Below are positions 1 to 64,000 of a DNA stretch of 64,000 nt, one piece after another. Source of the stretch: Flavobacteriales bacterium (lineage in GTDB: Bacteria > Bacteroidota > Bacteroidia > Flavobacteriales_D > Crocinitomicaceae); contig JADFAL010000018.1 in the NCBI GenBank assembly GCA_015665275.1, positions 1 through 64,000 on the forward strand. Direction: 5' to 3'. A model generated the notes under the pieces. It did not search any database and was not told where the DNA came from. It saw nothing but the letters and a program-made list of their open reading frames with translations. The translations under genes were made by a program, and so were the position numbers. Position 1 is the stretch's first letter. Each line of letters begins with the position of its first letter.

Positions 1-1
1 G

Positions 2-838
2 TATTCACCGGAACGCATCAACCCAGGAGACAAGGTACATACATTACAAAACGTCGTAAAAGTAGTTTCAGGATGTTGTGATACCTCACTGGAAGAAATT
101 GCAAAAACATACGAATTGGTTGTTGGAGCCGGAGTACATCGTGCATCAACAATAAAAGTAGCAGAAGCAGCTAAGATCATCGAGAATACGCAGCGAGACG
201 TTAACATTGCTTTGATCAACGAATTGTCGATCATTTTCGATAAACTAGACATCAATACGTACGATGTATTAGAGGCTGCCGGAACAAAATGGAACTTTCT
301 TGGTTTCACGCCAGGATTGGTTGGAGGGCACTGTATTGGAGTCGATCCGCACTACCTCACGCACAAAGCGAAACAAGCCGGGTATCATTCACAAGTGATC
401 AACAGCGGTCGTTACGTGAACGATTCCATGGGATTCTATATTGGTAAGCAAACCGTAAAGAAGATTTTGGCGAAAGGAAAAACCATTCAAAATGCGAAAG
501 TATTGGTAATGGGAGCTACATTCAAGGAAGACGTTACGGACATTCGAAATTCCAAAGTTGTTGATATTGTAAACGAATTGAAATCGTTCCAAGTAGACGT
601 TCACTTGGTCGATCCACATGCTTCTTCTGCTGAAATGGAGCATGAGTATGGAGTTCCTTTGAAGGCTAAGGCAGATAGCGATTACGATGCAATTATCGTT
701 GCTGTAAATCATGAGGTTTACAAGAATAAGACAGAGGCTGATTTCCGAGGAATGATGAAAGACGACTTAGGCGTTTTTGTAGATGTAAAAGGAATCTTCA
801 AAAACAAAATTCAAAATCTCGACTACTGGAGTCTGTAG
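2..838 (+). CDS. UDP-N-acetylhexosamine 6-dehydrogenase, 5'-truncated by window edge
   Basis: Nucleotide-sugar dehydrogenase that oxidises C6 of a UDP-N-acetylhexosamine to the uronic acid with NAD+, for capsule or O-antigen. Only the last 278 residues are present: reading frame 2 is open from the first base, so the N-terminal Rossmann domain and true start lie outside the window. The visible part starts with YSPERINPGDKVH, typical of the TviB/WbpA/WbpO subgroup. It carries the catalytic-cysteine motif GGHCIGVDPHYL, then the C-terminal UDP-binding domain (GATFKEDVTDIRNSKV). The next gene, rmlB, begins 1 nt after the stop, so the two are probably cotranscribed. The family is secure; the exact sugar (GlcNAc, GalNAc or ManNAc) is not. 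Confidence 0.9.
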   Translation, partial: YSPERINPGDKVHTLQNVVKVVSGCCDTSLEEIAKTYELVVGAGVHRASTIKVAEAAKIIENTQRDVNIALINELSIIFDKLDINTYDVLEAAGTKWNFLGFTPGLVGGHCIGVDPHYLTHKAKQAGYHSQVINSGRYVNDSMGFYIGKQTVKKILAKGKTIQNAKVLVMGATFKEDVTDIRNSKVVDIVNELKSFQVDVHLVDPHASSAEMEHEYGVPLKAKADSDYDAIIVAVNHEVYKNKTEADFRGMMKDDLGVFVDVKGIFKNKIQNLDYWSL

Positions 839-839
839 C

Positions 840-1898
840 ATGGATTGGAAGAAAAAAATATTGGTTACCGGAGGAGCCGGTTTCATTGGATCGCACCTCG
901 TTCGATTGCTTGTAAATAAGTATCCGGATTATTTGGTCGTGAACTTCGATAAACTCACTTACGCTGGAAACCTAAACAATTTGGACGACGTTAAGGATCA
1001 TAAGAATTATGTTTTCGTTAAAGGCGATATCTGTTCTAATTCCGACGTTAAAGAAGCATTTGAATCATACGATATTTCGGATGTCATTCATTTGGCAGCA
1101 GAGTCCCACGTAGATCGATCCATTGAAGGTCCGATTGAATTTGTAATGACCAATGTTGTGGGGACCGTAAACTTATTGCATGCGGCGCGAAATCATTGGG
1201 GCAAAGAAGACGGACACATTTTCCATCACGTTTCTACGGATGAGGTGTACGGTTCGCTTGGAGCCGAAGGATTGTTTGAAGAAACTACGGCCTACGACCC
1301 AAGAAGTCCCTATTCCGCTTCGAAAGCATCTTCGGATCATTTTGTGAATGCCTTCCATCATACTTATGGAATGCCGATCAAGATCTCAAATTGTTCTAAT
1401 AACTACGGAAGCCATCAGTTCCCAGAGAAGCTAATTCCATTGATGATTCACAATATCGTTCATAACAAAGCACTTCCGGTGTACGGAAAAGGGGAGAACA
1501 TTCGCGATTGGCTGTGGGTAGTTGATCATGCAAGTGCCATCGAAACTATTTTCCACGAAGGAAGAATTGGCGAATCTTATAATGTAGGCGGATTGAACGA
1601 ATGGACCAATATCGACTTGGTACGTTTTCTCTGTAAAATGATGGATGAGAAACTGGATCGGGAACCCGGTACGAATGAGAAATTGATCTCCTTTGTAACA
1701 GATCGCGCTGGACACGATTTAAGATATGCTATTGATGCAACCAAGCTAGAAGAGGAATTGAAATGGAGACCTTCCATTACATTCGAAGAAGGCTTAGAGA
1801 AAACAGTGGATTGGTATCTAGCGAATCAAGAATGGGTAGAGCAGGTAACTAGCGGAGATTATCAGGCCTATTACGATAATATGTACTCAGATCGATAA
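840..1898 (+). CDS. rfbB: dTDP-glucose 4,6-dehydratase
   Basis: Converts dTDP-glucose to dTDP-4-keto-6-deoxyglucose, the entry step to dTDP-L-rhamnose and other deoxysugars, in the cytoplasm. It is an extended short-chain dehydrogenase of 352 residues, normal for the family. The NAD motif GGAGFIGSH is at residues 11-19. HVSTDEVYG at 130-138 supplies the active-site Thr-Asp-Glu, and YSASK at 158-162 holds the catalytic Tyr and Lys. SNNYGSHQFPEKLIP and the conserved R-D-W substrate region follow. The ATG lies 1 nt after the dehydrogenase stop, and the CpsB-like gene starts 2 nt after this stop. No rmlA, rmlC or rmlD is visible, so rhamnose itself cannot be claimed. Confidence 0.95.
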   Translation: MDWKKKILVTGGAGFIGSHLVRLLVNKYPDYLVVNFDKLTYAGNLNNLDDVKDHKNYVFVKGDICSNSDVKEAFESYDISDVIHLAAESHVDRSIEGPIEFVMTNVVGTVNLLHAARNHWGKEDGHIFHHVSTDEVYGSLGAEGLFEETTAYDPRSPYSASKASSDHFVNAFHHTYGMPIKISNCSNNYGSHQFPEKLIPLMIHNIVHNKALPVYGKGENIRDWLWVVDHASAIETIFHEGRIGESYNVGGLNEWTNIDLVRFLCKMMDEKLDREPGTNEKLISFVTDRAGHDLRYAIDATKLEEELKWRPSITFEEGLEKTVDWYLANQEWVEQVTSGDYQAYYDNMYSDR

Positions 1899-1900
1899 GC

Positions 1901-2653
1901 ATGTTGAATCGCCTATTTCGCAATAAAGAAACTCCATTACCACCAGCAGATTGGAGCGTACTCAAGGCGGACATGCATTCTCACTTAATTCCAGGAATCG
2001 ACGACGGATCCCAAAACATGGATCAAACCATTGCCATGCTGGCAAAATTCGAATCGCTCGGATATCAGAAGATTGTGACTACGCCGCACATCATGAGCGA
2101 TTACTTCAAGAATACACCAGAAATCATTTTGGGTGGACTCAAAAACGTTCAGGAAACGGCGCAAAAGCTCGGACTTAAGATTCAAATTGAAGCCGCAGCG
2201 GAATACTATTTTGACGACGCTTTCATTAAGTGGCTGCAGAATAAAGAGGAACTTTTAACCTTTGGCGATCGATTTCTACTTTTCGAATTTTCTTTCCATG
2301 AGCCACCAGCTCAAGCCGACGCAATGGTTTTCGAAATGATTACACAGAAGTACCAGCCCATTCTAGCACACTTCGAAAGATATACGTACTACCTCGGATC
2401 CTTGGATAGAGCAAGGGAATTGCGCGAACGTGGAGTGAATATTCAGGTAAATATCAATTCCCTCACAGGACATTATGGTCCAGCGATCAAGAAGCAAGCA
2501 GAATTACTCGTCGATGAAAAACTCATCGATTTCCTGGGTAGTGATTGCCATCGCATCGAACACTTGATGAAAATTGAGCAAGCAGCAACACTGCCCTACG
2601 TGCACAAAGCACTGGAACTTCCGTTGAAAAATGCTTCCTTAATCGCCTCGTAG
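1901..2653 (+). CDS. CpsB/YwqE-type tyrosine-protein phosphatase (PHP fold)
   Basis: Metal-dependent protein-tyrosine phosphatase of the PHP family; relatives dephosphorylate the BY-kinase that controls polysaccharide chain export. At 250 residues it has the expected size. Metal ligands are seen in DMHSHLIPGIDDGS (residues 24-37), TPH (61-63) and the C-terminal GSDCHR (213-218). There is no signal peptide, so it acts in the cytoplasm. It closes a three-gene polysaccharide operon. The cognate Wzc-like tyrosine kinase is not in the window and may lie upstream of base 1. Family assignment is firm; the target is inferred. Confidence 0.88.
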   Translation: MLNRLFRNKETPLPPADWSVLKADMHSHLIPGIDDGSQNMDQTIAMLAKFESLGYQKIVTTPHIMSDYFKNTPEIILGGLKNVQETAQKLGLKIQIEAAAEYYFDDAFIKWLQNKEELLTFGDRFLLFEFSFHEPPAQADAMVFEMITQKYQPILAHFERYTYYLGSLDRARELRERGVNIQVNINSLTGHYGPAIKKQAELLVDEKLIDFLGSDCHRIEHLMKIEQAATLPYVHKALELPLKNASLIAS

Positions 2654-2687
2654 AATTTAACCTTCTACAATTCACATCTCACATTTC

Positions 2688-2735
2688 GGCTTCTCGACAC
2701 TTCGGCAAGCTCAGTACGTCGCAGCTCGAAGACCG
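2688..2735. repeat. Candidate dispersed intergenic repeat (CTTCGGCAAGCTCAG type)
   Basis: Downstream of the polysaccharide operon is a G+C-richer stretch containing CACTTCGGCAAGCTCAGT, flanked by imperfect inverted ends (TTCTCGA near the left, TCGAAGA near the right). It codes for nothing and resembles, by recognition, a short motif scattered between genes in many Bacteroidota genomes. There is only one copy in this window, so its repeat nature is inference. Confidence 0.4.
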
Positions 2736-2790
2736 CAACTCAGGAACTCAACTCATAACTCCAGCAACCTTCAACCTTCCACCTTCCATT
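2736..2790. repeat. Low-complexity intergenic spacer (AACTC / AACCTTC units)
   Basis: Loose tandem units of the form AACTCA are followed by AACCTTC and CACCTTC, with no open frame. Similar pyrimidine-rich units appear at 56822-56846 next to another operon end. Such text-like spacers are common at gene ends in this phylum; no function is known to me. Confidence 0.4.
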
Positions 2791-2819
2791 TTCTAAATCA
2801 ATCAAGTTTTCACTTATAA

Positions 2820-2852
2820 TTGTTACCATGGTAAATAAATTAATTATATTTG
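2820..2852 (+). promoter_or_regulatory. Promoter of membrane-YceI gene with palindrome in the spacer
   Basis: TTG at 2820-2822 and TATATTTG at 2845-2852, 22 bases apart, match the Bacteroidota -33/-7 consensus. The spacer holds the perfect 12-base palindrome TTACCATGGTAA (2823-2834), well placed for a repressor. The promoter overlaps an in-frame TTG at 2850, which therefore cannot be the start codon. Confidence 0.6.
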
Positions 2853-2867
2853 AAAAAAATAAGAGGT

Positions 2868-4403
2868 ATGAACGCGTTATTGTTAACCACTCTTGTGGTG
2901 TTAGGATTGGCAAGTATTTTATTGCTGTGGAAGAAGGATAAGAGGTTAGTAGGGATGTTCAATGCATTGTTTGCTGTTACGCTGATGCAATGGGCGGCCA
3001 CGTTATTCAACAACGAAGGGGCAATGGCGCTTCATGTGCTGTCAGGCGTATTGGTCCTTGGATACCTAATTGCACAATTTGTACCTAAGAAGGAAGCAAT
3101 TGGAGCAATCAGTAGTACTGTACTGGTATTAGCGGCGTTCTTTATCGCTGGAAAAGGGGAAATGATCATTAACGAAGGAACAACGGCTGCAGAGACAAAA
3201 TTCATCGTTGCCGGTGTTTTGATGGGGTCGCTAGTGCCATTCTTAGTACGTTTGAAACTTAATTTTCTTTCCAAATGGGTTCCAGCATTATTGCCCAAGG
3301 CGTGGTCCGTTGCTGTGTACCCTTTGCTAGCAGGTCTCGGTTTTTTAATCGCATCTCTAGGAAGTCCAATCTATGGGCCAATGTTGGTAGGAGCAGCTTT
3401 TTTAATCAATTCGTTTTTCGATAACAAACGCAGTGCAAATACTGGAATTTCTGTCTATGCGTTGGCCAGTATGCCGCTTCTAATGATTGGGGAAGAGGTG
3501 AATCCCTCTCTTGTGAATGCAGATGTTATCGGTGGATTGTTAATGGGGGCATTTGCAGTGGTTTTACTCAATAAGTTGTGGTCAGGAGAAAAAAGCATCC
3601 TATTAACTGTAGTGGCTTACGGAATTATTTTCGGGACCATTTTGGGAATTACAAATGCAGGAGGAACCTACGAGCAACTCGGAGGATTCGATGCTTTTAT
3701 AGCGATTCTCGTTGGTGCTGCACTATCGAACGCAATCAAAGGGAAGTCATATCAAGGAGTATCATTATTGGCGCCACTATTTGCGCTAGGATTGTTTGTT
3801 CCAGCTCTTTTAGTAAATGAGGAAGAGAAGGCTGAAAAGAAAGAAATTATCACAATGGATGTTTCAGGGACGGATGATAGCGGAGAGCCAGTTCAAGGTC
3901 CAACTGTGTTGCCTATAACGGATTTGTCAGGGAATTATTCAATAAAAGCGGACGAATCTGTGGTGCAGTTCGAACTGGGTAAAGAAGGCTCGAGAACCAA
4001 AGGACAATTCAAAAAGGTTTCTGGATCATTTTCAATTTCCGAAGATTTATCAAAAGCAAGCGTCAACGTAATCATGGATATGAAAGATTTTACCACCTTC
4101 AATGGCATGCGCGACAAGAGTCTTCGAGGGGAAGATTACTTTAGTACGGACCGTTATCCGAAGATGAAATTCAAAGGAACCGGGTTTACGGACAAAGGAA
4201 ATGACTTGTACGAAGTAGCTGGTATTTTTACCATGTTAGGCAAATCGAAGCCTGTTACGGTTAAGATGCAACGCGTTGAGTTGGGGGATCGCATCGTATT
4301 AATTGGTTCTGGATCTTTGGACCGAACTGAATTCGGAATGTCGCCAAATGCGAACGAAGGAAACGTTGTAGATTTTAACTATCAAGTCGATCTTCAGAAG
4401 TAA
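2868..4403 (+). CDS. Multi-pass membrane protein fused to C-terminal YceI-like domain
   Basis: Protein of 511 residues. Residues 1 to about 320 form roughly ten to twelve hydrophobic segments separated by very short loops, with no family I recognise. A linker of about 25 charged and polar residues follows. Residues 353-511 then form a YceI-like lipocalin-fold domain (start LSGNYSIKADESVVQF; later LRGEDYFSTDRYPKMKFKGT and a C-terminal LDRTEFGMSPN). YceI domains bind isoprenoid or other lipids and are usually secreted alone, so a fusion to a membrane body is unusual. ATG 2868 is preferred because the promoter -7 box covers the upstream TTG. The 3' end overlaps the convergent DUF2279 gene by 10 bases. 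Lipid handling is inferred from the domain only. Confidence 0.8.
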   Translation: MNALLLTTLVVLGLASILLLWKKDKRLVGMFNALFAVTLMQWAATLFNNEGAMALHVLSGVLVLGYLIAQFVPKKEAIGAISSTVLVLAAFFIAGKGEMIINEGTTAAETKFIVAGVLMGSLVPFLVRLKLNFLSKWVPALLPKAWSVAVYPLLAGLGFLIASLGSPIYGPMLVGAAFLINSFFDNKRSANTGISVYALASMPLLMIGEEVNPSLVNADVIGGLLMGAFAVVLLNKLWSGEKSILLTVVAYGIIFGTILGITNAGGTYEQLGGFDAFIAILVGAALSNAIKGKSYQGVSLLAPLFALGLFVPALLVNEEEKAEKKEIITMDVSGTDDSGEPVQGPTVLPITDLSGNYSIKADESVVQFELGKEGSRTKGQFKKVSGSFSISEDLSKASVNVIMDMKDFTTFNGMRDKSLRGEDYFSTDRYPKMKFKGTGFTDKGNDLYEVAGIFTMLGKSKPVTVKMQRVELGDRIVLIGSGSLDRTEFGMSPNANEGNVVDFNYQVDLQK

Positions 4404-5326
4404 AACGGACTTCCTACCAATTTACCGTCTCGTAGCATCACCGTTGGGAAAGGGATCTTGAGGTAATTGAGTTGCTTCACTATTGCCTTTAACCAAGGGC
4501 GTTTGATGGGAATCTGACTAAAATCAATATCCAATGAAAATAGGAATTCACGCTGCTCATTGTAGGTGATTCCAGTAGATGCATCAAGATATGTCGGTTC
4601 TGATCCTACCAGTTTTTCATGAGCGCTATATCCAAAGGAGAAACAGGCCCACTTCGGAATCTTACTGTTTTTAAGGAAACGTGCCGGACTGAAACTCAGC
4701 CAATACGTCTGTCCATTGTAATCTTTAAGAAGCGACTCGGTAAAGGAACTTCCCAAGACTTCCGGTCGAATTTCTGCAAAGGGCGAGGGGCTGTATGAAA
4801 ACTTGGGTAGAATGCGTTGCTCTTTCCAGAGAAGTTCTTGTGCTGTATATAAAGAGGAACCAACCATGTTAGAAGCGAAGTCTGCCCAAGACCATCCCCA
4901 TTCTCCGGAAAATCCATCAAGAACCTCCAGTGTTGTTTGATAACCCATTGAAACACCAAAGCCAATCCAGGTGGAAGTTTTCTGATTCACCCCAGACCAC
5001 TGATACAGGTCACTCGTCAATCCATTCAGTTGATACGCAGTATAAACGTGACCGATCTTGTCCATTTGCAGCCAATTGCGAGAATCGTCAAAAAACTGAA
5101 AGGATCCATTAGATCCATCAGCATACCAAACCGTTTGAAGGGCAATCATGGAACCTGCCCAAACACTCCCCACAGATGAACTTACTCCAATAATTCGGTT
5201 CTTGTTTGGTGATGTTGCTTTCTCAAAGAATCCGTATTCTCTTCTCGGTGATATCGAAATACTATCCTGCGCGGTGGCAGTCATAGAGAAAGTGCTTAAA
5301 AGTAGTACCGTCAGCAATTTGAGCAT
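4394..5326 (-). CDS. DUF2279 family envelope protein
   Basis: Protein of 310 residues with an N-terminal signal peptide (MLKLLTVLLLSTFSMTATAQ), so exported. The core MDKIGHVYTAYQ motif and the following GFSGEWGWSWADFASN segment are typical of DUF2279, whose relatives are predicted outer-membrane or periplasmic proteins of unknown role. The C-terminal half is rich in alternating hydrophobic residues and aromatic ends, compatible with beta strands, and it ends in Phe. ATG at 5326 is chosen over an in-frame TTG 6 bases upstream because the signal peptide begins cleanly there. It is convergent with the YceI fusion gene. Function unknown. Confidence 0.8.
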   Translation of the reverse strand: MLKLLTVLLLSTFSMTATAQDSISISPRREYGFFEKATSPNKNRIIGVSSSVGSVWAGSMIALQTVWYADGSNGSFQFFDDSRNWLQMDKIGHVYTAYQLNGLTSDLYQWSGVNQKTSTWIGFGVSMGYQTTLEVLDGFSGEWGWSWADFASNMVGSSLYTAQELLWKEQRILPKFSYSPSPFAEIRPEVLGSSFTESLLKDYNGQTYWLSFSPARFLKNSKIPKWACFSFGYSAHEKLVGSEPTYLDASTGITYNEQREFLFSLDIDFSQIPIKRPWLKAIVKQLNYLKIPFPTVMLRDGKLVGSPFYF

Positions 5327-5408
5327 ATCCAAAATTACGTTAAATCAATAACTTACTTGAGAGGAACACGTATTTTTAGTGAGGCCATTTCTTTCTATGG
5401 AAATATGC

Positions 5409-5416
5409 TATTTTTG
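5409..5416 (+). promoter_or_regulatory. Candidate -7 box for the LOG-family operon
   Basis: TATTTTTG matches TAnnTTTG and lies 57 bases upstream of the LOG start codon. No good -33 TTG is present at the expected distance, so support is partial. Confidence 0.35.
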
Positions 5417-5473
5417 TTCGTTTGCGAATGACCGTTCTTGCGGTAGCAGCGATTCAACACTAAAAATACTTAA

Positions 5474-6154
5474 ATGACGAATATCAAAGACTGGAACGAT
5501 ATTAAAACCAACGATAGCTGGGCAATTTTCAAGATTATTGCCGAATTTGTTGACGGATACGAACGCATGGCCAAAATTGGTCCGTGTATTTCAGTTTTTG
5601 GTTCTGCACGTACAAAACCGGATAACAAGTACTACCAGATGGGAGTTGAAGTTTCCGAACTATTGGCGAAAGGAGGTTACGGAGTAATTACCGGTGGTGG
5701 TCCCGGAATCATGGAGGCTGGAAACAAAGGAGCTCAGCAAGGAGGTGGTAAATCCGTGGGATTGAACATCGATTTGCCGTTCGAGCAAAGTCACAACCCA
5801 TTCATCGACCCGGAACACGTTTTGGAATTTGATTACTTCTTCGTGCGCAAAGTAATGTTCGTGAAATACGCGCAAGGATTTGTTGTACTTCCTGGTGGAT
5901 TCGGAACCTTAGATGAATTGTTCGAAGCACTAACCTTGATTCAAACAAAAAAGATTAACAACCGTCCAGTAGTATTAATCGGAAAACAATATTGGCAAGG
6001 ATTGTTCGACTGGATTAAGGCTTCAATGCTGGAATCAGAATCCAATATTTCTCCAAAAGATCTCGATCTCTTCGGAATTGTAGATAACGCGGAAGAAGCG
6101 TATCACTATATCGATGACTTCTATAAGTCACACGACATGTCACCTAATTTCTAA
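5474..6154 (+). CDS. LOG family (TIGR00730) nucleotide 5'-monophosphate phosphoribohydrolase-like protein
   Basis: Protein of 226 residues of the Rossmann-like family once called putative lysine decarboxylase. Characterised members release the base from cytokinin or purine nucleoside 5'-monophosphates. Both family motifs are intact: GGGPGIMEA at residues 74-82 and PGGFGTLDELFE at 140-151, including the catalytic Arg (FFVRKVMF) and Glu region. No signal peptide. It heads a tight run with the PASTA, T9SS-cargo and rluD genes (gaps of 20, 13 and 8 nt). Substrate cannot be told; a nucleotide-salvage role is inferred. Confidence 0.88.
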   Translation: MTNIKDWNDIKTNDSWAIFKIIAEFVDGYERMAKIGPCISVFGSARTKPDNKYYQMGVEVSELLAKGGYGVITGGGPGIMEAGNKGAQQGGGKSVGLNIDLPFEQSHNPFIDPEHVLEFDYFFVRKVMFVKYAQGFVVLPGGFGTLDELFEALTLIQTKKINNRPVVLIGKQYWQGLFDWIKASMLESESNISPKDLDLFGIVDNAEEAYHYIDDFYKSHDMSPNF

Positions 6155-6174
6155 CATAGCATTTACGAATCGCC

Positions 6175-6987
6175 ATGAAAGACTTTTTCAAGAAACTCGG
6201 AAATTTCATTTGGAGCAAAGCCTTCGGAATCAACTTCGCGGTATTGATTATTGTCTATCTGGGGTTGTATTTCGGACTACAAGCATGGCTGAAAAGCACT
6301 ACAAACCACGGAATTGAGGTAACGGTTCCTAACATGGTCGGTAAGAATTCCAATAATGCTAAGTCCATGTTAAGTGGCACTGAATTGGAATACGAAGTTC
6401 TAGATTCCATATACAAACCAGACGTGGTTGCAGGAACTATTTTGGCGCAAGACCCTAAAGCTACCTCCATGACAGGAGTGAAAGTAAAGAAAGGTCGCAG
6501 AATTCGATTGAGAGTTTCAAAGCGAACTATGCTGGTAGAAATGCCCAATTTGATTGATAAATCTCAACGGTTCGCTGAAGGCGTTCTTAGAAACCGTGAA
6601 TTTAGATATACGCTCGAATACAAACCAACCAAAGAAGCAGATGGCGCAGTGTTAGAGCAATGGTATAATGGTAAAAAGATAGAAGGAGGACAAAAAATTC
6701 CTATTGGTTCCAAAATAAAATTGATTGTTGGACGTAATGAAGTTGGGATTCTTCAGGATTTGCCAAACCTTTCTGGTATGAGTATCGTTCAGGCACAAAA
6801 GGAAGTGGAACGCATGATAAACATGGAGTTTCTACTCGGAGTTTGTCAGGGATGTGAAACACCGGAAGATTCATCTGCAGCAATTGTGTTTACACAATCG
6901 CCCGAATGGATTGAAGGAGGGACGGTAGAGTCTGGCGGTTCGATCGTAATTATGGCGCGAATGCCAGGTGAAGAGATCCCAGAATAA
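6175..6987 (+). CDS. PASTA domain protein, single-pass membrane anchor
   Basis: Protein of 270 residues with a short cytoplasmic N-terminus, one transmembrane segment at about residues 18-38, and three PASTA repeats at about 45-112, 115-188 and 192-262. Repeat marks are VPNMVGKN, MPNLIDKS and LPNLSGMS, each followed by a region ending in a basic or glycine turn. PASTA domains bind peptidoglycan fragments and are usually attached to Ser/Thr kinases or penicillin-binding proteins. Here there is no catalytic domain, the usual state in Bacteroidota. It sits between a LOG-family gene and a T9SS cargo gene. Likely a periplasmic cell-wall sensor or scaffold, by inference. Confidence 0.85.
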   Translation: MKDFFKKLGNFIWSKAFGINFAVLIIVYLGLYFGLQAWLKSTTNHGIEVTVPNMVGKNSNNAKSMLSGTELEYEVLDSIYKPDVVAGTILAQDPKATSMTGVKVKKGRRIRLRVSKRTMLVEMPNLIDKSQRFAEGVLRNREFRYTLEYKPTKEADGAVLEQWYNGKKIEGGQKIPIGSKIKLIVGRNEVGILQDLPNLSGMSIVQAQKEVERMINMEFLLGVCQGCETPEDSSAAIVFTQSPEWIEGGTVESGGSIVIMARMPGEEIPE

Positions 6988-7000
6988 CCTTACAGAACTT

Positions 7001-9250
7001 ATGAAGTATATTAGAATCATTTGTTGCTTGCTGCTGGCAACTATATCATTTGCACAACAACCGGGAGAAAGTGTTGGCCCATTAACAGGGAACCCCGTGC
7101 TTCAAGCGAAAGCAAAAAAGAACGTATCTCAATCCAAATCTTCGAGCACGTTCGATAGTTCATTTATCTACATCTCGGATACGATTAGTCTTCCTGTTTT
7201 TGATGATTTTAGTTCAGATAAGTTTCAAAAGTATACCGAAGATTATGGTGCTACTGGTGTGACTTCAATTTTGGAGTATCGACTGTTGGATCTTTCCTCG
7301 CAGCCGCTGCCAAATGATTATTTAGGGACACAGCAAGTAACATTTCGTCGAGTCTATAATGAGCAATCTGGAAGTTATACCGATACGAACTTTCCAGCTG
7401 TTGATATTCAATTGGGAGATCAAACCAATTACCCTACTTCGTACAATACAGTTTCTGCATACCCGCCATTTTATATATATGATACCATTCCGCAAGGAGG
7501 TGGAACGGATCCAAGCCCGGATACGGTATTTATTTTGGGACCGGAATTATTCCAAGATTCTGCACGTCAATTCTTCATGCCCATTAACGATCCAAATGCA
7601 ATTTGGGAAGATAACTACGTATACTTGAACAACACAATGGCAGTTCAGCCTTGGTCACTAGGGGTGGTAACTTTTGATGGTTTAGACGAAACAGGATATC
7701 CATACGCAATCAATTCCTCGATTACGAATTACGCCGACTTCCTAACATCGAAGCCAGTAGATATGAGTGCAATGACGGTAGCTGATTCCATGTATTTTAG
7801 TTTCATGTATCAGGCAAAAGGTTTCGCAGATGCACCAGAACCTGGAGATTCATTGGTATTACAGTTTTACGCGTCAAATTTAGATCAGTGGAATAATGTT
7901 TGGGCAACGAACGGGATTGCATTAGACACTTTCCGGGCAGGACATATCTTAATTGAGAATCCCGATTACTTTACAGATGCATTCCAATTCCGCTTCATTA
8001 ATTACGGAGGATTGTCGGGAAGCCTCGATCATTTCCACGTTGATTACGTGAATCTTCGTTCTGTGCCCGGTTTTGGAGGTTCAGCAGATTCAATATTGCG
8101 CGATATAGCATTTTCGTATCCATTGAACACATTGCTACAAGACTATACGTCCATCCCATGGGATCACTATAAGAACCTAGCGAATCCAAATGATGTGATG
8201 TCCGCTAATGTTCCTATTACGATGGCGAACAGTTTTCCAACAGACATCAGCGCAAATGATGGTGCTTTGGAAGTTTACTACAACAGCGGATTAGAAGGGT
8301 CAGGAACATTGGTCAGTGATATTTTGTGTGATAATGTCAATGACAACTACTTCGCGCTGGATATTCCATATTCAGAACATGATGTGAAAGCATTCCATAC
8401 CTTTGATCAGGCAAAACCTGGGATTTCACAGGATTTCGAAGTTATTGCAACGGCTACTGGAGGAGCACCCAATTTTGCGAATAATGACACAACTCGTTTT
8501 ACCCAAACCTTTCAAAACTATTACAGTTATGATGACGGAAGTGCAGAATCGGCATACGGAACTACAGGTGTTCAATCAAGACTAGCAATTCAATATACAT
8601 CGTACGAAGCAGATTCCGTTATCGGTCTAGCAATGCATTTTGTTCCCTCAGTAGAAGATGTTTCCAACAACCTCTTTCTTTTAACAGTGTGGGACGATCT
8701 AAACGGTCAGCCGAATAACGTGGTTTATGAAGACAATTTGTTCTTCCCGAGAACGCCATCGTACAATTATGGGTACAACATGTTCTCGTACTACTTTTTT
8801 GAGGACACCCTAAGAGTTCCGGTTAGCGGAACATTCTACGTGGGTTGGAGACAATTTGAAGCAGAACGACTTAATATTGGTTTGGATAGAAATAATGACA
8901 ATAGCGATCATGCATTCTTTAGTATTGATGGCGGAGCTACTTGGGATCAAGCTACAGAGTCCGGTTCTGTTATGATTCGACCTATATTTTCAACAAATAT
9001 GAACGTTACCTTGGGAGTAGAGGAGAATACTGAAATTGAAAGATTTTCAAAAATTTATCCAAATCCAACAAGAAATAAGGTTACCATCGAACCATCTGTT
9101 ACATATACAGGTGCAATCTTGCGAAACATGCAAGGTCAGATCGTAAAACAGATTGTAGAAAAAGAGTTTTACATGCAAGACCTTCCATCGGGAATATACT
9201 TCCTTGAAGTAATTGGAGAAAGCAAGGTGCACAAGATTAGTAAAATGTAA
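7001..9250 (+). CDS. T9SS-secreted protein with C-terminal sorting domain
   Basis: Protein of 749 residues. A signal peptide (MKYIRIICCLLLATISFAQ) is followed by a long, acidic, aromatic-rich region of beta character without a catalytic motif I can name. The last about 80 residues are a type A T9SS sorting domain: FSKIYPNPTRNKVTIEP, then a predicted seven-strand fold and the terminal LPSGIYFLEVIGESKVHKISKM-type pattern. It is exported through Sec, then across the outer membrane by T9SS, and anchored or released. ATG 7001 is preferred to the earlier GTG because it gives a proper signal peptide and avoids overlap with the PASTA gene. In this phylum such a gene commonly lies beside PASTA and rluD genes. 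Function unknown. Confidence 0.85.
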   Translation: MKYIRIICCLLLATISFAQQPGESVGPLTGNPVLQAKAKKNVSQSKSSSTFDSSFIYISDTISLPVFDDFSSDKFQKYTEDYGATGVTSILEYRLLDLSSQPLPNDYLGTQQVTFRRVYNEQSGSYTDTNFPAVDIQLGDQTNYPTSYNTVSAYPPFYIYDTIPQGGGTDPSPDTVFILGPELFQDSARQFFMPINDPNAIWEDNYVYLNNTMAVQPWSLGVVTFDGLDETGYPYAINSSITNYADFLTSKPVDMSAMTVADSMYFSFMYQAKGFADAPEPGDSLVLQFYASNLDQWNNVWATNGIALDTFRAGHILIENPDYFTDAFQFRFINYGGLSGSLDHFHVDYVNLRSVPGFGGSADSILRDIAFSYPLNTLLQDYTSIPWDHYKNLANPNDVMSANVPITMANSFPTDISANDGALEVYYNSGLEGSGTLVSDILCDNVNDNYFALDIPYSEHDVKAFHTFDQAKPGISQDFEVIATATGGAPNFANNDTTRFTQTFQNYYSYDDGSAESAYGTTGVQSRLAIQYTSYEADSVIGLAMHFVPSVEDVSNNLFLLTVWDDLNGQPNNVVYEDNLFFPRTPSYNYGYNMFSYYFFEDTLRVPVSGTFYVGWRQFEAERLNIGLDRNNDNSDHAFFSIDGGATWDQATESGSVMIRPIFSTNMNVTLGVEENTEIERFSKIYPNPTRNKVTIEPSVTYTGAILRNMQGQIVKQIVEKEFYMQDLPSGIYFLEVIGESKVHKISKM

Positions 9251-9258
9251 GGGTAAGA

Positions 9259-10296
9259 ATGCAAGAATTAGAAGGGCATAAAGTAGACGAAGAACAACAA
9301 GAAGATCTTTTCGAGCATCATCGTTTTACGGCAGACGACGGTCAGGAAATCTTGAGGATTGATAAATTCCTGATGGATCGCATGCCCAATACCTCGCGCA
9401 ATAAAATCCAAATTGCAGCAAAAGGTGGCAACATTCACGTAAACAAGAAGCCGGTAAAACAGAATTACAAGGTTAAGCCTGGTGATGAGGTGTCGATAGT
9501 ACTTCCTTATCCAGTGCGAGAGATTGAACTCATTCCGCAAGACATTCCTTTAGATATTGCCTACGAAGATGAAACCCTTGTTGTGGTGAACAAACCAGCA
9601 AACATGGTTGTACATCCAGGCTATGGAAACTACAAAGGAACCTTGGTAAATGCGTTGGTGTACCATTTTGATAACCTGCCCGAAAGAATTGACAATTATT
9701 ACGGGCGCCCTGGCTTGGTGCATCGATTGGACAAGCATACAACCGGATTGTTGGTAATTGCTAAAACCGAATCAGCATTAACCATGCTTGCCAAGCAATT
9801 TTATGATCGTACCACAGAAAGAAGGTATCATGCACTTGTTTGGGGAGATGTAAGTGAAGATGGAACCATAACCGGAAACATTGGTCGATCCTTGAAAAAC
9901 CGAAAAGTCATGACGGTATTTCCAGAAGGCGATTACGGTAAACATGCGGTTACACATTACAAGGTATTGAAACGATTTGGCTATGTCACGTTAGTAGAGT
10001 GTAAATTGGAAACAGGAAGAACACACCAAATCCGTGCGCACATGAAATACATTGGACATCCATTATTTCACGATCTGGAATACGGCGGCGATAGTATTTT
10101 AAAAGGAATGCCTACCAGCAAGTATAAGAGGTTTGTCATGAATTGCTTTGACTTAATTCCAGGGCAAGCGCTACATGCCAAAACACTCGGATTTGAACAT
10201 CCGGAAACAAAAGAATTTATCCGTTTGAATTCCGAATTGCCAGATGGCTTTGAAAGAATCCTGGAAAAATGGACTACATATATTAAAGAAGATTAA
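9259..10296 (+). CDS. rluD: RluD-type 23S rRNA pseudouridine synthase
   Basis: RluA-family pseudouridine synthase that isomerises uridines in 23S rRNA during large-subunit assembly. It has 345 residues: an N-terminal S4 RNA-binding domain at about 31-95 (IDKFLMDRMPNTSRNKI), then the catalytic domain with PGLVHRLDKHTTGLLVIAKT at 151-170, where Asp158 is the catalytic residue. A later ETGRTHQIRAHMKYIGHPL motif completes the family signature. It is the last gene of the LOG-PASTA-T9SS-rluD run. The S4 domain and length fit RluD better than RluA or RluC, though in Bacteroidota the exact modified positions are not certain. Confidence 0.9.
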   Translation: MQELEGHKVDEEQQEDLFEHHRFTADDGQEILRIDKFLMDRMPNTSRNKIQIAAKGGNIHVNKKPVKQNYKVKPGDEVSIVLPYPVREIELIPQDIPLDIAYEDETLVVVNKPANMVVHPGYGNYKGTLVNALVYHFDNLPERIDNYYGRPGLVHRLDKHTTGLLVIAKTESALTMLAKQFYDRTTERRYHALVWGDVSEDGTITGNIGRSLKNRKVMTVFPEGDYGKHAVTHYKVLKRFGYVTLVECKLETGRTHQIRAHMKYIGHPLFHDLEYGGDSILKGMPTSKYKRFVMNCFDLIPGQALHAKTLGFEHPETKEFIRLNSELPDGFERILEKWTTYIKED

Positions 10297-10305
10297 CCAA
10301 AAAAG

Positions 10306-10317
10306 TTCAAATTTGAA
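10306..10317. other. 12-base perfect palindrome between rluD and the PorE-like gene
   Basis: TTCAAATTTGAA lies 10 bases after the rluD stop and about 26 bases upstream of the next promoter. It could be a protein site or chance in A+T-rich sequence; there is no T-run for a terminator. Confidence 0.3.
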
Positions 10318-10342
10318 AGCATTGTGAAATAACGAAAAGTGA

Positions 10343-10374
10343 TTGTGTGTCAATCAGTTTTTTTGTTACTTTTA
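10343..10374 (+). promoter_or_regulatory. Promoter of PorE-like gene
   Basis: TTG at 10343-10345 and TACTTTTA at 10367-10374, 21 bases apart; one mismatch to TAnnTTTG. It leaves a leader of roughly 50 bases before the ATG at 10429. Confidence 0.5.
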
Positions 10375-10428
10375 CGGTCATTAACAACCCTAATGCTACG
10401 AAAGCGAACCAATACGAAAAGGACAACT

Positions 10429-12618
10429 ATGAAGTTTAAACACGCCTTATCACTTGTATTTATTGTAATTGCAACTGTTGCTACGGCTCAGAATTCGAAT
10501 GTATTAAAAGCCCGCACTGCGTATATGAGTGCCGCATTTGCGGAAGCACGCGAATTGGGTGAGAAAGCATACAAAAGTATTCCTTCAAAAGATACCCGTA
10601 AAAACCTTCGTTTGAAAGGAGAAATGGCATCTCTTACTGGAGATTGCTTCCGTTATCAGGAAATGTATCGACCGGCAAACGATTGGTATGAAAGAGCGAT
10701 TCAGCTAGAGTATTTTAACCATGTACCTGAAGTATATCTATATAGCGGAGACATGCTTCGTATGATGGGGGAAAACGAGAAAGCGAAAGACATGTACGAA
10801 GAGTACATGAAGTTGGTCCCTGAAAGTGATCTAGCTAAAGCCGGAATGGAGTCCATTAAAATGAACGAATCATTTGTAGAGAGTAAAACACGTCACGTAA
10901 TTGAAAACGAAGTTGAGCTAAATACAGAAAGTTTCGATATGGCTTCTGTAGTTGGAGATCGTAAAGGAGTGAAGATTTACTTTGGATCTAGCCGCGATGG
11001 TGGAGTTGGAGGTGAAGAGTCTTCACGTACAGGTGATACTCAAATGGATCTTTGGGTTTCCGATCTAGATAAGAAAGGAAACTGGACGAAACCATACTTG
11101 GTTAAGGAAAGTGATGAAGGAACAATTAACACACCTGATGCAGAAGGAACAGTATGTTTCGATGATCGTTTCAAGAAGATGTTCTTCACGCGATGTCCTG
11201 TAATGAAAAAGCAAAATCTTGGTTGCGAAATCTGGATGTCAGAAGCAGCAAACAAAACAGAATGGAAAGAGCCAGTTGAATTAACAACACTTCGTCCGCA
11301 TGATTCTGTCTCAGTTGGACACCCTGCAACAATGGATGGTAAATTCCTAGTATTCGTTTCGGATCAAGAAGGAGGATACGGAGGTAAAGACCTTTGGTAT
11401 TCAACTTACGACCGAAAAGGAGATACGTGGTCTGCACCGAAAAACATGGGGCCTGAAATTAACACTGCAGGAAACGAATTGTTCCCAACATTCGGATTGA
11501 ACGGGGATTTGATCTTTTCAACAGATGGTCGTCCTGGAATGGGAGGTTTGGATTTGTTCCGTGCCGCTCGCGTAGGAGAAGACAACAAATGGGAGAATCC
11601 AACAAACTTAGGTACTCCATTGAACTCAACAAGTAACGATTACGCATTGACAGAAATTGACGATCGTAACGGATACCTTACTTCTGAGCGTAAAAGTGTT
11701 AATGGAGAATACAACGTTGATATTTTCTCATACAACATTCCTCCATTCTTGTACACATTGAAAATGGATATCCATGAATTTGGTGATCCAGGGCGTAAAA
11801 TCGAAGATGTTCGAATTACAGTGAAAGGAGAAAATCCAGGTGAAACTTGGGAAGGATATTCGAATGCACAAGGTGCTATCTTCTGGGATATTCGCCCAAT
11901 CGAAGATCCTACTTTCGGAAATCGTTTCGTAAACGAAAACGCTACGTACACCATTTCAATTTCTGGAGACCCTGAATTGTACTACGAGCAGCCAGAAACA
12001 CAAACCATTACAACAATGGGCTTGGATTACCCACAAGATTTCGTGGTAGCGATGAATTTGATCCCACAACGTCCAATCCGTCTCCCGGAAGTACGTTACC
12101 CATTAAACAAGTGGGAATTGTTGATCGATGAGGAAGCGGATGTGCCTTTTAACTCGGAAGATTCATTGATGTATGTATTGAAAATGTTAGAAGACAATCC
12201 AAAGCTGGTAATCCAATTGAACTCTCATACGGATTCACGTGGTAGTGGACCTCGAAACGAAAAGTTGGCAACTAATCGTGCACGTCGTTGTTACAAGTTC
12301 TTGGTTGAAGAAAAAGGAGTTGATCCGCGTCGTATTGTTCCTGTAGGTAAAGGAGAGTCAAGTCCAAGAAAGATTTACAAGAAAGGAGACGTTTACTCTG
12401 TAGTACCGCCTCAAGAAAATAACGCAGATTTTGATGAATGGGAAGAAATAATTCTTACCGAAAGATACATCAACCAGTACAGAGCAACTGACAAAGCAAT
12501 GTTTGAAAGATTACATCAGTACAATCGTCGTACGGATGCTGAAATTCTTTCCTTAGACTTTGATCCAGAAACGGCACCAGCTGCAGATACAAAGTACCTG
12601 AAGTACGTGCCGTACTAG
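10429..12618 (+). CDS. OmpA-family multidomain protein, PorE-like T9SS anchor
   Basis: Protein of 729 residues with a signal peptide (residues 1-20, ends VATAQ). Domains in order: TPR-like helices at about 25-150 (AFAEARELGEKAYKS; EKAKDMYEEYMKLVPES); a PD40/WD40-like propeller at about 170-430 (repeated FVSDQEGGYGGKDLWYS and FSTDGRPGMGGLDLF blades); a carboxypeptidase-regulatory-like fold at about 445-530; an OmpA C-terminal peptidoglycan-binding domain at about 560-660 (NSHTDSRGSGPRNEKLATNR); and a tail of about 60 residues. This order is that of PorE (PG1058) of Porphyromonas, which links T9SS to peptidoglycan. Similar OmpA proteins with other partners exist, so PorE identity is probable, not proven. 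It has its own promoter and terminator. ATG 10429 gives the signal peptide. Confidence 0.8.
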   Translation: MKFKHALSLVFIVIATVATAQNSNVLKARTAYMSAAFAEARELGEKAYKSIPSKDTRKNLRLKGEMASLTGDCFRYQEMYRPANDWYERAIQLEYFNHVPEVYLYSGDMLRMMGENEKAKDMYEEYMKLVPESDLAKAGMESIKMNESFVESKTRHVIENEVELNTESFDMASVVGDRKGVKIYFGSSRDGGVGGEESSRTGDTQMDLWVSDLDKKGNWTKPYLVKESDEGTINTPDAEGTVCFDDRFKKMFFTRCPVMKKQNLGCEIWMSEAANKTEWKEPVELTTLRPHDSVSVGHPATMDGKFLVFVSDQEGGYGGKDLWYSTYDRKGDTWSAPKNMGPEINTAGNELFPTFGLNGDLIFSTDGRPGMGGLDLFRAARVGEDNKWENPTNLGTPLNSTSNDYALTEIDDRNGYLTSERKSVNGEYNVDIFSYNIPPFLYTLKMDIHEFGDPGRKIEDVRITVKGENPGETWEGYSNAQGAIFWDIRPIEDPTFGNRFVNENATYTISISGDPELYYEQPETQTITTMGLDYPQDFVVAMNLIPQRPIRLPEVRYPLNKWELLIDEEADVPFNSEDSLMYVLKMLEDNPKLVIQLNSHTDSRGSGPRNEKLATNRARRCYKFLVEEKGVDPRRIVPVGKGESSPRKIYKKGDVYSVVPPQENNADFDEWEEIILTERYINQYRATDKAMFERLHQYNRRTDAEILSLDFDPETAPAADTKYLKYVPY

Positions 12619-12641
12619 AAAGGTTCTTCTAGATAAAAACT

Positions 12642-12675
12642 AACCCTGACTTCGAAAGAACGTCAGGGTTTTTTT
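12642..12675 (+). terminator. Rho-independent terminator after PorE-like gene
   Basis: Nine-pair stem AACCCTGAC / GTCAGGGTT with an 11-base loop, followed by a run of T. It closes the PorE-like monocistron. Confidence 0.85.
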
Positions 12676-12708
12676 GTATCTTAAAGTAAGAACCTAATAC
12701 CTAACACA

Positions 12709-13857
12709 ATGACAGAAGAGTACCTCCATTTTATTTGGAGTCTGAAAAGAATTATCGCCACTGAATTACAAACGCAGCATCAAGAATCTATTCAAATAAT
12801 AAGTGCGGGACTGCATAACGCCATTATGGCTGGCCCTGATTTTAGCCATGCAAAACTTATAATAGATGGAATCGAATGGCACGGTCCCGTAGAAATTCAT
12901 GTAAAAAGCTCTGATTGGTATGCACACAAACATCACCAAGATGAAGCGTATAACAATGTTATTCTACACGTGGTGTTTGAGCATGATCGCGAAGTGGAGC
13001 AAAACGGACGAATACTACCCACGTTAGAATTAAAACCCTTCATTGATTGGGATCACTTTGAGCAGTTCGAACATTTTAAAAATAGTAAGCACGATATCCA
13101 TTGTGCAGCGTCTCTGAAAGGAACCAATTCCATCTTCATTGAAAACATGATGGAAAAATCATTGATAGAAAAGTGGGGGCAAAAAATCTCTGTACTTCAA
13201 GAATACATCAAAGATCCAAACGATGCCATGATGACTTTTCTAGGAGCTGCCTTTGGCGGTCACTTGAATATGCATCCGTTTTTACAAACGCTTGCAACTG
13301 TTCCAGCCGAGAGATTGAGAAAAATGGCTCCCATCAAACGGTACAACTTACTATTGACGCAAAGCGGAATGGTCTTCAATGATATTAAGACAATAGATCG
13401 ATGGCATTTCAAAGGGAACCGTCCGGGGAATTTCCCCTCAAAACGATTGTATCAATTTGCGTTCTTCATGCATGATGATCAATTGAAGTTGCTAGCAGAA
13501 CTGTCAACTCCGAAGGAGGTTATTGATCGCTTCGAGGAAATAATGAAACCTAAAACAACGCAATTGAGGCTTACGGAAAACTTCAAGAACCACTTGTTAA
13601 TCAATGCAGTGGTCCCCTTCTTTTATTATTGTGCGCTTCAGGAGCAAAACGAGAAGTACCAAGAATTCGCCCTCGAACTACTGAAGAACGTACCACCGGA
13701 GAATAATAACATCACAAGAAAGTGGTCAGCAATTGACAAGGCTCCAAAAAACGCTTGGGAGTCGCAAGGACTTTTGGCGCTCTATCGCTATTACTGTAAA
13801 GCGAAAAAATGCCTATCTTGCGAAGTAGGAAACGCCATCATTGATCGTTCGAAATGA
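12709..13857 (+). CDS. DUF2851 family protein
   Basis: Cytoplasmic protein of 382 residues with no signal peptide. The N-terminal half has the DUF2851 hallmark region GPDFSHAKLIIDG, followed by WHGPVEIHVKSSDWY and a YNNVILHVVFEHD stretch. The C-terminal half carries a Cys cluster near the end (KAKKCLSCEVGN), which may bind metal. The family is widespread and nearly confined to Bacteroidota; no biochemical function is known to me. The conserved acid/lysine pattern in the N-terminal region recalls a nuclease-like core, but that is speculation. Its stop overlaps the next ATG (ATGA), so the two genes are translationally coupled. Confidence 0.85.
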   Translation: MTEEYLHFIWSLKRIIATELQTQHQESIQIISAGLHNAIMAGPDFSHAKLIIDGIEWHGPVEIHVKSSDWYAHKHHQDEAYNNVILHVVFEHDREVEQNGRILPTLELKPFIDWDHFEQFEHFKNSKHDIHCAASLKGTNSIFIENMMEKSLIEKWGQKISVLQEYIKDPNDAMMTFLGAAFGGHLNMHPFLQTLATVPAERLRKMAPIKRYNLLLTQSGMVFNDIKTIDRWHFKGNRPGNFPSKRLYQFAFFMHDDQLKLLAELSTPKEVIDRFEEIMKPKTTQLRLTENFKNHLLINAVVPFFYYCALQEQNEKYQEFALELLKNVPPENNNITRKWSAIDKAPKNAWESQGLLALYRYYCKAKKCLSCEVGNAIIDRSK

Positions 13858-14084
13858 TACAAAAAACCATCTTCTTTTTTGAAATGAAGTCCTTCGGTGT
13901 TTGCGCCTGGTGGGCTCGTAAATTCGGAATTAGCTCGGCAAAAGTGCGACTTGGTTTTATTTACGCATCTTTTATTGCATTGGGATCGCCGCTTTTGATT
14001 TATCTAATCATGGCATGGATTCTTGAGCACAAGCACTATTTCAAGTTTCAGCGAAGAAAAAGAAACACCATCTGGGAATTGTAG
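13854..14084 (+). CDS. Small PspC-like membrane protein
   Basis: Protein of 76 residues with a PspC-like core: FGVCAWWARKFGISSAKVR, then one hydrophobic segment (LGFIYASFIALGSPLLIYLIMAW) and a basic C-terminus. PspC domains are small inner-membrane modules linked to envelope-stress responses; no other Psp gene is nearby. It is coupled to DUF2851 by a 4-base stop/start overlap and lies 6 nt before the K+ channel gene, suggesting one operon. Role in this operon unknown. Confidence 0.8.
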   Translation: MIQKTIFFFEMKSFGVCAWWARKFGISSAKVRLGFIYASFIALGSPLLIYLIMAWILEHKHYFKFQRRKRNTIWEL

Positions 14085-14090
14085 AAGAGC

Positions 14091-15104
14091 ATGTTCGTCA
14101 AATCGACCTTATTTAAAAGAATGTCCTACTTCCTCGGCCTGATAGCTTTTATCATGGTGGGAGGAACGATGGGGTACATAATCATTGAAGGGTGGGGAGT
14201 TGTAGATGCGCTTTACATGACGATCATCACGATTTCAACTGTCGGATTCGAAGAGGTGACCCCCTTATCGAACTACGGAAAATTATTTACTGCATTTTTG
14301 ATTGTAACTAGCTTTGGTACTTTCGCCTATGCTGTTACATCATTAACGCGCTACTTCATTGGCGGGGAATACAAACGTTACATTAAAGAATATCGGGTCA
14401 TGAAAGAAACCGGAAAAATGCAAGGTCACGTAATTATTTGTGGATTTGGACGTGTGGGAATGCAGGTTGCAATAGATCTTCAAGAGGCAGGTCAGGATTT
14501 CGTAATTCTCGAGAAAGACGAAGAGGTAATCGAACATTGGTCCACACATGAAGAATATTTATTCATCAAAGGAGACAGTACGGATGATGAAGTGCTTGAT
14601 CGTGCAGGAATTCAAAGTGCTCTAGCCGTTATTACCTGTATGCCAAAGGACGCGGATAACATTTATGTCGTACTGGCATCTCGAGAGAAGAACGACAATT
14701 TGCTGATTGTCAGTAGAGCATCATTTAATACTTCCGTTTCTAAATTGAGAATCGCGGGAGCAAACAACGTAATTATGCCCGATTCAATTGGAGGATCTCA
14801 TATGGCGTCTTTGATCTCAAATCCAGATGTGATGGAATTCCTTGACATCATTAGGGCACAAGGAACTGTAGGTGCGAATATGGATACTGTAACATACGAT
14901 CAATTGCCTCCAGATCTTCAGGGCAAAACAATAAAAGAGTTAGATTCTCATAAGGTTACTGGGGTCACTATTATCGGTTTCAGAGAAAAAGACGGTGAAT
15001 ACCAAATCAATCCGCCAGAATCTACTACCGTCGGGCCGGGGTCGAAGCTGTTTGTTCTTGGAAATGAGGAGCAAATCGATAAGTTTGTAAAGTACTTTAA
15101 ATAA
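14091..15104 (+). CDS. Two-TM potassium channel with RCK (TrkA-N/TrkA-C) domains
   Basis: Protein of 337 residues. Two transmembrane helices (about 13-33 and 66-88) flank a pore loop with the filter-like TISTVGFEEV at residues 48-57. A Rossmann RCK domain (GFGRVG at 118-123) at about 112-230 and a TrkA-C domain at about 255-335 follow. Architecture is that of MthK-type ligand-gated K+ channels in the inner membrane. The usual TVGYGD filter reads TVGFEE here; other Bacteroidota channels also depart from the consensus, but Glu in place of the second Gly could alter conductance. Fourth gene downstream context is independent (a new promoter follows). Confidence 0.85.
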   Translation: MFVKSTLFKRMSYFLGLIAFIMVGGTMGYIIIEGWGVVDALYMTIITISTVGFEEVTPLSNYGKLFTAFLIVTSFGTFAYAVTSLTRYFIGGEYKRYIKEYRVMKETGKMQGHVIICGFGRVGMQVAIDLQEAGQDFVILEKDEEVIEHWSTHEEYLFIKGDSTDDEVLDRAGIQSALAVITCMPKDADNIYVVLASREKNDNLLIVSRASFNTSVSKLRIAGANNVIMPDSIGGSHMASLISNPDVMEFLDIIRAQGTVGANMDTVTYDQLPPDLQGKTIKELDSHKVTGVTIIGFREKDGEYQINPPESTTVGPGSKLFVLGNEEQIDKFVKYFK

Positions 15105-15163
15105 AGCCACAGGGGCCCTTTAACCGTCTATATAGTTCCTCGATAGCCCTCGCTATTATTTGT

Positions 15164-15171
15164 TATATTTG
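15164..15171 (+). promoter_or_regulatory. -7 box upstream of the symporter gene
   Basis: TATATTTG is a perfect TAnnTTTG match 35 bases before the ATG at 15206. No clear TTG lies at the -33 distance. Confidence 0.5.
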
Positions 15172-15205
15172 GTTCCTACTTGAAAACTAGCATAATCTCT
15201 ACAAA

Positions 15206-17134
15206 ATGAAGAAGTACCTATTTGGACTAATTGTTCTTTTAATCTCCGTCACTTCGTTCGCGGCCAAAAGCGATACAACATATAAGCATTTCATGGTCGC
15301 TGAGGTAGACCACGATGCTCAGATAATTGTTTTGAAGCCAACCACTGATACGGTGGTAAAGAGCAACGATATTGATGCTAGAATTGATGGAGCTTTCCGT
15401 CCAGTGGCAGACTTTGTAGGGGACATTATTTTCTACGGAATCAATTTTGGAAGCATAGAAAAAGAGTACAAAGTTGTAGTTGAAGGAACTGACATCGAAG
15501 GAAAGGAAATAGATTTCTCCAAAATTAAGATAGGTGATTCCCAAACGGCGCAAGGGGTAGAGATATTAGGAAAGGATGGCACCTTAAAAGTAAAGGATGG
15601 TAAGGTAATTATTGCCGGAACATCCGCTGATGGTGTCAAGGTTAGACTAACTGCCCCTTATTATACGGTTCCATTAGTGCTAATAATCTTGTTAATTGGA
15701 GCCATTTTCTTTACACTCTATTTCGCTTTCCCAAATGTTCGATTGATCGGAACAGCCGTTCGAATTGTGCGTGGTAAGTATGATGATATTGACCACCATG
15801 AGTCTGGCGAAATGGCTGGCGATCCAACTCCAGGTGGAGATGCAATAGAAACCATAGGAGTAGAAGGAGCAGAGGGAGAAGTTTCTCACTTTCAAGCACT
15901 CACTGCTGCATTATCGGCCACTGTTGGACTAGGTAACATTGCCGGTGTAGCAATCGCAATTGCCCTCGGGGGGCCAGGAGCAACCTTCTGGATGATTGTA
16001 GCAGGCTTTATTGGTATGGCTTCTAAATTTACAGAGTGTACGCTTGGAGTTAAATACCGTGAGGTAGATGAGAACGGAACCGTTTACGGCGGACCAATGT
16101 ATTACCTTTCTAAGGGACTCAAGGAGCGTAACCTAGGAAGATTAGGAAAGGTGCTTGCAGTATTCTTTGCCATAATGTGCGTGGGAGGTTCTTTAGGAGG
16201 AGGAAACATGTTCCAAGCAAATCAAGCGGCTTCGCAGTTTACACAAATGGTTGGAATGGATAACGGTTGGGCGAAGTTTGTATTCGGAATTGTTGTGGCG
16301 GTTATTGTCGGTATTGTGATTATCGGAGGAATTAAGAAAATTGGAAGGGTTACTGAGCGTGTGGTACCTTTTATGGCAGGTATTTTTGTACTAGCTTCAT
16401 TGATTATTTTGATCATGAATTTTGGATTGCTTGGTGAAGCGTTCGGAATGATCTTCGACGGGGCTTTTAATGCCTCAGCAGCCCTCGGTGGGTTTGTCGG
16501 TGTATTAATTGTCGGTTTCCAACGTGCTGCCTTTTCAAACGAAGCCGGTGTTGGTTCTGCGGCAATTGCGCACTCAGCGGTAAAAACAAAGTACCCAGCC
16601 AGTGAGGGGATTGTTGCATTGCTTGAACCTTTTATCGATACCGTGGTAATTTGTACAATGACCGCGCTCGTAATTATTGTTACAAATCTTCGCGCTGGAT
16701 TATTTGATTACGGTAATCTAGAAGGTTCGGAAGTTGTTCTGAATAATGGAGGAGGAAATGTGGCAGGAGTAGATTTAACCTCCATGGCATTCGATTCCGC
16801 AATTCCTCATTTCTCTATCGTATTGACGATTGCAGTTATTCTTTTTGCTTTCTCAACAATGCTTTCTTGGTCATACTATGGGTTGCAAGCTTGGAAATAT
16901 CTTTTCGGAAAAGGTAAAACGGCTGATACAATCTATAAAATTATGTTCCTGTTCTTCGTTGTAGTCGGAGCATCAATAAGTCTGGGTGCAGTTGTAGATT
17001 TCTCAGATGCCATGATATTTGCCATGGTCTTCCCGAATATAATTGGTCTGTTCTTCCTTGCTCCAAAAGTGAAGCAAGAATTGAAGAAGTTCAAAGAGGC
17101 GATTAGAAATAAGACGGCTGCGAAGAAAGCCTAA
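15206..17134 (+). CDS. Alanine/glycine:cation symporter (AGCS) with inserted N-terminal domain
   Basis: Protein of 642 residues, about 100 longer than usual. Residues 1-19 are a signal-like segment. Residues 55-82 ([16 protein letters not shown] and on) match the usual amphipathic AGCS start. Then about 70 residues (84-152) of Gly/Val/Lys-rich, beta-predicted sequence are inserted before the first typical transmembrane helix ([19 protein letters not shown], 155-173). From about 225 the family core is normal: [38 protein letters not shown], and about ten further helices. Imports alanine or glycine with Na+ or H+ by family knowledge. The next gene starts directly at its stop. The insert is presumably periplasmic; its function is unknown. 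Confidence 0.88.
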
Positions 17135-17983
17135 ATGGGCATTTCAAAGAGAAATAGACGCGGCATTTGGGTGCTTATACTTTTGTGTGTATCGCTTGCT
17201 TATGTTCCAAGGGTTCTTGCCGAATGGAATGAAAGTTCCATTGAAGTTTCTCACGAATCTGTTGCAGAAGCAGAGGTAAAAGTGGAAGAGCAACAGCGCG
17301 TAGCCAAGTCCCAAAAGAAACAGAAGTACTCGAAGCGAAAGAAATCATACAAAACACCGCCTTCCCAATTTAACCCGAACGATTACAGCAGGGAAGATTG
17401 GATGCGCCTTGGTTTATCCCAAAAACAGGCAGACGTGGTTCTAAAGTTTACATCACGTGGTATTCGCTCAAACGAAGAATTGAAGAAAATTTTTGTCATC
17501 CCGGAAGAGGTATTTGAATTATTGAAAGATTCAACGTTTTATCCTTCTCAGGAATCTAAATATGAGAAGCAGGATTACACAAAAGAGATTTTAATAGTAA
17601 ATATCAATACAGCATCTTTGGAAGAATTGAAAACGCTTCCAGGAATTGGCGATTTTTACGCCAAGAAAATAATCGAGCAGCGAAAAGAACTAGGTGGTTT
17701 TATTGGAAAGTATCAACTGTTGGAATTGTGGAAATTCGGAACAGAACGTTATGATAAAATTGAAGATCGAATTATTGTTTCAGGAAACATTCAGAAATTA
17801 AATATCAATACAGCAGATATTGAAACCCTTAAGAATCATCCATACATTTCTTACAAAGTCGCCAATTCGATTGTGAAAATGAGAAATGCCCACGGATCGT
17901 ATCAAAAGTTGGAAGATGTGTTAGAGTCCGTTCTTATAGATCAGGAATTATTCAGCAAAATTCAACCCTATTTAAGCTTATAA
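17135..17983 (+). CDS. Helix-hairpin-helix (ComEA-like) protein
   Basis: Protein of 282 residues with an N-terminal hydrophobic segment (about 10-28: GIWVLILLCVSLAYVPRVLA), so membrane-anchored or exported. A basic, Lys-rich linker runs at about 48-72. Three HhH-type units follow: a weak one at about 82-128 (RLGLSQKQADVV), a clear one at about 155-215 (NINTASLEELKTLPGIGDFYAKKI), and a third at about 225-280 (NINTADIETLKNHPYISYKVA). HhH pairs bind DNA non-specifically; ComEA uses them in DNA uptake. The ATG follows the symporter stop without a gap; apt starts 2 nt after. DNA binding is likely; competence role unproven. Confidence 0.8.
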   Translation: MGISKRNRRGIWVLILLCVSLAYVPRVLAEWNESSIEVSHESVAEAEVKVEEQQRVAKSQKKQKYSKRKKSYKTPPSQFNPNDYSREDWMRLGLSQKQADVVLKFTSRGIRSNEELKKIFVIPEEVFELLKDSTFYPSQESKYEKQDYTKEILIVNINTASLEELKTLPGIGDFYAKKIIEQRKELGGFIGKYQLLELWKFGTERYDKIEDRIIVSGNIQKLNINTADIETLKNHPYISYKVANSIVKMRNAHGSYQKLEDVLESVLIDQELFSKIQPYLSL

Positions 17984-17985
17984 AT

Positions 17986-18513
17986 ATGTTGCAAGAAGAA
18001 GTTAGAAAAGCCATTAGAGACATTCATGATTTTCCGAAACCTGGGATTGTGTTTAAGGATATCACGCCCATAATGCAAGATGCGGAATTATCAAAGTCTA
18101 TAGTTCAGCATTTGAAATCGCTGTATTCAAATCAAGGGATCGAAGCAATAGCGGGGATTGAAAGCCGTGGATTTTTAATTGGATATCCCTTAGCTATGGA
18201 ATTGGGAGTACCCTTTATTCTGATTCGGAAAAAAGGAAAGCTTCCGCACAAAACAATCAGCTACGATTACGACCTAGAATATGGTTCTGCTACCATCGAA
18301 ATGCACGTCGATGCAGTAACCGAGAGGCAACGTGTTTTAATTCATGACGACTTACTGGCTACTGGCGGATCTGCTGAGGCCGCAGCTAAGCTAATTCGAA
18401 AAGGTGGGGCAGAAGTGGTCGGTTTCGACTTTCTTGTAGAATTAGAATTTTTAAATGGAGCCGAAAAATTGAGAAATTTATCTGACAATATTCGTAATTT
18501 AGTAGCCTATTAA
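17986..18513 (+). CDS. apt: Adenine phosphoribosyltransferase
   Basis: Purine salvage enzyme: adenine + PRPP gives AMP + PPi, in the cytoplasm. It has 175 residues, the family norm. KPGIVFKDITPI (residues 18-29) and the PRPP-binding motif VLIHDDLLATGGSA (117-130) are intact, as is the ESRGFLIG segment (59-66). It lies 2 nt after the HhH gene, and the acyl-CoA dehydrogenase ATG is 42 bases past its stop. Confidence 0.95.
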   Translation: MLQEEVRKAIRDIHDFPKPGIVFKDITPIMQDAELSKSIVQHLKSLYSNQGIEAIAGIESRGFLIGYPLAMELGVPFILIRKKGKLPHKTISYDYDLEYGSATIEMHVDAVTERQRVLIHDDLLATGGSAEAAAKLIRKGGAEVVGFDFLVELEFLNGAEKLRNLSDNIRNLVAY

Positions 18514-18555
18514 TTGGATAGACTACTAACTATCCAATCCTTATTTGAGCCTAAA

Positions 18556-19695
18556 ATGAATTTCGAAAAAAATGAAAACCAGCAAATGATTGCGCAAATG
18601 GTGCGTGATTTTGCTGAAAAAGAGATCCGTCCCAACTTAAATAAATGGGACGCGGAAGAATTCTTCCCCGTATATACCATGAAACAAATGGGTGAACTTG
18701 GACTTTTGGGAATGTATATTCCTGAAGAGTATGGAGGAAGTGGTATGGGATACTTCGAATATGCAACAGCCTTAATGGAGCTTGGTAAAGTTTGTGGAGG
18801 TGTTGGATTGAGCGTTGCAGCCCACAATTCACTGTGTACAGGGCATATTTATTATCACGGTACGGAAGAACAGAAAAAGAAATATTTACCAAAACTATGT
18901 TCCGGCGAGTGGATTGGAGCGTGGGGATTGACAGAGCCAAATACTGGGTCCGATGCCATGCGCATGAAAACAACCGCTGTGAAAGATGGCAATGAATGGG
19001 TGATCAACGGAGCGAAGAACTGGATCACGCATGGATTGTCAGGAGATGTTGCCGTTGTCTTGGTGCGAACTGGAGATCTTTTAGATAGTAAAGGAATTAC
19101 CGCCTTCATTATCGAGAAAGGAACACCTGGGTTTTCTGCAGTAAAGATCAAAGACAAGTTAGGCGTTCGTGCAAGCGAAACGGCTGAGTTGATTTTTGAT
19201 AACGTTCGTGTTCCAGAAGAAAATGTTATCGGTGAAGTAGGAATGGGATTCGTTCAAGCGATGAAAGTTTTGGACGGAGGCCGTATTTCAATTGCCGCTT
19301 TGAGTTGTGGAGTAGCGCGCGGAGCGTATGAAGCGTCAGTGAAGTATGCCAAAGAACGCGAGCAGTTCGGAAGGCCGATCGCACAGTTTCAGGGAATCTC
19401 TTTTAAATTGGCAGATATGGCGACCCAAGTGGAAGCAGCAGAAATGTTGACCTTTCAAGCGGCTGATAGAAAAAACAAAGGACTTCCGATGACCAAAGAA
19501 GGAGCTTTCGCCAAGTATTTCGCCAGTGAAGTATCCGTAACATGTGGAAACGAAGCGGTGCAGATTATGGGTGGCTACGGCTACACAAAAGAGTATCCTG
19601 CAGAGAAGTTTTTGCGCGATGCGAAGCTAATGACAATTGGAGAAGGAACCTCTGAAATACAGAAGTTGGTAATTTCAAGAGAAATTTTGAAGTAA
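18556..19695 (+). CDS. Acyl-CoA dehydrogenase (short/medium-chain type)
   Basis: FAD-dependent oxidation of acyl-CoA to trans-2-enoyl-CoA. It has 379 residues with the three ACAD domains: helical N-terminus (about 5-115), beta middle (WGLTEPNTGSDAMRMKT, about 120-215), and helical C-terminus. The end holds MGGYGYTKEYPAEKFLRDAK and IGEGTSEIQ, in which Glu363 is the expected catalytic base (SCAD/butyryl-CoA type). ATG 18556 is preferred to an in-frame TTG directly after the apt stop because conserved sequence begins there. Chain-length preference cannot be read with certainty. Confidence 0.92.
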   Translation: MNFEKNENQQMIAQMVRDFAEKEIRPNLNKWDAEEFFPVYTMKQMGELGLLGMYIPEEYGGSGMGYFEYATALMELGKVCGGVGLSVAAHNSLCTGHIYYHGTEEQKKKYLPKLCSGEWIGAWGLTEPNTGSDAMRMKTTAVKDGNEWVINGAKNWITHGLSGDVAVVLVRTGDLLDSKGITAFIIEKGTPGFSAVKIKDKLGVRASETAELIFDNVRVPEENVIGEVGMGFVQAMKVLDGGRISIAALSCGVARGAYEASVKYAKEREQFGRPIAQFQGISFKLADMATQVEAAEMLTFQAADRKNKGLPMTKEGAFAKYFASEVSVTCGNEAVQIMGGYGYTKEYPAEKFLRDAKLMTIGEGTSEIQKLVISREILK

Positions 19696-19699
19696 GAAG

Positions 19700-19728
19700 T
19701 TGTTTTTAAATTAAATGTTCTATATTTG
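19700..19728 (+). promoter_or_regulatory. rpsU promoter
   Basis: TTG at 19700-19702, an 18-base spacer, and perfect TATATTTG at 19721-19728. One of the best promoter matches in the window, as expected for a ribosomal protein gene. Confidence 0.8.
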
Positions 19729-19783
19729 CGGTCCGCTTTCGGGCGATTTAGTAGACAAGAAATTAAGAAAATACAGATAAGAT

Positions 19784-19975
19784 ATGTTGATTATTCCAGT
19801 TAAAGAAGGGGAAAACATTGAAAGAGCGATCAAGAAGTACAAGAAGAAATTTGATCGTACAAAAGTGATGCGTGAATTGCGTTCTCGTAAAGAGTTCACC
19901 AAGCCTTCTGTTTTGAAGCGCCAAGAGAAAATTCGTGCTTCTTACAAGCAACGAATGAAATCTGCGGAATATTAG
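19784..19975 (+). CDS. rpsU: 30S ribosomal protein S21
   Basis: Small basic protein of 63 residues of the small ribosomal subunit. It has the S21 start MLIIPVKEGENIERAIKKYK and the basic FDRTKVMRELRSRKEF region. In Bacteroidota S21 is of interest because it helps sequester the anti-Shine-Dalgarno end of 16S rRNA (established for this phylum), which fits the lack of Shine-Dalgarno sites across the window. It has its own promoter and a tight terminator directly before xerC. Confidence 0.96.
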   Translation: MLIIPVKEGENIERAIKKYKKKFDRTKVMRELRSRKEFTKPSVLKRQEKIRASYKQRMKSAEY

Positions 19976-20000
19976 AAACATTTCTTAGGAAAATACGTTA

Positions 20001-20026
20001 AAGGAGTCTATATGGCTCCTTTTTTT
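20001..20026 (+). terminator. Rho-independent terminator after rpsU
   Basis: Eight-pair stem AAGGAGTC / GGCTCCTT (one G-T pair) with a five-base loop and a run of T. An in-frame ATG inside the stem (20012) is therefore unlikely to start xerC. Confidence 0.85.
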
Positions 20027-20902
20027 ATGCTCGATAGTTTCCTGGATTACTTGACAACCCAAAAACGGTTTTCTGAACACACCTGCCTGGCCTACAGAAA
20101 AGACATTGAGCAATTTCTTGAATTTACCGGAATTGCATCGAAAAGCGATATTCGTGAGGTGAATTCCAAAGTCATCCGAGGGTGGATGGTTGACTTGATT
20201 GATAACGACTACGAAAACACATCTGTTAACCGCAAACTATCTTCTCTTCGGACGTATTTCAAATGGTTATTAAAGGAAGGAGTAATTGATTCCAGTCCTA
20301 TTAGCATGTTAGAGGGGCCAAAGGTTCGAAAACGCCCTCCTTCATTTGCGCAACAAAATGAATTGAAGCCAGAAAAGATCAGAGATTACTTTGAAGATGA
20401 TTTCGACGGTGTAAGAGATCGATTGTTATTCGAGATGTTGTACCAGACAGGAATACGTTCTAGTGAACTAATCGGATTGATGGATCAATCAGTTCGAAAC
20501 AATGAGATCAAAGTATTAGGGAAAAGAAATAAAGAACGCATTATCCCAATCACGAATGAACTGTCGGAACTGGTTCGAACGTATCGAAATTTACGGGGAG
20601 ATATTGCAGTAGAACCCCTTCATTTTTTCGTAAGAAACAACGGTGAAAAACTATATCCAAAGTTTGTCTATAGCAAAATAAATTACTACCTTGGAAAGGT
20701 AACGGATTTGGAAAAAAGGAGTCCCCATGTGCTTCGGCACACCTTTGCAACACACATGTTGAATAATGGAGCAGGCTTAGAAGTGCTCAAGGAACTCTTA
20801 GGACATGCCAATCTTTCGGCCACGCAGGTCTATACCCATAATTCGTTCGCAGAGTTAACACAGATTTATTCACAGTCCCACCCACGTGGACGCAAAACTT
20901 AG
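20027..20902 (+). CDS. xerC: XerC/XerD-type tyrosine recombinase
   Basis: Site-specific recombinase of 291 residues, probably resolving chromosome dimers at dif. An N-terminal SAM-like core-binding domain at about 1-85 (LDYLTTQKRFSEHTCLAYRK) precedes the catalytic domain at about 105-285. The active-site set is complete: Arg in TGIRSSELIGL, Lys in LGKRNKERIIP, His-x-x-Arg in HVLRHTFATHM, His in ELLGHANLS and Tyr in VYTHNSF. ATG 20027 is preferred over 20012, which lies inside the rpsU terminator. The rpsU-xerC-hpf order is conserved in the phylum, so this is a housekeeping enzyme rather than an integrase. The XerC versus XerD label is uncertain. Confidence 0.88.
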   Translation: MLDSFLDYLTTQKRFSEHTCLAYRKDIEQFLEFTGIASKSDIREVNSKVIRGWMVDLIDNDYENTSVNRKLSSLRTYFKWLLKEGVIDSSPISMLEGPKVRKRPPSFAQQNELKPEKIRDYFEDDFDGVRDRLLFEMLYQTGIRSSELIGLMDQSVRNNEIKVLGKRNKERIIPITNELSELVRTYRNLRGDIAVEPLHFFVRNNGEKLYPKFVYSKINYYLGKVTDLEKRSPHVLRHTFATHMLNNGAGLEVLKELLGHANLSATQVYTHNSFAELTQIYSQSHPRGRKT

Positions 20903-20907
20903 AAGCT

Positions 20908-21201
20908 ATGGATTTTAAAGTAAACACCGTACATTTCACTGCAGATGATAAACTCGTAAATTTTATTGAAGGAAAAGTAAAGAAACTTGAGTTGATGTAC
21001 GACCGAATAATTGCTAGCGAAATCTATTTAAGGTTGGATAAAAGTGAAGAGAAAGAAAATAAGGTTGCAGAAGTAAAATTGTTGCTCCCAGGAAACGAGC
21101 TTTTTGCTAAAAAGCAATGCAAAAGTTTCGAGGAAGCTGCCGATCAAGCGGTTGCGGCCCTAAAAAAACAAGTGGAACGATATAAAGCTAAAACGGCGTA
21201 A
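20908..21201 (+). CDS. hpf: Ribosome hibernation-promoting factor (short HPF/RaiA type)
   Basis: Protein of 97 residues that binds the 30S A/P region and shuts down translation in stationary phase. Family marks: FTADDKLVNFIEGKVKKLE near the start, the basic helix with KKQCKSFEEAADQAVAALK, and a C-terminal KKQVERYKAK. It lacks the C-terminal dimerisation domain of long HPF. It starts 5 nt after xerC and ends at a strong terminator, before the tRNA cluster. Confidence 0.9.
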   Translation: MDFKVNTVHFTADDKLVNFIEGKVKKLELMYDRIIASEIYLRLDKSEEKENKVAEVKLLLPGNELFAKKQCKSFEEAADQAVAALKKQVERYKAKTA

Positions 21202-21222
21202 ATCAAAGTCTTGCATTTATTC

Positions 21223-21258
21223 AAATAAGGGCACTTTTGAAGTGTCCTTATTTTTTTT
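21223..21258 (+). terminator. Rho-independent terminator after hpf
   Basis: Fourteen-pair stem AAATAAGGGCACTT / AAGTGTCCTTATTT with a three-base loop (one G-T pair), then a T-run. Insulates the tRNA-tuf transcript from xerC-hpf. Confidence 0.88.
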
Positions 21259-21279
21259 GATTTTTTTTTCAAAAACTGA

Positions 21280-21309
21280 TTGTTATTATTGATTTGTTTC
21301 ATACATTTG
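21280..21309 (+). promoter_or_regulatory. Promoter of the tRNA-tuf operon
   Basis: TTG at 21280-21282, a 19-base spacer and perfect TACATTTG at 21302-21309: an ideal Bacteroidota promoter about 65 bases before the first tRNA. Confidence 0.8.
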
Positions 21310-21374
21310 CACTCCCCAAACGCGGGGCAATACTAAAAGTTCTTTCAAATACTGAAACAATTTTACCATCATGT

Positions 21375-21448
21375 GCCGATGTAGCTCAGCTGGCTAGAGC
21401 AGCTGATTTGTAATCAGCAGGTCGGGGGTTCGAGTCCCTCCATCGGCT
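21375..21448 (+). tRNA. tRNA-Thr (TGT)
   Basis: Cloverleaf complete: acceptor GCCGATG / CATCGGC, D arm TAGCTCAGCTGGCTAGAGCA, anticodon stem GCTGA / TCAGC with loop TTTGTAA (anticodon TGT), and T arm with GGTTCGAGTCC. CCA is not encoded. First of four tRNAs before tuf. Confidence 0.96.
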
Positions 21449-21462
21449 CTAAATGTTACTTT

Positions 21463-21544
21463 GGGGAGATACTCAAGCGGCCAACGAGGGCAGACTGTAA
21501 ATCTGCTGGTTTTACCTTCGCAGGTTCGAATCCTGCTCTCCCCA
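21463..21544 (+). tRNA. tRNA-Tyr (GTA)
   Basis: Acceptor GGGGAGA / TCTCCCC, anticodon stem GCAGA / TCTGC with loop CTGTAAA (anticodon GTA), and a long variable arm as expected for bacterial tRNA-Tyr. T loop GGTTCGAATCC. CCA is not encoded. Confidence 0.96.
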
Positions 21545-21572
21545 CAAAGAAACATGATTGAAATTAATATAA

Positions 21573-21645
21573 GCGGGAGTAGCTCAGTTGGTAGAGCGTC
21601 AGCCTTCCAAGCTGAGGGTCGCGAGTTCGAATCTCGTCTCCCGCT
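21573..21645 (+). tRNA. tRNA-Gly (TCC)
   Basis: Acceptor GCGGGAG / CTCCCGC, anticodon stem TCAGC / GCTGA with loop CTTCCAA (anticodon TCC), and T arm AGTTCGAATCT. CCA is not encoded. The next 92 bases hold no further gene. Confidence 0.96.
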
Positions 21646-21737
21646 CATTTTTACACCTTAATCGGTGTTACTAATAGGTCGAAGTGAAATTCGGTAACAA
21701 TGCTCTTGATAAAAGAGGATTTTTAAAGGGCTTTTGT

Positions 21738-21809
21738 GCCGGTGTAGCTCAGTGGTAGAGCGCTTCCTTGGTAAGGAAGAGGTCACGAGTTCAATTCTCG
21801 TCATTGGCT
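21738..21809 (+). tRNA. tRNA-Thr (GGT)
   Basis: Acceptor GCCGGTG / CATTGGC with two adjacent G-T pairs, anticodon stem CTTCC / GGAAG with loop TTGGTAA (anticodon GGT), and T loop AGTTCAATTCT. Second threonine isoacceptor in the cluster. CCA is not encoded. Confidence 0.95.
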
Positions 21810-21830
21810 CTAAGTAGTGATTGAAAATTT

Positions 21831-21857
21831 TTTCACCCGTGAAAGGGTGGAATTTTT
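21831..21857 (+). terminator. Weak hairpin between tRNA-Thr(GGT) and tuf
   Basis: TTTCACCC / GGGTGGAA (one G-T pair), six-base loop, then five T. It may end part of the tRNA transcript or act as a processing site ahead of tuf. Confidence 0.5.
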
Positions 21858-21901
21858 GCATATATAAAAGTTTATTTTTTAACTAAGAAACACAGAAAAC
21901 A

Positions 21902-23089
21902 ATGGCTAAGGAAACATTCGATCGTTCCAAACCGCATGTTAACATCGGAACAATTGGTCACGTTGACCACGGAAAAACTACTTTGACTGCTGCAATCTCT
22001 TCTGTATTGTCGTCTCAAGGTCTAGCTGAAACACGCGACTTCTCTTCTATTGATAACGCACCGGAAGAAAAAGAACGTGGTATTACTATTAACACATCGC
22101 ACATTGAGTACGAAACTGCTAACCGTCACTACGCACACGTTGACTGTCCAGGTCACGCCGATTACGTAAAGAACATGGTTACAGGAGCTGCACAAATGGA
22201 CGGAGCTATCTTGGTAGTTGCTGCTACAGATGGACCAATGCCACAGACTCGTGAGCACATCTTGCTTGGACGCCAGGTTGGTGTACCTCGTATTGTTGTA
22301 TTCATGAACAAAGTGGATATGGTTGATGATGAGGAGCTACTTGAACTAGTTGAGATGGAAATCCGTGAGTTGTTGTCTTTCTACGATTACGATGGAGATA
22401 ACACTCCAGTCATTCAAGGTTCTGCTTTGGGTGCATTGAACGGAGAAGATAAGTGGGTTGCTACTGTTAACGAATTGATGGAAGCAGTTGATACTTATAT
22501 CGAATTGCCTCCACGTGATGTAGATAAAGATTTCTTGATGCCAGTTGAGGACGTATTTACGATTACAGGTCGTGGTACTGTTGCAACGGGACGTATCGAG
22601 ACTGGTGTTATTAACACCGGAGATCCAGTAGATATCCTTGGAATGGGTGATGAAAAATTGTCTTCTACTTGTACAGGAGTTGAGATGTTCCGTAAGATCT
22701 TGGATCGCGGAGAAGCTGGTGATAACGTAGGATTGTTGTTGCGTGGTATCGAAAAATCCGATATTAAGCGTGGGATGGTAATTTGTAAGCCAGGATCAAC
22801 AACTCCACATACGAAGTTTAAAGCTGAGATTTACGTATTGAAGAAAGAAGAAGGTGGTCGTCACACTCCTTTCCATGATAAGTACCGTCCTCAGTTCTAC
22901 TTCCGTACAACTGACGTAACAGGTGAGATCTTCACTACTGACGGACGTGACATGGTTATGCCAGGTGACAACGTTACTATTGAAGTGAACTTGATCGTAC
23001 CAGTAGCTATGGACAAAGGTCTTCGTTTTGCAATCCGTGAGGGTGGTAGAACAGTAGGAGCTGGTCAGGTTACTGAGATCATGGAGTAA
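21902..23089 (+). CDS. tuf: Translation elongation factor Tu
   Basis: GTPase of 395 residues that delivers aminoacyl-tRNA to the ribosome. The G motifs are GHVDHGKT near residue 19, [12 protein letters not shown] and NKVDMVDD; domain II starts with the [16 protein letters not shown] region and the C-terminal domain ends [10 protein letters not shown]. Conserved length and start. It is expressed from the tRNA promoter or a site close by and closed by a UUCG-loop terminator. Only one tuf copy is visible here. Confidence 0.98.
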
Positions 23090-23112
23090 TCTTACACCAT
23101 AAGAAATAATAG

Positions 23113-23136
23113 AAAGGGGAGTTCGCTCCCCTTTTT
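23113..23136 (+). terminator. Rho-independent terminator after tuf
   Basis: Nine-pair stem AAAGGGGAG / CTCCCCTTT closed by a TTCG tetraloop, followed by T-run. Confidence 0.9.
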
Positions 23137-23249
23137 ATACGAGTTGTCTTTCTCGTTTATCAAAAAAGTCCTTTGAAAAGCAAAATTTTAGGTTGCGTTT
23201 TGAGAATGATGTGAATCGGAATTTTCAATTCGCAATTTTTAATTGATAC

Positions 23250-23322
23250 ACGGGTGTAGCTCAGCTGGTAGAGTAGTGGATTCCAAATCCATTGGTCGTG
23301 GGTTCGAACCCTACCGCCCGTG
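23250..23322 (+). tRNA. tRNA-Trp (CCA)
   Basis: Acceptor ACGGGTG / CGCCCGT, D arm TAGCTCAGCTGGTAGAGTA, anticodon loop TTCCAAA (anticodon CCA), T arm GGTTCGAACCC, G discriminator typical of Trp. It lies 13 nt upstream of secE, the usual place in Bacteroidota. Confidence 0.96.
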
Positions 23323-23335
23323 CAAAAAACAAGAC

Positions 23336-23563
23336 ATGTCAAAAGTAAAAGAGTATTTTAACGAGACTGTTACCGAAATGGTACATCGCGTTACTTGGCC
23401 TACTTGGAAAGAACTCCAAAGTAATACCATTATTGTAGTGGTAGCCTCAGTACTTATCTCCCTGATCATCTTCGCAATGGACTTCGTATTTGGAGTGCGC
23501 GCAGAAGAAGAAGGAATGATTTGGAGAGGAATCCTAGGATTCGTCTACGACTTGTTTTCTTAA
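23336..23563 (+). CDS. secE: Preprotein translocase subunit SecE
   Basis: Small inner-membrane subunit of the SecYEG channel, 75 residues. It has the SecE motif VTWPTWKELQSNT near residues 19-31, then a single transmembrane helix (TIIVVVASVLISLIIFAMDFVFG). The start is ATG 23336; the longer open frame upstream reads through tRNA-Trp and is not coding. nusG begins 22 nt downstream. Confidence 0.95.
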   Translation: MSKVKEYFNETVTEMVHRVTWPTWKELQSNTIIVVVASVLISLIIFAMDFVFGVRAEEEGMIWRGILGFVYDLFS

Positions 23564-23585
23564 TCCCAATTAGCACAACGACGAT

Positions 23586-24137
23586 ATGGCAACAGAAGTA
23601 AAAAAGCGTTGGTACGTGGTGAGAGCCATCAGTGGGAAGGAGAAAAAGGTGAAAGAATACCTAGAAATGGAAATCTCTCGCCTGAAACTTGACGAGTTCA
23701 TTGGACAGATTCTTATCCCAACTGAAAAAGTATTTCAAATTCGTAATGGTAAAAAAGTAAGCAAAGAACGCGCTTACCTTCCAGGTTATGTATTGGTAGA
23801 AGTAGCTCTTGTAGGAGAGGTGCCCCACGTAATTAAAGGAATACCAAACGTAATCGGATTTCTCGGAGCAGAGAAAGGTGGAGAACCACACCCGATGAGA
23901 ATGTCAGAAGTAAATCGAATCCTTGGTAAGGTAGACGAGCTTACAGAGACAGAAGAAGAAATGAAGATTCCATTTGTTATCGGCGAGTCAGTAAAAGTAA
24001 TTGACGGACCGTTCAACAACTTCAGCGGAGTGATTGATGAAATCAACGAAGACAAGAAGAAGTTGAAAGTAATGGTGAAAATTTTTGGAAGAAAGAACTT
24101 GCTGGAGCTTAGCTACATGCAAGTAGAAAAAGAATAG
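23586..24137 (+). CDS. nusG: Transcription termination/antitermination factor NusG
   Basis: Protein of 183 residues that binds the RNA polymerase clamp helices and couples transcription to termination or translation. The N-terminal NGN domain (KKRWYVVRAISGKEKKV, about 5-115) and C-terminal KOW domain (VKVIDGPFNNFSGVIDEIN, about 138-182) are both present. Placed as usual between secE and rplK. Confidence 0.96.
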   Translation: MATEVKKRWYVVRAISGKEKKVKEYLEMEISRLKLDEFIGQILIPTEKVFQIRNGKKVSKERAYLPGYVLVEVALVGEVPHVIKGIPNVIGFLGAEKGGEPHPMRMSEVNRILGKVDELTETEEEMKIPFVIGESVKVIDGPFNNFSGVIDEINEDKKKLKVMVKIFGRKNLLELSYMQVEKE

Positions 24138-24220
24138 AAGAGTATATTAACCCGTAGGAGTGGTGAAAGCGATTAAAGCTTCCCGTGAATAACCATGTTT
24201 GACTACACAATTCAAAACAA
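24138..24220 (+). promoter_or_regulatory. rplK leader region, candidate L1 autoregulatory site
   Basis: 83 bases between nusG and rplK with CCCGTAGGAGTGGTGAAAGC and an AAGC/GCTT hairpin. In many bacteria L1 represses rplKA by binding an mRNA mimic of its rRNA site upstream of rplK. Position fits; the structure was not verified. Confidence 0.35.
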
Positions 24221-24667
24221 ATGGCTAAAGAAGTAGCAGGTTTGATCAAATTACAGATCAGAGGTGGTGCAGCCAATCCAGCTCCTCCAGTTGGTCCCGC
24301 ACTTGGTGCAAAAGGGGTAAATATTATGGAGTTCTGTAAGCAGTTTAACGCTCGTACGCAGGAAAAAGCAGGAAAGGTACTACCAGTAGTTATCACTGTT
24401 TACGGTGATAAATCCTTTGAGTTCGTAATTAAAACTCCGCCGGCAGCGGTGCAAATTCTCGAAAAAGGTAAATTGAAAAAAGGATCCTCAGAACCTAACC
24501 GTTCGAAAGTAGGAACCGTTTCATGGGACCAAGTTCGTGAAGTAGCAGAAGATAAGTTGCCAGATATGAACTGTTTTACTGTTGACTCTGCAATGCGCAT
24601 GGTTGCCGGTACAGCTCGTTCAATGGGAGTTAATGTAAAAGGTGGAACACCACCCGAAACCAAATAA
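24221..24667 (+). CDS. rplK: 50S ribosomal protein L11
   Basis: Protein of 148 residues in the GTPase-associated centre of the 50S subunit. Typical N-terminus ([20 protein letters not shown]) and C-terminal rRNA-binding domain with the conserved SMGVNVKGG-type end. First of the rplKAJL group, with rplA 11 nt downstream. Confidence 0.97.
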
Positions 24668-24678
24668 TCATTACAGTT

Positions 24679-25374
24679 ATGGGAAAAGTATCTAAAAAGA
24701 GAAAAGAAGCTCTTGCAAAGATCGATTCTAGCAAGGCTTATACCTTGGCTGAAGCATGTAGTTTGGTTAAGGAAGTGTCAACCACTAAATTTGATGCCTC
24801 AGTTGACGTATGTGTTCGTTTGGGTGTAGACCCACGTAAAGCGAATCAAATGGTGCGAGGAACTGTTGCAATGCCACACGGAACCGGTAAAGATGTAAAA
24901 GTCTTGGTTCTATGTACTCCAGATAAGGAGGAGGAAGCAAAAGCAGCTGGTGCCGATCACGTTGGTTTGGATGAATACATCACTAAAATCAAAGGAGGTT
25001 GGACTGATATCGACGTTATTATTACTATGCCTTCGTGTATGGGGAAAGTTGGTGCATTGGGTCGTATTCTAGGACCACGTGGACTAATGCCGAACCCAAA
25101 AACTGGTACGGTAACAATGGACGTTGCGAAAGCGGTACAAGATGTAAAAGCTGGTAAAATCGACTTCAAAGTTGATAAATACGGGATTGTACATGCAATG
25201 GTAGCAAAGGCAAGCTTTGACGGTGAGAAAATCACTGACAACGCAAACGAGTTGATCCAACAGTTGATCAAATTGAAGCCATCTGCTGCTAAAGGTGTAT
25301 ACATCAAGAGCGCTTACATTAGTTCTACCATGAGTCCTAGTATTCAGATTGATACGAAGTCACTAATTGCTTAA
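24679..25374 (+). CDS. rplA: 50S ribosomal protein L1
   Basis: Protein of 231 residues forming the L1 stalk at the E site; in other bacteria it also represses its own operon. Family segments seen: [40 protein letters not shown], and the C-terminal [11 protein letters not shown]. rplJ starts only 11 nt later. Confidence 0.97.
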
Positions 25375-25385
25375 ATCATATTGAC

Positions 25386-25907
25386 ATGACAAGAGAAGAA
25401 AAAGCAAAGTACATAGATGACTTGGCGGCACAATTAGCTGAGAACAATGTTATCTATCTGACAGATACAGCAGAACTAACCGTAGAGACAGTAGGCAACC
25501 TTCGTCGTAAAGCCTTCAACGCTAACGTATCCATGCGTGTTGTAAAAAACACCTTGCTTGCAAAAGCAATGGAGAAAGTTGAAGACAAAGACTTCGGAGA
25601 ATTGAAGGGAACTCTTAAGGGAGCAACTTCAATCATGTTTGCTGAAGCAGGTAATGGACCCGCAAAGCTTATCAAAGATTTTCGTAAGAAAGAAGATAAG
25701 CCAATTCTTAAAGGAGCTTGGATCGATGAGGGAGTATATGTTGGTGACGATCAGTTATCAATGCTCGCTGATATCAAGTCGAAAGAAGAATTGCTTGGTG
25801 AAATTATCACATTGCTTCAAAGTCCTGCGAAGAACGTTGTTTCTGGACTTAAAGGTGCTGGAGGTAAATTGGCCGGCATCCTAAAAACGCTCGAAGAAAG
25901 AGCATAA
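25386..25907 (+). CDS. rplJ: 50S ribosomal protein L10
   Basis: Stalk base protein of 173 residues that binds 23S rRNA and L7/L12 dimers. N-terminal MTREEKAKYIDDLAAQLAEN and RVVKNTLLAKAM motifs; helical C-terminal stalk region for L12 dimers. The short gap to rplA leaves no room for the classic L10 leader. Confidence 0.96.
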   Translation: MTREEKAKYIDDLAAQLAENNVIYLTDTAELTVETVGNLRRKAFNANVSMRVVKNTLLAKAMEKVEDKDFGELKGTLKGATSIMFAEAGNGPAKLIKDFRKKEDKPILKGAWIDEGVYVGDDQLSMLADIKSKEELLGEIITLLQSPAKNVVSGLKGAGGKLAGILKTLEERA

Positions 25908-25978
25908 TTTAATTCGCCGAAATATAGAACAAGGCGAGACAATTTAATTTTTTAAGAACCTATTTAAATTTTAATAAA

Positions 25979-26356
25979 ATGGCTGATTTGAAAGAAATGG
26001 CAGAAGCGTTGGTTAACTTGACAGTTAAAGACGTTAACGAACTTGCTAACATTTTGAAAGACGAATACGGAATTGAACCTGCTGCTGCTGCTGTAGCTGT
26101 AGCTGCTGGTGGAGCTGCTGGTGGCGGTGAAGCTGCTGAGGAGAAAACGGAATTCGACGTAATCTTGAAAGCTGCAGGAGGATCTAAACTAGCTGTAGTA
26201 AAACTAGTTAAAGAATTGACTGGAGCAGGATTGAAAGAAGCAAAAGAAATGGTTGATAGCGCACCAGCAACTTTGAAAGAAGGTGTTGCTAAAGACGAAG
26301 CGGAAGGCTTGAAAACGTCTCTTGAAGAGGCTGGAGCTGAAGTTGAGATCAAGTAA
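25979..26356 (+). CDS. rplL: 50S ribosomal protein L7/L12
   Basis: Acidic stalk protein of 125 residues. N-terminal dimerisation helices, an Ala/Gly-rich hinge at about residues 36-55, and the C-terminal factor-binding domain ([33 protein letters not shown]). Multiple copies per ribosome; the stalk recruits EF-Tu and EF-G. Confidence 0.97.
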
Positions 26357-26373
26357 GGTCCACATTCATTTAT

Positions 26374-26411
26374 CAGGAAAGGTGTCCCGTTTTACGGGAT
26401 GCCTATTCCTG
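26374..26411 (+). promoter_or_regulatory. Large hairpin in the rplL-rpoB intergenic RNA
   Basis: CAGGAA-x-GG-xx-TCCCG pairs with CGGGA-xx-CC-xx-TTCCTG around a TTTTA loop, 13 pairs with two small internal loops. No T-run follows, so it looks like an attenuator or RNase processing site rather than a full terminator. E. coli has an attenuator and an RNase III site at the same place. Confidence 0.6.
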
Positions 26412-26482
26412 TATTAAACCGAGGGGTTTTCAAACACCTGAACTTAGTGCTGAAAAGCACCAAATTTTTTCACTAAAATCGT

Positions 26483-29400
26483 TTGGCCTTGGCAACATCA
26501 AACAATACATCGAAAAGAGTGAATTTTGCGTCAAGCAAAAATCCATTTGGGTACCCAGACTTTTTGGATATTCAATTAAAATCCTTCCAGGAGTTCTTTC
26601 AGTTGGAAACAACACCGGAGAACAGAGAGAGTGAAGGATTATTTAAAGTTTTCTCTGAGAACTTTCCAATCACCGATACGCGAAATCAATTCGTATTGGA
26701 GTTTTTGGACTACTTTATCGACCCACCGCGTTACACAATACATGAGTGTATCGATCGTGGTTTGACATACAGTGTCCCCCTAAAGGCAAAATTAAAATTG
26801 TACTGTACGGACCCTGAACACGAAGATTTTGAAACAATCGTGCAGGATGTATACTTAGGTACAATCCCTTATATGACTCCGAAAGGATCATTCGTGGTTA
26901 ACGGAGCTGAGCGAGTAATCGTTTCTCAGTTGCACCGTTCACCAGGTGTGTTCTTCGGACAAAGTCACCATGCTAATGGAACCAAATTGTATTCGGCTCG
27001 TGTGATTCCTTTCAAAGGATCATGGATCGAATTTGCAACGGATATCAACAGTGTGATGTATGCGTACATCGACCGTAAGAAGAAGCTTCCTGTAACAACA
27101 TTGTTCCGTGCTATTGGTTACGAGAGTGATAAAGATATTTTAGAAATCTTCGATCTTGCAGACGAACTAAAAGCGACGAAAACGAACTTGAAAAAGGCGT
27201 TGGGTCGTAAATTGGCTGCACGTGTATTGAAATCATGGGTTGAAGATTTCGTAGATGAAGATACTGGAGAAGTAGTATCCATCGAGCGTAATGAAGTATT
27301 GTTGGATCGTGAGACCATCCTCGAAGAGGAGCACATCGAATTGATCTTGGATTCTGGAGCAAAGAACATCATCTTGCACAAAGTTGACATCAATACGGCT
27401 GATTTCACAATCATCTACAACACGCTTCAAAAAGATACATCAAACTCAGAAAAAGAAGCAGTAGAGCACATCTACCGTCAATTGCGTAACGCTGAGCCAC
27501 CTGATTACGAAACTGCCAAGGGAGTATTCGAGAAGTTGTTCTTCTCTGACACTCGTTACGATTTGGGTGAAGTAGGTCGTTTCCGATTGAATAAGAAATT
27601 GAAAGTAAACATGGAGGAAACTTCACGTGTACTTACAAAAGCAGATATTATTTCCATCATCAAGTACTTGATCGAGTTGATCAACTCAAAAGCTGATGTG
27701 GATGATATCGATCACTTGTCAAACCGCCGTGTTCGAACAGTAGGAGAGCAATTGTACTCTCAGTTTGGAGTAGGTTTGGCACGTATGGCACGTACGATCC
27801 GTGAACGTATGAACGTTCGAGATAATGAAGTCTTTACACCAATCGATTTGATTAACGCGAAGACATTATCATCTGTGATTAACTCGTTCTTCGGAACGAA
27901 CCAACTATCGCAGTTTATGGATCAAACGAACCCACTGTCGGAAGTAACGCACAAGCGTCGTCTTTCAGCACTAGGGCCAGGAGGTCTTTCCCGTGAAAGA
28001 GCAGGGTTCGAGGTTCGTGACGTTCACTACACACACTATGGTCGTCTGTGTACGATTGAGACACCGGAAGGGCCGAACATTGGTTTGATCTCTTCTTTGT
28101 GTGTATTTGCAAAAGTCAACAAACTTGGATTTATCGAAACTCCTTACCGTGAAGTAGCGAAAGGAAAAGTAAATACGAAATCCGAACCTATTTATTTATC
28201 CGCAGAGGAAGAAGACGAAAAGATCATCGCACAGGCAAATGCCGAGTTAGATGATAAAGGGAACTTCCTTACGGATGTTGTTAAGGCTCGTTTGGGGCAC
28301 GACTTCCCAGTTGTAGAACCAGACAAATTGAGCTTGATGGACGTTGGTGCAAACCAAATTGCGTCGATCGCAGCATCGTCAATTCCATTCTTGGAGCATG
28401 ATGATGCCAACCGTGCATTGATGGGGTCAAACATGCAGCGTCAGGCCGTACCATTGTTACGTCCTCAGTCGCCAATTGTTGGAACTGGAATTGAAGAGTT
28501 GGTAGCAAAAGATTCACGTGTATTGATCAACGCCGAAGGTACTGGAGTTGTTGAATACGTGGATGCAAACGAAATCGTAATCCGTTACAACTGGACGAAA
28601 GAAGATCGTTTGGTAAGTTTCGATGACGAAGTAACACGCTACCCACTTACGAAGTTCGCTAAGACAAACCAAGGTACTTGTATCAACTTGAAGCCAATCG
28701 TTCAGAAAGGTGACAAAGTAGAGAAAGGACAAGTATTGTGTGAAGGATATGCAACGCAACAAGGAGAATTGGCCCTAGGTCAAAACTTGAAAGTGGCCTT
28801 CATGCCTTGGAAAGGATATAACTTTGAGGATGCGATTGTAATTTCTGAGCGTGTAGTGCGTGACGATATCTTTACATCAATCCATATTGATGAGTACTCT
28901 TTGGATGTACGTGATACAAAACGAGGAATGGAAGAATTGACTTCTGATATTCCAAACGTATCTGAAGAAGCGACGAAAGATTTGGACGAGCACGGATTGA
29001 TCCGTATCGGAGCTGAAATCACTGAAGGAGATATCTTAATTGGTAAGATTACTCCAAAGGGAGAAACAGATCCTTCTCCGGAAGAGAAACTTCTTCGTGC
29101 AATCTTCGGTGACAAAGCAGGTGATGTGAAAGATGCTTCATTGAAAGCAGGACCATCACTTCGTGGAGTTGTAATCGAAAAGAAATTGTTCTCACGTGCG
29201 GTGAAAGATCGTAAAGCGAAAGCACAGGATAAACCAATTTTGGAGAATCTTGACGCTGAATTCGATAAAGAGCACGCTGAGTTGAAAGCAGTATTGGTAG
29301 AGAAAATTTTGGATATTGTTGGAGACGAAAAGTCCGCAGGAGTATTCAATAACTTTAAAGAAGAAATAATCAAGAAGGGTACGAAGTTCGCTGCTCGTAA

Positions 29401-30301
29401 CTTGAACGCGATTGACTTCTCTATCGTTAATCCTACTAACTGGACGAAAGATGCGAAGATCAATACATTGATCGGACGTGTTATCCATAACTTCAACATC
29501 AAGTCAAACGATTTGTTGGGAACTTACAAGCGTAAGAAATTCCACATTTCGGTTGGAGATGAACTTCCAGCAGGAATCATCAAAATGGCGAAGGTTTACG
29601 TAGCTAAGAAACGTAAGTTGAAAGTTGGAGACAAGATGGCGGGTCGTCACGGTAACAAAGGTATCGTTGCGAACATCGTACGTCAGGAAGACATGCCGTT
29701 CTTAGATGACGGAACACCAGTAGACATCGTGTTGAACCCACTAGGGGTACCATCTCGTATGAACCTTGGACAGATTTACGAAACTGTACTAGGTTGGGCA
29801 GGAGAGAAACTTGGAGTGAAGTTCGCAACACCAATTTTTGACGGAGCACATCCATCAGAAATCGATGATTACACTGTTAAGGCAGGAGTTCCTAAATCAG
29901 GAAAAACATATTTGTACGATGGAGGAACCGGAGAACGTTTCCACCAAACAGCAACCGTAGGTATTATCTACATGTTGAAACTGTCGCACATGGTTGATGA
30001 TAAAATGCACGCGCGTTCAATCGGACCTTACTCACTTATTACACAACAGCCACTCGGAGGTAAAGCTCAGTTTGGAGGTCAGCGTTTTGGTGAGATGGAG
30101 GTATGGGCACTTGAGGCCTTCGGTGCATCGAACATCTTGCAGGAAATTTTGACAATTAAGTCCGATGATGTCATGGGACGTGCTAAAGCATACGAATCGA
30201 TTGTGAAGGGAGACAACATTCCAGAACCTGGAATTCCTGAATCATTCAACGTATTGCTTCACGAGTTGAGAGGTTTGTGTCTCGACGTAACAATGGACTA
30301 A
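26483..30301 (+). CDS. rpoB: RNA polymerase beta subunit, non-ATG start
   Basis: Beta subunit, up to 1272 residues. The N-terminus reads [20 protein letters not shown], typical of Bacteroidota RpoB. The rifampicin region ([38 protein letters not shown]) and the C-terminal [21 protein letters not shown] are intact. A TAA lies 9 nt upstream in frame and no in-frame ATG occurs before about residue 131, so translation must begin at TTG 26483 or TTG 26489 (GTG 26519 is less likely). TTG 26489 would give the common MAT- start and cannot be excluded. Cotranscribed with rplL upstream and rpoC downstream. Confidence 0.96.
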
Positions 30302-30330
30302 TCATCGAATTCAATTAAGAAGAAAGAATT

Positions 30331-33300
30331 ATGGCTTACAGAAAAGAACAACCCAAAAAGCAAAGTAGCTTCAATAAAATCACGATCTCGTTGGCTTCTC
30401 CAGAATCCATCTTAGAGAAATCAAGTGGTGAAGTACTTAAGCCTGAAACAATAAACTATCGTACGTACAAGCCGGAAAGAGACGGTTTGTTCTGCGAGCG
30501 TATCTTCGGTCCTGTGAAGGATTACGAATGTCACTGTGGTAAATACAAGCGTATCCGATACAAAGGAATCGTTTGTGACCGTTGTGGTGTAGAGGTAACA
30601 GAGAAGAAAGTACGTCGTGAGCGTATGGGACACATCTCATTGGTGGTTCCGGTAGCACACATTTGGTACTTCCGTTCTTTGCCGAACAAAATTGGATACT
30701 TACTAGGTTTGCCAACAAAGAAGTTGGATCAAATCATTTACTACGAACGTTATGTAGTAATTCAGCCAGGTATCGCTAATGCTTCAGACGGAGAGGAATT
30801 GAAACGTTTGGATTTTATGACCGAAGAAGAGTACTTGGATATTTTGGATGAACTTCCAAAAGAAAACCAATACTTGGAGGACACAGATCCGAATAAATTC
30901 ATCGCGAAGATGGGAGCTGAGGCATTGTACGATTTGTTGCGTACAATGAACTTGGAAGAAACGTCGTACAACTTGCGTCACCAAGCAAACACTGAAACTT
31001 CTGTGCAACGTAAAAACGAAGCATTGAAGCGTCTTCAGGTGGTTGAGGCAATGCGTGAATCACAAACACGTATTGAGAACCGTCCTGAATGGATGATTGT
31101 AAAAGTTGTACCAGTAATTCCACCTGAATTACGCCCATTGGTACCATTAGATGGTGGTCGTTTTGCGACATCGGATTTGAACGACCTTTACCGTCGTGTA
31201 ATTATCCGTAACAACCGTTTGAAGCGATTGATCGAAATTAAAGCGCCAGAAGTAATTTTGCGTAACGAGAAGCGTATGCTTCAGGAGTCGGTAGATTCAT
31301 TGTTTGATAACTCTCGTAAGTCATCAGCAGTAAAAACAGAATCAAACCGTCCATTGAAATCACTTTCTGATTCCCTAAAAGGAAAGCAGGGTCGTTTCCG
31401 TCAAAACTTGCTCGGTAAACGTGTGGATTATTCAGCACGTTCCGTTATTGTTGTTGGACCGGATTTGAAATTGCACGAATGTGGTTTGCCAAAAGATATG
31501 GCTGCCGAACTTTACAAGCCGTTCATTATTCGTAAGATGATTGAGCGTGGTATTGTAAAAACGGTAAAATCAGCGAAGAAAATTGTAGACCGCAAAGAGC
31601 CGGTTGTTTGGGACATCCTAGAAAACGTGTTGAAAGGGCACCCTGTGCTTCTCAACCGTGCACCAACGCTTCACCGCTTGGGGATTCAGTCGTTCCAACC
31701 GAAATTGATTGAAGGAAAGGCAATTCGTTTGCACCCGTTGGTAACAACAGCCTTCAACGCCGATTTCGATGGTGACCAGATGGCGGTTCACTTACCACTA
31801 GGTAATGCTGCAATTTTGGAAGCACAATTATTGATGTTGGCTTCACATAACATTTTGAACCCAGCAAACGGAGCTCCAATTGCCGTACCATCTCAGGATA
31901 TGGTATTGGGTCTATATTACATCACTAAAGAGAAGAAGTCTGTTAAAAACGACGTTGTAAAAGGCGAAGGTGGAACATTCTACTCTCCAGAAGAGGTTAT
32001 CATTGCACACAACGAAGGTGCATTGGATCTACATGCTTCTATCAAAGTGAAGGTAAAAGACCTTGATGAAAATGGTGAATTGGTAGTTCAAATGACGGAA
32101 ACTACTTGTGGACGCGTATTGTTCAACGAGAAAGTGCCGGATGAAGCTGGATTCATTAACGACGTAATGACCAAGAAAGCATTGCGTGACATGATTGGTC
32201 ACGTCTTGAATATCTGTGGTACAGCGCGTACGGCTCAGTTCCTTGATGAAATTAAGGAGTTGGGTTACCACATGGCCTTTGTAGGTGGATTGTCATTCAA
32301 CTTGGATGATATTATCATTCCGAAAGAGAAAGTGACATTGGTAGAAAAAGCAGAAACAGACGTGAGTGAAGTGATGACCAACTATAACATGGGGCTTATC
32401 ACAAACAATGAGCGTTATAACCAGATTATTGATATCTGGACGCACACAAACTCACGCCTGACGCATACATTGATGGAGCAATTGAAATCCGATAAGCAAG
32501 GATTTAACTCTATCTACATGATGTACGATTCAGGTGCACGTGGTTCCAAAGAGCAGATTCGTCAGCTATCAGGAATGCGTGGATTGATGGCGAAACCACA
32601 AAAATCAGGAGCATCTGCTCAAGATATTATTGAGAATCCGATTCTTTCCAACTTTAAGGAGGGACTTTCGATTCTTGAGTACTTTATCTCGACTCACGGT
32701 GCCCGTAAAGGTTTGGCCGATACGGCATTGAAAACGGCCGATGCAGGTTACTTGACGCGTCGTTTGGTTGACGTTGCTCAGGATGTTGTAATTAACTCTG
32801 AGGATTGTGGAACACTTCGCGGTTTGATTGCAACTGCTTTGAAGAAAAACGATGAGATCGTTGAGCCGTTGAAAGATCGTATCATTGGTCGTTCAGCAGT
32901 AAACGAAATATATCACCCAGAAACGGATGAAGTATTAGTTGGAGCTGGTGAGATCATTACAGATGCCATCGCAAACCAAATCGAAGCTGCTGATATTGAA
33001 GAAGTAGAAATACGTTCAGTATTGACATGTGAGATGCGTCGAGGAGTTTGTTCGAAATGTTACGGACGAAACTTGTCAACACGTCGTGATGCTCAAATTG
33101 GTGATGCAGTTGGAGTTGTCGCAGCACAGTCGATTGGAGAACCAGGGACACAGTTGACACTTCGTACATTCCACGTTGGGGGTACTGCCTCGAACATTGC
33201 GGATGAAAACGATTTGAAAGCGAAAACAGCTGGTAAAATTGATATCGACGAATTGCGTACGATTGATCACACAGATAAAGATGGAAAGAAGAAAGTAGTT

Positions 33301-34620
33301 GTTGTAGGACGTTCTGCTGAATTGAAGATTACCGATTCGAAAGGAAACACTACAATGAATGCGAATATCCCTTATGGTTCTGAACTTTTAATTAAGAACG
33401 GAGCGTCAATGAAAAAAGGTGACGTAATCTGTAAGTGGGATCCATATAACGCGGTGATCATTACGGAAGCAACGGGTAAAATTGTTTTTGAAAACATCTT
33501 AGAAGGATTTACATTCCGTGAAGAGGTGGATGAGCAAACAGGATTTACAGAGAAAGTAATTACTGAAACACGTGATAAGAAGAAGATGCCGGCAATCCAC
33601 GTGATGGATCCGAAATCGAAAGAAATATTACGTGAATACTCACTTCCAGTTGATGCACACATTAACGTAAAAGAGGGTGATTCAGTAGAAGCTGGACAGA
33701 TTTTGGTGAAGATTCCACGTAAGGCTGGTAAATCCGGGGATATTACAGGAGGTCTTCCACGTGTAACAGAGTTATTCGAAGCACGTAACCCTTCAAATCC
33801 GGCAGTAGTGTCAGAAATTGATGGTGTCGCTGAATACGGTAAGATCAAACGTGGTAACCGTGAGATCCAGATTACTTCGAAAACAGGAGAGACGCGTAAG
33901 TATCTTGTTCCATTATCGAAGCATATTTTGGTTCAAGAGAACGATTTTGTTCGCGCAGGTCAGCCACTATCCGTAGGAGCTATTACACCAAATGATATCT
34001 TGAATATCGAAGGACCAACTGCAGTTCAGGAATACTTAGTGAACGAGATTCAAGAAGTATACCGTCTACAGGGGGTGAAAATTAACGATAAGCACTTCGA
34101 GGTAATTGTTCGTCAGATGATGTTGAAGGCACAAATTGTTGATCCAGGAGATACAAAATTCTTGGAAGGACAGTCAGTGCACAAAGCAGACATCATGGAA
34201 GAGAACGATGCTGTTTACGGAATGAAAGTTGTTACTGAAGCAGGTGATTCTGACACATTGAAGGCAGGACAAATTGTTTCAGCACGTAGACTTCGCGACG
34301 AGAATTCACAGTTGAAGCGAGCAGACAAGCAGCTAATTGAGTCGCGTGATGCGGTTCCGGCAACTTCGACGCCATTGCTTCAAGGGATTACACGAGCTTC
34401 CCTTCAAACACAATCGTTCATCTCTGCGGCATCGTTCCAGGAGACAACGAAAGTATTGAACGAGGCTGCAATCTCAGGAAAAGAAGATCATCTACTTGGA
34501 TTGAAAGAAAACGTAATTGTTGGTCACTTGATTCCAGCAGGTACAGGTTTCCGTCACTTCCAGAAAATGCTAGTAGGCTCTAAAGCTGAAATGGAACAGA
34601 TGGTTGAAAATGCAGAGTAA
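30331..34620 (+). CDS. rpoC: RNA polymerase beta' subunit
   Basis: Catalytic subunit of 1429 residues. N-terminal zinc site [20 protein letters not shown], the active-site Mg2+ loop [15 protein letters not shown], the second zinc site with [15 protein letters not shown], and bridge-helix and trigger-loop regions ([20 protein letters not shown]) are all present. It lies 29 nt after rpoB and ends at a strong terminator, closing the block. Confidence 0.98.
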
Positions 34621-34637
34621 TATCAACTCGAAATAAT

Positions 34638-34669
34638 AAAAGCCCCGACAGAAACGTCGGGGCTTTTTT
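34638..34669 (+). terminator. Rho-independent terminator after rpoC
   Basis: Ten-pair G+C-rich stem AAGCCCCGAC / GTCGGGGCTT with a six-base loop and T-run; flanking A and T can extend the stem. Confidence 0.92.
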
Positions 34670-34725
34670 GTTGGTAGCTGTCCGTTGACTTCGAATACCT
34701 CGGTCAACTTACTTATACTGATGAC

Positions 34726-35055
34726 CTATGCATCCAAAGGCCAGTACCTTTCCTCTATTATGTTGAAATGATGCACTTGATCCATTGCAACTGGAGTAGT
34801 ACCCTCGTTTCGTGCAAACACAATTGCTCGAAAACACCAAATCCTTTCCCAATCAATTAAGTGTTGCAAGATTGTATGCAAGGTCCACTTATCGGTTTCG
34901 TATACTTTTAAGCCAATTCGATTTAATTTGGCAAGATCCAAGGCTTCAATGTCCTTCAAACTTTTGTGCAAGGCGTCGTTAAGGCTGCGCCCTTCGTTTA
35001 ATTTCAGAACGGATTCTAAAAATTCCGGATTCTTCTTTATTTCTTGATTTTCCAT
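34726..35055 (-). pseudogene. DinB-like protein, C-terminally shortened, possible remnant
   Basis: Open frame of 109 residues. The segment DKWTLHTILQHLIDWERIW followed by FRAIVFARNEGTTP matches the second helix and metal-ligand His region of DinB/YfiT-like four-helix proteins, which usually run to about 150-180 residues. Here the frame stops soon after, so helices three and four are missing. The +2 frame downstream stays open for about 29 codons but shows no recognisable continuation. It lies alone next to gene-poor DNA, consistent with decay, yet a short functional relative is possible. Confidence 0.5.
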
Positions 35056-35326
35056 TTATAATAAGTTGAATGTAATGAATTCTACGTGCGACATATCTTC
35101 TCAATTGTAGTGCAAGAGAGTGCATCAGATGAAATTCTGATGGTTGAATTTGTCGCTATTTTTGAATCAACTTATTGGTACATTGGATAGTGAAATTGAT
35201 TAAATAACTCAATTTAGGACTTACATTCATTGAGTACTCATTCTAATCGAAGAAACCGCACTGCTGAATGAATGGCGATAATAGTAACAAATTCAAGGTT
35301 TAAACTGTTTCATTAAAAAGACCACT
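35056..35326. other. Gene-free spacer with a small inverted repeat
   Basis: 271 bases without a credible frame on either strand. It contains CATCAGA / TCTGATG at 35123-35142 with a six-base gap. No promoter of good quality is visible for the lipoprotein gene that follows. Confidence 0.5.
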
Positions 35327-35683
35327 ATGAAATCATCATTATTATTGACTTTGGGACTTATCTTCATCGGAAGCTTGTTTACCTCCTGCTACAAACAAAA
35401 AGAAACGGTTGCTGTAATAAAGGTTGTTGATGCGAACAATCAACCTGTTGGAAATGCGCGTGTCATCGTGTATGGAACGGGTGCCCTGGGAAGCATTGTA
35501 GTCAATGACACGATGTTTACGAATACGACGGGAGAGGCAATGTTCAATATGGATTACATTTATAAACCTGGTCAAGCCGGAGTCGCAGTTTTAGATATTG
35601 AAGTGAGCAAAAGTGGCGTTGCCTCGCAAGGAATCATCAAAGTAGAACAAGAGAATACTACAAGAGAGATCGTTCGATTGTAG
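35327..35683 (+). CDS. Small lipoprotein with beta-sandwich-like domain
   Basis: Protein of 118 residues. A signal peptide ends in the lipobox LFTSC (Cys at about residue 21), so a lipoprotein. The rest (TVAVIKVVDANNQPVGNARV and a later TNTTGEAMFNMDYIY) has the look of a carboxypeptidase-regulatory or Ig-like beta sandwich, a common surface adaptor in Bacteroidota. No charged retention or export signal can be judged confidently. Neighbours give no functional clue. Function unknown. Confidence 0.75.
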   Translation: MKSSLLLTLGLIFIGSLFTSCYKQKETVAVIKVVDANNQPVGNARVIVYGTGALGSIVVNDTMFTNTTGEAMFNMDYIYKPGQAGVAVLDIEVSKSGVASQGIIKVEQENTTREIVRL

Positions 35684-35707
35684 AAATTCGATTCTTATCT
35701 TTGGATA

Positions 35708-36346
35708 ATGGGCACTTCTCCTTTTTACCGAACGATGTCACAAAAGACAGATGCTGAACTTAAGGCTATTGTAAAAGACAAAGAGGGGTACTTGCCCGAG
35801 GCCCGAACGATTGCCGAAAGCATTTTACGTGAGCGAAAAATCGACATCCTTTTGGAAGATGAGGCTGTACCCAAAAATAATCCATCAAACGAGTACGATG
35901 AACCCAATGAACGACTGTTTTATATCAATTGGCAAGCACCGACGATTGTAATTCTTATCGGTTTCGGACTATACTTTTTACTTGGACTATCATTTTACTT
36001 TAACATGAGTGAAGAGGTAGTAGTTAAGGTAAATGGTCGTGTCATCTTCAGATATGTAGTGGTTTTAATTATCTATTTTGCCTTTGCCGTGCTCATTGAT
36101 GGAATTATTAAGGGGAAAGTTTGGGCACGGGCCACCTATATGGGATTAGCCGGTTTGGGGATTTTTTGGAAGTTCATAGTTTTTATTCTGAATCCGTTTA
36201 TAATTTTTCCACCTCTACTAGATATTGCCTTGATACTAATTGAAGTAGCCTTGATTGTCTTGCTGTTTGTTCAGCCTGCTAGTCAGTGGTTTGTGAAAAA
36301 GAAGAAAAAGAAGATTGCTAGACAGGACATACTTGATGATCTTTAG
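35708..36346 (+). CDS. Hypothetical four-TM membrane protein
   Basis: Protein of 212 residues. The N-terminal about 75 residues are soluble (KTDAELKAIVKDKEGYLPEA), resembling a short motif found ahead of membrane domains in other Bacteroidota proteins. Four hydrophobic segments follow at about 78-100, 115-135, 140-160 and 165-190, then a very basic tail (KKKKKKIARQDILDDL). It starts 24 nt after the lipoprotein gene. I do not recognise the family beyond this. Confidence 0.7.
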   Translation: MGTSPFYRTMSQKTDAELKAIVKDKEGYLPEARTIAESILRERKIDILLEDEAVPKNNPSNEYDEPNERLFYINWQAPTIVILIGFGLYFLLGLSFYFNMSEEVVVKVNGRVIFRYVVVLIIYFAFAVLIDGIIKGKVWARATYMGLAGLGIFWKFIVFILNPFIIFPPLLDIALILIEVALIVLLFVQPASQWFVKKKKKKIARQDILDDL

Positions 36347-36422
36347 CCGATTAAAAGCAACTTTATATATCTTCCTCGGCCTCAGTTTATTCCGATAGTA
36401 AATTTATCCATATTGTAATGCG

Positions 36423-36442
36423 ACTACGTGAAAACACGTAGT
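36423..36442. promoter_or_regulatory. Perfect 8-base inverted repeat, candidate operator
   Basis: ACTACGTG AAAA CACGTAGT, a perfect dyad with a four-base spacer and no T-run, located 150 bases upstream of a T9SS cargo gene. Its form suits a dimeric regulator (LuxR/NarL-like sites have this shape), but the binder is unknown. Confidence 0.45.
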
Positions 36443-36591
36443 ACTTATAGATATGTGCGCATAAGTTTAAGTACTATTACCAGAAACTTTCCATTCGTAA
36501 ATCCAATCATTCTATTGGTAAAAACTCACCTTGTCAAAACGAAGATTCTCTTCAACTTCGTACTAGTTATTCACACAAAAAATCAATTTTT

Positions 36592-37575
36592 ATGAAAATC
36601 AATTTCAATTCTTTTAAGAATTCGCTTCTTGCAATAGGAGCCTCCTTAATCTTCGGATCTGCTTTTGCACAGCCGTGTACACCAGCTATTGCTTCTGCAA
36701 CACTTCCATCACCACAGTGTTTACCTGTACAATTGGACGGATCGGCGTCTACCAATGAAGACAATCACTTTATTGAGATTGTAGAGGTAAATTATATCAA
36801 TGGAACTATAGTTAACGGGACGTATTATTCAGATTGGTTTCAAGGTCAAATTGGAAATATCACGGACCTAGGAGCATATACAGGGTATAACTTCCAGCAT
36901 GGAAAGCGTTACAGAATCAAGGTTGCGGTTCAAAACAAAATTCCAGGAACGAACATTTGGTGTACTCCATGGAATCAAACGGCTCACATGTATGTTGACA
37001 TCTCTAATGCAAATGTTTGCTACGGATCTCAAATTACCTTGACTGAGCATACTGGCTTGGATGATTGTATCACAGATTTTAATGCTACGGCATTTGCTGG
37101 TGATCAGTATACAACATCGGTAACGTTCAATATTGGTGGCGTAGTTATCAATGATACGCAGTATTCTTGGTGGGTAAACACACCTAGTTCGGCACCATTT
37201 TCTGGAACGTGGTCTGCAACATTTAACTTTGTGGATGGAACTTCGTCTACAGTTTCCAAGACTTACCAGAAATGCCCTACAGTTATTCTTGATCCTAACG
37301 GTGGAGGCCCTCAAAGAATTGCAGGACCGTCCGATGAAGGAGATGTAAAAGTGTTACCGAATCCGTCTGAAGGAAACGTGACCATTCAGAATGACTTTGC
37401 TTCAAATGTTCATGTGGAAATTTATGCAATGACTGGTCGAATGATTCAGCAATTGGAAATCGAAGCATTTCTTTCTGCGGAAGTTAACTTGAACTCGGTT
37501 GCATCAGGAATTTATCTTGCTAAGGTTACTACAGCTGACGGACATGTTGAAGAACGTAAGATTGTGATTGAGTAA
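36592..37575 (+). CDS. T9SS-secreted protein with C-terminal sorting domain
   Basis: Protein of 327 residues. The N-terminal signal peptide ends in FGSAFAQ (about 27). A beta-rich body of about 210 residues contains eight or so Cys in spaced pairs and repeated Asn/Thr/Trp patterns; no catalytic motif is seen. The C-terminal about 75 residues are a type A sorting domain: VKVLPNPSEGNVTIQND, then VASGIYLAKVTTADGHV and a basic end. Secreted through T9SS. It is monocistronic, with a terminator directly after and a palindrome in the 245-base upstream spacer. Function unknown. Confidence 0.85.
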   Translation: MKINFNSFKNSLLAIGASLIFGSAFAQPCTPAIASATLPSPQCLPVQLDGSASTNEDNHFIEIVEVNYINGTIVNGTYYSDWFQGQIGNITDLGAYTGYNFQHGKRYRIKVAVQNKIPGTNIWCTPWNQTAHMYVDISNANVCYGSQITLTEHTGLDDCITDFNATAFAGDQYTTSVTFNIGGVVINDTQYSWWVNTPSSAPFSGTWSATFNFVDGTSSTVSKTYQKCPTVILDPNGGGPQRIAGPSDEGDVKVLPNPSEGNVTIQNDFASNVHVEIYAMTGRMIQQLEIEAFLSAEVNLNSVASGIYLAKVTTADGHVEERKIVIE

Positions 37576-37603
37576 TCAATCCGAATACTACCACTATTCA
37601 CTG

Positions 37604-37634
37604 ATCCCCTTTGGTACGCCAGAGGGGATTTTTT
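37604..37634 (+). terminator. Rho-independent terminator after T9SS cargo gene
   Basis: Eleven-pair stem ATCCCCTTTGG / CCAGAGGGGAT (one T-G pair), four-base loop, T-run. Confidence 0.88.
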
Positions 37635-37672
37635 GATTATAGGGTAAAGCCATCCTTGATTGATGTAGGACT

Positions 37673-37701
37673 TTGGATCAAGTCAAAAAACCGTACCTTC
37701 G
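37673..37701 (+). promoter_or_regulatory. Possible promoter of the DUF3467 gene
   Basis: TTG at 37673-37675, 18-base spacer, TACCTTCG at 37694-37701 (one mismatch). Transcription would begin at or next to the ATG at 37706, giving a nearly leaderless mRNA. Confidence 0.35.
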
Positions 37702-37705
37702 TTAT

Positions 37706-38017
37706 ATGGAAGAAAAACAAGATAAAAACGTCAATATTGAGTTGTCCGATGAAATGGCAACAGGTGTATATTCCAACCTAGCAATCATCACACATTCTCC
37801 CGCAGAGTTTGTAGCAGATTTCATTCAGATGATGCCTGGGGTTCCTAAAGGTAAAGTACGTTCACGTATCATCATGACTCCTCAAAACGCAAAACGTTTG
37901 ATGGAAGCCTTGAAAGACAACATTGGTAAGTACGAGCAAGTTCACGGTACTATTGATATCGGTGGAATTCCTCCAATGCCACCAATGAACTTCGGAACAC
38001 CGACTACTCAGGCGTAG
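37706..38017 (+). CDS. DUF3467 domain protein
   Basis: Protein of 103 residues, no signal peptide. It has the DUF3467 core: YSNLAIITHSPAEFVADFIQ, MPGVPKGKVRSRIIMTPQNA and a short Pro/Met-rich tail (PPMPPMNFG). The family is found widely in Bacteroidota and other phyla as a small cytoplasmic protein of unknown role. The ATG at 37706 is chosen over an upstream TTG that overlaps the promoter. It ends 2 nt before the convergent M23 peptidase gene. Confidence 0.85.
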   Translation: MEEKQDKNVNIELSDEMATGVYSNLAIITHSPAEFVADFIQMMPGVPKGKVRSRIIMTPQNAKRLMEALKDNIGKYEQVHGTIDIGGIPPMPPMNFGTPTTQA

Positions 38018-38019
38018 GT

Positions 38020-39714
38020 TTATTGAAAGTCGATCGTTCGTTCCTGAATGGTCTCATTTCCGCAAACGTCTTTTACTACAAGACGAACTTCTTTTTTCCC
38101 TTTGAATCCTTCGGGTTTCTGAAAAGTGACCTTTCCGGATTTGTATTCGTACTCCAATAAGTACCATTTTCCGTCGATGAACAAGTCGTAGTCTTCGATA
38201 CCGCTAGTATTGTCCGAAATGGACCAATTCAGTTTTTGGATTGAGGCGGGAATAGTATAACCATAAGCAATGAGTTTTGCGTTTGGAGCAACTTCATCTC
38301 GTTTCAAAGAGTAGCTTCCGAAGTATTTACAAGAAGCAACCGCCCAACCATCTTGGTAGGTAACTGAGATGGCTCGTTTTTTTCCTTTTGCAGTGATCAT
38401 TTCCAAATAGTGTTTGCCATCTTGTGGCCCGTCTACTTTTACTTTGATTTTATAGGCTCGGTTCACGGGAGTTTCGCGATCTCCGAAATGAGTACAAATT
38501 TCATCTGAATCAATGTCCATCGGTTCGTAAACTGTAGCATAGCCTCCTTGAACTTGGCAATCTCCTTCATCCAGGAAAAAAGATCCTTTCGGAACGATAT
38601 TCGATTCGCTTGCCATTCCCCAATTCGAATTGCTTACGCTTCCAGAATTAATCTTCAAGGTGAATTCCAAGACGGATTCGTTTCCAGCAGCATCGAAGGC
38701 TATGTATTTCACTTTGTGCGAATTCCCTGGGGCTGATTTTAATAGGCCGATGGCATTATTAATGTAAATGGGAAGATCGTTTTCCTCTGTACGGAAACAT
38801 TTGTGGTATTTACGACGGTTCGCTTGATACGCTTCGTAATCTTTGTGGGAATTAACGTATCGACTGGATTCAAAGGGAACCCGCTTCGTCTCTTGACCAA
38901 AAATTGTGTCGCCATCCACAACCAATCTGCTTCCGAAAAGTCCACATTGATTACTAGCACCGTCGAAACGATCAATGACATCAAACGCAAACCCCAATCC
39001 TCCGTCTTTTGTCAGCATACTAGCGTTGATAGTAATCGTGTTTCCGGAGACTGTAGAATTCGTTCCAGATTTCACCACTGTTTTTTCAACTGATTTCCCT
39101 GGAATTCGATAACCATCTTTTGTAATTCCATATACCTTAACCCTGCGCATTTCAGGTTTTTTGTGGTCTTCTATTGGAAATCCATAGAGTAGAGGGTTTA
39201 AAGCATGCTCCGTTTTAGTGTCGCGAATTTCAAAATGCAAATGAGGGCCGCTGGATCCTCCCGTATTTCCAGATAAAGCAATGATTTCTCCTTTCTTTAC
39301 CTGGAGGACATTTTTTCCGGGAAACACTTCTACCGCGTAGTTTTGCTCCTTCTTTTGCGTTTCTCGAATTAAAGAGTCGATACCACCTTTGAACTCGCTA
39401 CAATGTGCATATACGCTTGTCATTCCATTCGGATGATCGATGTATACCACCTTTCCGTATCCATAAGGAGAGACTTTAACTCTGGAAACATATCCATCAT
39501 CAATAGAGTAGAGGTTGTATCCAATCTTATTATTGGTCTTGAAATCCAGTCCCATATGAAAATGATTGGGGCGCAACTCACCGAAATTTGAAGATAAGAT
39601 CAATGGGATTTTCAGTGGTGGATGGAAATCGTAGTTGCCTTTGTCTTGCGATTGCGCAGATTTAGGGGATGAGCAGAGAACGAGAAGGAGAAATACTATA
39701 ACAGATCGATACAT
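38020..39714 (-). CDS. M23 family (LytM-type) metallopeptidase
   Basis: Exported protein of 564 residues. A signal peptide at 1-20 is followed directly by a LytM endopeptidase domain (about 30-180) with zinc ligands in HFHMGLDF (His53, Asp57) and HLHFE (His158, His160), all present, so a catalytically competent peptidoglycan hydrolase is likely. Residues 190-564 form several beta domains of Ig-like character whose ligand is unknown. The N-terminal position of the peptidase with a long C-terminal extension is a Bacteroidota arrangement. ATG 39714 gives the signal peptide; the frame extends further upstream but without one. Divergent from the zapA operon. Confidence 0.9.
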   Translation of the reverse strand: MYRSVIVFLLLVLCSSPKSAQSQDKGNYDFHPPLKIPLILSSNFGELRPNHFHMGLDFKTNNKIGYNLYSIDDGYVSRVKVSPYGYGKVVYIDHPNGMTSVYAHCSEFKGGIDSLIRETQKKEQNYAVEVFPGKNVLQVKKGEIIALSGNTGGSSGPHLHFEIRDTKTEHALNPLLYGFPIEDHKKPEMRRVKVYGITKDGYRIPGKSVEKTVVKSGTNSTVSGNTITINASMLTKDGGLGFAFDVIDRFDGASNQCGLFGSRLVVDGDTIFGQETKRVPFESSRYVNSHKDYEAYQANRRKYHKCFRTEENDLPIYINNAIGLLKSAPGNSHKVKYIAFDAAGNESVLEFTLKINSGSVSNSNWGMASESNIVPKGSFFLDEGDCQVQGGYATVYEPMDIDSDEICTHFGDRETPVNRAYKIKVKVDGPQDGKHYLEMITAKGKKRAISVTYQDGWAVASCKYFGSYSLKRDEVAPNAKLIAYGYTIPASIQKLNWSISDNTSGIEDYDLFIDGKWYLLEYEYKSGKVTFQKPEGFKGKKEVRLVVKDVCGNETIQERTIDFQ

Positions 39715-39766
39715 GTTATCAAAAATAGCCCTTTGAAAAAAAAAGGAGAACATCTCGCTAAAAATA

Positions 39767-39796
39767 TTGTTGGTATCTTTCACAATACTATTTTTG
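39767..39796 (+). promoter_or_regulatory. Promoter of the coiled coil-zapA-rny operon
   Basis: TTG at 39767-39769, 19-base spacer and perfect TATTTTTG at 39789-39796, 17 bases before the ATG at 39814. Confidence 0.75.
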
Positions 39797-39813
39797 TATA
39801 AAAGGAAGATTCA

Positions 39814-40134
39814 ATGTCCGCACGAGTACATCAGCTACTAGACGAAATCCGCGATAAATCTGTCAAACTGAAGAGTCAGGTTGCCGCTGAGCGTGCTAAA
39901 AATGAGACGCTTTCTGCTGAGATTTCTAATTTGAAGTCAGCAATGAACAGCAAAACAGAGGAAACGGAAAATCTACAAAGCAAAGTATCTGAGCTCTCTG
40001 CAAACATTGAATCATTAAAGGAACAAAGTGTCAATTCAGAAACAACTGGCCAAACAGGTGCGGTTTTATCGAATGAAGAAATTGATGCATTGGTAAAAGA
40101 AATCGAATACTGCATACAGCAGTTAAAAAGATAA
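39814..40134 (+). CDS. Small coiled-coil protein upstream of ZapA
   Basis: Protein of 106 residues, almost wholly helical. Heptad-like spacing runs from residue 5 to about 70 (HQLLDEIRDKSVKLKSQVAA), then a Ser/Thr/Gln-rich linker and a conserved C-terminal helix (NEEIDALVKEIEYCIQQLKR). No signal peptide or membrane segment. It starts the operon and lies 2 nt before zapA; this pairing recurs in Bacteroidota. A ZapB-like or ZapA-partner role in division is a reasonable inference from position and coiled coil only. Confidence 0.75.
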   Translation: MSARVHQLLDEIRDKSVKLKSQVAAERAKNETLSAEISNLKSAMNSKTEETENLQSKVSELSANIESLKEQSVNSETTGQTGAVLSNEEIDALVKEIEYCIQQLKR

Positions 40135-40136
40135 GC

Positions 40137-40415
40137 ATGGCAAAGTTGTCATTGAAAGTAGTTGTTGCCGGTCGCACGTACCCATTGTCTGTAAATGAGA
40201 ATGAGCAGGAAAAGGTATTGAAAGCGGCGGAAGATATCAATAAGGCGATCAAATTACTCCAAGATAACTATGCCGTTAAAGACAAACAGGATTTGTTAGC
40301 CATGACTGCACTTCAACTTGCCACAAAAGAAGGTAAGGCAGGATCTCCGGCTCCGGCAGATTATTCTGATATAGAGGAAAAGCTTGAACAGCTTTCTTCT
40401 GACTTAGATGCTTAA
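40137..40415 (+). CDS. zapA: Cell division protein ZapA
   Basis: Protein of 92 residues that binds and bundles FtsZ at midcell. The N-terminal beta region has the ZapA motif LKVVVAGRTYPLSVNENEQE, followed by AAEDINKAIKLLQ and a C-terminal coiled coil. The length and first motif are typical. It stands between a small coiled-coil gene and rny. Confidence 0.9.
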   Translation: MAKLSLKVVVAGRTYPLSVNENEQEKVLKAAEDINKAIKLLQDNYAVKDKQDLLAMTALQLATKEGKAGSPAPADYSDIEEKLEQLSSDLDA

Positions 40416-40466
40416 TTCGATTTTCTTTCGTGCATTGCACCTTGTTCCAGTACTAAAAAGAAACAT

Positions 40467-41999
40467 ATGGAAATGATCATTGGTTTAGCAGCTGGTGTTG
40501 CAGGTGGTGCGGCAGTGGCTGTTATAGTGCAGGGCGTTTTGCTCAAGAAGCGCAAAGAACAAATTCTTAAAGATGCCGAGAAGGAAGGCGAGAATTTGAA
40601 ACAAACAAAGATTCTCCAGGCCAAGGAAAAATTCTTGAAACTGAAGGAAGATCACGAGCGAAAGATGAAAGATCGTGAGCGTAAGCTACAGTCTGCCGAG
40701 GATCGATCTAAGAGTAAAGAGAAGACACTTTCGCAAAGAATTGAAGAAGCAAACCGCAAACAGAAGGGAATCGAAAAGAAAGATACCATTCTCGAATCGA
40801 AGATTTCAGCTTTGGATAAGAAGCATACAGAGTTAGATAAAATGCACCAAAAGCACGTTACAGAACTTTCCAAAGTAAGCGGAATGTCTCCAGATGATGC
40901 GAAAGCGAGTTTGGTAGAATCCTTGAAGGACGAAGCTAGAACTAGTGCAATGGCGCATATCAATGAGATTACAGAAGAAGCAAAGCTGAATGCGAATCGT
41001 GAAGCAAAGAAAATCGTGATTCAAACCATTCAGCGTGTTGCTACGGAACAAGCGATTGAGAATTCAGTATCTGTATTCAACATTGAATCAGATGAAGTAA
41101 AAGGACGTATTATCGGCCGTGAAGGTCGTAATATTCGTGCTTTGGAAGCAGCAACGGGAGTTGAGATTATTGTAGATGATACTCCGGAAGCGATTATTCT
41201 TTCTTGTTTTGATCCTATTCGTCGTGAAATTGCACGGTTGGCATTGCACCAGTTAGTGTCAGATGGACGAATTCACCCTGCTCGTATTGAAGAAGTGGTG
41301 GCGAAGACGCGTAAGCAGTTGAACGAAGAAATTGCAGAAACAGGTCGTCGTACATGTATTGATTTAGGAATTCATGGTCTACACGCCGAGTTAACGCGTA
41401 TGGTAGGTCGTATGAAATACCGTTCGTCGTACGGACAAAATTTGTTGCAGCACTCGCGTGAGGTAGCGAATCTTTGTGCGATCATGGCAGCTGAACTTGG
41501 ATTGAATGTTAAGATGGCGAAACGTGCTGGATTGCTTCACGATATTGGAAAAGTGCCAGATGAAGAGCCAGAATTGCCACACGCTGTTCTAGGTATGAAA
41601 TTGGCGGAGAAATTCGGAGAGAAGAAAGAGGTTTGCAATGCGATTGGAGCACACCACGATGAGGTGGAAATGACGACATTGATTGCACCGATTGTTCAGG
41701 TGTGTGATGCTGTTTCAGGAGCGCGTCCAGGAGCACGTCGCGAAATCGTCGAATCGTACATCAAACGAATTAAAGAATTGGAATCGTTGGCATTGGCGTA
41801 TGACGGAGTAAATTCTGCATATGCGATTCAGGCAGGACGTGAATTGCGCGTATTAGTAGAATCAGAGAAAGTATCCGATCAGAAAGCGGACGAACTTTCA
41901 TTCGAAATTTCACAACGTATTCAAACAGAAATGACGTATCCGGGACAGGTAAAAGTTACCTTGATTCGCGAGAAACGTGCTGTGAACTACGCGAAGTAG
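40467..41999 (+). CDS. rny: Ribonuclease Y
   Basis: Endoribonuclease of 510 residues that starts mRNA decay at the inner membrane. Domains: N-terminal transmembrane helix (about 3-25), a long basic coiled coil (about 30-200), a KH domain ([20 protein letters not shown], about 215-275) and an HD domain with [19 protein letters not shown] and the upstream HSREVAN. All metal-binding His/Asp residues are present. Third gene of the operon; the flippase gene starts 25 nt later and may be read through. Confidence 0.95.
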
Positions 42000-42024
42000 C
42001 AAGAAACGCTAACAGGCGGCTAAT

Positions 42025-43317
42025 ATGAACTTTAAAGAGCGCCTACTTAAATCAGAAATCATTCGATCAGTTCTCGTTTTAATGACGGGAACTGTTTTGG
42101 CACAACTTATTAGTTATGTTGCCATCATGGTGATTTCCTGGATCTACAGCAAGGAAGAAGTTGGAGATTTGGGGATTTACATGCGTACCGTGAGTTTCAT
42201 TGCGGCTGTCGGAACGCTACGTTTTGAGGCTTCTCTTCCGCTGGGAAAGCACGAAGGACATTCTTTTTTACTTTACAAGCTCTCCCTTCGAATAGCCACC
42301 ATCATTCTTGCGGCATGCACCTTTGGTGGATTCCTTTATTTCCTGGTACAACCAACAGGAATTCAAGATGTTTGGTTCGGATTGATTACGCTTGCTAGTG
42401 CGTTTTTTGTGGTTTTCATCAATCTAGGTACTAATTGGAGTATCCGGAACAAGGAATTCAAGAAGATTTCGCGCCAACGTATCGTGAATTCATTCTCTGG
42501 AAATGGACTGCGCATCGTATTTGGAATGATTGGCATGGGAAGCATTGGATTGCTTCTCGGTACTTTAATCGGTTATGCAGTTTCAAGTAGCTGGTATATT
42601 CGTGATTTCCTTCGATTGGACAAGTCGAGGTATCCAAAATATTCAAAGAAAAAGCAACGGGTTCTGGTTCGGGAGAATCGAGAATTTCCATTAGTGAACT
42701 TGCCTCATGTGACTTTGGACGTTGGGCGAGATATGATCATCGCGTATTTCATCAGTTATCACTTCTCACAAGAAATTTTTGGGGTGTACTACCATGCGAT
42801 GATGATTTTAGCTGCCCCCCTGAGTATAATCGGTGTGTCCATTGGTCAGGTGTTATTTAATCGCTTTTCGGAGTTGGCAAATAGCGGAAAACCTACCTTC
42901 TTATTGGTGAGAAAGACCTTATTGATTTTGTTATCGATTTCCGTTGTGCCGTTTACTTCGATTTTCTTTTTTGGTGAGGAATTATTTACGTTCATCTTTA
43001 CTGCCAAATGGGCGGATTCTGGTTTCTTTTCGGAAATCATGGCGTTCTGGTTGATGATGCTCTTCGTAGTATCTCCCTTATCTAGTTTACCTCTGGTATT
43101 ACGCCGACAGAAAGAGTTTTTCTTTATTTCATTTATAGGTTCGGGAATTCAATTGGTTGGTTTTGGTGTACTTCCATTCGTTATCGGAAACAGTTCGGCT
43201 GATTGGGAGCAAATTCTATGGTTCGTAGCGTTAGCACAAATCGGATATTTCACCTTTGTTGGGCTTATGTATTTGTACTACGCGAAGAAAGGAGTAAAGG
43301 GAGCTGTAACCAATTAA
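42025..43317 (+). CDS. Lipopolysaccharide/oligosaccharide flippase (Wzx-like, MATE/MOP superfamily)
   Basis: Protein of 430 residues with about twelve hydrophobic helices spread over its whole length and short loops. The N-terminal SEIIRSVLVLMTGTVLAQLI and GDLGIYMRTVSFIAAVGTLR segments match polysaccharide flippases that move undecaprenyl-linked repeat units across the inner membrane. It is the first gene of the surface-polysaccharide locus and is followed 26 nt later by an acyltransferase. Specificity cannot be read. Confidence 0.85.
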   Translation: MNFKERLLKSEIIRSVLVLMTGTVLAQLISYVAIMVISWIYSKEEVGDLGIYMRTVSFIAAVGTLRFEASLPLGKHEGHSFLLYKLSLRIATIILAACTFGGFLYFLVQPTGIQDVWFGLITLASAFFVVFINLGTNWSIRNKEFKKISRQRIVNSFSGNGLRIVFGMIGMGSIGLLLGTLIGYAVSSSWYIRDFLRLDKSRYPKYSKKKQRVLVRENREFPLVNLPHVTLDVGRDMIIAYFISYHFSQEIFGVYYHAMMILAAPLSIIGVSIGQVLFNRFSELANSGKPTFLLVRKTLLILLSISVVPFTSIFFFGEELFTFIFTAKWADSGFFSEIMAFWLMMLFVVSPLSSLPLVLRRQKEFFFISFIGSGIQLVGFGVLPFVIGNSSADWEQILWFVALAQIGYFTFVGLMYLYYAKKGVKGAVTN

Positions 43318-43343
43318 TCCAGTAGACGTATTTAACTGCAACT

Positions 43344-43913
43344 ATGGGCAAACTCAAAGAACGTATCTTGTTTCGATTTCGAAAGTGGCAACAACCGGTA
43401 ATGGTTGGAAACTACAAGCGCTTTGACGGAGTAAAAATTCCGATGACGAGAGTTAGTACTGCCACTGTTATTCAAGGACAAGAGCGCTTTGATGTTTCCG
43501 ATAATGTCTTCATTGGGCATTTCAATTTCATTGATGCGACATATGGTTTGAAGGTGGAAGAGGGATGTCAGATTACAAATTACGTCAGCCTATTAACACA
43601 TTCCAGTCATGATGCCATTCGATTGTACGGTGCCCAATATGGAAAAGTCGGGGCTATGAAAGCCTACAATGAAGGCGAAGTATCTATCGGTAAGTACACG
43701 TTTATAGGTCCTCATACTGTTGTGATGCCAAAATCTCAGATTGGTAAAGGATGTTTAATTGCAGCGTATAGTTTTGTTCAGGGAGATTTTCCAGATTTTT
43801 CTATAATTGCGGGGAATCCTGCGAAGGTGGTGGGAGATACGCGTAAGAAAGATGAAGCTTTACTCGAGAAATACCCTGAATTGCAAGGTTATTACAACGA
43901 GTGGGCGAAGTAA
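43344..43913 (+). CDS. Left-handed beta-helix acyltransferase (hexapeptide family)
   Basis: Protein of 189 residues. From about residue 45 hexapeptide repeats build a left-handed parallel beta-helix (NVFIGHFNFIDATYGLKVEE; VSIGKYTFIGPHTVVMPKSQ; ending FSIIAGNPAKVVGDTR). Typical of O-acetyltransferases (WcaF/WbbJ-like) using acetyl-CoA or similar, so it probably O-acetylates the glycan built here. Its stop directly adjoins the convergent glycosyltransferase gene. Confidence 0.85.
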   Translation: MGKLKERILFRFRKWQQPVMVGNYKRFDGVKIPMTRVSTATVIQGQERFDVSDNVFIGHFNFIDATYGLKVEEGCQITNYVSLLTHSSHDAIRLYGAQYGKVGAMKAYNEGEVSIGKYTFIGPHTVVMPKSQIGKGCLIAAYSFVQGDFPDFSIIAGNPAKVVGDTRKKDEALLEKYPELQGYYNEWAK

Positions 43914-44960
43914 TTACCGTTTACGAAGTTCCTTGTAAATTTTCAGAAAGATTTTCCGATTCGCTTTTTTTGTCGCCTTTTTCTCAATAATTGCGTTGTT
44001 TTCAGCGGCGAGGTATACAAGATCCAACTTTAATGAAGCTTCCAGCGCTTTTGCAACATTCCCCTCTGAAATGATTCCATTCTTACCTGAGGTAATCCAC
44101 TCATGATTTGCAGGTAAGTCCGACACAATTGGAATCGCACCGGAAGCCATAGCTTCCAAAAGACTCACTGATGTTCCGTCCGAGGATGGAATGGAGATGT
44201 ATGCACTCGCACGTTGGTAATATTCCATATTGGTATCATAATCTACAAAACCTATGAATTTATACGCGCTATTAGGAAGTAAAGACGCTGCCAGTTGTTT
44301 TAATGAATCGGTGTTGTTTCCACGACCGGCAATCACCAGTTTCCAATCCTTATGATTTTGATAGAATTCTGCGAAGCCATTGATTACCGCATCGATATTG
44401 TAGAGGTCGTTATGCAGCCGGTTGGAATAAATTATGTTCTCCTTTTTCTCTAGATCGATGTCTAGTGCAGGTAAATCAATCCCGAAATTGGCAGTGGTAA
44501 AATCATTATCGCCAATCAATTCCGTAACGTTCTTTTCGATAAAGCCGGCATCTGCGGTAATCTTATCGGCACCTTTCAAAGCCTTCTGCACCATGCGTCG
44601 ATGAACAGAACTTTTATTTGGCAGCAATAGAACATCGCTCCCCCAAATAGTGAGCACCTGTGGTATTTTCCCCTTGTTTGCTTTGGCAGTTATGTAACCG
44701 TAAGAATTCGCCTGATGCACGTGAATTACATCGGGCTTGTATGCCGCAATGATATTGCGAAGTTGCTTAATGGTCTTCCAAATGGTAATGGGGTTTTTCA
44801 ATCTGAAATCCAAGACCTTGGTTTCACAAAAGTCCACAGAATTGCCAGAAACTAACAGTACCTCGTCGAAATATCCTTCTATCAAAGAATGATAATTTCT
44901 AAGGTGTACGTCACTTTTAGTGCTTCCAACAAGTAATAATCGTTTTGGACTTTTAGCCAT
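43914..44960 (-). CDS. Glycosyltransferase family 4
   Basis: Retaining GT-B glycosyltransferase of 348 residues. The N-terminal acceptor half contains DVIHVHQANSYGY; the donor half has LVIAGRGNNTDSL, then the E-x7-E-like motif region IPSSDGTSVSLLEAMASGAI, the usual sugar-nucleotide binding signature of this family. Cytoplasmic, possibly membrane-associated. Its start overlaps the end of the upstream ligase gene by 8 bases, so the two minus-strand genes form one operon within the locus. Donor and linkage unknown. Confidence 0.88.
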   Translation of the reverse strand: MAKSPKRLLLVGSTKSDVHLRNYHSLIEGYFDEVLLVSGNSVDFCETKVLDFRLKNPITIWKTIKQLRNIIAAYKPDVIHVHQANSYGYITAKANKGKIPQVLTIWGSDVLLLPNKSSVHRRMVQKALKGADKITADAGFIEKNVTELIGDNDFTTANFGIDLPALDIDLEKKENIIYSNRLHNDLYNIDAVINGFAEFYQNHKDWKLVIAGRGNNTDSLKQLAASLLPNSAYKFIGFVDYDTNMEYYQRASAYISIPSSDGTSVSLLEAMASGAIPIVSDLPANHEWITSGKNGIISEGNVAKALEASLKLDLVYLAAENNAIIEKKATKKANRKIFLKIYKELRKR

Positions 44961-46158
44961 TCTGCTTCTTTACATTTAATAATGGCCATGTTAGGCCCAA
45001 CATTGCTGCAATCAAAACCATGACTGTTTTGTCTTGATAAGGATTGTTGGTCAACGCAACCGTGACAATTATAATCAAGAATAAAAATCCTTTCTTCAGT
45101 TTCAGTGCTTCTTTTCGCCGTTTGAAATACTTCCAAAGTGGTAAGAAGAACATTCCGAGATACAGCAGTAATCCGATAGCGCCATAGCGCCACATCATCA
45201 GTATGTACTCGTTTTCTGAGTATAACTCTCTTTCGTAAAAATATTGCTTGTTTACGCCATATCCAATGATTGGACTTTCTTTTATCATTTCACCCAAAAA
45301 AGCCCAAGTTTCCAAGCGTCCCATGGCCGAGTTACTTACAACATTATTGCTGTACGAAGTGTACGAGAAGAACCCCGTAACGAGTGCCCAAGAGATCAAA
45401 TACAATCCTGCGATTGATATCAAGACCGTAGTCCATTGTTTCCAATTCCAATCGCTCAGTTGTAGCAAGGCAATAATGAGTAGAACGCCCGCTAGAGCAA
45501 CGATGGAGGTTCTAGACTGACACATCAGCATGAGTAAGATTGCTCCAAGGAACCAATAGAATTTCGATCGATTAAATTTCAATGGAAGAAAGTAGATGGC
45601 GAAAAAGGAAAGAACAATCGCGTTGATATTCGGACTCGACGCCAAACCGATCATTCGTTTAGTAGCAGGTTGCTTCAAGGAGTTCAAACCGAAAAACTCT
45701 CGGTGAATGCCTCCGTAAAGATCAGTAAGAAGTTCATTGATGTTCAGTACATTGAAGAAATGTAAGAGATTGATAGCGGCAAGTCCAAGGAAAATCTTCT
45801 TGAACCACATTTTGCTGAATCTTTCGTAATCGAGCAAAGTGAAGAAAAGCACGATACTACTGAACTTTAAAAGTTTGTAAATTTCGAAGTAATCCGCAAT
45901 GACACCCGTTCTTCCATTTAGGTGCATCGTGATAGGAATGTACAAGCAAAAGACAAGGACAATGAGCCAATACGCGTGCAACTTTATCTCCTTGAATTTG
46001 ATTACTAGAGTGATGCCAACAATCGGAATGAGGAAATCAATCAGTTGAACAGCAGGCCAACCGGACTTCAAGCGAATATCGGGAATGCACAAAACGGAGA
46101 TTAGAAGAATTCCCCCAAGCAGGTACATTAATTTGTCGAGTGTATTCGAATTCGGCAC
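44953..46158 (-). CDS. O-antigen ligase/polymerase-like membrane protein (Wzy/WaaL type)
   Basis: Protein of 401 residues (GTG 46158) or 390 (ATG 46125, which lies at the first helix). About eleven transmembrane segments. A large periplasmic loop near 265-320 contains ENEYILMMWRYGAIGLLLYL, close to the O-antigen ligase family pattern. Such proteins polymerise repeat units (Wzy) or ligate them to a lipid acceptor (WaaL). An in-frame TAA lies close upstream, so no earlier start is possible. Which reaction it performs is not decidable here. Confidence 0.8.
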   Translation of the reverse strand: MPNSNTLDKLMYLLGGILLISVLCIPDIRLKSGWPAVQLIDFLIPIVGITLVIKFKEIKLHAYWLIVLVFCLYIPITMHLNGRTGVIADYFEIYKLLKFSSIVLFFTLLDYERFSKMWFKKIFLGLAAINLLHFFNVLNINELLTDLYGGIHREFFGLNSLKQPATKRMIGLASSPNINAIVLSFFAIYFLPLKFNRSKFYWFLGAILLMLMCQSRTSIVALAGVLLIIALLQLSDWNWKQWTTVLISIAGLYLISWALVTGFFSYTSYSNNVVSNSAMGRLETWAFLGEMIKESPIIGYGVNKQYFYERELYSENEYILMMWRYGAIGLLLYLGMFFLPLWKYFKRRKEALKLKKGFLFLIIIVTVALTNNPYQDKTVMVLIAAMLGLTWPLLNVKKQNG

Positions 46159-46222
46159 TTTGCAGGGTGATTCTTAATTAATTGGAAGTCCTTGTAACAC
46201 TGATGATTCGTGACTTTCGATG

Positions 46223-46252
46223 TTGTAAAAGTAAGTATTAATTTTAATTTTG
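46223..46252 (+). promoter_or_regulatory. Promoter of the GT4-ligase-GT2 operon
   Basis: TTG at 46223-46225, 19-base spacer, perfect TAATTTTG at 46245-46252; the ATG at 46267 follows 14 bases later, giving a very short leader. Confidence 0.75.
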
Positions 46253-46266
46253 CGGGAGCATCAGAA

Positions 46267-47379
46267 ATGGAGAAAAACCCGGTATACAAGGTAGCACACC
46301 TCAGTAGTGCACACAAAGATCGTGACGTACGAATCTTCCACAAAGAATGTTCTTCTCTTGCGATTGAAGAAACGTTGGATGTTCATCTTATTCTTGCAGA
46401 CGTTGAGGAACGTGTCGAAAACGAGGTAACCATCCATAGTGTGCAGGGGGCAGGCGGAAGTCGTATGAAGCGAATGTGGTCCACGGTGAACAATGTTTAC
46501 AAGAAAGCGATTGTGTTAGACGCCGATGTTTATCATTTGCATGATCCCGAATTATTGCGCATTGCCTTGAAATTGAAACGCAAGGGAAAGAAGGTAATTT
46601 ACGATGCGCACGAAGATCTTCCAAGACAAATTCTGGGCAAAGACTACTTGAAGTTCAAGAAAACGATCAGTCGGGTTGTGGAACGCTATGAGAACCGAGT
46701 GGTTCGGAAACTGGATGCTGTGATCACCGCCACTCCTTTCATACGAGATCGGTTCAAACTAATTCATCCAAATACAATTGACATCAATAATTACCCAATG
46801 TTGAAAGAAGTTTTAACAGAGAAGGTAACGGCTGAGAAGGAGAATAAAGTTTGTTTCATCGGAGGTATTACGCGTATTCGAGGGATCGGTGAATTGGTAG
46901 ATGCGCTAGAGGAGGTAGATGTAACTTGTGCAATTGCTGGCAGTTTCCCAGAAGATTTTAAAAGTACCTTAACCAATAAAGAAGGCTGGAAGAAAGTGCA
47001 AGAGTTGGGCTTTATCAATCGCGATGAGTCTTTGAAGTTAAAAGCCGAGTCGATTGCAGGAATAGTCACTTTTCTCCCTTATCCGAATCACATCAACGCA
47101 CAGCCCAATAAAATCTTCGAATATATGGCCTCAGGTTTACCTGTAATCGGTTCTCATTTCAATTTATGGAAGGCAATTATCGAAGACAATAAATGTGGAA
47201 TTTGCGTAGATCCTGAGAATCCAACAGAGATTGCCAATGCAATTCGCTATATTCAAGAGAATCCAGAGAAAGCAATCGAAATGGGGGAGCGCGGCAGGAA
47301 ACAAGTTTTGGAGGTATACAATTGGAATGTTGAAGAAGGCAAATTGCGGACACTTTACGAATCGGTGATAGCCGAGTAA
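46267..47379 (+). CDS. Glycosyltransferase family 4
   Basis: Protein of 370 residues of the GT-B fold. It starts EKNPVYKVAHLSSAHKDRD-like and has DADVYHLHDPELLRIALKLK and YDAHEDLPRQI in the N-terminal half. The donor-site half includes CFIGGITRIRGIGELVDALE and FEYMASGLPVIGSHFNLWK, the E-containing nucleotide-sugar site. ATG 46267 is preferred to the earlier ATG because the promoter lies between them. Next gene starts 5 nt later. Sugar specificity unknown. Confidence 0.88.
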   Translation: MEKNPVYKVAHLSSAHKDRDVRIFHKECSSLAIEETLDVHLILADVEERVENEVTIHSVQGAGGSRMKRMWSTVNNVYKKAIVLDADVYHLHDPELLRIALKLKRKGKKVIYDAHEDLPRQILGKDYLKFKKTISRVVERYENRVVRKLDAVITATPFIRDRFKLIHPNTIDINNYPMLKEVLTEKVTAEKENKVCFIGGITRIRGIGELVDALEEVDVTCAIAGSFPEDFKSTLTNKEGWKKVQELGFINRDESLKLKAESIAGIVTFLPYPNHINAQPNKIFEYMASGLPVIGSHFNLWKAIIEDNKCGICVDPENPTEIANAIRYIQENPEKAIEMGERGRKQVLEVYNWNVEEGKLRTLYESVIAE

Positions 47380-47384
47380 TCTGC

Positions 47385-48629
47385 ATGAAAGATCAGTCCA
47401 CATACGATAAGAATTACTCACTGGCGGTTAGCTTAACGCTCTTCTTCTGTCTGGTAGTTCCACGATTGGCAGGCCCAGTGTTACTGCTTCTGGCGGTTTG
47501 GGTATTATTGGGTGGATTGAATGGCTACCTGAAGTTTCGCTGGAACGCTGGGCTGCTCATGTTTGCTTTGTTGTATGCGTTCTACGGTATCGGAAGTCTA
47601 TATTCGCATCACCCGGAATTGGCCGCAGAAGGAATGGTTCAAAAACTCTCCCTGCTTGTAGTCCCGATTCTCTTCTCGTTCCCGTTAAAATCAAAAGCCT
47701 TTCGATTCAATTGGCTGATTTTCTCCTTGGTCTCAGCAGTGTGCATTCTGAGCCTATACGGAATAGGGAACGGACTATACTTATACTCTCAAGGTGCAGG
47801 GTTCAGCGGATTCTTAACCGTTGGAATTTCCCCGATTCATCATCCTACATATTTCATGTGTTTCTGGATTCTGGCTATGGTTGGAACCTATGTTGGGTGG
47901 AAACGCCAGTGGAAGTATTTTAATTTGAAATGGATCATACCTTTCCTATTAATCGGTGCACTTTTTCATGTATTGAGTTTGAGTTTGGCTGGAATTCTTT
48001 ATTTGATGGTTGTTGTGGCATTCTTGGTACTCTATGAAATTGGCAAGAAGTGGAGTTGGAAGGTTTCTCTTGGGATTCTGATCCCAACCCTATTGATCGG
48101 TTATTTAGCCGTGAATTATGTTCCCATTGTCAGAGGGCAATACCAAGGAGCAAAGAAGTATTTAGATGAATATGCGGCGGCTCCGGATGATTTTATCCGC
48201 AATCGAAATCCGTGGACAGGTAGCGAAGAACGGTTGATATTATGGATCGTTTCAACGGAAATTTTGACCGAATCTCCGATGGGGTTGGGAACAAAAAATT
48301 ACGATGAAGCCATCTACAAACGACTCAAATATTACGGTCAAGATAGAATGGCTGCAAAGCACTTGAATCCGCACAATCAGTACCTAACCACTGGAATTGA
48401 AATTGGAGTAGCTGGAATTATTCTCTTCGTGGTAACCTTGCTGTATGGTGTGGTTCTCGGACTTCGAAGAAAGCATTGGTTGTTGCTCGTTGCGAGCAGT
48501 TCATTGATGTTCCATTGTCTGTTCGAAGCAATGTTAGAGCGTCAAAGCGGAATCGTGTTCTTTTGTTTGATGCTTGGCGTCTTCTACATGTATCCATTGA
48601 TGCGCACGCCTAAAAAAGAGGTCGAATGA
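47385..48629 (+). CDS. Second O-antigen ligase/polymerase-like membrane protein
   Basis: Protein of 414 residues with about twelve transmembrane helices and a periplasmic loop at about 260-330 with ERLILWIVSTEILTESPMGL, then KHLNPHNQYLTTGIEIGVAG. The HNxxL-type motif is characteristic of the Wzy/WaaL family. It is the second such protein in the locus, so one may polymerise and the other ligate, or they may serve different chains. Its stop overlaps the next ATG (ATGA), showing coupling to the GT2 gene. Confidence 0.85.
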   Translation: MKDQSTYDKNYSLAVSLTLFFCLVVPRLAGPVLLLLAVWVLLGGLNGYLKFRWNAGLLMFALLYAFYGIGSLYSHHPELAAEGMVQKLSLLVVPILFSFPLKSKAFRFNWLIFSLVSAVCILSLYGIGNGLYLYSQGAGFSGFLTVGISPIHHPTYFMCFWILAMVGTYVGWKRQWKYFNLKWIIPFLLIGALFHVLSLSLAGILYLMVVVAFLVLYEIGKKWSWKVSLGILIPTLLIGYLAVNYVPIVRGQYQGAKKYLDEYAAAPDDFIRNRNPWTGSEERLILWIVSTEILTESPMGLGTKNYDEAIYKRLKYYGQDRMAAKHLNPHNQYLTTGIEIGVAGIILFVVTLLYGVVLGLRRKHWLLLVASSSLMFHCLFEAMLERQSGIVFFCLMLGVFYMYPLMRTPKKEVE

Positions 48630-49642
48630 AGTTATCTGTTGTCATTCCTTGTCGAAACGAAGCGCCTTATATCGAGGAGTGCTTGGATGCCATATACGGA
48701 AGTGATATTTCTGATGAGGTGGAAATGTCGGTATTCGTCGTAGATGGAATGAGTGATGATGGGACCAGAGATAAGGTTCTTGAGCTAACTGAAAAGTATG
48801 TAAGACTTCATCTAGTTGATAACGAAAAGCAATTGACTCCTTATGCTTTCAATCTTGGGATCTATGCAGGAGGAAAAGCAGATTATATTCAGATTGTGGG
48901 GGCGCGACATATCATCAGCAAGAATTACCTACGCCGCTGTATAGAACATTTAAAAAGAGATGAAGCCATTTGGTGTGTTGGAGGAAGGATTCAAAACGAA
49001 TATTTGAACGAAACCGGAGAAATCATCTCAATCGCCATGGGGACGGCCTTTGGAATGGGGTTGGGCAATTTCAGAACGCTCACAAAATCTGGCTTTACGG
49101 ACACCGTAACCAGTCCGATGTACCCTTATTGGGTATTTGAAAAAATCGGATTCTTCGATGAAACATTGATTCGAAACCAAGATGACGATTTCAACTTCAG
49201 AGTAGAACAAGCTGGTGGTAAGGTGTACTATGAACATGATATCTCACTGAAATATTACGTACGTGGAAACTTCAGCGGGTTACGGCGCCAATTCTTTCAA
49301 TACGGCTACTGGAAAGTGTTCGTGAACAGAAAACACAAAGCGGTAACTACCTTGCGTCAATTGGTCCCACCTTTGTTCGTTTTATATTCAGTACTGCTCC
49401 CTTTAACTGCGTTAATAAATCCGTTATTATTTTTGATTTGTGGAGTTCCAATGATGCTGTATCTCCTATTAATGCTCTATTTCAGTGTTACACAAGCGAA
49501 GAATTTTCTCCAGTCTCCTAAATTAATTAATACATATCTGATTCTTCATTACTACTATGGTGCAGGATATTTAAAGGGAATTCTACAATTTTTAATCCTA
49601 AGAAAGAACCCCTCCGACCGCCAAAAACGCATGTCCCGATAA
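48626..49642 (+). CDS. Glycosyltransferase family 2 with C-terminal membrane helices (ExoA-like)
   Basis: Inverting GT-A enzyme of 338 residues. N-terminal motif SVVIPCRNEAPYIEECLDAI, the DGMSDDGTRD nucleotide-binding segment, and NQDDDFNFRVEQAGGKVYY with the acidic ED-like motif. Two or three hydrophobic helices at about 245-300 anchor it. It resembles succinoglycan-type glucosyltransferases. Translationally coupled to the upstream ligase; a spacer with a new -7 box separates it from wecB. Confidence 0.88.
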   Translation: MKLSVVIPCRNEAPYIEECLDAIYGSDISDEVEMSVFVVDGMSDDGTRDKVLELTEKYVRLHLVDNEKQLTPYAFNLGIYAGGKADYIQIVGARHIISKNYLRRCIEHLKRDEAIWCVGGRIQNEYLNETGEIISIAMGTAFGMGLGNFRTLTKSGFTDTVTSPMYPYWVFEKIGFFDETLIRNQDDDFNFRVEQAGGKVYYEHDISLKYYVRGNFSGLRRQFFQYGYWKVFVNRKHKAVTTLRQLVPPLFVLYSVLLPLTALINPLLFLICGVPMMLYLLLMLYFSVTQAKNFLQSPKLINTYLILHYYYGAGYLKGILQFLILRKNPSDRQKRMSR

Positions 49643-49646
49643 TGTG

Positions 49647-49654
49647 TAATTTTG
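49647..49654 (+). promoter_or_regulatory. Candidate -7 box upstream of wecB
   Basis: Perfect TAATTTTG directly after the GT2 stop, 41 bases before the wecB ATG. No matching -33 TTG is seen at the right distance. Confidence 0.4.
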
Positions 49655-49663
49655 CAGCGATTC

Positions 49664-49679
49664 CTCCAGTTAATTGGAG
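49664..49679. promoter_or_regulatory. Near-palindrome in the wecB leader
   Basis: CTCCAGTTAATTGGAG is a palindrome at 14 of 16 positions between the -7 box and the start codon. It could be an operator or an RNA hairpin; no T-run follows. Confidence 0.35.
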
Positions 49680-49695
49680 TACTTAATCAAAATCT

Positions 49696-50775
49696 ATGTT
49701 GAAAATCGTAACCATAGTTGGAGCCCGTCCACAATTTGTTAAAGCAGCTGTTCTCAGCCGAGTAGTCGGAAACCGTGAAGATGTTGAAGAAATTTTGGTG
49801 CATACCGGACAGCATTACGATCGTAACATGTCGGATGTTTTCTTCGAGGAAATGGAAATTCCCAAACCCGCTTACAATTTAGATGTTAACGGTATGGGAC
49901 ATGGCGCGATGACCGGACAGATGTTGGAAAAGATTGAAGGCGTTCTTGAGAAAGAACGACCGGATTGGGTTTTGGTGTACGGCGATACAAATTCTACTAT
50001 CGCAGGCGCTTTGGCTGCAAAAAAAATGCACATTAAAGTAGCACATGTAGAAGCAGGATTGCGCAGTTTCAATATGGAAATGCCCGAGGAGGTCAACCGA
50101 ATTTTAACGGATCGAATCTCAGATATTTTATTCGTGCCAACAGATACAGCCGTTCGCAACTTGATGAACGAAGGCTACGAAAACATTGATGTACAAATCG
50201 TTCAGTCTGGTGACGTTATGCAAGATGCGAGTCATTTTTATGCTAAAAGCTCGTCATCGAAAGCTCAACTTCCAGTAGAAAATCGCACCGGTGACTTTAT
50301 TCTATGTACCCTCCATCGCGCTGAGAACACTGACAACCCAGAGCGATTGGCTTCCATTGTCGCTGCATTAAATGAACTACACAAAGAAATCAGGGTATTG
50401 ATTCCCATTCACCCAAGAACGCGGAAACTTTTACAATCGAATAATTTGGAATTGAAGGTAGACTTGGTTGATCCCGTGGGTTACTTCGATATGATCGAGT
50501 TGCTGAAGAATTGCAAAGTCGTTCTCACGGACAGCGGGGGCTTGCAAAAAGAAGCGTACTTCTTCCAAAAGCATTGCGTCACTATGCGCGATGAAACGGA
50601 GTGGGTAGAATTGGTAGAACATGGTTACAACGTTCTAGCGGGTGCCAAAACTGATGTGATCGTAAATTCTGCGAAAGAAATGATGTCTAAGTCTTCCGAT
50701 TTCTCAAACCCTCTTTACGGCGATAGTAAGGCTGGGGAGAAGATTTTGGATGCGCTTCAAAACTTTGAAAAATAG
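49696..50775 (+). CDS. wecB: UDP-N-acetylglucosamine 2-epimerase (non-hydrolysing)
   Basis: Interconverts UDP-GlcNAc and UDP-ManNAc, supplying ManNAc for surface glycans. It has 359 residues. Signature segments: TIVGARPQFVKAA at the N-terminus, HTGQHYDRNMSDVFF, KVAHVEAGLRSFNMEMPEE and the C-terminal LTDSGGLQKEAYFF. All the usual active-site residues (including the catalytic Asp, Glu and His regions) appear conserved. With the 6-dehydrogenase at the left end of the window, ManNAcA could be made, though the two genes are 49 kb apart. Confidence 0.94.
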   Translation: MLKIVTIVGARPQFVKAAVLSRVVGNREDVEEILVHTGQHYDRNMSDVFFEEMEIPKPAYNLDVNGMGHGAMTGQMLEKIEGVLEKERPDWVLVYGDTNSTIAGALAAKKMHIKVAHVEAGLRSFNMEMPEEVNRILTDRISDILFVPTDTAVRNLMNEGYENIDVQIVQSGDVMQDASHFYAKSSSSKAQLPVENRTGDFILCTLHRAENTDNPERLASIVAALNELHKEIRVLIPIHPRTRKLLQSNNLELKVDLVDPVGYFDMIELLKNCKVVLTDSGGLQKEAYFFQKHCVTMRDETEWVELVEHGYNVLAGAKTDVIVNSAKEMMSKSSDFSNPLYGDSKAGEKILDALQNFEK

Positions 50776-50780
50776 AAAGA

Positions 50781-51992
50781 ATGATTCCATTTTCTCCACC
50801 TAGAATTGATGACAGGACGATTGAAGCTGTTTCAGAAGTATTAAAATCTGGATGGATTACTACCGGTCCGAAAACGAAACTTTTTGAGAAAGAAATTTCG
50901 GCGTATTGTGGCGTAAAGACTACCGTGGCTGTTAACTCCTGGACGATGGGAATGCAAGTGCTATTACATTGGTGGGGAATTGGCGAGGGAGATGAAGTTA
51001 TTTTGCCTGCATATACCTATTGTGCCAGTGCCAACGTCATTATTCATGCTGGAGCGAAGCCTGTTTTAGTAGATATTAATTCGGAAGATTTTAATCTGAA
51101 CACGGAAGCTGTCCGAAAGGCAATTACGCCAAATACCAAAGCAATTCTTGCGGTAGACATTGGCGGCTTTCCATGCGATTATGATAAACTAAAAAGCTTA
51201 ATCAACGAACCTGAAATCAAGAATCAATTTTCAGCTTCCAATTCGCTTCAAGAACAGTTAGGAAGAATTTTATTACTAAGTGATGCTGCACATAGTTTTG
51301 GAGCTTTAATGAATGATCAAAAGGCCGCCGCACTTGCGGATGTTTCCACTTATTCTTTTCATGCCGTAAAGAATCTCACAACTGCTGAAGGAGGTGCCCT
51401 GTGCTTCAACATGCCAGAAGGCTTTGACCACGATGAGATTTATCGGCAAATGTGTGTCAAAATATTACACGGACAGAATAAGGATGCTTTGGCCAAAACA
51501 CAAAAAGGAAACTGGCGCTATGATGTTGAAGAGCCGGGGTTCAAGTGTAATATGACTGATATTCAGGCTGCAATCGGCTTGGTGGAATTAGATCGTTATC
51601 AGGAAAACCTGGATCGCCGCAAAACGATTTTCAATCTATATGATGTTGTTTTCTCCACGGAGGAATGGGCCATCACACCATTACACACTTCGAATTCTAA
51701 ATCGTCGAGTTATCACTTATATCAGATCCGAATAAAAGATGTCTCCGAAGATCAAAGAGATGCGATCATCAAAGAAATTTTTGAACAAGATGTTTCGGTG
51801 AACGTGCATTTCCAGCCTATCCCGATGCTAACGGCTTATAAGAAGCGCGGTTACGATATAGCCGATTATCCAGAGGCGTATGGGAAGTATGCACAGATGA
51901 TTAGTTTGCCAGTATATTTTGACCTTTCTGATGAGCAAGTGGAAACTGTAATTGCTGCAGTAAAAAGTGCAGTGGTTAAAGTTTTGGGTTAA
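50781..51992 (+). CDS. DegT/DnrJ/EryC1/StrS-type sugar aminotransferase
   Basis: PLP-dependent enzyme of 403 residues that aminates a nucleotide-linked keto-sugar. SDAAHSFGA carries the pyridine-binding Asp (about 168), and YSFHAVKNLTTAEGG holds the Schiff-base Lys197. GNWRYDVEEPGFKCNMTDIQ follows, as in the family. Its substrate might be the 4-keto-6-deoxy sugar made by the RfbB homologue, but that is inference. It starts 5 nt after wecB and overlaps the convergent ArsR-type gene by 4 bases. Confidence 0.9.
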   Translation: MIPFSPPRIDDRTIEAVSEVLKSGWITTGPKTKLFEKEISAYCGVKTTVAVNSWTMGMQVLLHWWGIGEGDEVILPAYTYCASANVIIHAGAKPVLVDINSEDFNLNTEAVRKAITPNTKAILAVDIGGFPCDYDKLKSLINEPEIKNQFSASNSLQEQLGRILLLSDAAHSFGALMNDQKAAALADVSTYSFHAVKNLTTAEGGALCFNMPEGFDHDEIYRQMCVKILHGQNKDALAKTQKGNWRYDVEEPGFKCNMTDIQAAIGLVELDRYQENLDRRKTIFNLYDVVFSTEEWAITPLHTSNSKSSSYHLYQIRIKDVSEDQRDAIIKEIFEQDVSVNVHFQPIPMLTAYKKRGYDIADYPEAYGKYAQMISLPVYFDLSDEQVETVIAAVKSAVVKVLG

Positions 51993-52348
51993 TCGGTTGG
52001 CTGCATGTGGAAATACACATCGGAATAGTTCGTGCTTTCATAGTTGTTTTGTAAGGTGTTCTTCAAGTACTTTTTTGCCGCAGAAACAGCAATTGGATTG
52101 AGAATGTAATGGATCTCATTTACATGTTTCGCGTAGCCAATTATTCCCTGTTCGAAAAGAACTCTGGTGTGTCGATTAACAGTTGTCTCAGAGAGGGGCA
52201 CGGACAAGGCTATGTCTTTGCATTTTATTCTTCCTTCTTCGAGTAACAACTCGATTATAGTGAGTCTTGCCGGATGCCCTAGCGCTTTGAAAATATTTGA
52301 TAGTTGATTCGTTTGTTTGGAGAATCCTCTTCTTTGAATTGAAGCCAT
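51989..52348 (-). CDS. ArsR-type winged-helix transcriptional regulator
   Basis: DNA-binding protein of 119 residues. The winged helix lies at about 18-95: NIFKALGHPARLTIIELL, then the recognition-helix region LSVPLSETTVNRHTRVLFEQ and a short wing (AKHVNEIHYILNP). There is no obvious Cys metal site, so it is not a classic metal sensor. It is transcribed away from the sugar-transferase gene across a 157-base spacer that contains a perfect inverted repeat, and its 3' end overlaps the aminotransferase gene. Control of polysaccharide initiation is therefore an attractive guess. Confidence 0.85.
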   Translation of the reverse strand: MASIQRRGFSKQTNQLSNIFKALGHPARLTIIELLLEEGRIKCKDIALSVPLSETTVNRHTRVLFEQGIIGYAKHVNEIHYILNPIAVSAAKKYLKNTLQNNYESTNYSDVYFHMQPTD

Positions 52349-52428
52349 TTTGATTAGTGTTAGGTTAGTTATTATAGAATAAGTTAAGAATAATTACTAG
52401 CAAAAACTAATGAATGCAAAGATTTATA

Positions 52429-52444
52429 AACGCATTTTTGCGTT
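52429..52444. promoter_or_regulatory. Inverted repeat, candidate operator in divergent spacer
   Basis: AACGCA TTTT TGCGTT, a perfect six-base dyad, located 19 bases upstream of the -33 element of the sugar-transferase promoter and 81 bases upstream of the ArsR-type start. Its symmetry fits a dimeric winged-helix regulator. Confidence 0.5.
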
Positions 52445-52463
52445 GAAGGTTTTTGTCAAATTC

Positions 52464-52492
52464 TTGCAATTCCCCTATATATCTTACCTTTA
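52464..52492 (+). promoter_or_regulatory. Promoter of the initiating sugar transferase
   Basis: TTG at 52464-52466, 18-base spacer, TACCTTTA at 52485-52492 (one mismatch to TAnnTTTG), 13 bases before the ATG. Confidence 0.6.
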
Positions 52493-52505
52493 GCCCCATC
52501 ATCAA

Positions 52506-53096
52506 ATGAAAAGAATTTTCGACATATCTATTTCAACCCTTACCCTTATCGTATTCTTTCCATTTGGACTCATTATCTCCCTCCTAATCCTTTTTACATC
52601 AAAAGGAGGTATCTTCTACTTACAAGAACGAATAGGGCAAAATGCCACCCCTTTTAAACTTATAAAGTTCCGCACCATGAAAGTAAATGCTGAAGCTTCC
52701 GGACAGCTTACTGTGGGGATGCGGGATCCAAGAATTACCAGCATCGGTTACTTTCTTCGAAAAACGAAACTAGACGAATTCCCGCAGTTCATTAACGTAC
52801 TTGTAGGACAAATGAGTATTGTTGGGCCACGACCGGAGGTAAAGAAGTATGTTGAGATGTACTCAGAGGATCAAAAACGAGTGTTGGAGGTCAAGCCAGG
52901 AATTACAGATTATGCATCGATTGAGTATTTCCGGGAGAATGAAATTTTGGGTAGGGCAGACGATCCAGAGAGGGCATATATCGAGAAAATTATGCCAGCG
53001 AAGATTGCATTAAATATGAAATACATTGAAAATCCGGGGGTAACTCAGGACATTCGAATCATGTGGAAGACTTTTTTAAAGATTATTAAGCGTTAA
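52506..53096 (+). CDS. Initiating sugar (polyprenyl-phosphate glycosyl-1-phosphate) transferase
   Basis: Transfers a sugar-1-phosphate from a nucleotide sugar to undecaprenyl phosphate, the first step of repeat-unit assembly. It has 196 residues, the short form with only one N-terminal hydrophobic (re-entrant) helix at about 9-31, as in PglC-type enzymes. Conserved: FYLQERIGQNATPFKLIKFR at 37-56, KTKLDEFPQFINVL with catalytic Asp90-Glu91, and MSIVGPRPE at 103-111. Own promoter; the 3' end overlaps the convergent PAP2 gene by 11 bases. Confidence 0.93.
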   Translation: MKRIFDISISTLTLIVFFPFGLIISLLILFTSKGGIFYLQERIGQNATPFKLIKFRTMKVNAEASGQLTVGMRDPRITSIGYFLRKTKLDEFPQFINVLVGQMSIVGPRPEVKKYVEMYSEDQKRVLEVKPGITDYASIEYFRENEILGRADDPERAYIEKIMPAKIALNMKYIENPGVTQDIRIMWKTFLKIIKR

Positions 53097-53733
53097 GAAC
53101 CGACAATGGCTTCTTTGCAATCCATGTTAGCAAAACGAAGACCAGACTTCCCAAAATCATTCCGGCAAAAACGTCCTCTAAGAAATGCTGAGAAAGATAC
53201 ATTCTGGAATATCCAACCAATCCAGCTGAAAGCCCAAATAGAATTTGGAGCCATACTCTTGACCTTCCGATAAACAAAGAAGCAAAACCAAAGAAGGCAA
53301 ATGCAGCCGTGGTATGTCCAGACGGAAAGGAATGACTAGCATGAATTTGCACACCTTCCACGAAATACAACGAATGCTCCGAAAGGAAGGCGCTTGGTCG
53401 GAGTGCATCTGCAAAAACCAGTCGTTTCAAAAGTTGAGCCGCAGCACCCGATAAAATTAACGTTGTTGCGCCGAACCAGAAAGGCAACCATTTATAACGA
53501 GGAAATAAAAGGACAGCAATAAGAATTCCCGCAACCGCCACAAAAACGCCATCACCAACATATGTCCAATATTTGAAAAAGACATCGGCAAAAGGCGAGT
53601 GCATTTCATTGATCCCAAGGTGAATTGTCGTTTTGTCCGAAGTCAATAGTGTGATTCCGGCCAGCAACATCATAAGAAGTACTATCAATAAATAGTACCG
53701 CAATTGCCATATTGGAGATGATTTCAATGGCAC
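53086..53733 (-). CDS. PAP2-family phosphatase
   Basis: Membrane phosphatase (215 residues from GTG 53733) with five to six helices and all three PAP2 motifs: KRLVFADALRPS, FPSGHTTAAF and SRMYLSQHFLEDVFAG. It may recycle undecaprenyl pyrophosphate or dephosphorylate lipid A or phosphatidate. The frame is open to a TTG at 53766, but GTG 53733 begins 1 nt after the ZIP stop and avoids a 32-base overlap; there is no ATG before the second helix. Last gene of a methyltransferase-ZIP-PAP2 operon. Confidence 0.87.
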   Translation of the reverse strand: MPLKSSPIWQLRYYLLIVLLMMLLAGITLLTSDKTTIHLGINEMHSPFADVFFKYWTYVGDGVFVAVAGILIAVLLFPRYKWLPFWFGATTLILSGAAAQLLKRLVFADALRPSAFLSEHSLYFVEGVQIHASHSFPSGHTTAAFAFFGFASLFIGRSRVWLQILFGLSAGLVGYSRMYLSQHFLEDVFAGMILGSLVFVLLTWIAKKPLSVLNA

Positions 53734-53734
53734 G

Positions 53735-54469
53735 TCAGTGGATGAAAAAAGCGATTGCACATCCAATAAAGATAGCGATCAATTTGACGAAATTGAATTT
53801 ATGATTCTCGCTGGTTTCGAAAATGATGGTTGTGGAAATATGCAAGAGCATTCCCACTACAATGGCCAGAAGAATGTTAAAATCGAAGCCCTCTACAACA
53901 TGACCAGAGAAATACCCAATGAACAATCCAACGGGAGTGGTGAGTGCAAATATTGTAAGGTAAATCCAAGATTTCATTGTTCCCACCTTTGCTCGTGTCA
54001 ACAACGTCATCAATGCAATGGCAACTGGTAAACGATGGAATAAGATGCCTAAGAACAACGAATGGTCTTCACCATGATGGCGCGAAGTTGCTGTTTCGAG
54101 ACCAGCAAGTTGTGTTCCAATGGGAATTCCTTCAATGATTGCATGCGTAGATAAGGCAACTAACAACGCAAGCGGAAGTTTTGTATCCTCATGTATGTGC
54201 GTGTGCCCATGTTCAATACCTCCGGAGAAGAATTCAAGGATTAGCTGAACGAGAAAACCGATCAGAATGAAGATTCCAATTTGGAGTTTACTATGTTCGT
54301 ATAACTCCGGGATGAAATGAATGAATGCAATGGAAAGCAAAAAACCACCACTAAAAGCCAATAAGACCTTTATTAACTGCGTGTTTTGATCCTGCCGCAA
54401 ACGCAACACCAAACCACCTCCAATAAAGACGGAGCCAATGAGTCCCAATAAAATAACTGCTAAATCCAT
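53735..54469 (-). CDS. ZIP family metal transporter
   Basis: Inner-membrane divalent-cation (Zn2+, Fe2+ or Mn2+) importer of 244 residues with about eight helices. A histidine-rich cytoplasmic loop (GGIEHGHTHIHEDTK) precedes the metal-site helices with STHAIIEGIPIGTQL and FHRLPVAIALMTLL. Its ATG overlaps the methyltransferase stop (ATGA), and PAP2 follows, so the three are translationally linked. The metal is not determinable. Confidence 0.9.
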   Translation of the reverse strand: MDLAVILLGLIGSVFIGGGLVLRLRQDQNTQLIKVLLAFSGGFLLSIAFIHFIPELYEHSKLQIGIFILIGFLVQLILEFFSGGIEHGHTHIHEDTKLPLALLVALSTHAIIEGIPIGTQLAGLETATSRHHGEDHSLFLGILFHRLPVAIALMTLLTRAKVGTMKSWIYLTIFALTTPVGLFIGYFSGHVVEGFDFNILLAIVVGMLLHISTTIIFETSENHKFNFVKLIAIFIGCAIAFFIH

Positions 54470-55203
54470 CAGCGTTTCTTAGCTATCAGAATAAGTCGAT
54501 CCGACTCCATTACATCAAATGGATGCAAATCGAAGTCGCCAAAAGTACGAAGAATTTCGAAGCCATTATTGATTAAAAGCGTGCGAAAATCTTCCTCCTT
54601 CAAGGCCTGAACACGCTCTGTATAGTGAAATGAATTCCCTTCATCTTCAAATCGAATTTGCTTCAAAATATGCGTTCCATTATACTCTTTGGTGATTTGG
54701 AAATCGATCCCTTCTTTGGAAATTTCCATGTGCGATTCCAACGTTCGAATCACCTTATCAGCGTTCATGAAATCGATAATGAAAAGTCCGTTTTCACGTA
54801 ACATCGAATGAACGGATTGAATTACTTTTTCGTTCTCTTCAGCATGATCGAAATAACCAAAACTGGTAAAGATATTGAAGACAGCATCGAAAGTTCGGTT
54901 CGGAATTACGTCGCGCATGTCATGAACAATGAACTCAAGTCCGTCTTCCCAACACGCCTGTGCTGCATCAATACTGTTTTGAGAAAGGTCTGCTCCCGTC
55001 ACTTGATAACCAAGCGAATGAAGGGTCCGTGAGTGTCTTCCTTTTCCACAGGCAAGATCCAATACCTTCGAACCTTGAGGAAGTTTCAGTTCACTACAAA
55101 GGTTTCCAACAAACGACTTCGCCTCGCTAAGATCACGGTTCTTATACAAAAGGTGGTAATAATCCGTGTCGAACCACGAGGCAAACCAGGCTTTTTCATC
55201 CAT
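54469..55203 (-). CDS. Class I SAM-dependent methyltransferase
   Basis: Cytoplasmic enzyme of 244 residues with motif I SKVLDLACGKGRHSRTL (about 60-76), the acidic motif II region (VTGADLSQNSIDAAQ) and motif IV near FDAVFNIFTSFGYF. The starting segment MDEKAWFASWFDTDYYHLLY is shared by a widespread family of small methyltransferases of unknown substrate. ATG 55203 is chosen over TTG/ATG codons further upstream that lack conserved sequence and run into the divergent SiaB promoter. Confidence 0.88.
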   Translation of the reverse strand: MDEKAWFASWFDTDYYHLLYKNRDLSEAKSFVGNLCSELKLPQGSKVLDLACGKGRHSRTLHSLGYQVTGADLSQNSIDAAQACWEDGLEFIVHDMRDVIPNRTFDAVFNIFTSFGYFDHAEENEKVIQSVHSMLRENGLFIIDFMNADKVIRTLESHMEISKEGIDFQITKEYNGTHILKQIRFEDEGNSFHYTERVQALKEEDFRTLLINNGFEILRTFGDFDLHPFDVMESDRLILIAKKR

Positions 55204-55235
55204 AACACAAAAGTACATTAAGTTTTGATTCACAT

Positions 55236-55265
55236 TTGATTTATAGGGGCTATTGTTTATATTTG
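55236..55265 (+). promoter_or_regulatory. Promoter of the siaB-siaC-coaE operon
   Basis: TTG at 55236-55238, 19-base spacer, perfect TATATTTG at 55258-55265, 14 bases before the ATG at 55280. Confidence 0.75.
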
Positions 55266-55279
55266 AACGACGATTAATT

Positions 55280-55831
55280 ATGGCTATTTCTGACGTTTAT
55301 GACTTCTACAAAAGAATGGAAGATGATCACATCATCCTCTCATTCAAGGGGTCGTTTACAGAAGATTTGTTGACTTCCATCCTCCACATCGTTGAAGGAA
55401 AAATGGAAGGCCTGAATGTTAACACGAAGAAAAAGAAACGTGTTTTCAATGTTTTGGTTGAGTCTTTTCAAAATTTATATCATCATATTGAAGAGATGGC
55501 TCCCAACATTGGTGATTCGGAAAAAGACAAATCTGCCATAATAATTGTCAAATACGAATCCAATCGATTTACCATTGTCACCGGAAATTTTGTAAATAGC
55601 AATCGCATTCCCGAATTGCGACAAAAGCTAGAAGAGGTGAATGCGTTAAACGATGAGGCGTTAAGAGAATTATATAGATCAAAACTAGAAAATGGAGGCA
55701 GAACGGAAAAAGGAACTGCGGGACTGGGTCTGATCGATATCGCGCGTAAATCCAAGAATAAATTGGACTACGAGATTATCGATGTGACCGAATCAATTGG
55801 TTTCTTCTGTTTGAGCGTCTTAATTGATTAA
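55280..55831 (+). CDS. SiaB family protein kinase (DUF6272)
   Basis: Protein of 183 residues that looks like SiaB, an atypical GHKL-fold kinase that phosphorylates SiaC in Pseudomonas. Family features: MAISDVYDFYKRM start, FNVLVESFQNLYHHIEEM (N-box-like Glu/Asn helix), the IIIVKYESNRFTIVTGN strand pair, and GTAGLGLIDIARKSKNKLDY (G-rich nucleotide lid). ATG 55280 is preferred; the frame extends to a TTG inside the promoter. It is followed 10 nt later by siaC. The usual SiaA phosphatase and SiaD cyclase genes are absent from the window. Confidence 0.85.
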   Translation: MAISDVYDFYKRMEDDHIILSFKGSFTEDLLTSILHIVEGKMEGLNVNTKKKKRVFNVLVESFQNLYHHIEEMAPNIGDSEKDKSAIIIVKYESNRFTIVTGNFVNSNRIPELRQKLEEVNALNDEALRELYRSKLENGGRTEKGTAGLGLIDIARKSKNKLDYEIIDVTESIGFFCLSVLID

Positions 55832-55841
55832 AAAAGAAAAC

Positions 55842-56228
55842 ATGGAGAATTTAGTCATTGAAGGAACGGCAAAAACACCAACAGTGGAGCTTGATGCATC
55901 TGCTGGGAAGATCGTTTTGAAGGGGAGATCAATCCCAGAAAATTCAATTGAGTTTTACCGACCAATGCAAGATTGGCTGAAAGACTACGGAACAACACCG
56001 GCTGGTCAAACTATTGTTGATATCCGATTGGAATATTTTAATACCTCTTCGTCGAAGTGTATTTTGGATTTTTTCAAAAGTTTGGAATCTATCAAGAACG
56101 ATGGAAAGACCAACGTAACTGTCAACTGGTACTTCGAAACAGACGATGAAGATATGCAAGAAGCTGGTGAGGATTACGAGGCCATTGTAGGTCTTCCATT
56201 TACTATTATCGAGGTAGACGAAATTTAA
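55842..56228 (+). CDS. SiaC family regulatory phosphoprotein (DUF1987)
   Basis: Protein of 128 residues of the SiaC family, STAS-like partner-switch proteins. Thr68 in LEYFNTSSSK falls exactly at the numbered position of the SiaC residue phosphorylated by SiaB in Pseudomonas (recalled from the literature), which supports function. In that species unphosphorylated SiaC activates the cyclase SiaD. Here no SiaD is visible, so the output must be another target. ATG 55842 is chosen because the family starts at MENLVIEGT. coaE starts 2 nt after the stop. Confidence 0.85.
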   Translation: MENLVIEGTAKTPTVELDASAGKIVLKGRSIPENSIEFYRPMQDWLKDYGTTPAGQTIVDIRLEYFNTSSSKCILDFFKSLESIKNDGKTNVTVNWYFETDDEDMQEAGEDYEAIVGLPFTIIEVDEI

Positions 56229-56230
56229 TC

Positions 56231-56815
56231 ATGCTGAAAATTGGCATTACTGGAGGTATTGGTTCCGGTAAATCGATGGTTGGAAAAATACTTGAATCAA
56301 TGGGATATCCCGTTTTCTATTCCGACGATCAAGCAAAGTTATTGGCAGATAGAAATCCAGAGATCCGCCATGATTTAATAGATCTTTTTGGACCGGAAGT
56401 CTATAACGAAGCTGGATTGAATCGCCCTTTTCTAGCAGAAAAAATCTTTGGAGATGAAACGCTCCGCCAACAGGTAAATCAAATAATTCATCCAAGAGTT
56501 CGCGAAGCATTCGACCAGTTCGCAGACAATCATGCTTCTCCTTTTGTATTCAACGAAGCTGCTATCCTTATTGAGACTGGAGCGCACAAGAATTTCGATG
56601 CATTGGTTTTAGTTACCGCTCCTGAAGAAATTCGTATTCAACGCGTTCAGGCTAGAGATAATACAGATACTGCATCTATTAAGCAACGAATGAAAAAGCA
56701 ATGGACAGACGACGAAAAACGTCCTCATGCTGACTATGAAATCATAAACGACGGAGAGCAACCTGTACTGGAACAATTGGAAAAACTGATCTTCTACCTC
56801 CAGTCAAAAGCGTAA
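56231..56815 (+). CDS. coaE: Dephospho-CoA kinase
   Basis: Last step of coenzyme A synthesis: ATP + dephospho-CoA gives ADP + CoA. It has 194 residues with the P-loop GITGGIGSGKS (5-15), SDDQAKLLADRN and the IIHPRVREAFD segment; the lid motif follows. Third gene of the siaB-siaC-coaE unit (2 nt gap). Catalytic residues are conserved. Confidence 0.95.
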   Translation: MLKIGITGGIGSGKSMVGKILESMGYPVFYSDDQAKLLADRNPEIRHDLIDLFGPEVYNEAGLNRPFLAEKIFGDETLRQQVNQIIHPRVREAFDQFADNHASPFVFNEAAILIETGAHKNFDALVLVTAPEEIRIQRVQARDNTDTASIKQRMKKQWTDDEKRPHADYEIINDGEQPVLEQLEKLIFYLQSKA

Positions 56816-56821
56816 CATTTC

Positions 56822-56846
56822 ACTTTCACCCTTCTACTTTCACCCT
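56822..56846. repeat. Short direct repeat ACTTTCACCCT x2
   Basis: Two copies of ACTTTCACCCT (56822-56832 and 56836-56846), three bases apart, in the spacer between convergent coaE and a membrane protein gene. Similar to the 2736-2790 text-like spacer. Not a CRISPR (too few, too short). Confidence 0.45.
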
Positions 56847-56880
56847 AAAGCACAGAAAGAGGCATTCGAGGTCAAACGAA

Positions 56881-57543
56881 TCACTTCACCTCTTCCCACG
56901 GATCATAATCGTCGTTATCCCTGTCATTGTCAAGTTTATCCATAGGATCTTCTGGAGGACGCGCGCCATTCAATAAGAACGTTACTCCGCTCATCATTTT
57001 GAAGATCATGCTCAACAAGAAGAAGAATCCAATCACTTTGAAAATGAATCCGAAGAATACAGTGTCTTCAATATCGATGATGCTCTCATAGAACCAAACC
57101 GAAATTGGATTTTCAGCATATTGAGGAGCAAAGTTAAACAGTACGAAAACCGTCAACGCCAATGTAATAACAGCAATTTCTGCTCGTAGATTAAAGTTTG
57201 TCGCCTGCTTTGGCATCTGCATTCGAGCATTGGTAAATACCTGTAGTAGGCGATTTCTGTTCTGATTGTTCTGAAATTTCCCAACAAAATACGTCAGTAA
57301 GACAATACCGGCAAGAAGCAATTGATTCAGATAATGCATTTTTGACACGTCGCCATCAACACAGAACAAAAAGACAACATCCGCGAGAAACACGTACTTG
57401 ACTCCACGCAATAAATATACTTCTCCAACCGTACGCTGGCGGCCAGAAGTCAACAATCGAAAACCTATTTCGATTAATCCCCATAAAAATCCGTAGATGG
57501 CGAATACAACACCTAGTCGGAATACAAAGTTGAATAAATCCAC
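56881..57543 (-). CDS. Hypothetical membrane protein, non-ATG start
   Basis: Protein of 220 residues with five or six transmembrane helices at about 5-28, 48-65, 72-90, 122-145, 165-185, and a charged, Asp-rich tail (NDRDNDDYDPWEEVK). I do not recognise the family. GTG 57543 is the first standard start; but about 14 further in-frame codons upstream also encode a hydrophobic stretch (KIAIAALLIIFTL), so the true start could be a rare codon further up. Convergent with coaE, divergent from the S46 peptidase. Confidence 0.6.
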   Translation of the reverse strand: MDLFNFVFRLGVVFAIYGFLWGLIEIGFRLLTSGRQRTVGEVYLLRGVKYVFLADVVFLFCVDGDVSKMHYLNQLLLAGIVLLTYFVGKFQNNQNRNRLLQVFTNARMQMPKQATNFNLRAEIAVITLALTVFVLFNFAPQYAENPISVWFYESIIDIEDTVFFGFIFKVIGFFFLLSMIFKMMSGVTFLLNGARPPEDPMDKLDNDRDNDDYDPWEEVK

Positions 57544-57611
57544 AAGGGTAAAGATAATTAATAGAGCGGCAATCGCTATCTTTAACGCCTCTCAAAAAGT
57601 AATTCTTTAAG

Positions 57612-59822
57612 ATGATGAAACAATTTTTTCAAAAGGCGACTTTCACAGTTGCAATTCTAATCACAACGATTTTCACCTCCCTCGCAGAAGAGGGAATGAT
57701 CATTCCTTCATTGATCGCGGCATTCGAAGATGACATGAAGGCAATGGGAATGCAGCTTTCCGCCGACGAAATCTACAGTGTAAATAACTCAAGTTTAAAA
57801 GACGCCATCCTTCATTTTGGAGGTGGATGTACAGCTGAATTAGTATCCGGAGAAGGTTTATTACTGACGAATCATCACTGTGGTTTTTCTCAAGTTCAGA
57901 GCCACTCTTCCGTTGAGAACGATTATTTAAAGAATGGTTTTTGGGCGAAGACAAGAGCAGAAGAGTTAAGAAATCCGGGACTTTTTGTGGATCGCGTGGT
58001 GCGAATTCAAGATGTTTCTGAAACAGTTTTCTTTGGAACAAAAGGATTGACCGATCAGGAGAAAGCCGTGAAAATGCAAGAAAATATCGACCAACTTGAG
58101 GCAGATGCCATGGAAGGGAACAACTTTTCTGCGGAGATCAAGGCCTTCAACTATGGAAACGATTACTATATGATCGTAAAGGAGCGTTTTAATGATGTTC
58201 GATTGGTGGGGGCACCTCCTAGCTCAATTGGAAAGTTTGGAGGCGATACAGACAACTGGGTGTGGCCCCGCCATACAGGAGATTTTTCTGTTTTCCGTGT
58301 ATATGCGAATGCTCAAAATCAACCAGCAGATATCAGTGATAGCAACGTGCCTTACAAACCATTACACTTCTTGCCAGTTTCAATGAAGTCGCGCAAAGAT
58401 GGAGACTTTACGATGATTTACGGATTTCCGGGTAAAACGGAGCAGCACTTGTGCTCTGAACAATTGCGATACATCATGGACGAAATGCGACCGCAGCAGA
58501 TTAAAATGCGCGATCTTTCTTTAGGCGTGATCAATGCAAGTATGTCGTCAACAGATGCATTACGAATCATGTATGCCTCTAAACAGGCAAGAATTGCCAA
58601 TGCATGGAAAAAGTGGATTGGACAGTTGGGGGGATTGAAAACGGTCGATGCAATGCAAATCAAATTGGATCGTGAGGCAGCTTACGTGAAGAAAGCAAAC
58701 AGCATGGCGGAATGGAAAGATAAGTACGCGACTGTTATCGATGATATGAATGCACTAGCGAAAGCTAATGGAAAATACGATGTTGCTTACAATATGTTCA
58801 TTGAATACGGATATGTTGGAGCTGAGGTTTTCAAGCAAACGCGCTCTATGGAAGAATTCGTTGCTGACTTAATGAAAGTCGAAAATGAGGGAGCATTTGA
58901 TGAACTTGTGGAAAAGAAGCGCAAATCTGTAGAAGGCTTTTTCAAAAACTACGATCCCATGACAGATCGTAAGGTATTCATGAAATTAACAGCGGAATAT
59001 ATCAAGAGTATGGGGGACGACGTGCCAGAGATGCTGAAAAATATGTCTGTGGAAGATTTGACGGCTGCCATATACGATAATTCGGTCCTTACGGATAAAG
59101 CACGCTTCATGGAGTTTTTAGACGATCTTAGCTACGGTAAATTAGCGAAGTACAAGAAGAAGGTGGCGAAGAACGAAGCGAAGCCGGAAGGGAAGCGTAA
59201 GGAAATGGCACCGTTTATTGAAGACGATGCTCTTGCACTTTGGGACGAAGTTCTAATGTATTTTCGCTCAGAAACGCTTCCTGGAGTAAGAGAATACTTC
59301 GGTGGAATGAATTCATTATTGCAGGTATATGTAGCAGGCCGTAAAGAAATGTTCCCAGATGAGAACATGTGGCCAGATGCGAATTCAACAATGAGAATTA
59401 CCTATGGAAAGCTAGAAGGTTCCGCTCCACACGATGGAATGATGTATACGCCTTACACAACGTTAGATGGAATCATCGCGAAGAACAATACTGGAAACCC
59501 TGACTTTGACGTTTTACCACGTTTACGTGAATTGGCGGAGGCGAAAGATTACGGACAATATGCCCAAGACGGAGAGTTGTGGGTATGTTTTACAGGATCA
59601 AATCATACTACTGGAGGTAATTCAGGTTCACCGGCACTAGACGCAGAAGGGAACTTGATCGGAATCAACTTCGATCGAACTTGGGAGAGCACCATGAGCG
59701 ATTATATGTTCGATACGAATCGTTGTAGAAATATCATGGTAGATATTCGCTACGTAATGTGGGTGATGGACGTATATGCGGGCGCTGGACATTTAGTAGA
59801 AGAAATGACTTTGGAGAAATAG
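57612..59822 (+). CDS. S46 family dipeptidyl-peptidase, DPP11-like
   Basis: Periplasmic serine exopeptidase of 736 residues that removes dipeptides from oligopeptide N-termini. Signal peptide ends near TSLAEEG. Catalytic triad motifs: TNHHCG (His88/89), HTGDFSVF (Asp224) and GNSGSP (Ser671). Arg689 lies 18 residues after the Ser, in GINFDRTWESTMSDY; in Porphyromonas this position is Arg in DPP11 (cleaves after Asp/Glu) and Gly in DPP7. The 47 residues beyond the Arg match PgDPP11 in number. So acidic P1 specificity is predicted. It is followed by a bidirectional terminator. Confidence 0.93.
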   Translation: MMKQFFQKATFTVAILITTIFTSLAEEGMIIPSLIAAFEDDMKAMGMQLSADEIYSVNNSSLKDAILHFGGGCTAELVSGEGLLLTNHHCGFSQVQSHSSVENDYLKNGFWAKTRAEELRNPGLFVDRVVRIQDVSETVFFGTKGLTDQEKAVKMQENIDQLEADAMEGNNFSAEIKAFNYGNDYYMIVKERFNDVRLVGAPPSSIGKFGGDTDNWVWPRHTGDFSVFRVYANAQNQPADISDSNVPYKPLHFLPVSMKSRKDGDFTMIYGFPGKTEQHLCSEQLRYIMDEMRPQQIKMRDLSLGVINASMSSTDALRIMYASKQARIANAWKKWIGQLGGLKTVDAMQIKLDREAAYVKKANSMAEWKDKYATVIDDMNALAKANGKYDVAYNMFIEYGYVGAEVFKQTRSMEEFVADLMKVENEGAFDELVEKKRKSVEGFFKNYDPMTDRKVFMKLTAEYIKSMGDDVPEMLKNMSVEDLTAAIYDNSVLTDKARFMEFLDDLSYGKLAKYKKKVAKNEAKPEGKRKEMAPFIEDDALALWDEVLMYFRSETLPGVREYFGGMNSLLQVYVAGRKEMFPDENMWPDANSTMRITYGKLEGSAPHDGMMYTPYTTLDGIIAKNNTGNPDFDVLPRLRELAEAKDYGQYAQDGELWVCFTGSNHTTGGNSGSPALDAEGNLIGINFDRTWESTMSDYMFDTNRCRNIMVDIRYVMWVMDVYAGAGHLVEEMTLEK

Positions 59823-59835
59823 AATCAATGAACTC

Positions 59836-59867
59836 AAAAAAGGCGATGTGAAAGGATCGCCTTTTTT
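59836..59867 (+). terminator. Bidirectional terminator between S46 and VWA genes
   Basis: Twelve-pair stem AAAAAAGGCGAT / ATCGCCTTTTTT with an eight-base loop; flanking A-run and T-run let it end transcription from both strands. Confidence 0.88.
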
Positions 59868-59882
59868 CATTTACAATTAACA

Positions 59883-61403
59883 TTATCGTTTGTGTTGCGC
59901 TACCATGATTTCGCCATCAATTAATGTGAAGTGATTCTGCCCAATTTGAAAAGTCTCGTCGGGTTTGATGTCCCGCATCTCCATATCTTCTTCGATGGTG
60001 TGAATGGATCCTCCGGTGCGAAAAGCAGCCTGCACGTATGCGAGATTGACACCTGCTTGTGCTCCACACAAAATGATGTGAATCGGTCGATCTACTTGAC
60101 TTAAAAGTGCCAAATCGCGGGGCGTAGCAAAATTATCAGCTACCATAACGATCTCGTCACATTCCGGGTACTTCTTCATTCCATGCAATACCGCTTCGAT
60201 ATTGTTTTCAGGGCAGTCGCCACCACCTCCGTTCAACATTGTGGTGCTCATGGTCTTCTTCACCTTCTGGTAGGATGAATTTTTCGTGCTGTAGATGCCT
60301 CCAACGGAGCCAACGCGTTTTTGTCTATCCATTTTTCCATCTCCATCGTTAAAGAAGATAAAAGCATCCACCAAATTTTTGTCTTGTGTGTCTTTTACCC
60401 ACGCAAAGGTCTTTGCGATGTAAGGTGCCATGCTTCCAGTAACATCAATAATGACTTGTGTGTTTTTCCATTGCGGATGGCGCTCAAAGGTTGCTTTAAC
60501 GACATCGTAGCTAGGATCGTCATATGACGGGATAAACATCGGCATGATGGTCGTCGTCATTCGTGATGGAAGTCCATGAGGATATTTGGAAGAGCACTTT
60601 GGATGTAATTTGGTCGCCTCATAGGAATAATGAATTACTTGTTTGGGATCACTGGTAATCGCGTCTGACGATGAATGATTGATTTGTACAAATCCTTCCA
60701 AAAGCAAACTATCGATGAAATCTTCCATACCAGCAACCGTTAAATCGATGCGGCCAATCATTTGGATCAAACATTCTGCATCTATTTCTCCATCGGTTAT
60801 TGGTGCTGAACTCATTACTGAAGCTCTCAATTCATATATAGATTCAGTGGATGCAGCAGGAGCGGTTGGGGTATCACCGATGACTTTTTCAGTTGGAGAA
60901 CCAAAAGTTTTTCGAGTTGCTTCTTCCATGGACAGTCCTTCTTCTAAAATCATGTCAATAAAGGCCAATTCCTTTTTCATACTTTCAACGGTTGGTCTAG
61001 GTCTGTAATACACCACGAAACCGTGAAATAGAGCTCGTGCCGCAGTGTTGTCGGTTCCCGAACTTTGTCCATAGGCATTCCATTGGATCACCGGATCTTT
61101 TAGCTCAGGAAGTTTTTTGATGAGGTTCTTTTTTCTGCGATTGTTCAATGCTTGTTGATCAAAGGATTCGCTCTCTTTGTAAGTTGTGTACACAAGGTCG
61201 ATGCGTTCCACCGTTTGCCCTTTCAAGGTCTTTTGAATATCAGAGGGGAGCGCGGCATCATCGAAGTCAACAGGAATCTTTAAAACCTGCGTTCCAGGTC
61301 GCGATGGAGATGCGTTGTAAACGGCAACGGTGTCATGAATGGACTGGGATAATCCATGCCAGGAGAATAAGGCGGTCAGCGTAAAGAATATTAAGTATTT
61401 CAT
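59883..61403 (-). CDS. Secreted protein with von Willebrand factor A-like domain
   Basis: Protein of 506 residues with a signal peptide (ends SWHGLSQ). The N-terminal about 300 residues are mixed and low in recognisable motifs. A VWA-like Rossmann domain spans about 316-480: it starts VIIDVTGSMAPYIAKTF, where Asp320, Thr322 and Ser324 form a DxTxS version of the MIDAS metal site (Thr for the first Ser), and contains GGGGDCPENNIEAVLHGMK and EIVMVADNFATPRD. No LPXTG or T9SS sorting domain is present, so periplasmic or lipid-free surface location. Ligand unknown. Confidence 0.78.
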   Translation of the reverse strand: MKYLIFFTLTALFSWHGLSQSIHDTVAVYNASPSRPGTQVLKIPVDFDDAALPSDIQKTLKGQTVERIDLVYTTYKESESFDQQALNNRRKKNLIKKLPELKDPVIQWNAYGQSSGTDNTAARALFHGFVVYYRPRPTVESMKKELAFIDMILEEGLSMEEATRKTFGSPTEKVIGDTPTAPAASTESIYELRASVMSSAPITDGEIDAECLIQMIGRIDLTVAGMEDFIDSLLLEGFVQINHSSSDAITSDPKQVIHYSYEATKLHPKCSSKYPHGLPSRMTTTIMPMFIPSYDDPSYDVVKATFERHPQWKNTQVIIDVTGSMAPYIAKTFAWVKDTQDKNLVDAFIFFNDGDGKMDRQKRVGSVGGIYSTKNSSYQKVKKTMSTTMLNGGGGDCPENNIEAVLHGMKKYPECDEIVMVADNFATPRDLALLSQVDRPIHIILCGAQAGVNLAYVQAAFRTGGSIHTIEEDMEMRDIKPDETFQIGQNHFTLIDGEIMVAQHKR

Positions 61404-61456
61404 AATGTTGTTTTACTACTTAATGTTCAATTCAGAGAAAAGTAATGGCGGGAAAC

Positions 61457-61489
61457 AAAAAAAGCGACCCATTTGGATCGCCTTTTTTT
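61457..61489 (-). terminator. Terminator of the lpd transcript
   Basis: On the minus strand GCGATCC / GGGTCGC (one T-G pair) around an AAAT loop with A-run before and T-run after. It lies directly downstream of lpd. Confidence 0.7.
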
Positions 61490-61507
61490 ATTTCGTTGAA
61501 TTTAATT

Positions 61508-62911
61508 CTAAATATGTAATGGACGGTTTTCAAATGCCGCTAGTGCTGCTTCTTTTACCGCTTCCGAATACGTCGGGTGTGGGTGACAAATGCGAGCCAT
61601 ATCCTCAGCAGAAGCACGATATTCCATAGCTGTAACAGCTTCCATAATTAAGTCAGCCGCACGTGCAGAAATCATGTGAACTCCTAGTACTTCATCTGTT
61701 TCCTGATCCGCTATCACTTTCACCGTTCCCATGATGTCCATACTAGCTCTCGCTCGCCCCAAAGCCTTAATAGGGAAGGAGCCAACTTTAATTGCACGAC
61801 CTTCAGCCTTTAATTCTTCTTCTGTCTTTCCAACAGCGGCAACTTCTGGCCATGTATATACTACACCAGGAATCAAATTATAATTCAAGTGAGGTTTTTG
61901 CCCCGCTAACAATTCAGCAACGTACATACCTTCCTCTTCGGCTTTGTGCGCTAGCATCGCTCCGCGTACAACATCTCCAATCGCATAAATGTTTGGAACA
62001 TTCGTCTGCAAATGATCGTTTACTTCAACCTGACCGCGATCGTTTAATTTGACACCTGCATTTTCCAATCCAAGACCTGTAGTGAAAGGCTTACGACCAA
62101 CGGCAACCAAGCAGTAGTCGGCTTCCATAGTAACTTCTTCGCCCTTCTTATTCAAGGCAGTTAGTTTTACACCTTTACCGGTATTTTCAACATTTTGAAC
62201 ACGGTGTTCCAAATGGAATTTAAATCCTTCTTTTTTAAGAACTTTCGTCAACTCTTTGGACATCGTTCCGTCCATTGTTGGGATAATACGAGGTGCAAAT
62301 TCTACCACGTCAATTTGAGTTCCCAAACGTCCGAAAACCGATCCTAACTCCAATCCAATAACGCCTCCACCAATCACTAACATCTTCTTCGGAATCTCTT
62401 TCATTTCCAATGCTTCGGTTGAGGTGATAATGCGCTTTTTATCCGGCACCATTCCCGGGAAGAAATTTGGCTTCGATCCGGTTGCGATAATAATATTCTT
62501 TGAAGTAATTGTTGATTCTTTTCCCTCGCTATCGGTTACTTTAATGGTCGTCTTGTCAACAAAAGATCCTTTACCGTGAAGCACGTCAACTTTGTTCTTG
62601 TCCATTAAGAATTGAACACCTTTCGTCGTTTGCTCTACTACATCGTTTTTGCGCTGAATCATCTGAGTGATGTTCGCTTTGACATCTTTCACCTCAACAC
62701 CGTGCGTTGCGAACGTATGCGTTGCGTTATGATAGTGCTCAGATGAATCCAACAGAGCTTTTGATGGAATACATCCCACATTCAAACACGTTCCACCAAG
62801 TGTATCATACTTTTCAATGATAGCTGTTTTCATTCCAAGTTGCGCGCATCGAATGGCGGCAACATATCCTCCGGGGCCTGATCCTATTATTGTGATATCG
62901 TATGAACTCAT
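61508..62911 (-). CDS. lpdA: Dihydrolipoyl dehydrogenase
   Basis: E3 flavoenzyme of 467 residues that reoxidises dihydrolipoamide with NAD+ in the pyruvate, 2-oxoglutarate and glycine complexes. FAD motif GSGPGGYVAAI (10-20), redox-active disulfide GGTCLNVGCIPSKALL with Cys42 and Cys47, NAD motif GGGVIGLELGSVFGRLG, and the C-terminal catalytic His in HPHPTYSEAVKEAAL. All are intact. Monocistronic here; no E1 or E2 gene is nearby, as is usual in Bacteroidota. Confidence 0.96.
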   Translation of the reverse strand: MSSYDITIIGSGPGGYVAAIRCAQLGMKTAIIEKYDTLGGTCLNVGCIPSKALLDSSEHYHNATHTFATHGVEVKDVKANITQMIQRKNDVVEQTTKGVQFLMDKNKVDVLHGKGSFVDKTTIKVTDSEGKESTITSKNIIIATGSKPNFFPGMVPDKKRIITSTEALEMKEIPKKMLVIGGGVIGLELGSVFGRLGTQIDVVEFAPRIIPTMDGTMSKELTKVLKKEGFKFHLEHRVQNVENTGKGVKLTALNKKGEEVTMEADYCLVAVGRKPFTTGLGLENAGVKLNDRGQVEVNDHLQTNVPNIYAIGDVVRGAMLAHKAEEEGMYVAELLAGQKPHLNYNLIPGVVYTWPEVAAVGKTEEELKAEGRAIKVGSFPIKALGRARASMDIMGTVKVIADQETDEVLGVHMISARAADLIMEAVTAMEYRASAEDMARICHPHPTYSEAVKEAALAAFENRPLHI

Positions 62912-62928
62912 GTTGATTTGTTTACTTA

Positions 62929-62936
62929 CAAATGTA
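62929..62936 (-). promoter_or_regulatory. -7 box of lpd
   Basis: On the minus strand TACATTTG, a perfect TAnnTTTG match, 17 bases before the ATG. No clear TTG at the -33 position. Confidence 0.45.
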
Positions 62937-63011
62937 TGTATTATTTCCGTCTCGTTTGACCCGAAAATGCCAGTTTGTTGCCGGTTAATTGGAACCTCAA
63001 TTATGGCACAA

Positions 63012-63045
63012 AAAAAAGCCCTGACATTCCTGTCAGGGCTTTTTT
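63012..63045 (-). terminator. Strong bidirectional-looking terminator after the T9SS cargo gene
   Basis: Stem AAAAAAGCCCTGACA / TGTCAGGGCTTTTTT with a TTCC loop: 15 pairs, T-runs on both strands. It ends the minus-strand T9SS gene. Confidence 0.9.
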
Positions 63046-63061
63046 GAGTTAATGTCTTGTC

Positions 63062-64000
63062 TTACATTACAACTACCTTACGTGTTGTAGAGTTATCTCC
63101 ACTTGTTACTTCTAGGAAGTACATTGCAGATGGAAGGTTCGCAGTATTTTCCAACTGAGTTGAAACCTGTCCATTTGTAGTGTTGATTACTTGTGTTGCA
63201 ATAACTTTCCCTTGAGCATCCAACAATGTAAACGCTACTGGCTCGTCTTGTGCCAAGTAAGTAACATTGATTGGTTCACCCGCTGATGGGTTAGGGAACA
63301 CTTGAAGATCCATTCCTTCGAAACCAGTTTCCTGAAGATTCAATACTCCAGAAACATTGATGTTATCGATGAATAGGTTACTTGCCAAATCTGATGCACG
63401 GAATTCGAACATGAATCGTGTTTGCATATCAGCACTTGTTGGCGTGTACGAGAATGAAGCTTCTCTCCACTGTGTATTTGATGTTGGGTTAAAATCAGCA
63501 TTAGAAGCGTACCCTGCAGTAACGATGTCGTCACCTGAGATTGCGCTACCTACCGTAGAACCATCAACAGCAAGAATACGTGGAGTCCAAGACTCACCAC
63601 AATCACGAGAAGAGTAAACTTTCAATTCTTCAGTGATGTCACCTGTTACTGTTGCGTTCGTAGCGTAAGCGTACTTGAAAGTAACGTTTACGTTAGATGT
63701 GTATGCAAGTTCAATAGAAGGTGTGATCAATCGATCAAGAGTTCCTCCCAAACGGAAGTTATAGAACCAATCATCTGTAAATGGATCAGCCTGTGAGTTA
63801 TCAAAGTATGTCTGTAATTTCCATGCACGTGACTGGTCGTATCCAACACCGTCAACAACGCTGAATTTGCTAAAGTTCTCTTCTACGTTCTCAACAAGGA
63901 AAAGGTAATTTCCTGTTCCTGGAGCAACATCTGTTTCCATATCGAAAGTCGCTGGTCCTTGGTTTTCTGACCAGTTCGGAGAAACGTAAATGTATTTCTC
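63062..64000 (-). CDS. T9SS-secreted protein, C-terminal 312 residues only
   Basis: The 3' part of a gene whose start lies beyond base 64000: the frame stays open to the window edge (EKYIYVSPNWSENQ is the first visible stretch). A choice-of-anchor/MAM-like beta domain is present at about residues 25-220 (DNSQADPFTDDWFYNF, SNLFIDNINVSGV), followed by a type A sorting domain (LQVFPNPSAGEPINVTYLA; LPSAMYFLEVTSGDNSTTRK). In this phylum such a domain pair often ends secreted M43-type metalloproteases, but the catalytic part, if any, is outside the window. Confidence 0.85.
   Translation of the reverse strand, partial: EKYIYVSPNWSENQGPATFDMETDVAPGTGNYLFLVENVEENFSKFSVVDGVGYDQSRAWKLQTYFDNSQADPFTDDWFYNFRLGGTLDRLITPSIELAYTSNVNVTFKYAYATNATVTGDITEELKVYSSRDCGESWTPRILAVDGSTVGSAISGDDIVTAGYASNADFNPTSNTQWREASFSYTPTSADMQTRFMFEFRASDLASNLFIDNINVSGVLNLQETGFEGMDLQVFPNPSAGEPINVTYLAQDEPVAFTLLDAQGKVIATQVINTTNGQVSTQLENTANLPSAMYFLEVTSGDNSTTRKVVVM

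Follow-up and report, generated by a model that had tools for sequence, protein, structure and literature searches.

The stretch of DNA analysed here (the window, 64,000 nucleotides) carries a plus-strand gene for a 511-residue protein, in which a membrane core resembling that of membrane pyrophosphatases (mPPases) is joined through a linker to a YceI lipocalin domain. Upstream of this fusion gene lie a wecC-like gene, rfbB and CpsB, and its 3′ end meets an oppositely oriented open reading frame (ORF). The features are as follows:

1901–2653, plus strand: CpsB/CapC-like gene, the end of a sugar-nucleotide cluster, upstream of the fusion.
2868–4403, plus strand: whole fusion gene, mPPase-like membrane core, linker and YceI domain, 511 aa; an ORF with its start backed by relatives.
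2868–3815, plus strand: membrane domain, residues 1–316, 12 helices, putatively TM5–TM16 of mPPases by helix count (AlphaFold2, VIA-align).
2928–2945, plus strand: short basic connection between the TM5 and TM6 equivalents, residues 21–26; the TM5/TM6 catalytic motifs of mPPases are absent.
3294–3584, plus strand: TM10–TM13 equivalent, residues 143–239, with direct sequence-profile similarity to HppA.
3414–3428, plus strand: TM11/TM12 junction, residues 183–187; close by, 43 HppA columns (GP..DN motif included) align to gaps.
3684–3812, plus strand: TM15–TM16 equivalent, residues 273–315, directly after the invariant G272-G273, without GGAWDN or D..GDP.KD.
3816–3923, plus strand: linker, residues 317–352, acidic, poorly conserved and predicted to be periplasmic.
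3924–4400, plus strand: YceI lipocalin domain, residues 353–511 (Pfam stretch 357–507, 3936–4388).
4394–5332, minus strand: DUF2279/YfiM-like ORF, tail-to-tail with the fusion gene and overlapping its 3′ end by 10 bases.

Farther along, at 6175–6987 on the plus strand, lies a gene for a PASTA-domain protein with one N-terminal hydrophobic stretch by eye and no kinase domain in the Pfam scan.

Translation of the fusion gene starts at the ATG at 2868, which is common to near relatives. The only Pfam family above its cut-off in the 511-residue protein is YceI (PF04264), which covers residues 357–507 (E 1.2e-27; score 97.5 bits, cut-off 23.7); in NCBIfam the sole match is to a YceI equivalog model and scores under that model's cut-off. 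On the Kyte-Doolittle scale the protein shows 9 hydrophobic segments, on the GES scale 12. The sequence-only reading had described a multi-pass body with at least ten segments, a linker and a complete C-terminal YceI-like domain, and this layout holds, the segment count varying with the hydropathy scale and settling at 12 helices in the AlphaFold2 model. Residues 1–331 match no family at E ≤ 1 in the Pfam and NCBIfam libraries, and among the relatives no family in these libraries matches the membrane part in more than 2 of 60 members at E ≤ 0.1. The same reading had left the membrane part unrecognized, which remains true of the family libraries; by fold and profile, however, it is identifiable as a stripped-down membrane pyrophosphatase core.

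The AlphaFold2 model of the membrane part, built from an 18-row alignment, has a mean pLDDT of 81.5 and a pTM of 0.82 and places 12 membrane-type helices within residues 2–315, of which two are just 14 residues long, as against the 16 transmembrane helices of mPPases. In a Foldseek search of the PDB mPPases fill rows 1 to 11, with E-values that are weak (0.029 at best, probability 0.99). VIA-align, which only re-aligns Foldseek candidates, gave mPPases ranks 1 to 21 (21 entries; Z 14.3–20.2, rmsd 3.8–4.2, 303–316 residues aligned); helical bundles below about Z 13 may share just a common arrangement, and the mPPase matches exceed that value. The best match (Z 20.2 over 309 of 326 residues) covers Tm-PPase 172–726, a span that we infer by helix count to run from TM5 to TM16. 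mPPases have 16, occasionally 17, helices, with 5-6, 11-12 and 15-16 forming an inner ring and 1-4, 7-10 and 13-14 an outer ring (PMC12614893). TM1-4 have no counterpart in the model, and short turns connect the helices of each inner-ring pair. The full-length model, built from an overlapping alignment, again recovers mPPases, ranked after YceI structures; its match to the E. coli YceI structure 1y0g has a Foldseek E of 9.4e-10 and a target TM-score of 0.83.

Several other candidates for the membrane part were set aside. The best non-mPPase chain reaches Z 5.9, and the VIA-align rows at or below that value (an unnamed protein, CydDC, ammonia lyases, rhodopsins, complex I and others) represent helical-bundle background; TehA was rejected at a Foldseek E of 0.26 and a query TM-score of 0.21. 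The idea that the protein is itself an ancestor of the mPPase triplication was likewise rejected, the core comprising by helix count two whole four-helix units plus part of the first (units as given in PMC6882861). As a separate observation on the alignment, the TM9–TM10 connection is longer in L104, L112, L115, L116 and L136 (genera g25, g26 and g32), five of the 13 rows printed.

Neither PF03030 nor the NCBIfam mPPase models match at E ≤ 1 in the window protein and 18 members or at E ≤ 0.1 in 60 members; profile comparison reveals the kinship. With hhalign, the 60 members align to 19 HppA sequences at E 3.4e-6 (probability 87.7, score 53.3), columns 98–239 falling on HppA 334–536, and with 18 members the comparison gives probability 63 and E 6.9e-5. 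A control rerun with the same match columns scored 50.1 (E 9.6e-6), against 19.0 for the reversed profile and null maxima of 26.2 in 100 window shuffles and 23.5 in 100 reversed-block permutations (200 in all). The alignment spans TM10–TM13, where the 43 gapped HppA columns lie. A PDB sequence search with the deeper profile (A4, 60 rows) returned nine matches, all to plant vacuolar mPPase (E 0.0045 to 0.032, ~51 residues); the shallow profile (A2, 18 rows) found no mPPase in the same search, its four matches being to SID1 (three, E about 0.005) and ninjurin-2 (0.026), which were rejected.

Weak matches in more distant genomes point the same way. In a class sample of 395 genomes, 19 weak loci lie outside the family, 18 of which start at profile position 194/195 and hold the HppA catalytic motifs; the other, L061, has none. 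In a phylum sample of 395 genomes searched with A4, 94 non-self genomes gave matches, each of them with one that begins at 194/195, and the motifs are present in 29 of the 29 such loci checked; G364 has a second match elsewhere, at 267–328. Since the two samples share genomes, these results are not independent. A single HppA is encoded in the window's own genome, on a different contig, and no ORF with HppA motifs occurs in 58 fusion neighbourhoods. In a global HMM-HMM alignment TM5-9 and TM16 lack a convincing match. At the level of sequence, then, the similarity to HppA is clear but local, about TM9/10–TM13, and the assignment of TM5-9 and TM16 therefore rests on the predicted fold; taken together, the mPPase identity of the membrane part is well supported.

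Five hydrolytic-centre patterns (D..AD..GK.E, DN.GDN, GP..DN, GGAWDN and D..GDP.KD), which with their helix labels we take to be the mPPase catalytic motifs, are each found in 0 of 60 members versus 19 of 19 HppA sequences. The looser T.A..K motif is present in the membrane part of 6 of the 60; D...D...D is absent from every membrane part, although a search of the whole proteins finds it in 4 of 60. These 60-member counts omit L009, L020, L023, L046 and L047 (a near-copy of the window gene, two genes fetched twice and two contig-end fragments). The hydrolytic centre of mPPases is on the cytoplasmic side (PMC5150537). The cut in the 11-12 pair is seen in the alignment, and helix spacing suggests further cuts at 5-6 and 15-16. 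Because the catalytic motifs are lost, neither pyrophosphate (PPi) hydrolysis nor pumping is predicted. Thus the protein resembles HppA and its solved relatives (PF03030; Tm-PPase, Vr-PPase) in its predicted TM5–TM16 fold, its local profile and loop charges that fit their topology, and differs from them in lacking TM1-4, the catalytic motifs and a PF03030 match and in its added C-terminal YceI domain. We consider it very probable that the membrane part is mPPase-derived and non-catalytic.

The even-numbered helices of mPPases have cytoplasmic N-termini (PMC8657866), so the end of the TM16 equivalent should lie outside. The loop charges are consistent with this orientation. In the loops expected to be cytoplasmic, means of 0.9 to 2.5 K/R stand against 0.4 to 1.6 D/E, bases outnumbering acids in each, narrowly at loops 9-10 and 15-16. 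Acids exceed bases in outside loops 6-7, 8-9 and 12-13 and in the stretch after TM16 (7.1 versus 3.3 in the latter); outside loops 10-11 and 14-15 are near neutral. Because loop charges and mPPase topology agree, the YceI domain is predicted to be periplasmic, a placement that we regard as likely; a cytoplasmic YceI domain, which the sequence-only reading had named as counting against its own idea of a lipid-presenting membrane body, did not emerge from the topology prediction.

The fusion is conserved: the YceI domain is in the same reading frame in 64 of 65 ORF rows (63 distinct genes, two fetched twice), and the lone row without it, L046, is cut off by a contig end, which argues against a chance run-on. 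Fragments were left out of the alignments (L014 and L026 from A1 and A2, L023 from A2 only), L014 and L026 being outside the 65 ORF rows. Searched alone, the membrane part matches 20 of 59 other genomes of relatives, and each of the 20 belongs to the same genus, which has 33 genomes in this set; the nearest named match is a Fluviicola sp. MAG at 81% identity. Fluviicola is a genus of Crocinitomicaceae (Flavobacteriales), and the window's family is taken to be this one. Profile A2 matches 73 of 200 genomes of the family, the window's own included, in 11 of 24 genera sampled; it has no match in 10 of the 34 genomes of the same genus, some of which are 99% complete, and the gene is thus dispensable. 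Among 399 genomes of the order, A4 matches 85 genomes of the window's family and gives only weak matches (E 1.5e-5 or worse) in 14 genomes of other families, 11 at about 194–241 and three (G669, G736 and G753) only elsewhere; in G173 the match is split over two frames. Full-length relatives came to light in a single bacterial family, probably Crocinitomicaceae, at a depth of at most five scored candidates per genome, with incomplete species sampling and with genomes shared among the class, order and phylum samples, so that fusions outside the family may be missed.

Ten genomes chosen for carrying the fusion have exactly one fused copy each, plus 3 to 7 other YceI genes. In a YceI tree of 41 domains (15 fused rows selected within the family, plus 26 of the 40 stand-alone rows found), the 15 fused rows lie on one side of a branch with support 100/99; such a branch is compatible with other histories too, and some stand-alone rows are long branches. 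A single YceI clade is consistent with one origin, and one fusion event followed by vertical descent is the simplest reading. The fused domain is a complete lipocalin domain, as in the stand-alone YceI proteins of E. coli (1y0g) and T. thermophilus (TT1927b, 1wub) and in BcnA (5ixh); unlike these, it is tethered to a membrane core, and in the tree the 15 fused domains form a clade apart from the 26 stand-alone rows. Most solved YceI structures hold isoprenoids, for example ubiquinone-8 or octaprenyl phosphate (PMC9113575).

Based on these results, we think it reasonably probable that the protein is a non-catalytic, mPPase-derived and perhaps dimeric membrane platform that tethers a lipid-binding YceI domain, the chimera having probably been made once. 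We propose that a membrane pyrophosphatase, in the ancestor of a single family (probably Crocinitomicaceae), would have lost TM1-4 and the cytoplasmic-side catalytic segments of the inner-ring pairs 5-6, 11-12 and 15-16, and that the extracytoplasmic C-terminus of the remaining core would have been joined to a YceI lipocalin. The membrane part would then no longer hydrolyse pyrophosphate or pump; an mPPase-like homodimer would keep a pair of YceI barrels on the periplasmic side of the inner membrane. There the barrels could draw a long-chain isoprenoid out of the outer leaflet and then carry it or shield it; menaquinone and polyprenyl phosphate are guesses for this lipid. We infer the dimer, the ligand and the shuttle or shield role. 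A dimer is plausible because helices 10 and 13, helped by 12, form the mPPase dimer interface (PMC8657866, PMC5150537), and HppA similarity survives in TM10-13. The conservation of these helices gives a mixed hint, TM13 being well conserved (1.95 bits), TM10 fourth (1.73) and TM12 poor (1.57), behind TM11 (2.20) and TM15 (2.13) at the head. That the YceI-core protein presents lipid, as the sequence-only reading had imagined, is a tentative proposal; more doubtful still is its fuller form, a non-pump branch of the mPPase fold that serves as a dimeric isoprenoid loading platform, with the former ion path or a lateral groove delivering lipid to YceI.

A plainer account is that the mPPase-derived core just fixes YceI to the inner membrane and handles no lipid, which we judge somewhat unlikely. 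Mean pairwise identity is 21% for the membrane part versus 40% for YceI, and a scaffold or anchor therefore fits better than an enzyme. The helices also keep few polar positions: the commonest are K130 (42 of 60), D or E at 275 (38 of 60) and N65 (32 of 60), and no other polar residue type exceeds a third of the 60 members. So few conserved charges inside the helices speak more for holding or anchoring than for active lipid transport. On the other hand, a 12-helix core with conserved glycines (G223, G272 and G273 in 60 of 60, G170 in 58 of 60) has been kept across those 11 of 24 genera, and a single helix or a lipoprotein signal would be a cheaper membrane anchor than 12 helices.

The neighbouring genes raise another alternative, that the protein handles a lipid carrier for surface polysaccharide, serving the adjoining sugar cluster by picking up undecaprenyl (pyro)phosphate on the periplasmic side; we consider this distinctly unlikely. 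Homologous ORFs occur near the fusion in 35 (CpsB), 34 (rfbB) and 26 (wecC) of 58 loci, with a median position upstream on the same strand, and YceI structures can hold a polyprenyl phosphate (PMC9113575). However, genera g25, g26, g32, g33, g36 and g41 have no sugar genes within ~6 kb on each side (some contigs are shorter), the arrangement may be plain synteny, and a sub-threshold match to the polyprenyl-phosphate transporter PopT appears in one of 60 members (E 0.0048) and in none of the other 59. The DUF2279 ORF downstream of the fusion has a nearby homologue in 43 of 58 loci. Genera that lack the upstream sugar genes are among them, and some genera keep only DUF2279 among the neighbours. 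As a clue to function, the gene neighbours are a weak hint.

It could also be supposed that the core still conducts H+ or another solute without PPi. The equivalents of the inner-ring pairs 5-6, 11-12 and 15-16 (as numbered in PMC12614893) are present in the model, and position 29, where the TM6 equivalent begins, often carries a charge, of either sign (D 16, K 10, E 3 and R 1 of 60). Yet no single ionisable residue reaches a third of the members in the TM6, TM11, TM12 and TM16 equivalents when the two end residues of each helix are omitted, and the ion-gate residues of mPPases sit in helices 6 and 16 (PMC5150537); a channel or transporter thus seems improbable. Still less credible, and in our view very improbable, is an unrelated 12-helix protein made to look like an mPPase by AlphaFold2 and one chance motif: identity is only 12-14% and the sequence match lies mainly in TM10–TM13, but fold and profile agree on an mPPase, the shuffled and reversed controls fail, and the weak matches in the 395 phylum genomes point to HppA.

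The least probable reading, one to which we give hardly any credence, is a redox partner that re-reduces a YceI-held quinone as b561 is presumed to do in the LcoA-BcnA fusions: the domain order is the same as in the alphaproteobacterial lcoA-bcnA fusions (PMC9113575), but there is neither a b561 family match nor a conserved His. According to PMC9113575, YceI is fused to cytochrome b561 in most alphaproteobacteria examined, and b561 is presumed to reduce YceI-bound quinone, thereby quenching lipid peroxyl radicals; these b561-YceI fusions share with the present protein an N-terminal polytopic part, a linker instead of a signal peptide and a C-terminal tethered YceI. The membrane part here, in contrast, is mPPase-like. 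Pfam scans of the window protein, 18 members and 60 members found no cytochrome b561 family, and no His is conserved as a potential haem ligand, the best membrane column reaching 12 of 60 and the first 330 residues of the window protein containing one His. Cytochrome b561 was accordingly rejected as the membrane part, and the earlier reading is spared the second finding that it had said would count against it.

Each module is known by itself; no description was found of the stripped pump core or of its combination with YceI. In the open-licence PMC literature we found no description of YceI in Fluviicola nor, among the matches listed there, of an mPPase-YceI pairing or of a non-catalytic mPPase relative of this kind, and the only YceI-membrane fusion found described is that with cytochrome b561, from which the present fusion differs. 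One review holds that no known ion pump is homologous to mPPases (PMC9408878). A relative that retains the mPPase core without its active site offers a natural control for separating structural from catalytic parts of the fold, and it suggests that the fold has been reused for another task, perhaps to hold or hand over lipid. The work gives an identity to at least 60 proteins that are blank in Pfam and NCBIfam over about 60% of their length. YceI, for its part, gains a second membrane partner, unrelated to cytochrome b561, and the two partners can now be compared for what they have in common: tethering, quinone presentation or membrane protection. The window's genome also holds another YceI gene (L134:4822–5952, G000:C20), in which ~200 residues precede the YceI domain and match no Pfam family at E ≤ 0.1.
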